Positions 1-40,885 of a stretch of DNA of 40,885 nucleotides are shown here, piece after piece. How positions within the stretch are numbered: the stretch's first letter is position 1; each line of letters starts with the position of its first letter. Both the position numbers and the translations under genes were made by a program. Source of the DNA: a virus; the IMG/VR virus record IMGVR_UViG_3300009104_000045, positions 1 to 40,885 of that record; one strand, written 5' to 3'. The notes under the pieces were generated by a model. It worked only from the letters and a program-made list of their open reading frames with translations, was not told where the DNA came from and searched no databases.

Positions 1-2
1 AT

Positions 3-125
3 AACGGAAGTTATACGATTTGTGAGGTTAATTCAGCTCCAGGGTTTGAAGGTATGGAAAAGTATACAAATAAAAATATAGCGGTTGAAATGGTAAATTA
101 TGTGGTTAAAAAAATTGGTGGTTGA
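3..125 (+). CDS. RimK-like ATP-grasp ligase, C-terminal end only
   Basis: The window opens inside a gene; the last 40 codons are visible and end at a TGA. The residues CEVNSAPGFEGMEKYTNKNI match the C-terminal ATP-grasp signature of RimK/glutathione-synthase-like ligases (E-V-N-x-x-P-G-x-E-G-hydrophobic-E), in which the Glu and Asn bind the ATP-associated metal. Family members add amino acids to a carboxylate in an ATP-dependent way, for example glutamates onto ribosomal protein S6. T4-like marine phages often carry such a gene. The substrate cannot be judged from the tail end, and no other part of the enzyme is in the window. Confidence is high for the family, low for the exact role. Confidence 0.8.
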   Translation, partial: NGSYTICEVNSAPGFEGMEKYTNKNIAVEMVNYVVKKIGG

Positions 126-184
126 CGGGTATATCATTCTTCCTTTTTGTAATTACCATAGGTAAATATCGGGAAATTAAAAAA

Positions 185-535
185 ATGAACAAATTATTTT
201 TAGCAATTATAATATTAATAGTAAGTAATGTTTTAGCGTGGTATCAATTAAACGCTCAATTCAAATGGACTGAAAGTCCTTTTTGGAATAATGCATATTA
301 TATGTCAATATTTGGTATTCCAGTTGGATATGCGTTTTTTATCGCAACAAAACTTTGTTATGAACATTTTGGTTTCACTTGGAATATGAGAATGATTGGA
401 TTCGGAGTTGGAACATTGGTGTTTGGTATAATGTCTTGGTTAATGTTAGACGAAATACCAACATTAAAAACTATTATATGTATTTTATTAGCAGTAGCAA
501 TTATATTAATTCAAGTAACAAACTTAATGGAGTAA
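185..535 (+). CDS. Small four-helix membrane protein, DMT/DUF486-like
   Basis: A 116-residue hydrophobic protein with about four membrane segments. The second half (PVGYAFFIATKLCYEH, then a Gly-rich helix, LDEIPT, and a long final helix) resembles the small single-domain drug/metabolite-transporter superfamily proteins of the DUF486 type in length and spacing. A longer frame opens at a TTG at 122 that overlaps the previous stop, but the ATG at 185 starts directly at a membrane segment and gives the usual family length, so it is preferred. The role in a phage is unknown. Transport of a small molecule or a change to the host membrane is possible but is only inference. Confidence 0.6.
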   Translation: MNKLFLAIIILIVSNVLAWYQLNAQFKWTESPFWNNAYYMSIFGIPVGYAFFIATKLCYEHFGFTWNMRMIGFGVGTLVFGIMSWLMLDEIPTLKTIICILLAVAIILIQVTNLME

Positions 536-539
536 GATT

Positions 540-764
540 ATGGCAGAACAAGAAATAGCAACAAGAGTTCCACCAGGTGATAGGTGGAAAATGGTAGGTT
601 CAGATGTATTATATTTGAGTTTAACAGATACATTAAATTCAATTTATATGAAACACGAAGTATCAGAGTTTCGTATTGATGCAAAAAAAGGTGTTATCTA
701 TATTGATGACGGAGTGAAAGTTGAACCAGTTATAGAAACATATAGTTTATATGGGGAGAGATAA
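540..764 (+). CDS. Hypothetical 74-residue protein
   Basis: A short soluble protein of mixed charge with no motif I recognise. The start ATG has a good GGAG site in the preceding codons, and the stop overlaps the start of the next gene by one base (TAATG), so it is probably translationally coupled to the HAD-like gene. The C-terminal half alternates hydrophobic and charged residues, as in a small beta-rich domain. No membrane segment or signal peptide is visible. The tight packing supports a real gene. Confidence 0.6.
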   Translation: MAEQEIATRVPPGDRWKMVGSDVLYLSLTDTLNSIYMKHEVSEFRIDAKKGVIYIDDGVKVEPVIETYSLYGER

Positions 765-1330
765 TGAGAATAGGAATTGATGTAGACGGGGTATTGAGAG
801 ACTTTGTGAGTGCCTTCAAAGGAGTTGTTGGACAAGAATATCCAAACGCTCAAATACCAGAAATGATTTCAACTTGGAAATTTGAAGATGAGATAACAGG
901 ATTATCACGAGAAGAAATCAAAGAGATTTACAAAGAAAAATTTTCTAAACAATGTTTTCAAGATGCATTACCATTCCAAGAAGCAGTTCCAGCCTTTTGG
1001 ACACTTGAAAAATGGGCAAAACAAGAGGGACACGAACTAATAATAGTTACTTCACAGATACCTGTAAATAGACATTACACTTTATCGTGGTTAGGTAAGT
1101 ATAGTTTATGTCCAAGTGAAGTTATCTTCGCGAGAGGAAAACATAAATGGATACACGATATCGATTATTTGATTGATGATTCACCTGTTAATCATTCATA
1201 TTGGGTAAGAAATAGAAAAAAAGAAAAAGACAATTTTATCATATTTAATAGAAGTTATAATCAAGAGGCCGATTCTAAATATAGAATTGATTCTTTATTA
1301 GATATTAAAAAAATTGTAGGAAGAGGTTAA
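764..1330 (+). CDS. HAD-superfamily 5'-nucleotidase-like phosphatase
   Basis: 188 residues with the three HAD landmarks in order: motif I DVDGVLRD at residues 6-13 (Asp6 nucleophile, Asp8 acid/base), motif II VTSQ with Thr96, Lys126 or Lys128 in GKHKW, and the acidic motif IV DIDYLIDD at 132-139 (metal ligands). This layout and length fit the 5'(3')-deoxyribonucleotidase (NT5C) type, which removes phosphate from (deoxy)nucleoside monophosphates. A nucleotide-pool role during phage DNA synthesis is likely but the substrate is inferred. The start overlaps the upstream stop by one base. All key residues appear intact. Confidence 0.8.
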   Translation: MRIGIDVDGVLRDFVSAFKGVVGQEYPNAQIPEMISTWKFEDEITGLSREEIKEIYKEKFSKQCFQDALPFQEAVPAFWTLEKWAKQEGHELIIVTSQIPVNRHYTLSWLGKYSLCPSEVIFARGKHKWIHDIDYLIDDSPVNHSYWVRNRKKEKDNFIIFNRSYNQEADSKYRIDSLLDIKKIVGRG

Positions 1331-1332
1331 TT

Positions 1333-1548
1333 ATGAAGTATAAAATTACATTAGATGATTTAAGGTTGATAGGTATTGGATTTATTCCAGCCGTTGTATT
1401 TCTTTATATTGTATATTATTTAGCATATTACTTATGGTGGGTGCCATTTTTAATAGTATTTCCAGCCTTAGCATACTTTCTTGGTGTGGTTTTTGAGGAA
1501 AAAGTAATGATAGTTTATTATACAATAAAAAAAGCACTTGACAAATAA
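1333..1548 (+). CDS. Small membrane protein, two helices
   Basis: 71 residues with two clear hydrophobic segments (about residues 14-32 and 35-55) separated by a tryptophan-containing turn, and a charged C-terminus ending KKALDK. It begins two bases after the HAD-like gene with an AAGAGG ribosome site. The last codons contain the -35 element of the promoter for the following operon, which explains the KKALD ending shared with the unrelated protein ending at 30272. Function unknown; a small inner-membrane protein of the infected cell. Confidence 0.6.
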   Translation: MKYKITLDDLRLIGIGFIPAVVFLYIVYYLAYYLWWVPFLIVFPALAYFLGVVFEEKVMIVYYTIKKALDK

Positions 1549-1566
1549 GAAATAAAATGGTATATT
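1538..1566 (+). promoter_or_regulatory. Sigma70-like promoter
   Basis: TTGACA (1538-1543), a 17 bp spacer and TATATT (1561-1566). An A-tract followed by GCAC precedes the -35 box, as at the other four promoters of this type in the window. Transcription would start near 1573, just upstream of the gene at 1586 and the peptide deformylase gene. Confidence 0.75.
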
Positions 1567-1585
1567 AGTAATATTTTTAATACTT

Positions 1586-1834
1586 ATGTCAAAAGAAGTA
1601 GAGAGAGTTATGGATAAAAAAACAAAAATATGGAGTGTAGGTGAAGGTATATCAGTTGTTCATATACAAGATGAAACATTGTATATGAAAATAAGAGATA
1701 CCTTAAAACTAAGAAGACAAAAGAAATGGACACCAGCTGTTTATATGAAAGAAGGCATTATTTACGCTTGGGATTTACATTTAGATAAAAAACAATTAGA
1801 CACTGCTAAAGAAATTATTAAAAAACATAAATAA
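1586..1834 (+). CDS. Hypothetical 82-residue protein
   Basis: A small Lys-rich protein, first gene after the promoter at 1538-1566. Two starts are possible: the ATG at 1586, only about 13 bases from the predicted transcript start and without a ribosome site, or the ATG at 1610 (residue 9) with GAGAGAG just upstream. The sequence pattern (strand, DETLYMKIRDTLKLRR helix, strand, C-terminal helix) suggests a small alpha/beta fold. No family recognised. It probably forms an early operon with the deformylase. Confidence 0.55.
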   Translation: MSKEVERVMDKKTKIWSVGEGISVVHIQDETLYMKIRDTLKLRRQKKWTPAVYMKEGIIYAWDLHLDKKQLDTAKEIIKKHK

Positions 1835-1842
1835 AGGTTATT

Positions 1843-2436
1843 ATGGAAACAAAACAGATTGTAATATATCCGAATGATATATTATCAACACCAACAAAGA
1901 AAACAGATTTAGAAACAGCACAAAAGATTGCAGTTGATTTATTTAAAACACTTGCTAAAGCAGGTGGTTTAGGTTTATCAGCAAACCAGATTGGTGAGGA
2001 TAAATCAGTTTGTGTTGTTAATGTGACAAATCCTTTTTTCTTACTTAATCCTAAAATAGTAAAGAAAGAAAAAGAGATTGTTTATAAAGAAGGTTGTTTG
2101 TCTATTCCAGATAAAATGGTAAGAACAAACAGATATGAAAAGATTTGGGTTGAAGCAGATAATGTTGACGATACACTGGTATTTGGACCAGAAAAAGGTA
2201 ATCAAGTAGATAATGATGTATTGGTATTAGAAGCAATTTGTGTTCAACACGAAATAGACCATTTAAATGGTTTAACTATATTTGATAGAGAATATATACC
2301 AGAACAATACAGACGAACTGAAAGAAAGTATGGTAGAAATGAAAAAGTTATAATTTCAAAAGGAAAGGAAACTCTTACATTAAAATATAAAAAGAGTCTT
2401 CCTTATTTGGAGAAGGGTTGGAAGATAAATGAATAA
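1843..2436 (+). CDS. def: Peptide deformylase
   Basis: 197 residues with all three deformylase motifs: GLGLSANQ (residues 42-49), EGCLS (83-87, Cys85 a metal ligand) and QHEIDH (135-140, the two His ligands and catalytic Glu137). The enzyme removes the formyl group from the N-terminal Met of nascent proteins. Phage-encoded copies are common in marine T4-like phages, where they are thought to favour rapid turnover or maturation of new proteins during infection. This copy has a short insert before motif 3 (about residues 107-128) and a basic C-terminal tail of about 45 residues. It lies in the operon driven by the promoter at 1538-1566. Confidence 0.93.
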   Translation: METKQIVIYPNDILSTPTKKTDLETAQKIAVDLFKTLAKAGGLGLSANQIGEDKSVCVVNVTNPFFLLNPKIVKKEKEIVYKEGCLSIPDKMVRTNRYEKIWVEADNVDDTLVFGPEKGNQVDNDVLVLEAICVQHEIDHLNGLTIFDREYIPEQYRRTERKYGRNEKVIISKGKETLTLKYKKSLPYLEKGWKINE

Positions 2437-2581
2437 ACATCAAGTTTTAGAGTTATTAATTGACGCAATTGAAATGGAAGATTGGTCATTGGTAGAAGAA
2501 GCAATCAAAGTTATTAAGGGTGAAGATGAATATGTAGAGATTTTGGACTTTGATGAGGAAGACGAAAACGATATATACTAA
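2429..2581 (+). CDS. Hypothetical acidic 50-residue protein
   Basis: A short frame that starts inside the end of the deformylase gene (8-base overlap) behind an AGAAGGG ribosome site and fills the gap to the next gene. The predicted protein is a helix-rich acidic peptide: a hydrophobic N-terminal half (HQVLELLIDAIEM) and a run of Asp/Glu at the C-terminus. Overlap, ribosome site and absence of any other feature in the gap support a real gene. Acidic microproteins of phages often bind host proteins or mimic DNA, but nothing specific is visible. Confidence 0.6.
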   Translation: MNKHQVLELLIDAIEMEDWSLVEEAIKVIKGEDEYVEILDFDEEDENDIY

Positions 2582-2611
2582 TAGTTAATTTAGTAAATAC
2601 AGGAGAATATT

Positions 2612-3139
2612 ATGTTTAGGAAAATAGTTGTCACACTTATGTTGTTATTTATATTTAATGGTTATGTATATGTGAATCTCTTTGAAGATTATAAGAAACA
2701 TCACATAAGAGAATTAAGTTTTTATAAAAATAGAATTATAGAATTAGAATCGGTTGTAGACGAATACAAGTTGGAAGGATTAGATGTTACAGTAACTATG
2801 TATCATCCAATATATCCACAAACGGACAAGACACCAAGTATTACAGCAGATGGGACAAGGATTAGTATTAAGAATGCAAGTGAACACAAGTTTGTAGCAC
2901 TTTCAAGAAATCTTTTAAAAAGATGGGGTGGCCCATTTGACTATGGAGATTTTATATTTTTACGCGGAACAGATGGTAAAGATGGCGTATATCAAGTAAG
3001 AGATACAATGAATAGACGATATATAAATTACATAGACATCTTAGAAAGTCCAGGAACAGAACCATACAAGTTTGATAACGCAACTATTATTAAGAAAAAT
3101 ATTGATAGTGATTTTGTATTTATAAGTGATACAAAATAA
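2612..3139 (+). CDS. Membrane-anchored 3D-domain protein, possible peptidoglycan lytic enzyme
   Basis: 175 residues: a basic start and one hydrophobic segment (about 5-22), a short helical stalk (26-54), then a domain (58-145) resembling the 3D (Asp-Asp-Asp) double-psi barrel of MltA/YuiC-like lytic transglycosylases: VTVTMYHP, PSITADG, FVALSRNLL, YGDFIFLRG, YQVRDTMNRRYINYIDIL. Candidate catalytic aspartates are Asp80, Asp131 and Asp142. The usual A-x-D-T-G segment reads VRDTMN here, so the Gly is replaced. If active it would cut the glycan chain from the periplasmic side, for example at lysis. An AGGAG site precedes the ATG. Confidence 0.65.
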   Translation: MFRKIVVTLMLLFIFNGYVYVNLFEDYKKHHIRELSFYKNRIIELESVVDEYKLEGLDVTVTMYHPIYPQTDKTPSITADGTRISIKNASEHKFVALSRNLLKRWGGPFDYGDFIFLRGTDGKDGVYQVRDTMNRRYINYIDILESPGTEPYKFDNATIIKKNIDSDFVFISDTK

Positions 3140-3162
3140 TTTGTATTTTAGGAAAAGTATAT

Positions 3163-3173
3163 TATATTTATTA
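3163..3173 (+). promoter_or_regulatory. Putative phage promoter motif TATATTTATTA
   Basis: The 11-mer TATATTTATTA lies about 32 bases before the glycosyltransferase start. The same 11-mer occurs at 6839 and 24735, with near-copies at 18666, 21617 and 35103. Best explained as the element read by the gp55-like late sigma factor; there is no -35 box. Confidence 0.55.
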
Positions 3174-3204
3174 TTGAAGATAATTAACAATTAAAAATTT
3201 ATTT

Positions 3205-4683
3205 ATGAAAACAGGTTATACACACAAATTATACGGAAGACGAATACTACATATAATGTCACCAGTCAGGTGGAAAGGTAGTAAACATATCGTTCACGCA
3301 GATTCAAACTATAAGGTAATGGCCAAAACTATTAAATGGTTACCTATGTGTCATCACACAATATTAACTCCTGAAAATCATACAATACCAGATTTAGGAG
3401 ATAATGTAACATTAGTTCCATTCCCCTATGCTCAATCAGTATTATTTAATCGTGGGTTCTTTCACGGAAGACATTTAGTAAAACATACAGATTGGAGAGC
3501 AAAAGATTTTGACTTTGTATTCAATCATCAACCAGAGTTATTATATAATGTTTATAATGCGTTATTAACTGGTAGATATGGTATGACGGTAGATTCATTT
3601 AACTTTTTCCATTGGGTTGATTGTGCAAAGAGTAGACCAACTGGTGGCTATCCAGTTGGATTTTTCAGACAATTAGAAGCTATTGATTTGTCGTATCGTT
3701 CATATTTCCATTGTCCTGTTAGTTTAGATTATATGAAATCTAATTGGGATAAAAATGAACACACAACAACAGGTGTTGATGACAAAGTAATGAAAGAGAA
3801 AATAAATTATTTTCCATTAGGTGTTGGTAATTTACCTGAACCAGAACCATTTCCATTACCCGATAAAAAGATTTTAGTGTTCAATCACAGATGGAACAAC
3901 ACAACAGGTATAAAAAAATTAATAAAATTTACAGAAGATTTAGATAGAGATGAGTGGTTAGTTTGGGTAACTGATGATGAGGCAAAAAAACCAAAGGCAG
4001 GTGCACCAGCACCAGATTGGATGATGGTTAAGAATTTGCCAAGTGGTGGAAACTATCGTTATCTATTGGACAAATGTTTTGCAAGTTTATGTTTTGTAGA
4101 TGATTATATGACTTGGAATTTATCAGTTCAAGATGCGATTAAAGTTGGTAGACCAAGTTTAACTTTCAAACACAACACACACGAGTATGTATTGGGTAAA
4201 GATTATCCATTATATTTTAAAGATAAAAAATCATTTAAAGAATTGTTAGGTAATGTATCAGTTGGACAAACATTAGATTGGACTTTACCAGAACACGACA
4301 AACAATTTGAAGAAAATTTGGTTGGTGATTTAATTCACGCGTTAGAAAATAGTAAAAAGAAAACTATTAAGAACACTAAATCGGGTATTGAGTGGTTATA
4401 TCATATTTTACAAGGAAATGGATATAAGAAAAATTTACTTCACAATTCACACCCAAATTTATTTTTAAGCAATTCTTGGGAGAAAATTAGATTATGGTGT
4501 TTGAGTAAAGGGGTATTAGATACACCAACAAAAGAATTTACAAAGTTATGGATTCCTGATGAAAAACGAGATGAAATACAGAAACTTGTTGATGAAGTAG
4601 ACGGAGTAACAGAAACGGGTAAAAAATTAGAACATTCATTAAAAGACCCAACTTTTAATGACAAAGAAAATCAATGGTGGTAA
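3205..4683 (+). CDS. Glycosyltransferase-like protein, GT-B fold
   Basis: 492 residues without membrane segments. The N-terminal half has RRILHIMSPVRWKGSKH, consistent with the first Rossmann strand and loop. The second half has KKILVFNHRW (221-230), WLVWVTDDEA (251-260) and SVQDAIKVGRPSLTF (307-321), the pattern of a GT-B nucleotide-sugar domain with its acidic helix region. It may glycosylate phage DNA, virion proteins or host surface sugars; T4 itself uses GT-B enzymes on hydroxymethylcytosine, but no base-hypermodification gene is visible in this window. About 170 extra C-terminal residues follow the GT region. A TATATTTATTA motif precedes the gene. Confidence 0.6.
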   Translation: MKTGYTHKLYGRRILHIMSPVRWKGSKHIVHADSNYKVMAKTIKWLPMCHHTILTPENHTIPDLGDNVTLVPFPYAQSVLFNRGFFHGRHLVKHTDWRAKDFDFVFNHQPELLYNVYNALLTGRYGMTVDSFNFFHWVDCAKSRPTGGYPVGFFRQLEAIDLSYRSYFHCPVSLDYMKSNWDKNEHTTTGVDDKVMKEKINYFPLGVGNLPEPEPFPLPDKKILVFNHRWNNTTGIKKLIKFTEDLDRDEWLVWVTDDEAKKPKAGAPAPDWMMVKNLPSGGNYRYLLDKCFASLCFVDDYMTWNLSVQDAIKVGRPSLTFKHNTHEYVLGKDYPLYFKDKKSFKELLGNVSVGQTLDWTLPEHDKQFEENLVGDLIHALENSKKKTIKNTKSGIEWLYHILQGNGYKKNLLHNSHPNLFLSNSWEKIRLWCLSKGVLDTPTKEFTKLWIPDEKRDEIQKLVDEVDGVTETGKKLEHSLKDPTFNDKENQWW

Positions 4684-4684
4684 A

Positions 4685-5464
4685 ATGAGAGAATTAACAG
4701 CAGAAAAAATACAAGAAAATTACGATACATTAATTAATACTATTCAGTTATATATAACTGGGGATAGAAAAGATAAAGTAATAAAGATGCACGATGATAT
4801 GAAAGACAGATTTATGATGGCTCCCGCGAGTGCTAAAGAACACTATCATAACGCAATGTATGGTGGTTATGTAGACCATATTTTAAGAGTAGTAGATTTA
4901 TCATTAAAGATAAAAGATTTATGGGGACAGAACGGGTGTAATATAGATTTCACAGATGAAGAATTAGTTTTTTCAGCAATTCATCACGACTTAGGTAAAG
5001 TTGGTGATTTAGAAAACGATTATTATATTCCACAAGATAATGAGTGGAGAAGAAAGAATATGGGAGAAATCTTTACACACAATCCAAAGTGTGAATATAT
5101 GTCAGTAACAGATAGAGCGTTCTTTCTATTACAACATTATAATATTCCAATTAGTCAAAAAGAATTTATCGGTATTAGATTAACAGACGGAATGTATGAA
5201 GAAGCAAATAAAAGTTATTATGTAGCTTATAAATCAGAGTTCCAACTTCGTTCAGCAATACAATATGTATTACACCAAGCTGATATGATGGCTTCTCAAA
5301 TTGAAAATCGTTTAACAAAAGATTCAATTGAGAAAGACGAAACAGAAGTATATGAACGAATACAGAATATACAAGAAGCGATTGGTAATGAAGAAAAGAT
5401 TAAAGAAGAAAAACCAAAAATAACAAAAGATTTGTTTGAGGAATTATTTGGAGAGAAAAAATGA
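4685..5464 (+). CDS. HD-domain phosphohydrolase
   Basis: 259 residues with the HD metal motifs: HYHNAMYGGYVDHIL (His65 as first ligand), the HD pair HHDLGK (His101, Asp102), and a distal Asp200 in LHQADMMA. HD enzymes hydrolyse phosphomonoesters or phosphodiesters, often of nucleotides; a dNTP or signalling-nucleotide hydrolase acting in the infected cell is possible. The frame is open from an ATG at 4658 inside the previous gene, but the ATG at 4685 directly after that gene's stop has a GGTGG site and a natural start sequence, so it is chosen. The stop overlaps the next start by four bases (ATGA). Confidence 0.75.
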   Translation: MRELTAEKIQENYDTLINTIQLYITGDRKDKVIKMHDDMKDRFMMAPASAKEHYHNAMYGGYVDHILRVVDLSLKIKDLWGQNGCNIDFTDEELVFSAIHHDLGKVGDLENDYYIPQDNEWRRKNMGEIFTHNPKCEYMSVTDRAFFLLQHYNIPISQKEFIGIRLTDGMYEEANKSYYVAYKSEFQLRSAIQYVLHQADMMASQIENRLTKDSIEKDETEVYERIQNIQEAIGNEEKIKEEKPKITKDLFEELFGEKK

Positions 5465-5730
5465 TAGTAGAAATAATGTTAGGAATTTTTGTAGTAGCGT
5501 GTTTAGTTGAAGGTTATGTTATTTGGAACTTAATGTTGAAACAAGAACAACTTGAAGACTGGACAGAAAGTTATATACAAAAAATAGGTGATGTGAATAG
5601 AAATATAGATGAAATTGATTATAAAGGATATTTTGAAGCAGATGATGAAGTCGGTCAGATATTTGGACAAATAAAAGATGAAGTCAATTCACTCGAAGAA
5701 CTAACTGAAATCGCACGACAGGAGGACTAA
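5461..5730 (+). CDS. Small single-span membrane protein
   Basis: 89 residues: an N-terminal hydrophobic helix (about 2-24) and an acidic, probably coiled-coil tail (about 28-89). It overlaps the HD gene by four bases and the late-sigma gene by one, so the three are likely translated as a unit. The form (one anchor plus soluble helix) fits several unrelated phage accessory proteins such as spanin-like or regulatory anchors. There is no lipobox and no evidence for a specific role. Confidence 0.55.
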   Translation: MIVEIMLGIFVVACLVEGYVIWNLMLKQEQLEDWTESYIQKIGDVNRNIDEIDYKGYFEADDEVGQIFGQIKDEVNSLEELTEIARQED

Positions 5731-6446
5731 TGGGGCGTAAGAGAAAGAATTATTATTTTACAGATGTAACAGAAAAGGCAATTATTCGTTATAATAATGA
5801 GAAAAGACCTTTTATGAGAAATAGAATTTATAATGACCACATAGCTGCCGCTTTTGACAAGTTAGTTGAAAATATAATTCATACATTTAAGTTTTATTAT
5901 TTTGATGTTCCTTCAGAAGAAGTGAAACACGAAGTAGTGAGTTTCTTGGTTATGAATATGCATAAGTTTACAGAAGGTAAAGGAAAAGCGTTCTCTTATT
6001 TTAGTATTGTAGCAAAAAATTATTTAATTTTACATAACAATAACAATTATAAAAAAATGAAAACACACGATAAGATTGATGTGTTGGATTGGGACAGAAG
6101 TATTCAAACAGAAATAAAACAAAAAGATACAAATAATGCATATAATGAGTTTGTATCACAAATGTTAGAATACTGGGACAATAATATGAATGTAATATTT
6201 AGACGACAAAAAGATATTCGTGTCGCCGACGCAGTATTACATATTTTTAGAATAAAAGGTAATATAGAAAATTTCAATAAAAAGGCGTTATACATTTTAA
6301 TCAGAGAAATGACGCAGTCAAACACACAACACATTACAAGAGTTATCAATGTAATGAAAAAATATCAGAAAGGCATTTACAGAGAATTTCAAGTAAATGG
6401 ATTCATTGATACAAAGACCACAGGGTCATTTGTAATCCATAATTAA
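5730..6446 (+). CDS. gp55-like RNA polymerase late sigma factor
   Basis: 238 residues. The central part (about 36-115) follows T4 gp55: a helix HIAAAFDKLVENIIHTFKF, then an aromatic loop, then EVKHEVVSFLVMNMHKF, and AFSYFSIVAKNYLILHNNNN, matching the pattern that in gp55 forms the reduced sigma region 2 (MIADGIEASIKGLHNF / AYITQACFNAFVQRI). gp55 directs host RNA polymerase to late promoters together with gp33 and the sliding clamp. This copy is longer than T4 gp55 (185 residues), with an extra C-terminal region. It precedes the structural operon and fits the AT-only promoter motif found before several genes here. Identification rests on pattern similarity, so moderate to good confidence. Confidence 0.75.
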   Translation: MGRKRKNYYFTDVTEKAIIRYNNEKRPFMRNRIYNDHIAAAFDKLVENIIHTFKFYYFDVPSEEVKHEVVSFLVMNMHKFTEGKGKAFSYFSIVAKNYLILHNNNNYKKMKTHDKIDVLDWDRSIQTEIKQKDTNNAYNEFVSQMLEYWDNNMNVIFRRQKDIRVADAVLHIFRIKGNIENFNKKALYILIREMTQSNTQHITRVINVMKKYQKGIYREFQVNGFIDTKTTGSFVIHN

Positions 6447-6472
6447 TATATACCATTATTTATTTAAAGAAT

Positions 6473-6492
6473 TATCCTAATTTATTAGGATA
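6473..6492 (+). other. RNA hairpin between late sigma gene and membrane-protein gene
   Basis: TATCCTAA (6473-6480) and TTAGGATA (6485-6492) form a perfect 8 bp stem with a TTTA loop. There is no T-run after it, so it is not a classic terminator; it may be an mRNA processing or stabilising site ahead of the gene at 6524. Confidence 0.45.
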
Positions 6493-6523
6493 TGTGAGTT
6501 CAATAATACGGAGGATATAAACT

Positions 6524-6745
6524 ATGAAAGATATCGTAACAACAATAAAGGGATATGTAGATGATTTAGTTCAACTAATGTTTTCTCTTATTGCCATAGG
6601 AGTTGTCGCAGGAATATTATTTCCAAACGGATTTCTTGGTATAGATGTTATAGGTAATGTAATATTACTACTTAATAAGTTCTTTGATGCTGGTTTTGCC
6701 GGTTTCATCGCTTTAGTAATGTTACTTGGTTTATTTCGTAAGTAG
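6524..6745 (+). CDS. Two-helix small membrane protein, holin candidate
   Basis: 73 residues with two membrane segments (about 14-34 and 52-70) separated by a Gly/Asn-containing loop, and a short charged tail LFRK. Size and topology match class II-type holins and other small phage membrane proteins. It has a GGAGG site 8 bases before the ATG, a stem-loop upstream and a strong terminator downstream, so it ends the first transcription block. No endolysin lies next to it; the 3D-domain protein at 2612 is the nearest candidate partner. Holin identity is a guess from topology. Confidence 0.6.
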   Translation: MKDIVTTIKGYVDDLVQLMFSLIAIGVVAGILFPNGFLGIDVIGNVILLLNKFFDAGFAGFIALVMLLGLFRK

Positions 6746-6790
6746 GAACACGAAATAGAAAGCAATAAAATCCTACATATTGCTTAATTA

Positions 6791-6831
6791 AAAAGGGAGC
6801 AAAGTATTAATTTATTTTGTTCCCTTTTTTT
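6791..6831 (+). terminator. Strong intrinsic terminator
   Basis: AAAAGGGAGCAAA (6791-6803) pairs with TTTGTTCCCTTTT (6816-6828) as a 13 bp stem with one G-T pair; the run of seven T (6825-6831) supplies the tail. It separates the regulatory block from the structural operon. Confidence 0.88.
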
Positions 6832-6838
6832 GTTTCCA

Positions 6839-6849
6839 TATATTTATTA
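6839..6849 (+). promoter_or_regulatory. Putative phage (late) promoter motif TATATTTATTA
   Basis: Exact copy of the 11-mer at 3163 and 24735, placed right after the terminator and 17 bases before the first gene of the baseplate operon. The terminator-then-motif arrangement is the best support in the window that the motif starts transcription. Confidence 0.65.
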
Positions 6850-6865
6850 CCAAAGGATTACATTT

Positions 6866-7258
6866 ATGTCAAACGATTATGAAATATTTAAAGGTAAATC
6901 GTTAGCTTCTCTCTTTGAGGATATTTATCAAAACCAAAACTACAACAGAAAACAATTAGATGTTTTAATGAAAAATATCACATCAATGATTAAAGATGGC
7001 GATACAGCAGTTCAAATTGTTCCAATGATTAAAGAATATTTAGAAATTAATGTTCGCAATGATGAATTGTTGGTTAAGTTAGCAGCTATTGTTCAAAAGA
7101 TTATATCAGCAGAGAATAGAGTAGGTTCGGAAGACGAATTCGGTTTATCTGAAATAGAAAAAGAACAGATATTAAAAACCATAGTGGAACACGATACTAT
7201 GGATTTACAAAGTGCATCTGATAAAATTACAAAAGAAATAAGTTCTAAAAAAGATTAA
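6866..7258 (+). CDS. Hypothetical helical protein opening the structural operon
   Basis: 130 residues, largely predicted helix, mixed charge, no membrane segment. The ATG at 6866 follows AAAGGA; a TTG further upstream lies inside the terminator tail and is not credible. As the first gene after a putative late promoter and directly before the spike gene, it is probably a virion component or assembly factor. The repeated hydrophobic pattern (VQIVPMIKEYLEI, VKLAAIVQKII) suggests a helical bundle. No family recognised. Confidence 0.6.
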   Translation: MSNDYEIFKGKSLASLFEDIYQNQNYNRKQLDVLMKNITSMIKDGDTAVQIVPMIKEYLEINVRNDELLVKLAAIVQKIISAENRVGSEDEFGLSEIEKEQILKTIVEHDTMDLQSASDKITKEISSKKD

Positions 7259-7263
7259 ATAAA

Positions 7264-8520
7264 ATGCCTTAGAAAAGAAAAGTTAATAATATAGCACTCG
7301 GGAATACAAACGAGTTTTTTAATAAAATCAAAAACGAAGTAAAAAGTTTAATAAAATCAGAAGAATTTGAATTTTATGAACTTGAATTATTTGCAGTAAT
7401 AGATATATTATTAGAGGAAAAAGAACTACCAAGAAGAAGGGGTGCAAGAGATTGGAAATATTATGGAGCTATTCGAGGGGATTGGATTAATGATAGTTCT
7501 AAAAAGATTTCACCAAAGGGAGAACAATGGGTATTACCATTAGACCCACATATTAAAAGATATCCTGTAATTGGTGAAAATGTTGTTTGTGTAAATTATC
7601 TTGGTAGAACTTATTATTCGACTATACTTAATCACCAAAATAATCCAAATAATAATATTATGACAGGTTTAGTCAAGAAAGGTAATTTTGGAACAGCTAG
7701 TCCAACAATTTCTACCGTACCAACATTTAATAAACCAGTAGTAGCAAATCCTGGTGATATCGTTATTCAAGGTAGATTTAATAATTCTATTAACATAGGT
7801 TCTCAAGATATGGTGGGTTCTTCAATTAAATTAGTTGCTCACGGAAGTTGGACAGATAGAGGAAATCCAACTTATGATTTAGAAAAAGATGCAGCTTCTA
7901 TTTATATACAAGATGGTGGAAATGTAAAAGTTAAGAATCCAAATAGTAAATTAGGTTCAAATATAGTTACTGGTAGAAAGATTGTGTTAGATGCAGATTA
8001 TATTGTAATTAATGCTAAAAAACAATTGAAATTACAAGGTGCAGATTTAGTAGAAGTAGTAGGTGGTAATACAGAAATTAAACATAATAAAGGTGGAAAG
8101 ATATTTACAGGTGAAACTGAAAAAGCGATTGATGAATTACGAGAAAATTTTTCTCGGAAATTAGTTGATGAGTTTGAAAAAACCAAAGAAGAATTTTTAG
8201 AAGCATCAGTAAAAACTCGAGAAGCTTTTAATAAAGGAATTCAAGATTTAAAAGACCTTGATGACAAAATTTCAAATGCTTATCAAGATATTGAAAAGAA
8301 AGTTGAAATGTTAAGAAATACATCATTCACTTTAAATGCAGCAGAATTTACAAAGTTAAATGAAAAGGTGGTGAAATTAACAAAAAGATTAGCAGAAACA
8401 CCACCGAATGACCCTGTTGGTATAGCGTTGGTAGTAAAAGATTTAGTAGAAGTATTAAGAAGCTATGCAACATTAGATTTTATAAATAAAGATATCGTAA
8501 CGATAGAACAAAAGAAGTAG
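7264..8520 (+). CDS. gp5-like baseplate spike/hub protein, frame interrupted by TAG at codon 3
   Basis: The reading frame begins ATG CCT TAG (stop at 7270-7272) and is then open for 415 codons. No ATG, GTG or TTG occurs in frame before 7660, yet the 132 codons before that ATG clearly code for protein: they form an OB-fold-like segment (DWKYYGAIRGDWIN, WVLPLDPHIKRYPVIGENV). Then comes GDIVIQGRFNNSINIGS, a motif typical of T4-like phage spike/hub proteins; a beta-repeat region (KIVLDADYIVINAKKQLKL), like VgrG/gp5 prisms; and a coiled coil. No lysozyme domain is seen. The TAG could be a sequence error, a mutation (from CAG or AAG) or a readthrough site. As written, translation could only start from a rare codon or from Met133, which would lose the OB domain. 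Confidence 0.75.
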
Positions 8521-8529
8521 GAGTAAATA

Positions 8530-8967
8530 ATGAAACAAGGTAAATTAGTATCATTAATAAAAGAAGTAGTTAGAAACGAGGTTAAAAAACAGATAACCGA
8601 TATACTTATTAGTGAAACAAATATTCCCGAAACAAAACCAGCAGTTAAAAAGAAAAAGGTTGTGGAAAAGAAATATACAGACAATCCAACACTTAATAAA
8701 ATTCTAAATGAAACTGCACAAAGTCCAAAAGATATGGAAGAATATCCAACATTAGGCGGGGGAACTTTCGATTCAAGTAGAACAACTGAATTGTTAGGAT
8801 ATGGAAGCGGTTTAGGGAATGATGAAATTAAACGAGAAGTAGCCGCGGCAACCACAATGAGAGATGCAGGGATTAATCCTGAAGCAGCTCCAGAACATTT
8901 AAAGGATGCATTAACGCGAGACTATTCTGATTTAATGAAAGCTATAGATAAGAAAAAAGGTAAATAA
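8530..8967 (+). CDS. Hypothetical structural-operon protein
   Basis: 145 residues: a basic helical N-terminus (to about 27), a Lys/Val/Pro-rich linker (about 35-50), then a conserved-looking segment EYPTLGGGTF and a helical C-terminus ending in a Lys-rich tail. It lies between the spike gene and gp25, behind AGGAG, and overlaps gp25 by one base, so it is almost certainly a baseplate or tail component or chaperone. I do not recognise the family. Confidence 0.6.
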   Translation: MKQGKLVSLIKEVVRNEVKKQITDILISETNIPETKPAVKKKKVVEKKYTDNPTLNKILNETAQSPKDMEEYPTLGGGTFDSSRTTELLGYGSGLGNDEIKREVAAATTMRDAGINPEAAPEHLKDALTRDYSDLMKAIDKKKGK

Positions 8968-9380
8968 TGGCAAGTGCAAGAGAAAATGATTTAAACCCAG
9001 ATACTAAAATAGGTTTAGAGTTACCTTTCGCAAGAAGTAGAACAGGTCTATTCGGACTAACAGAAACTACTTTAGAACAAGCAGGACATAACATAAAAAA
9101 TTTGTTATTAACTGCAAAAGGTGAAAGAGTAATGCAACCTGATTTTGGTTCTGATTTGAGAGCGTTATTGTTTGAACAAGCCGATGAAGATATTGAGGAA
9201 AGAATTGAAGAAACAATATTAGAATCAATTTCTACTTGGTTACCATACATTTCAGTTGAAAAAATTGATATCATAGAAGATGAAACAACCCCTAACTTAA
9301 TGAAAGTTAATTTAAATTTTTATTTAAATTATGACCCACATAGGTTTAATACAATAACTTTGGATATTGAAGGAGAATAA
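8967..9380 (+). CDS. gp25-like baseplate wedge protein
   Basis: 137 residues of the GPW/gp25 family, related to lysozyme fold but structural. Diagnostic parts: FARSRTGLFGLTETTLEQAGHNIKNLL, the core LTAKGERVMQPDFGSDLR with the conserved ERVM-x-P-x-F-G motif (about 51-63), LLFEQADEDIEERIEETI, and the C-terminal strand region. gp25 joins wedge proteins gp6 and gp53 in T4 and is the start point for sheath assembly. It sits directly before the gp6-like gene as in many contractile-tail systems. Confidence 0.92.
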   Translation: MASARENDLNPDTKIGLELPFARSRTGLFGLTETTLEQAGHNIKNLLLTAKGERVMQPDFGSDLRALLFEQADEDIEERIEETILESISTWLPYISVEKIDIIEDETTPNLMKVNLNFYLNYDPHRFNTITLDIEGE

Positions 9381-9384
9381 ATAA

Positions 9385-11283
9385 ATGCCAAATGTAAGAA
9401 AAGATGTAAAATATTTAAATAAAGATTTCTCTCAATTTAGAAGTAATCTTATAGAATTTGCAAAACAATATTATCCAAATACACATCAAGATTTTAACGA
9501 ATCATCACCAGGTATGATGTTTATCGAAATGGCATCTTATGTAGGTGATGTTATGTCTTATTATGTTGATTCACAATTTAAAGAATCTTTATTAGGATAT
9601 TCAGAAGAATTAAGAACACTTTATTCAATGGCACAAACCTTTGGTTATAAACCAAGATTATCAGCTCCTTCAAGTGTTAAAATGGAAGTGTTCCAATTAG
9701 TTCCTGCAAAATGAAGTGGTAATAATGTAGAACCAGATTATGATTATACATTAAATATACCAGTTGGAGCGAGAATCGAATCTACTAATGGAACAACATT
9801 TAGAACTACACAAGATTGTAATTTTAAGTATGACTCAATACGGTCACCAAGAAATGTAGAAATATTTGAACGAGATACAAATACACAGACACCCACATTT
9901 TATTTACTTAAAAAAGAAGTTCAGGCTAAAAGTGGTAATGTAGTATCAGAAAACCACACATTTGGTGGAGCAAAAAAATATTCAAGAGTTAAATTATCTA
10001 ATCAAAATGTTATAGAGATAATAAGTGTAAGTGATACAGATGGGAATAGTTGGTATGAAGTTGATTCATTAGCACAAGATACAGTATTTGACGAAACAGA
10101 AAACACTACTAATAATGACCCGACTTTAGCACAATATTCTGGTAGTGCTCCATATTTATTAAAATTAAAAAGAGTAGCAAAAAGATTTACAACATTTAGA
10201 CGACCAGATGCTAGAATGGAATTACGATTTGGAGCAGGAATTTCTGATAATCCAGACGAAGAAATTATTCCAAACCCAGATAATGTAGGTTCAAACTTAT
10301 CAGATAGTCCTACAAAATTATTTGAATCATTCGACCCTACTAATTTCTTAAAAACAAAAACATATGGACAAGCACCAAGTGATACAACATTAACTATAAC
10401 TTATTCATATGGTGGTGGAACGACAGATAATGTTCCTTCTGGTGATATTACAAAGATAGCAGGAATTAGTTTTGAAATAGATACTACTGCATTAAATTTA
10501 ACAACGGTAGAATTAGCAAAACAATCAGTAGCCTTTTCCAATCCTGAAGCATCAAGTGGTGGTCTTGGAGCAGAAACACCAGAAGAATTAAGAGAAAATA
10601 TTAAAGCACATTTCCAAGCACAAGGTAGAACAGTTACAAAGGAAGATTATATTGTAAGAACTTATTCATTACCAGACAAATATGGTAATGTATCGAAAGC
10701 TTATATCGTTCAAGATGATGTTCTATCCGACAACGATACAGAACAACCACAAAAAAATCCATTAGCATTAAACTTATATATTCTTGGATATAATAGTAAT
10801 AAGTTTTTAACAAGTGTTAATGATGCGGTAAAAGAAAATTTAAAAACTTATTTAACAAGATTTAGACCAATTACTGATGCAGTAAATATAAAAGATGGAT
10901 ATGTTATTAATATTGGTGTTAATTATTCAATAGTTACGACAAATAATTCAAATCATCAAGATGTATTACTTAAAGTAAATGATTTAGTTAAGAATTATTT
11001 TGATATTGATAGATGGCAAATAAATCAACCAATTATACTTTCAAGACTACAGAATGAAATAACAAGTATTGAAGGAGTAGCATCAGTTACAAATTTACAA
11101 ATTACAAATAAATATAAAACTGCTGATGGATATGGTGGTAATGTGTATGATATAGATTCAGCAAATAAAGGTGGAATAGTATATCCAGCACTTGACCCAA
11201 GTATCTTTGAATTAAAATATCCATTAAAAGATATTAGTGGTACTGTCGTTGGTGGTGAAAACAATAGTGGAGGACAATACTAA
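9385..11283 (+). CDS. gp6/baseplate-J-like wedge protein, frame interrupted by TGA at codon 110
   Basis: One open frame of 632 residues broken only by TGA at 9712-9714. Before it: KDVKYLNKDFSQFRSNLIEFAKQYYP, SSPGMMFIEMASYVGDVMSYYVD and the YKPRLSAPSS segment, typical of T4-like gp6. After it, with no in-frame ATG until 10216, come DYDYTLNIPVGARIES and then GGLGAETPEELRENIKAHFQ and RTVTKEDYIVR, the baseplate-J core. The full length is close to T4 gp6 (660 residues). A single change from GGA would restore K-G-S-G, which suits this loop. gp6 forms the dimers that hold the wedges together, so the phage needs it; sequence error, recent mutation or readthrough are the options. It overlaps the next gene by one base. 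Confidence 0.82.
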
Positions 11284-12389
11284 TGCATTTCTTTAGTTTC
11301 GCAGAAAAAGACGCAACACTTTATGAGGGTAGTGCAACCCAAAGTAGAAATACTGGATTAGATGAAATATTAGAAGTTCGTAAAGATATGAACGCAGATG
11401 GTTCAGTAGTTAATGTGTCGAGAGTTTTAGTAAAATTTAATTTAGCAAACATTTCATCTTCAATTGTAGCAGGAACTATTCCTGAAAATGCAAAATACTA
11501 TTTAAATTTATATGACGCTAGTTCAACAGAATTAACAACAAGTCAATCTTTATATGCACACCCAGTAAGTCAATCTTGGGTTCAAGGTGATGGAAGATTT
11601 TTTGATAAACCAGCTACAACAGAGGGAACTTCTTGGAGATACCGAGATGGTGAAAATACAGGAACTCAATGGGTAAGTGGTTCAAACAATACAGGTGGAA
11701 CTTGGTTCGCAGGAAGTGGTTATGAAGCATCTCAATCATTTAATCACGAAACAACAGATATGAGAATGGATGTTACAGATATTGTGAAAAAATGGATAAG
11801 TGGTTCAATACCAAATGAGGGCTTTATGTTAAAGCGTTCAGGTAGTGTTGGTAATACATCATCTTCATTAGATGAAGGAAGCACAGATAGACTTGGACAT
11901 TACGCATTCTTTTCAAGAGACACACATACAATCTATCCACCAAAATTAGAAGTGGTATATGATGATTCATCATTTTCTACTGGTTCATTATCAACATTAG
12001 ATGCAGATGATGTAGATGATGTCGTTGTTTATATGAAAGGTTTAAGAGACGAATATAAAGAAAAATCAAAAGTTAAATTTAGAGTATATGGTCGTGAAAG
12101 ATTTCCAGCAAGAACTTATTCAACGAGTTCACAAAATCTAACGGTAAAATTTATTCCAAGTAAAAGTCAATACTCGGTTAGAGATGCTTTAACAGAAGAT
12201 ACAATAGTTCCATTTTCAACAGGTTCTTATTTAAGTTGTGACGGGACAAGTAATTTTTTCAGATTAGATTTAAACGCATTTCAACCAGAAAGACACTATC
12301 GTTTCCTTTACAAAGTTGTAAGTGGTAGTGGAAATACACGAGTAGAACATATACTTGACGAAGACCATATATTTAAAGTAACGAGGTAA
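11283..12389 (+). CDS. DNRLRE-like tail/baseplate structural protein
   Basis: 368 residues. The first part (about 1-225) has the DNRLRE-type beta-sandwich pattern: FAEKDATLYEGSATQSRNTGLDEIL, RVLVKFNL, YYLNLYDA, YAHPVSQSWVQGDG, then MRMDVTDIVKKWISGSIPNEGFML and PPKLEVVYDD. Such domains occur in extracellular and virion proteins. The C-terminal part contains VKFRVYGRERFPARTY, seen in structural proteins of large marine myophages. It lies between gp6-like and other structural genes, so a baseplate-associated role is likely. Rich in Ser/Gly/Thr like the neighbouring virion genes. Confidence 0.65.
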   Translation: MHFFSFAEKDATLYEGSATQSRNTGLDEILEVRKDMNADGSVVNVSRVLVKFNLANISSSIVAGTIPENAKYYLNLYDASSTELTTSQSLYAHPVSQSWVQGDGRFFDKPATTEGTSWRYRDGENTGTQWVSGSNNTGGTWFAGSGYEASQSFNHETTDMRMDVTDIVKKWISGSIPNEGFMLKRSGSVGNTSSSLDEGSTDRLGHYAFFSRDTHTIYPPKLEVVYDDSSFSTGSLSTLDADDVDDVVVYMKGLRDEYKEKSKVKFRVYGRERFPARTYSTSSQNLTVKFIPSKSQYSVRDALTEDTIVPFSTGSYLSCDGTSNFFRLDLNAFQPERHYRFLYKVVSGSGNTRVEHILDEDHIFKVTR

Positions 12390-12393
12390 ACAA

Positions 12394-13110
12394 ATGCCTT
12401 ATACCAAAGAAGAACTAAAAGCTTATCAATTTCATTTAGATAGAGTTCAAAATCAAAGACTAAAATATAATGAGTATTTGGATGACCCAACAATAAGTGC
12501 ACCAAGTAGTAGAAATCATATTGTTGCGAGTGGAAGTAATACTTTAATAAGTTTTGAAGATATAGATGAAGAAAAAAGAAAACAATCCCCTTTTCGTAGA
12601 GTAGGATTGGACGCAGATAACCACAAAATTGAAAAAGTAAATCAATATCCCACATTTTATAAAGATGAAAAGTATGATAATACAATAGAGAGTGAAATTA
12701 ATTCGTTAATACCAACACCACCTTCTCTACCAACAGTTCAGTTAGCCAATGCACCAAACGATAATGTTTTAAACCCGTCAAAAAAGAGTTCAAGTGGAAT
12801 CACAATTACACCAACATTACTAACACCATCAAGAACAAAACCAAACGAAAGAACAGACGGTTATACTATTGATTTATTAAATGGTGATATTATTGCATTA
12901 GAGGGTTGGACAGAATCACAATCAGAACACGGACTTCAAGTTTATTATTTAGAAAAAAATCGTAAAAGACGATTTCCAACTATGAAAATACTAAATTCAT
13001 ATAGAGGAACTTTATTAGGCCCACATATGGATTTAGAAATTTTAGTTATAGAAAAAGATGAATTAGATTTTATTTTATCAGGACAACCAATGGAATTTAA
13101 CACGAAATAG
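12394..13110 (+). CDS. Hypothetical baseplate/tail protein
   Basis: 238 residues: helical N-terminus with many Tyr/Arg/Asn residues, a long low-complexity middle (Pro/Ser/Thr/Asn rich, about 100-155), and a compact C-terminal domain (TDGYTIDLLNGDIIALEGW, RKRRFPTMKILNSYRG, LEILVIEKDELDFIL). Start four bases after the previous stop with ACGAGG upstream. No family recognised; position in the operon argues for a virion protein that bridges two parts through a flexible linker. Confidence 0.6.
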   Translation: MPYTKEELKAYQFHLDRVQNQRLKYNEYLDDPTISAPSSRNHIVASGSNTLISFEDIDEEKRKQSPFRRVGLDADNHKIEKVNQYPTFYKDEKYDNTIESEINSLIPTPPSLPTVQLANAPNDNVLNPSKKSSSGITITPTLLTPSRTKPNERTDGYTIDLLNGDIIALEGWTESQSEHGLQVYYLEKNRKRRFPTMKILNSYRGTLLGPHMDLEILVIEKDELDFILSGQPMEFNTK

Positions 13111-13114
13111 AATT

Positions 13115-14653
13115 ATGGCAAGAAACACATCAAGATTGAAAAACACAGACTTTGAAATTCTATATACAGGAACTTCAATAAGAAAAGGGGTTTTACCTAC
13201 GGTAGATTCCCCACCATTTGGCGAAAGTGAAAAAGATTATATAGAAATGTTAGTTTCTACAACGACTGGAACAATATTGGATTCGTTTATTATAGCTCGT
13301 GGAGTAGAAGTAAATCAGCATTTTGATGAAGGTGGTAAATTTGTTAAAATAAATCCAGGAATATTTTTAAGAGAAAAAGGATATTTTTCTGGTGATTATA
13401 ATATAGAATTTAATTTTTTACGAGAAATAGCCGGTTCAGTAGATGATACTATATTATTAGATAAAGATAATAAACCTTATGACGGCCCTATGTTTATTGA
13501 TGATGATGGAAATGTTCTTAAATCCGAAATAGAGATAATCAATGATGAAGAAGTAGTAAAACCAGTTAAATATAGTTCAAAGATTTTATTAAGAGAAGTA
13601 TCATTAAAATATTATATTGATGAAATATCAAGTGATAGAACAGAACTTAGGTTATTACCTTTTTCAATAGATGATAAAGTTTATAAACAAGAATTTAAAG
13701 GTATAGGTAAAGAAAAAATAGTAATTACATATGACAACACTATCAACGCGCCTGCAGAAAGTGATGGAGAACAGAGTAGATTTAGAATTGTAGATTATGA
13801 AAATATGGATGATAAGTTAAGAAAACAATTTGAGGGTGGAGAATTAGTAGTTTCAGATGCATATGAAATAGTAGATTTAACAGATGTTGATGAAAATGTA
13901 AATTTCTTAGTTGGAGAAGAAACAAAAAACGGATTTCTAACTTGGGGTGATAATTGGAAAGGACTTGTTAAAGGAGGAAAATCAAATAATTATCGAATAC
14001 ACGGTGGTGATAATAATGCTTATGTAGATGTTCCTAATGCAAATCACCCAGTATCACAACTTAGAGGTGGATATATAAAGGATTTTGTAATAACTCACGA
14101 AGACCGTAATGATGTAGATGATTGTTTATTTGAAGAAATAGGACAAGGAGACAATTCAAGTTATACATCAGGAAAAGCATCAGAAGATTTTATGTCTAAG
14201 AGAGCAAGTTTAGGAGTTGGAGACGATAGAAGTTTCTTTTTGGGTGGAGCTGCAATTATGGGATATAACCACTATGAGAAGTATGGTTTTCCACTTTGGA
14301 TAAGAGTAAAAGGAGAACTTACAAAATTAAAAGGTGCAAAATTAACAATCAATATAGACGGAGAAGTGATTGGTGGAACTAACGGAGCCTCTCAAACAAA
14401 ATTTACAGGACAAAAAATCACAACATTTAATGGGGAAGACACATTTGTAAGAATACTAACACCAATGGATACAACAGATGATGATGGTAATGACGCAAGA
14501 GCAGGAGTTTTAGTTAATTTAAGTGTAAAATTTGAACACGAACTTTGGACTGGTTATATAGATAGAAATAATGTTTTTGCTATAGCCCCTGATGATGCTA
14601 AGGATGCTTACAAGAACTTTGTTAATGCTGGATTTGAAGGAGGCCGTTCATAA
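13115..14653 (+). CDS. Baseplate/tail structural protein
   Basis: 512 residues without membrane segments. The segments EFNFLREIAGS (about 106-116) and LKYYIDEISSDRTELRLLP (about 168-186) are a repeated theme in baseplate and fibre-connecting proteins of large T4-like marine phages (Y-x-I-x-E-I-S-x-x-R-T-E-hydrophobic-R). The C-terminal half is beta-rich with a KLKGAKLTINIDGEVIGG stretch, suggesting a carbohydrate-binding-like sandwich. It overlaps the next gene by one base. Specific T4 equivalent not clear; gp10-like or gp7-like roles are possible. Confidence 0.6.
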   Translation: MARNTSRLKNTDFEILYTGTSIRKGVLPTVDSPPFGESEKDYIEMLVSTTTGTILDSFIIARGVEVNQHFDEGGKFVKINPGIFLREKGYFSGDYNIEFNFLREIAGSVDDTILLDKDNKPYDGPMFIDDDGNVLKSEIEIINDEEVVKPVKYSSKILLREVSLKYYIDEISSDRTELRLLPFSIDDKVYKQEFKGIGKEKIVITYDNTINAPAESDGEQSRFRIVDYENMDDKLRKQFEGGELVVSDAYEIVDLTDVDENVNFLVGEETKNGFLTWGDNWKGLVKGGKSNNYRIHGGDNNAYVDVPNANHPVSQLRGGYIKDFVITHEDRNDVDDCLFEEIGQGDNSSYTSGKASEDFMSKRASLGVGDDRSFFLGGAAIMGYNHYEKYGFPLWIRVKGELTKLKGAKLTINIDGEVIGGTNGASQTKFTGQKITTFNGEDTFVRILTPMDTTDDDGNDARAGVLVNLSVKFEHELWTGYIDRNNVFAIAPDDAKDAYKNFVNAGFEGGRS

Positions 14654-17600
14654 TGGATTTTAAATTAAAATATGGGCCAAATTTTTATGTAGATAATAAT
14701 ATTAATTTATTTACTATCACAAATGAGGTAAGTAGAGGGAAATTTACACTACAAGCAGATTTTAGTGAAGCACCAGAAGGTCAACACTCACACAAAATTG
14801 ATTCAGTAGTTTGGAAAATAAAAAGAAATAGTGGAACTGGTGGAACAACATTAGTTTCAGAAGACCAAACAAATACAAACCATCTTGAAAAAGATATGAA
14901 GTCTTTTGGAACTGGTGATTATACAATAGAACTTTTATATACATATAGTTATAGACTTCAAGATTTTGACGGTACAGAGATAGTAACAAAAAATGGAACT
15001 CTTGATAGTCCTTTTGGTATTATAGATGTTAGTTCTGGTGATGGAGCTGGTGAAGAAGGTGGAGATAGTTCTGACAAAACATCTAATAAAATTTATGTAT
15101 CATATAAATCTAAAATTAAATCCATAGACAAAGAAGGTGGAATAGTAGAAACTGAGATACCATTTAACAAAGATTCTTATTTAGAAAGTTTAGGTTATTC
15201 TGGAAGTTTAAAAGACGGAGCTACACAGAATCAAAAATCAGAGAATTGGGCAATAAATTATAACTCAATGGATGCAAAAAATTTAAATGTTTTATTAAAT
15301 GTTGATGGAAATAAGTCAGTAATAGTAAATTCTAACATAGATGCCGAAACAACAAAGATAGAACCTTATTCAGTAGTATTAAAAACATACGAACCAATAT
15401 CACAAGATGTATTTACAAAACAAAAAGTAAATGTTGTAAAAGAGATGATAGAACCTATTAAGGATACTATACGATTAGTTCCTTTTAATGATGCAGACTT
15501 AGGTGATAGGTATTTATATCAACCAAATGATAAATCACCAGAGTATATAGACAATTTAAGAACATCTAATAAAACTCAAGAAGATTTACTAACATCAGAC
15601 AACTTTTTATCGGGTTCATTATTTAATGAGATTTTAAGTGGTAGTAATCAAGCAGATATTAATGTTGATTATAATGATTATGGTAATTTTTCAACCTTTG
15701 GTTCAGTAAGAAAACGATTAGAAAATTTCTGGACAAAAATGGAACGATATGAATATTATTCAAAGGAGAGTGGTTCATTAGCCGCATTAACAGCAAGTGG
15801 TGTATTTAAGTCAGAGATTGTAAAAAATGAAGAATTAAAAAATGGTATTGTAAATAATTTTGACCACTTTGAAAAATATCTATTCTTTGAAAGTTCATCA
15901 GCGAACACAAGTTCGTTTGGATTAGAATTTGATACTTCTTGGCCAAAAGAAAATTCAACAAAACCACACAATCCATTAAGTGTAAGTTCATCTGCAGTTG
16001 CAACTTGGTATAACAATAATATTATATCTGCATCTAATTATGACCAAAACAATCCAAATCGTTTAATAAATCTTATACCAGAATATATAAAACGAGATGA
16101 TAATACAATAACTTATAATACTGCATCATACGATAGTGGTTCAGCACTTTATAACAAAAGAGATGATGCGTCAAATAAACCTTTCTTGGATTTCTTGGAT
16201 ATGACTGGACACTACTTTGACAATGTATGGGTTTATATTAAAGCATTTGAAGACATTTATGATAGAAGAGAAAAACTTAATGAAGGATTATCAAAAGATT
16301 TAGTATGGGCAGTTTCAAATGCGTTCGGTTGGAGACAACCATCAGGAAAAGAATTAGTAGATTTACATAGATACTTTAAAGGACAATTTTTAAGTGGTTC
16401 AGTTTATAGCACATATTCAGTTGAAACAGAAAAAGATTTAGAAAGAGAAATATGGAATCGTGTTCTTACAAGTATGCCTTATATCTTAAAGACAAAAGGA
16501 ACAAAAGAGTCAATTCAAGCTCTTGTGAATGCATATGGTATTCCACCAACAATTTTAAGAATAAACGAGTATGGTGGTGCAGATAACAAAGATTATCAAC
16601 CAACATTTGATATTCAACAACGATTTATGAAAGCATTAGACTTCAAGGGAAGTCAGTATATTTTAAGTCAATGGAAAGAAGCTTCTGGAAGTTTAAGACC
16701 ACCAGACACAGTAGAGTTTAGATTTAGAACACCTTCATCATCAAATCAAGTATTATTAGCAAAAGATAATGAATTTTTAGTTAGATTAAAAGAAGAAGGT
16801 TCAACGACAGATAATAAAGGTCGTGTTGAATTTATATTATCAAGTTCGGCAGGAACTGGTAGTGTAAGTTCATCACTATTTCCTGTTTATAATAACGAAT
16901 TTTGGTCAGTAGGTGTTACCAGAGAATCAAGTAGTGGATATGATGTAACTTCACCTACACACAGGACTGGTTCATATAATGTATCACAAAGTCTTAAATA
17001 TAATTTATATGTAAAACAATATGAAGCTGGTAGAAGTAAGATACTTTACGATTCAGCAACAACATTAACGGTAAGTGGTGGAGCCGCGTTAAGTAATTCA
17101 TTAAATGGACAATGGACAGCGAGTGGTAATTTATATTGGGGTTCAACAGGTTCATTTGGTTCTACATTAGGTGTTGAATTTACAGGTTCATTACAAGAAT
17201 TAAGACTTTGGAACGCTCCACTTACACAATCAGCGTTTGATAATCATACAGCCGCTCCAAGAGCAATTAATGGTAATCACGCATCTGCATCATTTACAGA
17301 TTTAATATTTAGATTACGATTAGATGAAAATAAAAATTTATCAACATCATCTGGTTCAAGAAATGTAGCCCCAGACCAAACAACATTTGCAGCAACTTCA
17401 AGTGCGTTCCAAACTGGTAGTGCAGTTGGATTTACTGCTAATACTTATGTTAATGTTGAACAAGAAGAAAAAAGGTTGGTGCCAAATGTTGGATTAAATA
17501 GAAAGACAAATACAAAGGTTAGGATAGAAAAAAATTGGTTACCAACTGGTTCTTTCCTAAGTCCAGACCATAGAACAGAACTTGGTTCTTATGATACGAT

Positions 17601-18642
17601 GCCATTAGATTCAAATAAGGTAGGAATTTTCTTTTCACCAACAGATGTAATTAATCAAGATATTATCGAGTCAGTAGCAGATATAGATTTTAACCAAGAG
17701 ATTGGTGACCCAAGAGACCAAAAGAAATTATTTTATAGAGGATTAAAGAAATTAGCAGATTCATACTTCCAAAAATATACAGGAACAAATAGTTTCTGGG
17801 ATTATATGAGGTTAGTAAAATATTATGACCAGGCTATATTTGAACAAATTAAGAAAGTAATGCCAGCAAGAGTTAAATATAATTTTGGTTTATTAGTAGA
17901 ACCTACTATTTTAGAACGCTCAAAGAATATAGTTGGTAAAACACCAAGTGTAGAAAGTTTAGTTAAGGTTGGAGAGATAAATGTTGGTTTATTAGAAGCA
18001 ACTCAATCTTGGAGAAGACCAGTAACATCAATAACTTCATCTTACACAGATTATACAGGAATATTATCAGAAAGTTTCAATAGAGAACAATCAGTTTATT
18101 TAATAGGAAGTGCTTCACTTTCATCTTCCCTTGATGATTACAGATACATAAATACTAAAGTTAGAACAAAAGAAGTATATTATCTAACATCAAGTATTTC
18201 AGAAAGAAATTATGATATAACACTTACACCTGGTTTATCAAGTAGTGTTATTTATGAACCAGATATATTATTCAATGAAGCGATAATGCCATATTATTCG
18301 TCATCAAGAGAACATCCAATTCTTAAAGAAAGAGAGATTTTTTACACGAGTGGTTCAGCAAGAGGGGCAGGAATAGGAGCTACTTCTATACGAATGGAGT
18401 TAGCACCATTATCAAGTTCTCTATATCACGCGTATTCATCATCCTTGAAAGCCGCAGAAGTCCAACTACCTTCAGATTATTTATCAGCATTTAGAAGAAG
18501 TGGGTTTGAAGGAGTAAAGAATACGATAGACACAACAATTGATGGTGGATTACCAATAGAAGTTAAAGCTTCACAAGGAACTGCAGTGATAACACGAGCA
18601 GAAGGTAGTGGTAAAAAACTTGAAGTAATAAGAAAGAAATAA
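14653..18642 (+). CDS. Large baseplate/tail protein with LamG-like domain
   Basis: 1329 residues. N-terminal beta domains (about 1-160); a helical middle with RKRLENFWTKMERYEYY and DMTGHYFDNVWVYIKAFEDI; the segment ILKTKGTKESIQALVNAYGI (about 612-631), a hallmark of large marine-phage baseplate proteins; a concanavalin/LamG-like region (about 660-890) ending FTGSLQELRLWNAPLTQSAF; then KLADSYFQKYTGTNSFWDYM and a Ser-rich C-terminus. The LamG-like part may bind host glycans. Largest structural gene lying wholly within the window. Ends before an intergenic region that carries a new promoter motif. Confidence 0.7.
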   Translation: MDFKLKYGPNFYVDNNINLFTITNEVSRGKFTLQADFSEAPEGQHSHKIDSVVWKIKRNSGTGGTTLVSEDQTNTNHLEKDMKSFGTGDYTIELLYTYSYRLQDFDGTEIVTKNGTLDSPFGIIDVSSGDGAGEEGGDSSDKTSNKIYVSYKSKIKSIDKEGGIVETEIPFNKDSYLESLGYSGSLKDGATQNQKSENWAINYNSMDAKNLNVLLNVDGNKSVIVNSNIDAETTKIEPYSVVLKTYEPISQDVFTKQKVNVVKEMIEPIKDTIRLVPFNDADLGDRYLYQPNDKSPEYIDNLRTSNKTQEDLLTSDNFLSGSLFNEILSGSNQADINVDYNDYGNFSTFGSVRKRLENFWTKMERYEYYSKESGSLAALTASGVFKSEIVKNEELKNGIVNNFDHFEKYLFFESSSANTSSFGLEFDTSWPKENSTKPHNPLSVSSSAVATWYNNNIISASNYDQNNPNRLINLIPEYIKRDDNTITYNTASYDSGSALYNKRDDASNKPFLDFLDMTGHYFDNVWVYIKAFEDIYDRREKLNEGLSKDLVWAVSNAFGWRQPSGKELVDLHRYFKGQFLSGSVYSTYSVETEKDLEREIWNRVLTSMPYILKTKGTKESIQALVNAYGIPPTILRINEYGGADNKDYQPTFDIQQRFMKALDFKGSQYILSQWKEASGSLRPPDTVEFRFRTPSSSNQVLLAKDNEFLVRLKEEGSTTDNKGRVEFILSSSAGTGSVSSSLFPVYNNEFWSVGVTRESSSGYDVTSPTHRTGSYNVSQSLKYNLYVKQYEAGRSKILYDSATTLTVSGGAALSNSLNGQWTASGNLYWGSTGSFGSTLGVEFTGSLQELRLWNAPLTQSAFDNHTAAPRAINGNHASASFTDLIFRLRLDENKNLSTSSGSRNVAPDQTTFAATSSAFQTGSAVGFTANTYVNVEQEEKRLVPNVGLNRKTNTKVRIEKNWLPTGSFLSPDHRTELGSYDTMPLDSNKVGIFFSPTDVINQDIIESVADIDFNQEIGDPRDQKKLFYRGLKKLADSYFQKYTGTNSFWDYMRLVKYYDQAIFEQIKKVMPARVKYNFGLLVEPTILERSKNIVGKTPSVESLVKVGEINVGLLEATQSWRRPVTSITSSYTDYTGILSESFNREQSVYLIGSASLSSSLDDYRYINTKVRTKEVYYLTSSISERNYDITLTPGLSSSVIYEPDILFNEAIMPYYSSSREHPILKEREIFYTSGSARGAGIGATSIRMELAPLSSSLYHAYSSSLKAAEVQLPSDYLSAFRRSGFEGVKNTIDTTIDGGLPIEVKASQGTAVITRAEGSGKKLEVIRKK

Positions 18643-18665
18643 TTTAATCAAAAATTTTGTTTTCA

Positions 18666-18676
18666 TATATTTATAA
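18666..18676 (+). promoter_or_regulatory. Putative phage (late) promoter motif TATATTTATAA
   Basis: Near-copy of the repeated 11-mer, in the 91-base gap before the gene at 18734. One base differs from the 3163/6839/24735 copies. Confidence 0.55.
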
Positions 18677-18733
18677 TTGACACCAAGAAGTTTCACAAAT
18701 GAATTCAAAATTACACACAAACAGGAGTATTTA

Positions 18734-19318
18734 ATGGGAGTTTTAGACAATACCACCGTAACGGTTGACGCGATATTAACGAAAAAAGGTCGTGAGTTAT
18801 TAGCAAAAGGACAAGGTCAATTTAACATAACAAAATTTTCTTTGGGAGATGACGAAATAGATTATAATTTATATGATGTTAGTCACCCAAATGGTTCTAA
18901 TTTTTATGGAGAAGCAATAGAGAATATGAATCTATTAGAAGCTATTCCAAACGAGAATTTAGCATTAAAATATCCACTTGGTGATATTGAAGCAACCAGT
19001 GATGGAGATTCTACAAGTGGTAATTATGTATTATCAGTTAATCCAACATCACTTACTATGAAATCAGGTGAGAGAAATACATTTACTGCTCAAATAACTA
19101 ATTGGTCAGGAACACCAAACTTTACATTTGCTTTAAGTAGCACTGATTACGCTACTCTTGATGCACAAAGTGCAACAGCAGGAACTGTAAGAGTTACAGG
19201 TAAACCAGTTAATACAAATAGACAAGTTGTATTGACAATAAATGAAACAAATACTGGAAAATCTAAGACAGTTAATATAACAATACAACCATCATCAAAA
19301 GGTGATACAATAAAATAG
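18734..19318 (+). CDS. Virion protein with Ig-like domain
   Basis: 194 residues from the ATG at 18734, which has AGGAG; a longer frame from 18677 starts at a TTG inside the promoter region and is rejected. The N-terminus VTVDAILTKKGRELLAKGQG followed by FSLGDDEIDYNLYD is a motif of conserved structural proteins of large phages. From about residue 98 to the end there is an Ig-like sandwich (LSVNPTSLTMKSGERNTFTA ... NRQVVLTINETN), as in phage surface proteins that bind cell or mucus glycans. It heads a group of three tail genes. Confidence 0.65.
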   Translation: MGVLDNTTVTVDAILTKKGRELLAKGQGQFNITKFSLGDDEIDYNLYDVSHPNGSNFYGEAIENMNLLEAIPNENLALKYPLGDIEATSDGDSTSGNYVLSVNPTSLTMKSGERNTFTAQITNWSGTPNFTFALSSTDYATLDAQSATAGTVRVTGKPVNTNRQVVLTINETNTGKSKTVNITIQPSSKGDTIK

Positions 19319-19330
19319 AAGGAATAGGAA

Positions 19331-20434
19331 ATGAGTAAAGTAACATTTGATTTAAATAGAGATATCGTATCAGAGGATAATCAAACTCTAACATCAGGTA
19401 TTTGGTCAGAAGGAGCCTCATCCCTAACAGCTTTCTATACATCATCTACACAATCAAGTTCTAATGGACAATACTTTTTACAAGTATATAACAAAGATAC
19501 ATCAGATTCAACATCTGCTAAACAATTCGCAATTATGTATGGACATAAAGGTGGAAGTGGTTCATTAGGTAAACCTGGAACAGCAGGTGGTAGAGATACA
19601 GCCGCTGTGTATGGACAATTATTAAATTTAACACAACCACCAGAAACAGAATTATTTGATTTTGGTAGCACTACTGCTTTAACTAACCATCACATTTTTG
19701 GAATCTTATTTGACAGAAGTCGTATGAGAGAAAAAGTAGACCCAGGAAATTGGGAATTAGTTTTAGCGGGGCCAAATGGTTCAGCTACACAAAAAGTATC
19801 ATTAATTGATGATAGTTCTACAAACACATCAACTATTAATGATAATGGGGTTACAGAATACAATGTTGTAACTGGTTCTATACAAGGTGGTTCAACAACT
19901 ATTCACACAGCTGCCTCTTCAATGGCAGCCGCAACAGGTTCTTATGGTAAGTTTTATCCAGATTTTGGATTGATTGTTTTAAGTGCTAACGCATTAGAAA
20001 AATCACAACTTGGTGGTAAAGGAGCCGCTAAACCAGCGTTTAGTCCATATTTTGAATTTACTTCTTTTGTTGATACAGATTACACAGGTTCAAATACACT
20101 ATATAATGTAGCTTCACATAGTTTACATAGATTTTTTGACTCAATGAGTTCAGGTTCATTATTCCAAGCTCGTAGAGAAGAAGTAGTAAGTTCAACTCAC
20201 TATTTTTGTAGAGTAAGAAACGATAAATTTAATAGAAGTAACAATCCAACTTGGGTTACTGGTTCAGACGGAACACCAAGAATTCAATCATTTAAAACAA
20301 GTCCAAAGACTTATCTTACAACAGTAGGATTATATAATGACGCTGATGAACTATTAGCGGTAGCAAAATTAAGTCAACCAATTCTAAAATCAAAATCAAG
20401 AGAAGCTCTGATTAAAGTTAAATTAGACTTTTAA
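19331..20434 (+). CDS. Tail structural protein, paralogue A
   Basis: 367 residues, Ser/Gly/Thr-rich and beta-strand-rich. The C-terminus KTYLTTVGLYNDADELLAVAK followed by SQPI and a final KVKLDF is shared with the next gene (NPYITSIGLYNSNNELLAIGK, KPI, VRFDV), so the two are diverged tandem copies at least in that domain. The family (T-x-I/V-G-L-Y-N-x-x-x-E-L-L-A) is common in structural proteins of marine myophages, often next to gp6-like genes. Sheath-associated, collar or fibre function cannot be decided. Confidence 0.6.
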   Translation: MSKVTFDLNRDIVSEDNQTLTSGIWSEGASSLTAFYTSSTQSSSNGQYFLQVYNKDTSDSTSAKQFAIMYGHKGGSGSLGKPGTAGGRDTAAVYGQLLNLTQPPETELFDFGSTTALTNHHIFGILFDRSRMREKVDPGNWELVLAGPNGSATQKVSLIDDSSTNTSTINDNGVTEYNVVTGSIQGGSTTIHTAASSMAAATGSYGKFYPDFGLIVLSANALEKSQLGGKGAAKPAFSPYFEFTSFVDTDYTGSNTLYNVASHSLHRFFDSMSSGSLFQARREEVVSSTHYFCRVRNDKFNRSNNPTWVTGSDGTPRIQSFKTSPKTYLTTVGLYNDADELLAVAKLSQPILKSKSREALIKVKLDF

Positions 20435-20449
20435 TAGGGGATATCATCA

Positions 20450-21601
20450 ATGGGTATCTATAAAAATCTAAAACCCGAAGATGTCGCACTTAGGTCATTT
20501 CAAGTCCATAAGGAGTTCACATTTACAAATATCGATAGTGGTAGTGGAGTCTACGGAATTCGTGCCATAAGTGGTAGTATCTATAATTTCAAATCATCAA
20601 CAGCAAATTCACAAAGTTTCGGAGAATATAATTCCATCTCAGCATCATTAGGAAAAAAACCTTATTGGGCAACTTATTACGAAATCCCGACATACGGTAT
20701 GATAAATTCAACATTCTATTATGATATTAATGTAATAGACGCACAAGATGTAGATTTAACTCATTGGAATAAAGTTAGTTCTTCAAGAGACCCATTTATA
20801 TCAGTTTCAGGTTCAGATTTTCCTGATAGAATTTTACGAACTAAATTTCAATCACGAGATTTACACGCTTCAGCATCAATAATATCAATACCACAAGAAT
20901 TTTGGGGAGAACAAATAAAACCAAAATCAGTTACAATCACAGATAATAGCACAGATATCACAATGACATTAAAAGACGATGGATTAGGAAATATTTATGA
21001 TAATACCTATTCATCATCATTTACAATAGCTTCTGAATCGTTTGGAACAGATGGTCAAATTACTGGTAGTATAGTCGGTAATGTTATGTATAATCACGGA
21101 CTAATTATTATTACAGACACTGGTTCTTATAAAGATGTAGGAAACACTGGTGGTTCAGATGGTTGGTCAGTAAAATTTAAAGGAACTCAAACTATCTATG
21201 AAAGAGAAATACAATGTTCATCTGAAAGAGGAGAATTTCAGATAAGTAATAATCTATCAATAACACCTGGTTATAGTGGTAGTCAAAGAATAGAAGCAGG
21301 ATTTTTAAGTGGTAGTTATGGAACACAACACAGATTATTAACACCAATTTGGCCAGCAAGTTCATCATTTAAGACAAAGACAGAAACAAATGAAGCAGGA
21401 AATAGTTATACTGTAAATGATTTATATGAAGGAACAAGTTCAATACACAATTTCGCAACAGGTTCAGACTTCAATCCATACATCACATCAATAGGATTAT
21501 ATAACTCTAATAACGAATTATTAGCGATTGGTAAGTTAGCTAAACCAATAAAGAACGAAAAAGAATTAGATATGAATTTTGTTGTAAGATTTGATGTATA
21601 A
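20450..21601 (+). CDS. Tail structural protein, paralogue B
   Basis: 383 residues. Shares the C-terminal signature (ITSIGLYNSNNELLAIGKLA) with the preceding gene and has the same Ser/Gly-rich strands, but a distinct N-terminus (KNLKPEDVALRSFQVHKEF). Start ATG follows AGGGG. Last gene of this structural group; a new promoter motif follows within 16 bases of the stop. Likely a virion component; no enzyme motif. Confidence 0.6.
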   Translation: MGIYKNLKPEDVALRSFQVHKEFTFTNIDSGSGVYGIRAISGSIYNFKSSTANSQSFGEYNSISASLGKKPYWATYYEIPTYGMINSTFYYDINVIDAQDVDLTHWNKVSSSRDPFISVSGSDFPDRILRTKFQSRDLHASASIISIPQEFWGEQIKPKSVTITDNSTDITMTLKDDGLGNIYDNTYSSSFTIASESFGTDGQITGSIVGNVMYNHGLIIITDTGSYKDVGNTGGSDGWSVKFKGTQTIYEREIQCSSERGEFQISNNLSITPGYSGSQRIEAGFLSGSYGTQHRLLTPIWPASSSFKTKTETNEAGNSYTVNDLYEGTSSIHNFATGSDFNPYITSIGLYNSNNELLAIGKLAKPIKNEKELDMNFVVRFDV

Positions 21602-21616
21602 TAAAATTAAAACATC

Positions 21617-21627
21617 TATATTTATAT
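21617..21627 (+). promoter_or_regulatory. Putative phage (late) promoter motif TATATTTATAT
   Basis: Copy of the recurrent AT motif, 15 bases before the basic microprotein start and followed by an AAGGAGAT ribosome site. It would drive the 48-residue basic protein and the 971-residue polyvalent protein. Confidence 0.6.
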
Positions 21628-21641
21628 AAGGAGATATAAAT

Positions 21642-21788
21642 ATGCCAAACAGAGCTGCAAAAGATAGAAAAGCAAAAAGACAAAAATTAAATGCTAAATG
21701 GGCAAGAGAAGGTAGAACAGCGAACCAACATAAGAAATGGAAAGCTAAAAATCCACAAGCAAACCGTCCTGTATATGGGAGAAGATAA
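21642..21788 (+). CDS. 48-residue highly basic protein
   Basis: ATG with a textbook AAGGAG site, 48 codons, TAA immediately followed by the start of the next gene. Composition is extreme: 17 Lys/Arg and one His against one Asp and one Glu, with two Trp and no Cys. The first half reads like one long basic helix (KDRKAKRQKLNAKWAREG) and the end is NRPVYGRR. This suits binding to nucleic acid, or a packaged internal protein that neutralises DNA charge. It is expressed from the same putative promoter as the polyvalent protein. No family recognised. Confidence 0.7.
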   Translation: MPNRAAKDRKAKRQKLNAKWAREGRTANQHKKWKAKNPQANRPVYGRR

Positions 21789-21789
21789 A

Positions 21790-24705
21790 ATGATAGGAGT
21801 AAAAGAAGACATAAAACAAGATGTTATTAAAAGTTTCGCTATCAGAAACTCTCTAAATTCAAATATATGGAAAGATGGAAAGATAGACCCAGAGATTAGA
21901 TTAAAACTATTAACCATAGGTAAAAATTTTTTTAAAGATTTAGAATTAGAACCAAATGTAAAACTATACGATATAACTTTAACAGGTAGTATTTCTAATT
22001 ACAATTGGTCAAAATTTTCAGATGTAGATTTACATTTAAGATTAGATTTTAGTGAAGTAGATGACGATAAAAATTTTGTAAAAAATTATATGTTAGCTAA
22101 AAAAACTATATGGAACGACAAACACGATATTACAATTTATGATTTTCCAGTAGAAGTTTATGTAGAAGATATAGGTGATACTCACATAGCTTCTGGATTA
22201 TATTCAATTTTAAAAGATAAATGGTTAGTTATTCCAAAAAAGAAAGAATTAAAGATTGACCTTGACGATATTCGTTCCAAGGCAGAAGGATATGTAGGTT
22301 CTATTGAGACTTTAAAAGAGTTAATGAAACTTGGTAGATATAAAAAAGTAGTCCAAATGATTGACGATATAAAATCTAAATTAAAACGAATGAGACAATC
22401 AGGATTAGAAAAAGGTGGGGAATTTTCAGTTGAAAATTTAGCGTTCAAAGCACTTCGTCGTTCACCGTTCATTGCAACTATTTCTAAAATGAAAGTGGAT
22501 GCATATGATAAAGCAATGACAATGGAAAATGGTATAGTAAAAGAAGATGTCAAAATTCCAGTAAAAGTTGGTGACACCGTTAAAATGGGTAGGTTCAAAA
22601 ATAAAAAAGTTAAAATCAAATCAATCAAATGGAATGAAAAAGGTGATTTACTTTTTAATGGTAGACCAGCTTTAAAGTTTAGATTACCAGAAAAACAAGT
22701 AAGTGAATGTGTAGCATTCTCAAAGAAATGTGGTAAAGATGTTGTATTAGGAAAAAATCGTGATAGAAATTATACACCAGAATTAAAAGTCGTTAGAGAG
22801 ATGAGTGGTAATGGTGTAGAACTTTGTTATATGGTAGACCAAGACACAGACTGGTCTGAAGGTATGAACTCTAAAGGTATTGGATTGGTTAATTCAGCAT
22901 TATTCGTAAAAAGAGATGAAAAAGACTTTGATAAAACAAAGAAAAACAAAGCTCCTTCAAAAGACGGAATTCGTATCAGACACGCATTATCAAAGGACAC
23001 ATTAACAGAAGTTGTTAAATCATTGATTGGGTTTGATAGTGGTGTAAAAGGACACACACTTGTAAGTGATGGAGAAAAATTAGTTGCTATTGAAAACACA
23101 AGTAGAACTAAACCAAAAGTAAAAGTTCACAATATTAATGAATCACCATTAGTTCGTTCTAATCACGGAATTGAACACCCAGAACAAGGATATACAAGAG
23201 GTGAAGATAGAATTTCATCTGAAACAAGAATGAAAAACGCATTAAATCTATTAAACAAAACAAATAAATATAAAGAAATATTCCCACAATTTTATAACCA
23301 CACACAAGATATGGGGCCTAAATATGATTTAGTTAGAGCTCAAAATAAATTATGGACTTCAAGTCAACTTTTAATGAATTTAAATAAGAACGAAATGACT
23401 TTATATCTAATACCTGGAGCAGTAAAATTTGTAGGTGTAGAAAACAGATTACCAAATAATCACAAACCAAAAATAAAATTAAAAGTTCGTCAATACGAAC
23501 ATTCACCACACGACAAATATGATACATTTGTTACCACAGACGAAAAACCTAAAAAAAGTGCTATCAAAGACGCAGATGTAGTTGTGGAAGGAGTTGATGA
23601 CCCTGGAATTCTAAAAGCAATATTTTTAGCAGGTGGGCCTGGTAGTGGAAAAACTTGGGTAGCAAGAGGATTGTTCGGAATACCTGAACGAGTTAATGTT
23701 TCTCAATCTGGATTAAAAATGGTAAATACAGATAAAGAATTAAAATATTTATTAAACAAATATGGTTTCGGAACTAATTTAGATATTTTACCAGACGAAG
23801 TGTTTAAGAATTTAACAGACCCTACACAAAAAGATTATTCTGGATTACGAAGTTTCGCAAAAGAATTAACTGGGGTTAGAAAAGAACAATATATGAATGG
23901 TCGTTTAGGTATGATTATCGATGGAACAGGAGATGATTTCAAAGAGATAAGAAAACAAAAAAGAGAAGTAGAAAAGAAAGGATATGATACTTTTATGATT
24001 TTTGTTAATACTTCGTTAGATATAGCATTACAACGAAATGAAAAACGAGATAGAGTTTTACCAACGGGAATTGTTAAACAATCACACAGAGAAGTAACGA
24101 AAAATATAGGTGGATATCAAGGACTATTCGGTGGTGGTAACTTTTTAGTTATAGATAACAACAAAGATTTAGATGAAGAAAAAGCACAAAAAAGATTTAA
24201 TATGTTGGTAAAAAGAGGTATCAGTAAATTTGTTAATAAACCGATTAAAAATAAAATTGGACAATCTTGGATAAGAAAACAAAAATTATTAAAAAAGATG
24301 CCAAAAGAAAATTTGGAAGATATTGTTTCAGAAGGAAAAAGTTATAAGATTACGAAAGAAAGTTTGAAATTAGTAAAAAAATTAGAGAAAAAGTATAGAG
24401 TAAATTCAAGACTTAAAATCAAATCAGGTAAAACAAAAGGTGAGTATGATTTTATAAATGATATTATCGTATTAAGACCAGAATATAAGAATTTTAAAGA
24501 TTTTTTAGAAACGGTTTTTCACGAAATTTATCACGCAATGGATAGCAAAAGATATGGTAGAAAGAAATTTGTGAAAAAGTATCAAGAAGCAGGTGATATT
24601 GTTGTTAATAAAGGATATGATTTCCACAATGACAATCCATATGAAATTGCAGCTGAAAAATGGGGTATAAAAACAGCAAGACAATATATGAGAAGAAACA
24701 AGTAA
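21790..24705 (+). CDS. Multi-domain polyvalent protein: NTase-like, Ntn-hydrolase-like, P-loop and HExxH domains
   Basis: 971 residues from the ATG at 21790 (GGGAGAAG upstream). Four enzyme-like regions: (1) a nucleotidyltransferase-like site, LTGSISNYNWSKFSDVDLHL, with GS at 66-67 and Asp78/Asp80; (2) an Ntn-hydrolase/C45-like region with Cys307, GKNRD (321-325), GIGLVNSA and RSNHG (456-460); (3) a P-loop domain with GGPGSGKT (615-622) and zeta-toxin/AAA_33-like features; (4) a metallopeptidase HEIYH (911-915) with Glu952 or Glu956 as possible third ligand. Such strings of unrelated enzymes fit the 'polyvalent proteins' described in phages and conjugative elements, thought to be injected with the DNA. 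Nucleophile Cys307 is internal, so activity would need cleavage before it. Confidence 0.75.
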   Translation: MIGVKEDIKQDVIKSFAIRNSLNSNIWKDGKIDPEIRLKLLTIGKNFFKDLELEPNVKLYDITLTGSISNYNWSKFSDVDLHLRLDFSEVDDDKNFVKNYMLAKKTIWNDKHDITIYDFPVEVYVEDIGDTHIASGLYSILKDKWLVIPKKKELKIDLDDIRSKAEGYVGSIETLKELMKLGRYKKVVQMIDDIKSKLKRMRQSGLEKGGEFSVENLAFKALRRSPFIATISKMKVDAYDKAMTMENGIVKEDVKIPVKVGDTVKMGRFKNKKVKIKSIKWNEKGDLLFNGRPALKFRLPEKQVSECVAFSKKCGKDVVLGKNRDRNYTPELKVVREMSGNGVELCYMVDQDTDWSEGMNSKGIGLVNSALFVKRDEKDFDKTKKNKAPSKDGIRIRHALSKDTLTEVVKSLIGFDSGVKGHTLVSDGEKLVAIENTSRTKPKVKVHNINESPLVRSNHGIEHPEQGYTRGEDRISSETRMKNALNLLNKTNKYKEIFPQFYNHTQDMGPKYDLVRAQNKLWTSSQLLMNLNKNEMTLYLIPGAVKFVGVENRLPNNHKPKIKLKVRQYEHSPHDKYDTFVTTDEKPKKSAIKDADVVVEGVDDPGILKAIFLAGGPGSGKTWVARGLFGIPERVNVSQSGLKMVNTDKELKYLLNKYGFGTNLDILPDEVFKNLTDPTQKDYSGLRSFAKELTGVRKEQYMNGRLGMIIDGTGDDFKEIRKQKREVEKKGYDTFMIFVNTSLDIALQRNEKRDRVLPTGIVKQSHREVTKNIGGYQGLFGGGNFLVIDNNKDLDEEKAQKRFNMLVKRGISKFVNKPIKNKIGQSWIRKQKLLKKMPKENLEDIVSEGKSYKITKESLKLVKKLEKKYRVNSRLKIKSGKTKGEYDFINDIIVLRPEYKNFKDFLETVFHEIYHAMDSKRYGRKKFVKKYQEAGDIVVNKGYDFHNDNPYEIAAEKWGIKTARQYMRRNK

Positions 24706-24734
24706 AAAAATAATTGATTTTGGGTAATCTCAAT

Positions 24735-24745
24735 TATATTTATTA
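24735..24745 (+). promoter_or_regulatory. Putative phage promoter motif TATATTTATTA
   Basis: Third exact copy of the 11-mer. It lies only 6 bases before the ATG of the nuclease gene, so a transcript started about 7 bases downstream would have almost no leader. It would serve replication and recombination genes, so the motif may not be strictly late. Confidence 0.5.
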
Positions 24746-24751
24746 TTGGTT

Positions 24752-25105
24752 ATGAAAACGAGAAGTGCTAAAAACAAAGGTAAAAGGTTACAGAATAAAG
24801 TCCGAGATTTAATCTTGGAAAAATTCAAACAATTAGAAGAAGATGATGTTCGTTCAACTACTATGGGAGATAGTGGAGAAGATGTTTTATTATCACCAGC
24901 CGCAAGAAAATTATTTCCATTTGCAGTAGAATGTAAAAATCAAGAGAAGATAAATATCTGGTCGTCAATAGAACAATCAGAACAGAATGCAGGAAAGCAC
25001 ATACCTTTATTAGTTTTCAAACGAAATAGAAGTAAAAAATACGCAGTATTAGAATTTGAAAAGTTATTAGAGTTATTAGATGAAAATAGTAAATCTACTC
25101 AATAG
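24752..25105 (+). CDS. PD-(D/E)xK nuclease-like protein
   Basis: 117 residues. A basic helical N-terminus (KNKGKRLQNKVRDLILEKF), then MGDSGEDVLLSPAARKLFPF and VECKNQEKINIW: the spacing of Glu43/Asp44 and the E-C-K triad (60-62) is the PD-(D/E)xK nuclease core as found in phage Holliday-junction-resolvase-like and VRR-type proteins. A role in recombination or branch processing fits the following primase and Mre11-Rad50 genes. The start at the ATG is used; a TTG two codons upstream is less likely. It overlaps the primase gene by 26 bases. Confidence 0.7.
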   Translation: MKTRSAKNKGKRLQNKVRDLILEKFKQLEEDDVRSTTMGDSGEDVLLSPAARKLFPFAVECKNQEKINIWSSIEQSEQNAGKHIPLLVFKRNRSKKYAVLEFEKLLELLDENSKSTQ

Positions 25106-25997
25106 AGTATTAAAATCACAAGGACAACAATTAACAAAAGAAAACGAATATATGTATTGGAGTCCATTTGTTGCACACCATAAACCTAAATTACAAGTCA
25201 ATATTAAAAATGGTAAATGGCATTGTTGGGTTTCTGGTGAAGGTGGGCACAATTTCTTTCAGTTATTTAAGAAAGTAGGAGTAACACAGAAATATTATGA
25301 TGAATTAAGACAATTATCCAATGAATTTGTTTCTTATGATTATATTCCGAAAACCAAATCAAAAAAAGATGTAAAATTACCAGATGAATATAAACCAATG
25401 TGGATTGAATCCAAAGCACCAATTTATAAACACGCTTTAAAGTATTTAAAATCAAGAGATGTTTCAGAAGATGATATGATTAAATATTCAATTGGTTATT
25501 GTGAAGATGGATTATATTCAAACAGAATTATTATTCCTTCGTATGATGATGAGGGAAAATTAAATTTTTTTGTTGGTAGAGATGTGTTTGATAGTAAATT
25601 AAAATATAGAAATTCACCAACACCGAAAGATATTATTGGATTTGATTTATTTGTAAATTGGGAAGAACCAATATTATTAGTTGAAGGAGCTTTAGATGCA
25701 ATAACAGCAAAAGTAAATTCAATCCCGTTGTTTGGTAAAACAATTATGAACAAATTAAAAAAGAAAATTCTACAAAAGAAAGTTAAAAATCTATATATTG
25801 CACTTGATAATGATGCAGTAAAAGATAGTATGAGAATTGTAGAAGAATTAATGAATGAAGGAATTAAAGTTCATATGATTACAATGACTGAAAAAGACCC
25901 TAATGATTTGGGTTATGAAAAATTTACAGATATAAAAGATTTAACAAAAGAAACTTCTTTTAGACAATTAATGAAATATAAACTTGGGATGGTTTAA
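25080..25997 (+). CDS. Toprim DNA primase, gp61/DnaG-like
   Basis: 305 residues. N-terminal zinc-finger-like region without the usual cysteine set (YWSPFVAHHKPKLQVNIKNG, then KWHCWVSGEGGHNFFQLFKK), as in primases whose CHC2-type fold has lost the metal. Then the RNA-polymerase-core part NRIIIPSYDDEGKLNFFVGR (148-167) and the Toprim motifs ILLVEGALDA with Glu202 and Asp206, and ALDNDA with Asp243/Asp245. It makes RNA primers for lagging-strand synthesis, in T4 with helicase gp41. The start lies inside the nuclease gene; the stop abuts the next TTG start, suggesting coupling. Confidence 0.85.
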   Translation: MKIVNLLNRVLKSQGQQLTKENEYMYWSPFVAHHKPKLQVNIKNGKWHCWVSGEGGHNFFQLFKKVGVTQKYYDELRQLSNEFVSYDYIPKTKSKKDVKLPDEYKPMWIESKAPIYKHALKYLKSRDVSEDDMIKYSIGYCEDGLYSNRIIIPSYDDEGKLNFFVGRDVFDSKLKYRNSPTPKDIIGFDLFVNWEEPILLVEGALDAITAKVNSIPLFGKTIMNKLKKKILQKKVKNLYIALDNDAVKDSMRIVEELMNEGIKVHMITMTEKDPNDLGYEKFTDIKDLTKETSFRQLMKYKLGMV

Positions 25998-28900
25998 TTG
26001 AAAAGAACAAGAATTAATATTCCTTTTAAGGAAATTAAATACATACATCACATATCTGATGTTCATATCAGAAATTTAAAACGACACGCAGAATACGAAC
26101 AAGTATTTGAGAAGTTGTATAAAAAAATAGGCGAAAATCGTGAAAATTCCCTTATTTATATCGGTGGAGATATAGCACATTCAAAAACCGATATGTCACC
26201 TGAACTCGTAGACCAAACTTCCCGTTTTCTAAAATCTCTTTCAGAGATTTGTCCTACGATAGTTATTACAGGAAACCACGATTGTAATTTAAATAATAGA
26301 AATAGGTTAGATGTTTTAACACCTATTATTAGTAATTTAAATTTACCAAACCTACATTATCTTAAACACTCTGGTGTTTATGATTGTGGAGATGTGAGCT
26401 TTGTGGTTTGGGATGTATGGGAAGATGAAGAGAACTACATTAAAGCAAAAGATTTTAAAGCCGATACAAAGATTGTTTTATATCACGGTACGGTAGATAG
26501 GTCAAAAACTGATGTAGGATTTTCACTACCAGGTAAGGTTACAATAGATTATTTTGATGATTATGACTTGGGTCTAATAGGTGATATTCATAAAAGACAA
26601 TATTTAAACGAAGAAAAAACTATTGCTTATTGTGGTTCTCTGATTCAACAAAATCACGGGGAAAGTATTGGACACGGATATGTGTTATGGGAAGTTCCAA
26701 CAAGAACAGGAGAATATATTGAAATCCCTAATGATTATGGTTATTATACAATTGATATTGATGATGGAATAGTTCCAGATGTTAAAGGAGTTCCAAAGAA
26801 AGCAAGATTACGAGTTAGAATATCTAATACAGACGGAGCACAATTAAAGAAAGCGTTAGCAGTTATTCATCATAGATACGGAATTAAAGATGTTACCATA
26901 ACACGAGTAGATAGACGAAATAGAGTGAGAGGAGAACATCAAATTGTAATAGGAGATGTTAATGATACAGATTATCAATATGAATTAATAGAGGATTACC
27001 TAAAACGAAATCACACTATTACTGATGAGATGTTGGTAAAGATTAAAAAATTAAATGAAGAAATTAATGATGAATTACCACCAGCAAGAGTTAAAAGAAA
27101 TATAGATTGGAAAATAAAAAAACTTGAATTTTCAAATATGTTTTGTTATGGAGAAAATAATGTAGTAGATTTCACTCAACTTGACGGGATTGTTGGTATG
27201 TTCGCTCCAAATGCTTCTGGTAAGTCAACCTTATTAGATGCTTTATCTTTTTGTTTATTTGATATAACATCACGAACAACGAGAGCGGCTTCAGTTCTAA
27301 ACAACAAGAAAAAGAGTTTTAATTGTAAGGTTAATTTTGAAGTTGGTGGATTAGACTATTATATTGAAAGAAAAGCAACCACAAGAAGTAGAGACGGGCA
27401 TGTGAAAGTAGATGTGAATTTTTGGATGGTTGATGAAGGTGGTGATGTTGTTAGTTTAAATGGTGACCAAAGACGAACTACCAATTATAATATTAATCGT
27501 GTAATTGGAACATATGATGACTTTATTTTATCAACATTATCTACACAAAACAATTTTACCGTCTTTATTGATAAGACACAGAAAGAAAGAAAAGAATTAT
27601 TATCTACATTTATGGGAACAGATATTTTTGATTCCTTATACCAATCAGCAAATGATAGAATTTCAGAAACACAGACCTTATTACGAGATTTTAATAAAAT
27701 AGATTATGGTAAAATGTTAGCAGATTTACAAAAAGAAACTACAATATTAGAAGTAAAACAAACAGATTTACTTAGTAAAAAAGATGACAAAACAAAAATA
27801 TACAATGATTTAAATTCTCAAATTATTAATTTAACGACACAATTAAAACCCGTTGATGATACAATTAGAGATATTAAAGTTCTGAAAAAAGAAAAATTTA
27901 AAAATGAAGAATTACTTGACACCGCACATAATGAAGAGAGTAATGTTGTGACAGAACAATACGACTTATCAGCAGTTATAGATGATTTAAAATCAACAAT
28001 AAAAATTTATGAAAAGGATAATGTTTCAGAAAAATATGCTGAGTTAAAAAAACTTGAACAAGAAAGAAGTTTATTTGAAATAGATTTTGATAAATTAAAA
28101 GCAGAAGTTAAAGTTAAATTAGATAAGAAAGCTAAATTAGATATTTTGGGTTGGGATGATGATTGTAATTATTGTATGAGTAATCCATTTACATTAGAAG
28201 CTATTGAGATTGAAAAAAATCTGCCAAAAGACAAAGAGTTGGTTGTTGAGTATTTAGATAAAGAAAAAGAATTAGATAGTGAAATAAAAAATATGTCTAA
28301 TGTTCGTGCTTTCAAAGAAGAATTAGACAACGCAAAATTACAATTAACTGAAGGTAAATTAAGAGAAGATAATCTTAATTATAGTTTACAATATATTAAT
28401 GAAAGAAAACGAAACATAGAAACTCAAATAGAATCGGTTAGTAATGAAATACAAAGATACAAAGACCAAGAAAATAATGTAAAATATAATGAAAAGATTA
28501 AAACAAAAATAACTAAAAAAGAATTAGAATTATCTGATGTTGATGATAAAATTATTAAACTTAATGAAGATATAACAGAAGTTCATTCAGACATTAAAGT
28601 TAATGATAATGAAATGAAAAACATTAACAAGAAGATAAAAGAGATTGAAGAATTAGAAAAACAAAACCAAGCATACCATTACTATTTAGATGCAGTTAGA
28701 CGAGATAGTATTCCATATGAATTACTTGAAAAAGCAATTCCTACGATTGAAGGTGAAGTCAATAACATTTTAAGTCAATTAGTTGAGTTCCAAATGTCGT
28801 TAGAAATGGACGGTAAAAATATTAATGCTAATATTGTATATGACGACTTAAACGAGTGGCCATTAGAATTATCAAGTGGTATGGAAAGATTTATCAGTTC

Positions 28901-29147
28901 TCTTGCAATGAGAGTTGGTTTAATAAATGTAAGTAATTTACCAAGAAGTAATTTTTTAGCGATTGACGAAGGTTGGGGAACAATGGATAGTGATAATATC
29001 AATTCAGTCTATAATTTATTCCAATATTTAAAGACACAATTCCAATTCGCGTTAATTGTATCGCATGTTGACTCTATGAGAGATGCAGTAGATACACTAT
29101 TAGAAATCTCAAAAGATAGTAGTTTTAGTAGTATTAAATTCGATTAA
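25998..29147 (+). CDS. Fused Mre11-Rad50 (gp47-gp46 / SbcD-SbcC) recombination nuclease
   Basis: 1049 residues, TTG start directly after the primase stop. Residues 1-~230 form a Mre11/SbcD phosphoesterase: SDVHI (Asp21, His23), GGD (58), GNHD (92-95), YHG (163), GDIHK (195-199). From 370 a Rad50/SbcC ATPase follows: Walker A APNASGKST (403-411), a coiled coil with hook CNYC (723-726), signature LSSGMERF (958-965), Walker B FLAIDEGWGTMD (986-997) and VSHVD. In T4 these are separate proteins, gp47 and gp46, which resect DNA ends for recombination-dependent replication. Here nuclease and ATPase are one chain, with a junction near 355-370 and no internal stop. All key residues are intact. Confidence 0.92.
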   Translation: MKRTRINIPFKEIKYIHHISDVHIRNLKRHAEYEQVFEKLYKKIGENRENSLIYIGGDIAHSKTDMSPELVDQTSRFLKSLSEICPTIVITGNHDCNLNNRNRLDVLTPIISNLNLPNLHYLKHSGVYDCGDVSFVVWDVWEDEENYIKAKDFKADTKIVLYHGTVDRSKTDVGFSLPGKVTIDYFDDYDLGLIGDIHKRQYLNEEKTIAYCGSLIQQNHGESIGHGYVLWEVPTRTGEYIEIPNDYGYYTIDIDDGIVPDVKGVPKKARLRVRISNTDGAQLKKALAVIHHRYGIKDVTITRVDRRNRVRGEHQIVIGDVNDTDYQYELIEDYLKRNHTITDEMLVKIKKLNEEINDELPPARVKRNIDWKIKKLEFSNMFCYGENNVVDFTQLDGIVGMFAPNASGKSTLLDALSFCLFDITSRTTRAASVLNNKKKSFNCKVNFEVGGLDYYIERKATTRSRDGHVKVDVNFWMVDEGGDVVSLNGDQRRTTNYNINRVIGTYDDFILSTLSTQNNFTVFIDKTQKERKELLSTFMGTDIFDSLYQSANDRISETQTLLRDFNKIDYGKMLADLQKETTILEVKQTDLLSKKDDKTKIYNDLNSQIINLTTQLKPVDDTIRDIKVLKKEKFKNEELLDTAHNEESNVVTEQYDLSAVIDDLKSTIKIYEKDNVSEKYAELKKLEQERSLFEIDFDKLKAEVKVKLDKKAKLDILGWDDDCNYCMSNPFTLEAIEIEKNLPKDKELVVEYLDKEKELDSEIKNMSNVRAFKEELDNAKLQLTEGKLREDNLNYSLQYINERKRNIETQIESVSNEIQRYKDQENNVKYNEKIKTKITKKELELSDVDDKIIKLNEDITEVHSDIKVNDNEMKNINKKIKEIEELEKQNQAYHYYLDAVRRDSIPYELLEKAIPTIEGEVNNILSQLVEFQMSLEMDGKNINANIVYDDLNEWPLELSSGMERFISSLAMRVGLINVSNLPRSNFLAIDEGWGTMDSDNINSVYNLFQYLKTQFQFALIVSHVDSMRDAVDTLLEISKDSSFSSIKFD

Positions 29148-29184
29148 TCGTGGTTTTATTGATGCTGCAAGGAGAAAAAATGTA

Positions 29185-29722
29185 TTTTGGGCAAAGTAGC
29201 TTATATATATATATGTAATAACAAAATAGTTATTTGACAATTGGAATTGGAAAGTATCAAGACCGTACATCTTGATATGGGATTGACCGAAAAATGAGTA
29301 ACCAATGGAAGCTCATAAGGTAATCCGCTGTAGAGTTGTGGTAACTCAATCGGTGCTAAATATTGTATCGGTTTTCTTTGACAAAAGATACAGAATGTAT
29401 TTCCGTAAAACAATAGAAAATGATTCTATTGACTTCATTTTGGGTAGGGTAAAACCAAATCCCAACTTGTGACAGAATTAAGCTACTCTTGGAGAGCTAA
29501 TGTAATCACATAGGAGTTGTATCCACTTTAATGACTTTAACCAAGTTGAGAAGAACTTTTGTAACTGAAAGATGTGAGGTATGAAGTAATAATAAATCCA
29601 AGACGGAAATTGTAGGTAATCATTAGTCCTACATCCCCACATAATTCCATAAGATTTTTGGAGAACCCAAGATTTTCAGTTTCCACCTATATACAAACTT
29701 GAGAACACGGGTTCTCTTTTTA
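29185..29722 (+). ncRNA. Large structured RNA (about 540 nt), family unknown
   Basis: No credible protein frame, but dense complementary pairs. Long-range: CAAAGTAGCTTA (29192-29203) with TAAGCTACTCTTG (29479-29491), 12 pairs plus one bulged C. 3' domain, nested: AACTGAAA (29563-29570)/TTTCAGTT (29674-29681), ATGTGAGG (29572-29579)/CCCCACAT (29635-29642, one mismatch), TGTAGG (29611-29616)/CCTACA (29628-29633). Local stems: 29217-29234, 29255-29277 (8 bp), 29333-29347, 29411-29431 (8 bp) and 29543-29558. It ends in an intrinsic terminator. Size and ornateness resemble phage RNAs such as ROOL or GOLLD, but I cannot assign a family. Boundaries, especially 5', are approximate. No obvious own promoter; transcription may come from upstream. 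Confidence 0.65.
29701..29721 (+). terminator. Intrinsic terminator of the large RNA
   Basis: GAGAAC (29701-29706), loop ACGG, GTTCTC (29711-29716), followed by TTTTTATAT. A compact 6 bp stem with a T-rich tail that ends the large structured RNA. Confidence 0.75.
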
Positions 29723-29747
29723 TATAATAAAAAAACAAACATAGGAT

Positions 29748-29984
29748 GTTAGAATGATAATACAAGAAAAAAGAGAATCGTATTGAATATTCGATACGAA
29801 TAATAGAGGCAGGCAAGACAAGCCGTAAGTCCAGAGACAAAGAAAAGAGCCCCTTTGAGGTGTGTCCATATCGTTGTGATATGGAAACGATTGAAATATC
29901 GTTGTGAAGACAAGTCTTAAATGCTAGTCAATAGACCACAATCAAGGAGCAGGAGAAAACCAGAAACACATTATCATCCTAAAC
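29748..29984 (+). ncRNA. Second structured RNA (about 240 nt), family unknown
   Basis: A closing helix joins AGAATGATAAT (29751-29761) to ATTATCATCCT (29970-29980), 10 of 11 positions paired, extended by GTT/AAC across a bulge. Inside are strong local stems: 29778-29799 (9 bp, loop ATAT), 29865-29885 (8 bp, TCCATATC/GATATGGA), 29886-29903 (6 bp, AACGAT/ATCGTT) and a weaker 29838-29857. The second and third are contiguous and would stack. No coding frame of note. It does not match tRNA, tmRNA, RNase P or 6S patterns that I know. From 29985 to 30100 I see only an A-rich stretch and a weak hairpin (30061-30080). Confidence 0.55.
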
Positions 29985-30100
29985 TTCCAGAATCACTTGC
30001 TTAAAACCCCAAAAATAACACAAAAATCAGAGAAAAAAATTTTATGAGAAAAAACTTCTACGAAACCAGTATAGGTTTTGTAATTAATAACAAAAAGCAG

Positions 30101-30129
30101 TTGACTTTAAGAAAAGGCTATATTATATT
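30101..30129 (+). promoter_or_regulatory. Sigma70-like promoter
   Basis: TTGACT (30101-30106), 17 bp, TATATT (30124-30129), with AAAAAGCAG before the -35 box. Transcription would start near 30136, one or two bases before the zinc-ribbon ATG, so the message would be leaderless. Confidence 0.7.
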
Positions 30130-30137
30130 AGAATATT

Positions 30138-30272
30138 ATGAAAATTTGTCCAAGATGTAAAAAGAAACACAAAGATGAGATGATTTTACACCCGAAACAT
30201 TGTTTTAAGTGCGTTTTAGATATGCACGCGAATTATGTTGAAAAAAAAAGTAAAAAAGCTCTTGACTCTTAA
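30138..30272 (+). CDS. Zinc-ribbon microprotein (44 residues)
   Basis: A 44-residue protein with two metal-knuckle motifs, CPRC (residues 4-7) and CFKC (23-26), 15 residues apart, in a Lys/His-rich chain: the form of a small zinc ribbon that binds nucleic acid or a host protein. A consensus promoter ends eight bases before the ATG, which supports expression and implies a leaderless transcript. The last codons (KKALDS) contain the -35 region of the next promoter. Phage zinc-ribbon microproteins often act on host RNA polymerase or nucleases, but nothing specific is shown here. Confidence 0.65.
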   Translation: MKICPRCKKKHKDEMILHPKHCFKCVLDMHANYVEKKSKKALDS

Positions 30273-30290
30273 TGCTAGGGCAGTTATATT
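30262..30290 (+). promoter_or_regulatory. Sigma70-like promoter
   Basis: TTGACT (30262-30267), 17 bp, TATATT (30285-30290), with AAAAAAGCTC before it. It overlaps the stop of the zinc-ribbon gene and would start transcripts near 30297, upstream of the gene at 30311. Confidence 0.75.
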
Positions 30291-30310
30291 ATGTAAAAAG
30301 GAGAGATATT

Positions 30311-30514
30311 ATGGTTGAAAAAATTAAACAATTATTAGATACATTAGAACAAGAGATTACAGACGGATATAATACTTTACCAGAGTATGATAAAAATACT
30401 GAAGGTAAGGGTTATATTAATCTGGCTCAGAACACTTTGTATAAATTACAAAAAGAAATAGAAACTTTGGAACAAGGATTAGAACAAGGTAAAAATTTTT
30501 CATTATTGGGGTAA
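30311..30514 (+). CDS. Hypothetical 67-residue helical protein
   Basis: From the ATG at 30311 behind AGGAGAG. An upstream ATG at 30272 is in frame but lies inside the promoter and would not be transcribed from it. The protein is mostly helix with a likely coiled coil at both ends (EKIKQLLDTLEQEI, YKLQKEIETLEQGLEQG) around a short loop, i.e. a helical hairpin. Three bases separate it from the next gene. Function unknown; early-type expression. Confidence 0.6.
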   Translation: MVEKIKQLLDTLEQEITDGYNTLPEYDKNTEGKGYINLAQNTLYKLQKEIETLEQGLEQGKNFSLLG

Positions 30515-30517
30515 ACA

Positions 30518-30793
30518 ATGGCTGATAGACAAAAAAGATATAGAGTAGCAATATATGTAGATATATTTGTTCCTGAAAGTTATACCGTTGGTAAAGATTA
30601 TTCAAGACAAGACGCTAATTTCGTAGCAAATCAAGTTGCAAGACAAATAGAAGATAAAATCAATCCAGAGTGGAAATATTCTGAAAGAAATTACTGGATT
30701 GGTAATGCTTATGTTGGTGGAATAGCCGATACTGATAGTTGGGGTGAACTATTAGATTTAGGTAGAAACGATTCAGGTGGAGCTTGGGATTAA
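30518..30793 (+). CDS. Hypothetical 91-residue protein
   Basis: A small soluble protein with a strand-helix-strand pattern: RYRVAIYVDIFVP, a helical segment (ANFVANQVARQIEDKI), then an aromatic/Gly-rich C-terminal part (NYWIGNAYVGGIADTDSWGE). The AGxxxV-type alternation suggests a ferredoxin-like small domain. Start has a weak GGGG site in the previous gene's end. It shares the promoter at 30262 with the gene before it. No family recognised. Confidence 0.55.
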   Translation: MADRQKRYRVAIYVDIFVPESYTVGKDYSRQDANFVANQVARQIEDKINPEWKYSERNYWIGNAYVGGIADTDSWGELLDLGRNDSGGAWD

Positions 30794-30805
30794 TAAAAAT
30801 AGCTC

Positions 30806-30834
30806 TTGACATTAACAAAAAAATTCAGTAACAT
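30806..30834 (+). promoter_or_regulatory. Sigma70-like promoter of the VWA gene
   Basis: TTGACA (30806-30811), 17 bp, TAACAT (30829-30834), preceded by AGCTC. The spacer and following bases are almost identical to those of the promoter at 32985. Start near 30841 leaves about 3 bases before the ATG. Confidence 0.7.
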
Positions 30835-30843
30835 TAGATAGAA

Positions 30844-32976
30844 ATGAGATATAACAAACAGAACAATTTTTCGTCTTTCTGGTTGGGTGATACTTTTGAG
30901 AATAAATCACTCATAGAAAACGAACAAGAAAAACCAAAAGTTGACTATATTAAGTTAGCCTCTTATCAAAGAGCGATTTCTAACTTTGTCAATATTGTAA
31001 CTGCTAAGAATATCCCTGTTAAGTTCTCAAAAAGAGGCGATAGTTATACAGACGGGGAAGTTGTTACAATTTCTTCTAAACTTGATGATAAATTATTTGA
31101 TAGTTCAGTTGGATTAGCACTTCACGAAGGTTCTCACATTTTACTTTCTGATTTTGCTTTTCTAAAAACACTTGGTTCAACTATTCCAAAAACCTTTTAT
31201 AAGTTAGCGAATAGTAAAGGTTTAACAAATATGGAAGCTAAAACACTTGTCAAACATATGTTGAATTATGTTGAAGACAGGAGAATTGATAATTATGTTA
31301 TCACTACTTCCCCTGGTTATAAAGGTTATTATTTATCTATGTATGACAAATATTTTCATAGTCCAACGGTAGACAAAGGACTAAAATCAGCAGACGAGAT
31401 GAGAGAAAAAAATCTTGATAGTTATTTATTTAGAATTATTAATTTTACTAATGTAAATACTGATTTAGATGCTCTACCTGGTCTAAGAGAACTTTGGAAC
31501 AAGATAGATTTAAGAAATATTTCAAGATTAACTACTACTGGAAAAGCTTATCAAGTAGCATATGATATGTCCAAAATTATTCTGAATAATTTGGATACGA
31601 TTAATAGTGATGACAAATTTAATGAAATCAAGAAAAAACTTAATCAAGGATTAAAAGAAGCACAAGATAATGATGATGATGATATGGTTAATGATTTCGC
31701 CGCTGAAAGAATTAAACAATTTATTGATAAGTTTTCAGAGAATATGAGTTATGAAGATTTATTAAATTCAGTTGAAGTGGAAGCAGGTTATTTAGGTGAT
31801 AATGGAAAATTAGAAAAACAAATTCAAGATATGAAACAGAGTTTGTTTTCAGGTTTATCAGATGCTCAGAAATCTGAATTAAGAAAAAAAATTGAAAGAG
31901 TATTAGAGAAACAGAAAAAGTTCTTGGAAGGAAAAATCACAAAAAGAAAACTTTCCAAAAAAGATATTCAACAAGTAGAAGCCGTTTCAGAGTCTGGAAC
32001 TACTTATAAAGATGTTTTGAATGATAATAAACATAAACATCTACAATCAAATAGATATAGAGCTACTGGAGATTCAAAAGTTATTGTTGTAAAGAACTTA
32101 ACAAAATCATTAATTGATAGTGATATGTTTCCAAATTTACTTGCGGATAGTCGTGGTTATTGGAATCACAATGATAAACAAGCTATAGTTCTTGAAGGTT
32201 TAAGACTTGGTAAAATGTTAGGTAAAAAATTGCAAATTCGTGGGGAACAAAGATTATTAAAAAATACAAGATTAAAAAGTGGTAGAATTGATAAAAGACT
32301 TGTTGCAGAACTTGGGTTCAATAACGAAAGTGTTTTCCACAATATTGATATTGAAAAATATCCAGACGGGTTCTTACACATTTCTTTGGATGCAAGTGGT
32401 AGTATGTATGGTAGTAGTTTTGATAACTCATTAACTTGTGCTATTGCTATTATTCAAGCCGTTGATATGATACAAAACTTTGATGTAGTATTTACATTAA
32501 GAGGAACTTCATCAAAATATTCAGGTGGAGCTGATGTTCCAGTTATTCTCTATGCTTATGATAGTAGAGTTGATAAGATTTCAAAAGTTAGAAAACTATT
32601 TAGATACTTATCTTGTGGTTCAACTACTCCTGAAGGATTATGTTATGAAGCGATTATGGAAGAAATGATTTATACTACTGATAAAGTAGATAGTTATTTC
32701 TTGAACTTTTCAGACGGAATGCCAATGTATTCAAATGATGAAATGTATTATAGTGGTGAAGAAGCAAGAATTCACACCAGAGATATGGTTAATAAAATGA
32801 GAAAAATGGGAATTAATGTTTTATCATACTTCATTTCAAAATATGAAAGTGATGATGATAGTAGGTATATGGGAGATTTTAAACAAATGTATGGTTCGGA
32901 TGCAGAACAGATTAATATTCTTTCAATTCCACAAGTAGCAAAAACAATGAATAATTTATTTTTGAGAAAAAAGTGA
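30844..32976 (+). CDS. Metallopeptidase-like plus VWA domain protein (CobT/DUF2201-like)
   Basis: 710 residues. N-terminal metallopeptidase-like part: GLALHEGSHILLSDF with HEGSH at 94-98 and a probable third ligand Glu144 in NYVEDRRID. A charged helical linker (about 255-380), then a C-terminal von Willebrand A domain with a full MIDAS: DASGS (516-520), Thr594/Thr595 in CGSTTPEG and Asp624 in FSDGMP. VWA proteins of this type work with MoxR-family AAA+ ATPases, and such a gene follows directly. The pair is comparable to CobS-CobT and RavA-ViaA. It may remodel or proteolyse a host or phage protein complex. Only about 3 bases separate the predicted transcript start from the ATG. Confidence 0.8.
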   Translation: MRYNKQNNFSSFWLGDTFENKSLIENEQEKPKVDYIKLASYQRAISNFVNIVTAKNIPVKFSKRGDSYTDGEVVTISSKLDDKLFDSSVGLALHEGSHILLSDFAFLKTLGSTIPKTFYKLANSKGLTNMEAKTLVKHMLNYVEDRRIDNYVITTSPGYKGYYLSMYDKYFHSPTVDKGLKSADEMREKNLDSYLFRIINFTNVNTDLDALPGLRELWNKIDLRNISRLTTTGKAYQVAYDMSKIILNNLDTINSDDKFNEIKKKLNQGLKEAQDNDDDDMVNDFAAERIKQFIDKFSENMSYEDLLNSVEVEAGYLGDNGKLEKQIQDMKQSLFSGLSDAQKSELRKKIERVLEKQKKFLEGKITKRKLSKKDIQQVEAVSESGTTYKDVLNDNKHKHLQSNRYRATGDSKVIVVKNLTKSLIDSDMFPNLLADSRGYWNHNDKQAIVLEGLRLGKMLGKKLQIRGEQRLLKNTRLKSGRIDKRLVAELGFNNESVFHNIDIEKYPDGFLHISLDASGSMYGSSFDNSLTCAIAIIQAVDMIQNFDVVFTLRGTSSKYSGGADVPVILYAYDSRVDKISKVRKLFRYLSCGSTTPEGLCYEAIMEEMIYTTDKVDSYFLNFSDGMPMYSNDEMYYSGEEARIHTRDMVNKMRKMGINVLSYFISKYESDDDSRYMGDFKQMYGSDAEQINILSIPQVAKTMNNLFLRKK

Positions 32977-32984
32977 AAAAGCTC

Positions 32985-33013
32985 TTGACTTTAACAAAAA
33001 GATTTAGTAATAT
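32985..33013 (+). promoter_or_regulatory. Sigma70-like promoter of the AAA+ gene
   Basis: TTGACT (32985-32990), 17 bp, TAATAT (33008-33013), preceded by AAAAAGCTC. Close sequence match to the promoter at 30806 over about 40 bases, so the ATPase and VWA genes should be expressed in parallel. Confidence 0.75.
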
Positions 33014-33020
33014 TAGATAT

Positions 33021-33059
33021 ATGATGATTAATAAAAAGAAAAGGATAACCAATGAATAA
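33021..33059 (+). CDS. Possible 12-residue leader peptide
   Basis: ATGATG at the predicted transcript start (33020-33021) opens a 12-codon frame, MMINKKKRITNE, whose stop overlaps the start of the AAA+ gene (33052). Its codons contain the AAGGATA ribosome site of that gene. It could couple translation, or be chance in AT-rich sequence. Confidence 0.25.
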   Translation: MMINKKKRITNE

Positions 33060-34221
33060 CTTAGTTGTAAAAATTGAGAAATCTGGAAACAGATATAATG
33101 CTTGGGACATTAATGGTAACAAGTATACTTCTCAAATTTCAATTGGTGCTCGTAAGAAAGCTTTCGAGAATGGAACAGCTCTTGAACAAAGAGTTAATAA
33201 AGCTGGTAAAAATTACTGGTGGGCAGTTCCTATGTCGGAGTTTGAAGTGAATTCAATCCCAGTTAATACTGGTGATATTGAAGTTCCACAAGAACACCAA
33301 GAAGTTCTAAATTATATCCATAGTTCTTATTCACTTAAACCTGTTGGTTTAGTTATGAATGAGTTGAAATGGAAATATTTAGTTCGTTCCGCAGTTCGTG
33401 GTAAAAATATTATGATGACCGGCCCCGCTGGTTGTGGTAAGACACTTGCTGCTAAATCTCTGGTAAACGCGTTAGAGCGTCCAGATTTCTACTTTAATTT
33501 AGGTGCTACTCAAGACCCGAGAGCTACCTTAATCGGTAATGTTCACTTTGAGAAATCAAAAGGAACTTACTTTTCAGAATCACTTTTTGTGAAAGCAATT
33601 CAAACACCAAATGCAGTGATACTTCTTGATGAGTTAAGTAGAGCTCACCCTGAAGCCTGGAATATTCTGATGACCGTTTTAGATAGTGGTCAAAGATATT
33701 TAAGACTTGATGAACAAGATGGTCAAGCGACTATTAATGTTGCTGAGGGCGTTACTTTCGTAGCGACTGCGAATATCGGTAATGAATATACTTCCACAAG
33801 AGTTTTAGATAAAGCGTTAATGGACAGATTTACCATTATTGAAATGGATGTCCTGAACAATACAGAAGAGTTAGGATTACTTCAATATATGTTTCCTAAT
33901 GTTGATATTGAATCGTTAGACGCTGTTTCTCAAATTTCACACCAAACAAGAGTTGAAGCCTCTAATGAAAATCCAAAGATTTCTAATGGAATTTCTACGA
34001 GAACTTCGGTTGAGATTTCTGGACTATTGTTTGACGGATTTTCACTTCCTGAAGCGTCCGAAATTACAATTTATCCACAATACTCAAATGATGGTGGTTT
34101 AGATTCTGAAAGAACTTATGTGAAGCAGTTAGTTCAAAAGTTCATCAAAGATGACAGAACAGCTGATGAAAGTTTATTCAACGAAGACGAAGTTGAAGGT
34201 TCAGATGATTTAGACTACTAA
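33052..34221 (+). CDS. MoxR/CobS-like AAA+ ATPase
   Basis: 389 residues. An N-terminal 75-residue non-ATPase part; then the AAA+ core: Walker A GPAGCGKT (124-131), Walker B ILLDE (190-194), sensor-1 Asn241 in ATANIG, and Arg residues in STRVLDKALMDRF (248-260) fitting the arginine finger. The segment LGATQDPRATLIGNVHF matches the MoxR/CobS helix-insert region. Phage CobS-like proteins are common in T4-like cyanophages. Here it stands directly after the VWA-metallopeptidase gene, its probable partner, with a near-identical promoter. Likely a hexameric chaperone-like motor in the cytoplasm. Confidence 0.87.
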   Translation: MNNLVVKIEKSGNRYNAWDINGNKYTSQISIGARKKAFENGTALEQRVNKAGKNYWWAVPMSEFEVNSIPVNTGDIEVPQEHQEVLNYIHSSYSLKPVGLVMNELKWKYLVRSAVRGKNIMMTGPAGCGKTLAAKSLVNALERPDFYFNLGATQDPRATLIGNVHFEKSKGTYFSESLFVKAIQTPNAVILLDELSRAHPEAWNILMTVLDSGQRYLRLDEQDGQATINVAEGVTFVATANIGNEYTSTRVLDKALMDRFTIIEMDVLNNTEELGLLQYMFPNVDIESLDAVSQISHQTRVEASNENPKISNGISTRTSVEISGLLFDGFSLPEASEITIYPQYSNDGGLDSERTYVKQLVQKFIKDDRTADESLFNEDEVEGSDDLDY

Positions 34222-34235
34222 TTAGATTAGTAGTG

Positions 34236-34289
34236 CGGGGTAGAGTTGTTTTCCTTTCTTATCTACCCCGTAAATAACAAATAGAAAGG
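34236..34289 (+). other. GC-rich hairpin with possible pseudoknot in the 34222-34307 gap
   Basis: CGGGGTAGA (34236-34244) pairs perfectly with TCTACCCCG (34262-34270), 9 bp. The 17-base loop holds CCTTTCT (34253-34259), which is complementary to AGAAAGG (34283-34289), allowing an H-type pseudoknot a few bases before the AAAAAGGAG site of the next gene. There is no T-run, so it may attenuate or control translation rather than terminate. Confidence 0.55.
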
Positions 34290-34307
34290 TTAAAAAGGAG
34301 TTGTAAT

Positions 34308-34598
34308 ATGACAACCAAATTGCAGCAACATAGTGAAGAATGTGGTTATGCTTTAGAAGCTTTAGCAAGACTTTTAAACAGATACGACAGAATCGCAGTT
34401 GAAACAGCAGTAGGTAAATCAACAATGGAAATATTAGTTGATTACCAAAAAGAACATCGCAAGATAGAAGAACGAAACGAAGAAATAAATAGAGAGTTAG
34501 CATATAACTTTATTCAATCTGAAAAATCAGAAGGCCAAAAACAATGGGAAAAAACTTGGTTAGATTGGGTAGAGAAAAAAAATATTGAAACTCAGTAG
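34308..34598 (+). CDS. Hypothetical 96-residue helical protein
   Basis: A charged helical protein with AAAAAGGAG upstream of the ATG. The N-terminal helix pair (CGYALEALARLLNRYDRIA) and the long acidic/basic helix (YQKEHRKIEERNEEINREL) suggest an all-helical bundle. It comes after the hairpin/pseudoknot that follows the ATPase gene and may be controlled by it. Overlaps the next gene by 14 bases. No family recognised. Confidence 0.6.
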   Translation: MTTKLQQHSEECGYALEALARLLNRYDRIAVETAVGKSTMEILVDYQKEHRKIEERNEEINRELAYNFIQSEKSEGQKQWEKTWLDWVEKKNIETQ

Positions 34599-34914
34599 TT
34601 GTTCGGAATACGATAGATATGTAGTGATGTGTGATAAAGGACAAAACAAGTTATCTTCTGAATATATTTCCTTTTTGAAATTTAAAAATGTTCAAGACGC
34701 ATTAGTTAAAATTTCACAGACACACGGAAAAACATATATGTATGACGGACAAATGCACGACAAAGGAATGACTTGTGCACAAGCAGACAGAGTATTAGAT
34801 AATATATTTAATGCAAAAACTAATATGGAAACGATTGGTTTAATCGTAAAAGTCGCAAGACAAATAGGTTTTCACGAGATTACAGTGCCGAGGAAAATAA
34901 AATGGCAAAAATAG
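34585..34914 (+). CDS. Hypothetical 109-residue protein
   Basis: Starts at a TTG within the previous gene (GTAGAG upstream); the next ATG in frame is residue 15. A mixed alpha/beta protein with a His/Met-rich patch (THGKTYMYDGQMHDKGMT) and a helical segment QADRVLDNIFNAKTNMETI. Basic C-terminus. Overlaps the next gene by 13 bases, so the three small genes form a coupled unit. Function unknown. Confidence 0.55.
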   Translation: MKLSSCSEYDRYVVMCDKGQNKLSSEYISFLKFKNVQDALVKISQTHGKTYMYDGQMHDKGMTCAQADRVLDNIFNAKTNMETIGLIVKVARQIGFHEITVPRKIKWQK

Positions 34915-35084
34915 TTGAAGGAAAATATAAACTTATTAGAGATTATACAAGTATTGAGGGAGCATTATATACAAATGAAGTTGTTAATGTGTATGAGAAT
35001 AACACAAGGCCTGGACATATACGAGCGAAAGATAGTATGGGTAGAGTGTGGTTTATCCCTAAAAAATATTTGAAAAAAATATGA
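34902..35084 (+). CDS. Hypothetical 60-residue SH3-like protein
   Basis: Short, basic and strand-rich: KYKLIRDYTSIEGALYTN, EVVNVYEN and GRVWFIPKKYLKKI. The alternation and the final W-F-I-P-x-x-Y-L resemble small SH3-like beta barrels. A GAGGAAA site precedes the ATG. Stops with TGA, just before the region with the hsp20 promoter motif. Function unknown. Confidence 0.55.
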   Translation: MAKIVEGKYKLIRDYTSIEGALYTNEVVNVYENNTRPGHIRAKDSMGRVWFIPKKYLKKI

Positions 35085-35102
35085 TGTTTTCTTAACTTAC
35101 AT

Positions 35103-35113
35103 TATATTTATAT
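35103..35113 (+). promoter_or_regulatory. Putative phage promoter motif TATATTTATAT
   Basis: Same 11-mer as at 21617, 73 bases before the hsp20 start. The leader it would produce contains a strong hairpin. Confidence 0.55.
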
Positions 35114-35121
35114 ATGAAAGA

Positions 35122-35150
35122 ATTAATATCGCTCAAGAGAGGATATTAAT
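35122..35150 (+). promoter_or_regulatory. Hairpin in the hsp20 leader
   Basis: ATTAATATC (35122-35130) and GATATTAAT (35142-35150) are perfectly complementary (9 bp); inside, CTC (35132-35134) pairs with GAG (35139-35141) after one bulged G. It would sit at the 5' end of the hsp20 message. It does not cover the AAGGAG site, so a message-stabilising role is more likely than a thermosensor. Confidence 0.5.
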
Positions 35151-35185
35151 GTTAGACTAACAGTTAACAAAATAAGGAGAAAAAA

Positions 35186-35659
35186 ATGACTAAAGTTGCA
35201 TTTCACACAAACTTCCCGCTAATCGACAGGGAAGATTTTTTAACCCCATTTGACAAAATGTTTGACCAAATAGTAGAGGCATCGTTTCCAGATGTTACTA
35301 AATCTATTGGTGTTAAGCCTTTTCAAGGGACAGCATATCCAAAGGTAAATGTCTATGAATATGACGATAAAGTTGGAGTTGTTGCAGAAATTCCTGGTTT
35401 AGATAAAAAGGACTTGAAAATTGAAGTAGAAAACGGAAAACTTACAATTTCAGGTGATAAACACGGAATCTTTGATGACAAAGGTGCTAAAGTAATTCGT
35501 AGAGAATTAAAGCACTCATCTTTTAGACGCTCATTTGAATTAGGTGATTTACTTGACGGAAGCAAAATCAAAGCAAATTTCAAAGACGGACTTTTAAGTA
35601 TTGATGTGCCTAAAACAGAACCGAAAAAACCTGAAAAGAAGCTCGTTAAGATTTCTTAA
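35186..35659 (+). CDS. Hsp20 small heat-shock protein
   Basis: 157 residues of the alpha-crystallin/Hsp20 family: N-terminal arm with FDKMFDQIV, then the crystallin domain from about 50 (YPKVNVYEYDDKVGVVAEIPGLDKKDLKIE, LTISGDK, RRELKHSSFRRSFELGD, IKANFKDGLLSIDVPK with the conserved A/G-x-x-x-x-G-L motif) and a short C-terminal tail whose V-K-I echoes the I-x-I dimer motif. It is an ATP-independent holdase. T4-like marine phages often carry one, perhaps to assist virion-protein folding. It has a strong AAGGAG site and a hairpin leader. Confidence 0.93.
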   Translation: MTKVAFHTNFPLIDREDFLTPFDKMFDQIVEASFPDVTKSIGVKPFQGTAYPKVNVYEYDDKVGVVAEIPGLDKKDLKIEVENGKLTISGDKHGIFDDKGAKVIRRELKHSSFRRSFELGDLLDGSKIKANFKDGLLSIDVPKTEPKKPEKKLVKIS

Positions 35660-35853
35660 TGAGAAAATTCGTTTCGATTGGGGAAGATAGGTATCACATA
35701 CTTGCAGAAATTCCGATTACTTCTAATATTAATTTAGAAGCTTTAAAAAAAAGTTATAGAGCAGATACTATTCTTCAGAATGATGATACCTATTACCCTG
35801 CCCGAAAGATGATTGATGTTGAAATCAAAGAAATAAAGGTTACTAAGGAATAA
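35659..35853 (+). CDS. Hypothetical 64-residue protein
   Basis: Overlaps the hsp20 stop by one base (TAATG), so it is translationally coupled. A small strand-helix-strand protein: KFVSIGEDRYHILAEIP, a helix around LEALKKSYRAD, then YYPARKMIDVEIKEIKV. No family recognised. A G-rich spot lies after its stop (35855-35869, three runs of three or four G), unusual in this AT-rich genome. Confidence 0.55.
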   Translation: MRKFVSIGEDRYHILAEIPITSNINLEALKKSYRADTILQNDDTYYPARKMIDVEIKEIKVTKE

Positions 35854-35897
35854 AGGGAATTGGGGTGGGCTTTTTCAACTAATCAATACTTATTACT

Positions 35898-36083
35898 ATG
35901 ACAGATATAAGTAAAAAATTTAAAATGATTATTAAACACGAGGAATTGTTTAAAGACAACAGAGTTGTTATGGAACGATTACGAGAAATGGTTAATACAA
36001 AACAATCATTTAACAATATTACAAGAGATGAAATTGAAGCTCTTTACATATATCTAAATCGTCATAATTTACCAAAATCATAG
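35898..36083 (+). CDS. Hypothetical 61-residue protein
   Basis: A helical, charged protein (ISKKFKMIIKHEELFKDN, TRDEIEALYIYLNRHNLPKS) that fills most of the gap between neighbours. There is no clear ribosome site before the ATG and no other start nearby. The C-terminal half resembles a small helix-turn-helix-like pair, but this is weak. It ends with TAG eight bases before the next gene. Confidence 0.5.
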   Translation: MTDISKKFKMIIKHEELFKDNRVVMERLREMVNTKQSFNNITRDEIEALYIYLNRHNLPKS

Positions 36084-36091
36084 GAATCAAT

Positions 36092-36883
36092 ATGAACAAA
36101 TTTCAACTTTTATTAGGATTGTCAGCACTCTTTATCGCAGGGTGTGCCGCATTCTTTTCTGTATTTGGTATAGCAAAATTATTTAGTGGAGCCTTTTTTG
36201 CAGTCGTAATTATGGCCAGTTCATTAGAAATTGGTAAATTAGTTACGGCTTCTTTTTTATATAGATATTGGGATAAGATAAATCAGTTTCAAAAATTTTA
36301 TATGGCCGCGGCAACAGTAATTCTTGTTTTAATCACAAGTGCTGGTATATTTGGGTATTTATCTAACGCATATCAAGGAGCAACTATTGAGTTTGAGAAA
36401 CAAACCACAGCACTTTCCTTTAAAGAAGAACAAATTGAACAGTTAGAAGAAGATAAAATTTTTCTAAAAGACGAGTTAGAACAATCAGTAGCTTCTTTAC
36501 CAGACAATTATGTAACAGCGAAGAGAAAACTTCGTGAGGATTACAATCCACAGATTTTAGGTATCAATTCAGACCTATTAGAATTAAAAAGAGAAGTAGG
36601 GGATTTAAAAACCGAATTGGTAGAAACAGGAGTAGATGTAGGGCCTGCAATATATTTAGCCAGAGCATTCAATACCGATATTGATACCGTAGTAAAGTTT
36701 TTTATATTTATACTGATATTTGTATTTGACCCGTTAGCAGTAATGTTAATAGTAGCGTATAACCAAGTTCTTTTGGAAAATCAACCTAAAAAAATAGTAA
36801 AAAAAAAGAAAAAAATAATTAAAATTGAAAAACCTATTGAAAAACCAAAAAAGGTTCTTGGCAGAGGGTTTTACAGACCTTAA
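36092..36883 (+). CDS. Four-helix membrane protein with coiled coil
   Basis: 263 residues. Membrane segments at about 6-28, 33-55, 70-92 and 203-224; between the third and fourth a long coiled coil (about 97-180), and a strongly basic C-terminal tail (about 234-263). Gly/Ala-rich helices (SSLEIGKLVTASFLY) suggest tight packing. Proteins with this plan occur in T4-like marine phages, function unknown. The coiled coil would project to one face of the inner membrane; the basic tail should be cytoplasmic. AGGAA site before the ATG. Confidence 0.6.
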   Translation: MNKFQLLLGLSALFIAGCAAFFSVFGIAKLFSGAFFAVVIMASSLEIGKLVTASFLYRYWDKINQFQKFYMAAATVILVLITSAGIFGYLSNAYQGATIEFEKQTTALSFKEEQIEQLEEDKIFLKDELEQSVASLPDNYVTAKRKLREDYNPQILGINSDLLELKREVGDLKTELVETGVDVGPAIYLARAFNTDIDTVVKFFIFILIFVFDPLAVMLIVAYNQVLLENQPKKIVKKKKKIIKIEKPIEKPKKVLGRGFYRP

Positions 36884-37062
36884 TTAGTTTTTTTATCTAC
36901 TATTAAAACTCTCTTTTTTCTACAATTTTGCTCTATTAAATTCTCAACATAAGCATACATCTTATAACCATTATCTTTACAATATTCTTTAAGCATATCC
37001 CTATATTTTGCTCTGATTTTTATATCTACAAACTTATCCATACTAATAAGTAGTTTTTTCAT
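36880..37062 (-). CDS. Possible ribbon-helix-helix-like protein, only minus-strand gene
   Basis: 60 residues from the ATG at 37062 on the minus strand; a shorter start at 37041 is equally possible, and a TTG at 37077 less so. The core DKFVDIKIRAKYRDMLKEYC, then GYKMYAYVENLIEQNC, has the strand-helix-helix order of small DNA-binding ribbon-helix-helix proteins. It fills the only gap between two + genes and its stop overlaps that of the membrane-protein gene by four bases. On its strand, CATAAATA (within 37112-37122) resembles a T4-type late promoter in the right orientation. Confidence 0.55.
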   Translation of the reverse strand: MKKLLISMDKFVDIKIRAKYRDMLKEYCKDNGYKMYAYVENLIEQNCRKKRVLIVDKKTN

Positions 37063-37111
37063 AAAAAAATCATACAAAAATCATAAAATAAATACACTTT
37101 TTTTGTTTTAA

Positions 37112-37122
37112 GATATTTATGG
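37112..37122. promoter_or_regulatory. AT-rich promoter-like motif between divergent genes
   Basis: GATATTTATGG on the + strand resembles the recurrent TATATTTATNA motif; the same bases on the minus strand read CATAAATA, close to the T4 late consensus TATAAATA. It could serve the fibre gene (ATG 5 bases away), the minus-strand gene, or both. Confidence 0.4.
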
Positions 37123-37126
37123 ATAT

Positions 37127-40100
37127 ATGGCAATTCTACGAAAAAGATTACAAAAACAAGACCTTACAACGATTGAAACTTATGTAAATGATACCACATT
37201 TAATTCTACATATTTTAATGTTTTAAGTATAGAAGACACTATACCTGGTGGTAAAAGTTCATTCCAAATATTAGGTTCAAAATATTTAACTCCTGATGTA
37301 GAACTTAGGGTTGAATTATTAGATAAAAATGGAAATCCAGTTTTTATTGAAGCAATTAAGTATCTTGGTGATAAACCTTCAAGACATATTTCAATAGAAG
37401 TATATGAGGATACACCAGCAGGAATAGGAACACTCACAATACTTGGTTCAGCAGAATTTTTAGCAGATGGTAATCCTATTCCAGAAGAATGGAAAGGTTT
37501 GTATAATATTAAGTGGGAAAGAAGTGTTTATATTGACCCGAAAGAAAAAAATACACAACCAATATTATTTCAAGGCCAAGCCGTAGGATTTAAAGAATTT
37601 GATAGATATCAATTACCAACATTAGATATCTCAGAACAAATTAGAGGAGTTATTATTCCAAGTGGTTCTGGTGGAACAACACTAACAGGATTTGTAACAC
37701 AATCAACATTTACTGGTGGTAATTATCAAGCAAACGCAAGTAGTTTTGATAAACCTTCTGATGTTAAAGATGCATCTACTGAAGATGTTTATGGTAATCC
37801 CTTTCCAAAACCAAATTCGCCTATTATACCATCAAATACAACATATGGCCAAAAACCAAAAAATCAAGCAGTAGATAGTCCTGTTGAAACATTTACAAAT
37901 AGTGATATAATATATGAATCAATTCACGGAATTGGTAATGGACTTATAGACCCACCTGAAATTCTTCACCCGTCAGACCCTTTACCACCAGAAGAACCAA
38001 ATTTCACTGGACAAGGAACATTAATTAAAAAAACTACTGGTGACCCACTTAGAGCAGAATTTGAAGGAGGTATATTTAAGGCAGTTCCAAGCGTAAATTT
38101 TGATTTAGTTCAAAATGTAAAAGGAGATTCATATACAAGTTCATCATTTACTGCATCAGTTATAGCAGTTCATAGTCCAGAGTTAATGGAAATTGATAGA
38201 CCATTTACAATACAAAATCAAACAGATTTTCCGAATAAAAATTTCAAAGTTCCACACAAAGCAACTTCTTTCACAATTGATTATGAACCAGCAGGACAAA
38301 CACAAAATAGTGGTTCAGGAGAAAGTACCGTAGTATTTAGGTCTTTCGCAGATGTCACTATTAAGAATCTAAAAACATTTTCTGGGGATGTTCATAGAAT
38401 AAAAGCATTTACCAAAGGATTTTCAGAAGCAGGAGATTTTACTTTAATAGCAGATAGATTGGTAGACGCTTCTGATGTTTTAAATGATAGAACTTCACCA
38501 AGTTTAAGACAAAAAACTGGTGTTTTCCAAACACAAGGACATTTAGACAAAAATTGGACACTCACAAGAGTAGTAAAAGGTAAAAATGTTACAAGTATTT
38601 CTACAAGTGGTAGTTTAACTTTTACTTCAACAACAACACCAGCATTTATGAATGGAGTTCTCATATCAGGTTCTAATGGTATGGCCGATGAATCTATCAT
38701 ATTCGAATCAAAAACATCAAACTTAAAAGTAAGACCAGACACAGATTATGAATTAAAATTAAGAGCGATATTAAAAGTTGGTGAAAAAGATAAAATAAAC
38801 GCCGATGGAACTACTTCACAAGAAGCAAGAGCAAAAGTAAGATTTTATTTAAGTGGAAGTAAAATAGAACAAAATATCAGAAGTTTAGAAGATATAGAAG
38901 GGGTGAAAAATAGTTATGGTGACCCTGTAAGATGGAATGATGCAAAAGATGAAAACAAAGGTGAAGTAATAGTATTACAATCAAGAGATTCAGACAATAG
39001 TGTTGGAAGATTAATAGATTTTGGTATTGTTAGATTACCATTTAAACCAAACTTTGAAAATGATGTTGTAGTAAATGACGATACAAGTTTACAAATAGAA
39101 GTAGAAGCAGGACAATTATATTTACAACGAGTAGAGTTATTACCAGCAACAGAAACGAATTTCTCACCAGACGAATTTACATTTGTCGCTCCAATGCCTA
39201 AACTTAGAACAAGACCAGATATATTTGATTTTAAAGTTGAGTTTTATGATAGGAACGCAAACAAAGCAGAATACTCTACTATAAAAGAAGCTATAACATT
39301 TGAAGGACAAAACGAAGTAATACAAGGAACTGACAATCTAATAACAGGTTCATTTTATTTAGGTAATTCATTATTAAGTGGTATAGAATTAGGTGGTGTA
39401 AATTCAGCATTTATTCGTTCCATAAATTATCACGGATTTTCATCAGCCTCAATGCAGGCAAACGGAACTGGTTCAGGATTTATGATGTGGAGTGGTTCAG
39501 TATTACCTAACTTATCTTCATCTGATAATTATCGTGGTGTTGGTATAGAACTTCACGATGGAAGTAGTTCATTTTTACAATACAGAACAGAAACAGGAGA
39601 TGCTTCTGGTTCAGTATTTAAAGTTCAAACCAAAGACTTTATGTTTGGACAATCTGGTTCAGGTGGAGCGTTTATAAGTGGTTCTAATGGTAATTTAGAA
39701 ATTAGTTCTTCTAATCTACATATATCAGGTGGAAATATATCAGCTTCACAATTATATATTGACGGAGGTTTTATTGGAGGTTCATTAGTAATTGATGATA
39801 GTGTTACTGTAGAAGCCGCAACAGCAAATCAAATTAGAGTTCCTGTTGGAGGCCCACCATTTAAAGCTGTAATATTATCTGATGGATACGCAAGATTTAC
39901 AACTGGTTCTATCGCAAGTTTTAATATAAATGAAGACGCTATATTTACAACTGGTTCTAATTCATTTTATATTTCTGGTTCAGCCGCAGGAATACCAACA
40001 CAAGACGGAGCACAAAATCAATTTATATCGGCATCTAAATTCCAAGTTAGTGCATTAGGTGACTTGACTGCATCAAATGTTTTAATCGAAGGTGGAGTAA

Positions 40101-40885
40101 TTACGAGTGATGTTACAGTTCAAGGAACTTTCTCAGCTAATTCCATATTAGTTCCAGCTGGAGCAAACGCAAATACTGCAACAGCACAAATTAAAGATGA
40201 TGGATACGCAAGATTTACAACTGGTTCTATCGCAAGTTTTACTATAGATACTAATGCAATATCTACGACAGGTTCTGACTCATTTTACATATCAGGTTCA
40301 GCCACAGGAATACCAACACAAGACGGAGCACAAAATTTATTTATATCATCTTCTTTCTTCCAAGTTAGTGCTAAAGGAGATGTAACAGGTTCAAATGTAT
40401 TATTTGAAGGAGGAGTAGTTGGTGGATTTGAATTAGGCCCAAGTATTATTTCAAGTTCAAATGACGCTTTAATTTTAAAATCATCAGGACAAATCACAGG
40501 TTCATTAGTTCAATTTACGGGTGGAGATATTGGTGGTTGGACTATTGCAAGTTCAACATTAACAGGTGGAAATGTTCAGTTAAGTTCAGCAGGAACTATA
40601 AAGGTTGGTAGTGTAGCAGATGCCACAACAACAGCTACAACTAATGCTGGTTTCTTCGCTGATAATTCTGGTAATGTATTGATTAAAGGCAATGTATCAG
40701 GAAACGATTATATTAAAGTAACAGGTGGTGGTGGTATTGATATTAAATCCACAACATTTGATTTAGACGCTACAACAATTATTTTAGATAGTGGAACTAA
40801 TAACGGAACTATCAGATTAGGAGCAAGTGGAGGCCCAAGTTCAGTATCTGCAAATACAGCCGGTATTTATATGGATGGAACAGGA
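37127..40885 (+). CDS. Tail-fibre-like protein, N-terminal 1253 codons (runs off the window)
   Basis: ATG GCA ATT starts a frame with no stop for 1253 codons to the window edge. The earlier ATG at 37119 is in another frame and stops after 22 codons. N-terminal part (about 1-170, ending near ILFQGQAVGFKEFDRYQLP) is probably the virion-attachment domain; then Pro/Asn-rich linkers, a Thr/Ser/Gly-rich beta region, and from about residue 760 repeated short motifs (SGS, TTGS, FYISGSA, GGVI/GGDIGGW) typical of fibre beta-repeats. Two 106-residue repeats lie at 39881 onward. The receptor-binding tip would be beyond the window. The ribosome site is weak, and the start lies only 5 bases from a promoter-like motif. 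Confidence 0.75.
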   Translation, partial: MAILRKRLQKQDLTTIETYVNDTTFNSTYFNVLSIEDTIPGGKSSFQILGSKYLTPDVELRVELLDKNGNPVFIEAIKYLGDKPSRHISIEVYEDTPAGIGTLTILGSAEFLADGNPIPEEWKGLYNIKWERSVYIDPKEKNTQPILFQGQAVGFKEFDRYQLPTLDISEQIRGVIIPSGSGGTTLTGFVTQSTFTGGNYQANASSFDKPSDVKDASTEDVYGNPFPKPNSPIIPSNTTYGQKPKNQAVDSPVETFTNSDIIYESIHGIGNGLIDPPEILHPSDPLPPEEPNFTGQGTLIKKTTGDPLRAEFEGGIFKAVPSVNFDLVQNVKGDSYTSSSFTASVIAVHSPELMEIDRPFTIQNQTDFPNKNFKVPHKATSFTIDYEPAGQTQNSGSGESTVVFRSFADVTIKNLKTFSGDVHRIKAFTKGFSEAGDFTLIADRLVDASDVLNDRTSPSLRQKTGVFQTQGHLDKNWTLTRVVKGKNVTSISTSGSLTFTSTTTPAFMNGVLISGSNGMADESIIFESKTSNLKVRPDTDYELKLRAILKVGEKDKINADGTTSQEARAKVRFYLSGSKIEQNIRSLEDIEGVKNSYGDPVRWNDAKDENKGEVIVLQSRDSDNSVGRLIDFGIVRLPFKPNFENDVVVNDDTSLQIEVEAGQLYLQRVELLPATETNFSPDEFTFVAPMPKLRTRPDIFDFKVEFYDRNANKAEYSTIKEAITFEGQNEVIQGTDNLITGSFYLGNSLLSGIELGGVNSAFIRSINYHGFSSASMQANGTGSGFMMWSGSVLPNLSSSDNYRGVGIELHDGSSSFLQYRTETGDASGSVFKVQTKDFMFGQSGSGGAFISGSNGNLEISSSNLHISGGNISASQLYIDGGFIGGSLVIDDSVTVEAATANQIRVPVGGPPFKAVILSDGYARFTTGSIASFNINEDAIFTTGSNSFYISGSAAGIPTQDGAQNQFISASKFQVSALGDLTASNVLIEGGVITSDVTVQGTFSANSILVPAGANANTATAQIKDDGYARFTTGSIASFTIDTNAISTTGSDSFYISGSATGIPTQDGAQNLFISSSFFQVSAKGDVTGSNVLFEGGVVGGFELGPSIISSSNDALILKSSGQITGSLVQFTGGDIGGWTIASSTLTGGNVQLSSAGTIKVGSVADATTTATTNAGFFADNSGNVLIKGNVSGNDYIKVTGGGGIDIKSTTFDLDATTIILDSGTNNGTIRLGASGGPSSVSANTAGIYMDGTG
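39881..40398 (+). repeat. Two 318-base (106-codon) tandem repeats in the fibre gene
   Basis: The units start at 39881 and 40199 with the same 40 or so bases (coding DGYARFTTGSIASF) and share a second conserved block (FYISGSA-x-GIPTQDGAQN) about 80 bases later and FQVSA further on. The second unit is more diverged at its end. In-frame spacing points to duplication of a structural module of the fibre shaft. Confidence 0.8.

Follow-up and report, generated by a model that had tools for sequence, protein, structure and literature searches.

A composite manA RNA in a viral genome, with an additional half-copy nested in one arm

The window analysed here, a 40,885-nt stretch of viral DNA (IMG/VR record IMGVR_UViG_3300009104_000045), holds at 29185-29722 a gene for a large, strongly structured non-coding RNA, with an SbcC/D-like gene (25998-29147) upstream of it and a series of small genes downstream; the RNA gene and its parts lie on the plus strand. 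Examination of the open reading frames revealed no credible protein frame anywhere in this interval, as an earlier, sequence-only reading had claimed, and conservation across the RNA tracks base pairs instead. The ornate folding described in that reading is likewise borne out by the folding energy, which reaches -130.5 kcal/mol compared with -110.4 ± 5.8 kcal/mol in shuffled sequences (z = -3.5). We identify the RNA as a composite manA, that is, an outer manA copy in one of whose arms a further, incomplete manA copy is nested, and consider this near certain with regard to both structure and family. The manA family itself is known and functionally unexplained; what is new here is the architectural variant. 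The carrier is a marine phage, and the RNA is likely free-standing, with a size of ~430-500 nt.

Scanning the whole window against 4227 Rfam families yielded no family above threshold other than manA (RF01745), which matches 29443-29637 with 60.3 bits (cut-off, 55.2 bits). A permissive scan placed a weak manA match just upstream, at 29255-29440 (20.1 bits, E = 0.013), with a counterpart in the corresponding position of two relatives (25 and 22.7 bits); besides manA, the scan of 29100-30350 at E ≤ 10 gave chance-level matches only. ROOL, GOLLD, HEARO and OLE, as well as group I and group II introns, showed no covariance-model match at gathering score in the window or at E ≤ 10 within 29100-30350. 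Of the two options raised by the sequence-only reading, membership in ROOL or GOLLD thus falls away, as the Rfam models give manA only, and a new class holds only in the sense of a manA variant. Among 20 sampled relatives, 19 passed the manA gathering score. Three relatives lie slightly under the cut-off (51.0, 53.7 and 53.7 bits). The manA consensus helices P1, P2, P3, P4, P8 and P9 were all found in the composite RNA, with compensatory changes in each of them except the invariant P2. P8 and P2 form across the two Rfam matches, and the match at 29443-29637 is a hybrid, consisting of the inner P1', P3' and P4' together with the 3' strand of the outer P8 and P9.

The first relatives were reached through relatives of the SbcC/D protein and of a 710-aa protein encoded at 30844-32976, and the contigs obtained by these two routes carry the same arrangement. 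The 710-aa protein has no Pfam or PHROG match; its relatives come from 42 viral contigs, Microcystis phage Mel-JY01 and an uncultured phage of 484 kb, and its gene adjoins a CobS/MoxR-like ATPase gene (33052-34221). Searching with a DNA pattern drawn from the initial portion of the RNA retrieved 88 viral contigs. In all 79 loci with enough sequence, a distance of 349-364 nt separates GGGATTG from the downstream CATCCC, indicating that the composite form is constant. In bacteria and archaea (84,980 genomes), the composite pattern matched twice, and both matches were dismissed as chance since no further part of the RNA is present in their flanks; a nucleotide BLAST comparison with phage genomes matched nothing.

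When 59 unique sequences (effective number, 25) were scanned de novo for covariation, all of the top 16 column pairs proved to be base pairs, many of them long-range, and RNAalifold, run without our model, gave the same nested helices. We then counted a 97-pair model on 38 non-redundant sequences, using slid partners, which preserve relatedness, and shuffles, which do not, as controls. Because the pairs had been chosen and extended on these same sequences, the fraction of paired cells (98.6% versus 36-42% with slid partners) and the covariation score (0.488 versus 0.07-0.09 slid and 0.18 shuffled) are somewhat favoured; the number of compensatory cells, in turn, is far beyond the effect of pair choice alone (608 versus 169 ± 12.5 in shuffles). 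Covariation across homologous viral loci, the check proposed by the sequence-only reading, revealed compensatory changes in nearly all helices, including nearly all of the local hairpins (at least five) and nested helices listed there, and its proposal of a large, ornate, functional phage RNA receives very strong support over the 88 contigs. The 12-pair helix over almost 300 nt that it also described, without coordinates, was not found in the region: the longest unbroken long-range complements have 11 pairs spanning 440 nt and 9 pairs spanning 292 nt (29195-29203/29479-29487), and neither appeared among the covarying pairs of the de novo scan. The actual long-range helices are shorter than 12 pairs (P8 with eight, B with seven and P2 with four, plus the probable P0).

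Our INTERPRETING of the structure is that the outer RNA constitutes a complete manA scaffold, comprising P1, P2, P3, P4, P8 with its hairpin, P9 and the kissing loop. The core (29241-29649) is probably closed by the outer helix P0, formed by 29241-29248 (TTGGAATT) and 29643-29649 (AATTCCA). P0 was judged by duplex energies, the longest-complement test being blunted by A+T richness; its own arms reach -8.0 compared with -6.6 ± 0.34 for swapped arms, with none of 2000 as good. Upstream of the core, an optional hairpin (AATAAC/GTTATT, 29218-29234) is predicted in the window; many relatives carry a hairpin with a different stem sequence in this place, and L140 and L158 carry none. Following the P1 hairpin (29254-29278; double changes at three pairs, 98.7% paired), the four-pair closing helix P2 (GGGA at 29279-29282 with TCCC at 29634-29637) encloses both copies and shows no covariation because it is invariant in 38 of 38 sequences. 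P3 and its hairpin span 29286-29321, with double changes in all three P3 pairs, and the P4 arm spans 29328-29393, including a hairpin at 29376-29387, with double changes in 5/5 and 4/4 pairs. P8 (29399-29406 with 29603-29610) shows double changes in six of eight pairs and carries the inserted second copy. The loop (29420-29425) of the P8 hairpin (29411-29430) kisses the loop (29618-29623) of the P9 hairpin (29611-29633), which is itself 100% paired with double changes in two pairs; within the kissing helix, two pairs show double changes and three never vary (98.7% paired). Applying the same method to 107 canonical manA sequences of phage and phage-contig origin recovered P8 and the contact between the P8-hairpin loop and the P9 loop, with the canonical kissing pair 146-179 covarying. 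This covariation establishes the homology of the composite RNA's arms, and the composite P8 is homologous to the canonical P8.

The second P1-P3-P4 half sits inside P8, after the P8 hairpin and behind a new helix B (29432-29438 with 29581-29587; double changes in five of seven pairs), which closes the inner copy. This inner half (29440-29577) is made up of P1' (29440-29465), P3' (29472-29503) and P4' (29506-29577, with P5', P6' and P7'), with 97-100% of cells paired and double changes in every helix. Because it was duplicated into the outer P8 arm behind B, the copies share P2, P8 and P9. The P3' loop forms a pseudoknot (29488-29493 with 29597-29602; double changes in two pairs) that occurs as CTTGG/CCAAG, CTCAG/CTGAG or CTCTG/CAGAG, and a loop-loop contact between the copies (29381-29383 with 29518-29520) joins an outer P4-arm loop to an inner loop, being paired in 38 of 38 sequences with C-G replaced by U-A in four. 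By covariation, such contacts between the copies make the RNA an intramolecular pseudo-dimer. An invariant UGGU in the outer P5 loop and a nearly invariant ACCA in the inner copy could pair reciprocally to the 29381-29383 contact, a pairing that we only infer, since both strands hardly vary.

The back-to-back position of the two Rfam matches might also be taken to indicate two independent manA RNAs in tandem, akin to tandem riboswitch aptamers. P8, however, pairs across both matches, and compensatory changes support three further pairings across the boundary, namely helix B, the kissing loop and the 29381-29383/29518-29520 contact. In addition, the 29443-29637 match lacks its own GGG strand and the 29255-29440 match lacks a CCC strand. 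Cross-boundary covariation therefore rules out two separate tandem RNAs, and we give such an arrangement hardly any credence.

The composite RNA appears to be its own transcription unit. At its upstream end lies a promoter-like element (29185-29216), consisting of TTTTGGG (29185-29191) followed by a box of AT repeats (29202-29216); among relatives, TTTTGRG precedes the RNA in 19 of 38 sequences and TATATATA in 26 of 38. Judged from these motifs, the element may well function as a promoter. A sigma-70 promoter for the composite RNA was rejected, as a consensus of at least 10/12 was found in 7/53 only; in 106/111 canonical loci, a sigma-70 promoter close to consensus sits immediately at the 5' end of manA. 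On the 3' side, the intrinsic terminator noted by the sequence-only reading is present at 29660-29722, as a hairpin (29660-29668/29709-29717) ending at ~29717, after which comes a T run. The same combination of hairpin and T run is found 3' of the RNA in 45 of 53 distinct composite loci, compared with 4.5% of random windows, and a simpler terminator scan detected it in 72/79 composite loci. The terminator arms covary with their own partner (0/2000 permutations as good) and, in a permutation test, matched their own core no better than expected by chance; attenuation through terminator-core pairing thus left no signal. Since the arms pair with each other and not with the core, the terminator looks constitutive, unlike a riboswitch expression platform. 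Just downstream of canonical manA, 65% of loci have no terminator; this figure and the non-consensus promoter of the composite RNA count against the stand-alone reading.

In the window, the terminator is followed by about 400 nt without a long frame. Directly downstream lies a second conserved non-coding block (29740-30060), common only to the close relatives L112, L128, L144 and L157, which begins with a ribosome-binding site and a frame of 10-12 codons (MIIQEKRESY; MMTIKINQEFIE in relatives), continues with a structured stretch (z = -3.4) and has no Rfam match. Within it, 29914-29930 holds TCTTAAATGCTAGTC, nearly identical to the gp32 start in L090, L102 and L103 (GACTTAAATGCTATTC); the likeness may be coincidental or mark what is left of a gp32 gene since lost. 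Two sigma-70-like promoters (TTGACT-17-TATATT; 30101-30129 and 30262-30290) precede small genes, and a similar sequence recurs at about 32967.

Upstream of the composite RNA, genes of many families are found; in the window's clade, SbcC/D lies upstream and unrelated small genes downstream. On the downstream side, gp32, recognized by the PF08804 profile, directly follows the RNA in at least 47 of 79 loci; in seven further loci a methyltransferase-like gene intervenes between RNA and gp32, and in two hsp20 does. Canonical manA is followed by 37 gene families in 104 loci, gp32 being the commonest (21/104) and transaldolase and hsp20 also occurring, so that hsp20 recurs downstream of both forms; methyltransferase, transaldolase, hsp20 and the gp32 of the canonical clusters were named by reading sequences, without a profile search. 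Together with the Cis-reg class assigned by Rfam and the proposal made in 2010 (PMC2864571), the gp32 and hsp20 neighbours favour a cis-regulatory leader, either riboswitch-like or for autogenous gp32 control, whose terminator would act as an attenuator of the next gene, usually gp32. We regard this as a serious but unlikely alternative. The indifference of the terminator arms to their own core and the 37 families downstream of canonical manA argue against it, and the RNA and mostly also the terminator are kept where the next gene is not gp32, as is the case for the window's clade and for contigs of the L017/L018/L025 type. Moreover, gp32 was not found in 10 of 11 records searched, which are incomplete and belong to groups with non-adjacent gp32. 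A conserved element between terminator and gp32, present in 17 of 33 gp32 leaders but without a single occurrence in 351 kb of background sequence, suggests that gp32 has its own promoter. A promoter motif common to RNA and gp32 found no support, the gp32-leader motif occurring in only 3 of 52 RNA upstream regions. In phage genomes with a bias to one strand, any free-standing RNA resembles a 5' UTR, which may have fed the cis-regulatory label.

We therefore favour, at a probability of roughly 0.6, a stand-alone composite manA with its own promoter and a constitutive terminator, most likely acting in trans. Transcription would start at the putative upstream promoter, probably of a phage-specific type, and end at the RNA's own constitutive terminator, the presence of which is shown by comparison. 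The RNA would then work in trans during infection as a folded particle that binds a protein or small molecule. The recurrent gp32 and hsp20 neighbours may point to replication-phase or stress physiology, making gp32 the first candidate partner. Stand-alone, trans-acting status is likely, as inferred from the above; the broader proposition, a distinct large phage RNA that became its own dimer by self-insertion and acts in trans, within a manA family of mainly free-standing phage RNAs, we hold at even odds.

Canonical manA has a tRNA gene within 400 nt in 11 of 120 cases (4-18 nt away where downstream). In S-CREM1, which carries one manA (PMC9964418), the RNA (10215-10429; L063 1716-1930) is wedged between tRNA-Leu and tRNA-Asn, and in S-SSM7 (151363-151563; L079) it ends where tRNA-Gly begins; in both phages it abuts the tRNA genes without a gap, and manA ends could thus come from tRNA processing. 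Within ~20 nt 3' of canonical manA, several contigs (for example, L185, L187 and L197) carry a hairpin, AGACCTAAGATGCAAC...GGGCAGATGGTCT, possibly another unnamed RNA element or a terminator. ROOL and GOLLD likewise lie near tRNA islands (PMC12286853), and this parallel, together with the size, ornate structure, loop-loop contacts and phage origin of the composite RNA, would fit self-assembly into a homo-oligomer or cage, as seen for those two RNAs. With no sequence or structural membership in ROOL or GOLLD and with kissing partners that lie within one molecule, we deem this highly improbable.

For the stand-alone, trans-acting reading, the promoters, terminators, tRNA-island positions and shifting neighbours of manA suggest that many of these RNAs act in trans. 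A large phage RNA present on at least 88 viral contigs, annotated by Rfam only by half and near threshold, gains a covariation-supported secondary structure; its recurring gp32 neighbour provides a concrete candidate partner, and the question of manA function becomes testable.

The 2010 description of manA presented it as a candidate riboswitch, found mainly in marine samples and with mixed downstream genes (PMC2864571); Rfam 14 brought a corrected model (PMC7779021). The literature found, with subscription literature mostly outside the search, reports no function, ligand or composite form. Canonical manA of Prochlorococcus and Synechococcus phages shares with the composite form P1, P2, P3, P4, P8 with its hairpin, P9 and the P8/P9 kissing contact, as well as phage origin and usually a single copy per record. 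The composite RNA differs by the additional P1-P3-P4 half in P8, helix B, the P3'-loop pseudoknot, the inter-copy loop contact and the conserved terminator hairpin; it is about 400 nt long, compared with 190 nt for canonical manA, and scores 51-73 bits in Rfam, compared with 124-184 in five Prochlorococcus/Synechococcus phages and 97 in S-CREM1. GOLLD and ROOL resemble the composite manA in being large, ornate, phage-encoded and functionally unexplained, but the composite RNA has no Rfam match to them, is unrelated in structure and is smaller. The T4 gene 32 mRNA leader contains a pseudoknot and, like the composite manA in many relatives, represents a structured RNA upstream of gp32; the composite RNA, in contrast, is far larger, ends in a terminator before gp32 and is kept even without an adjacent gp32.
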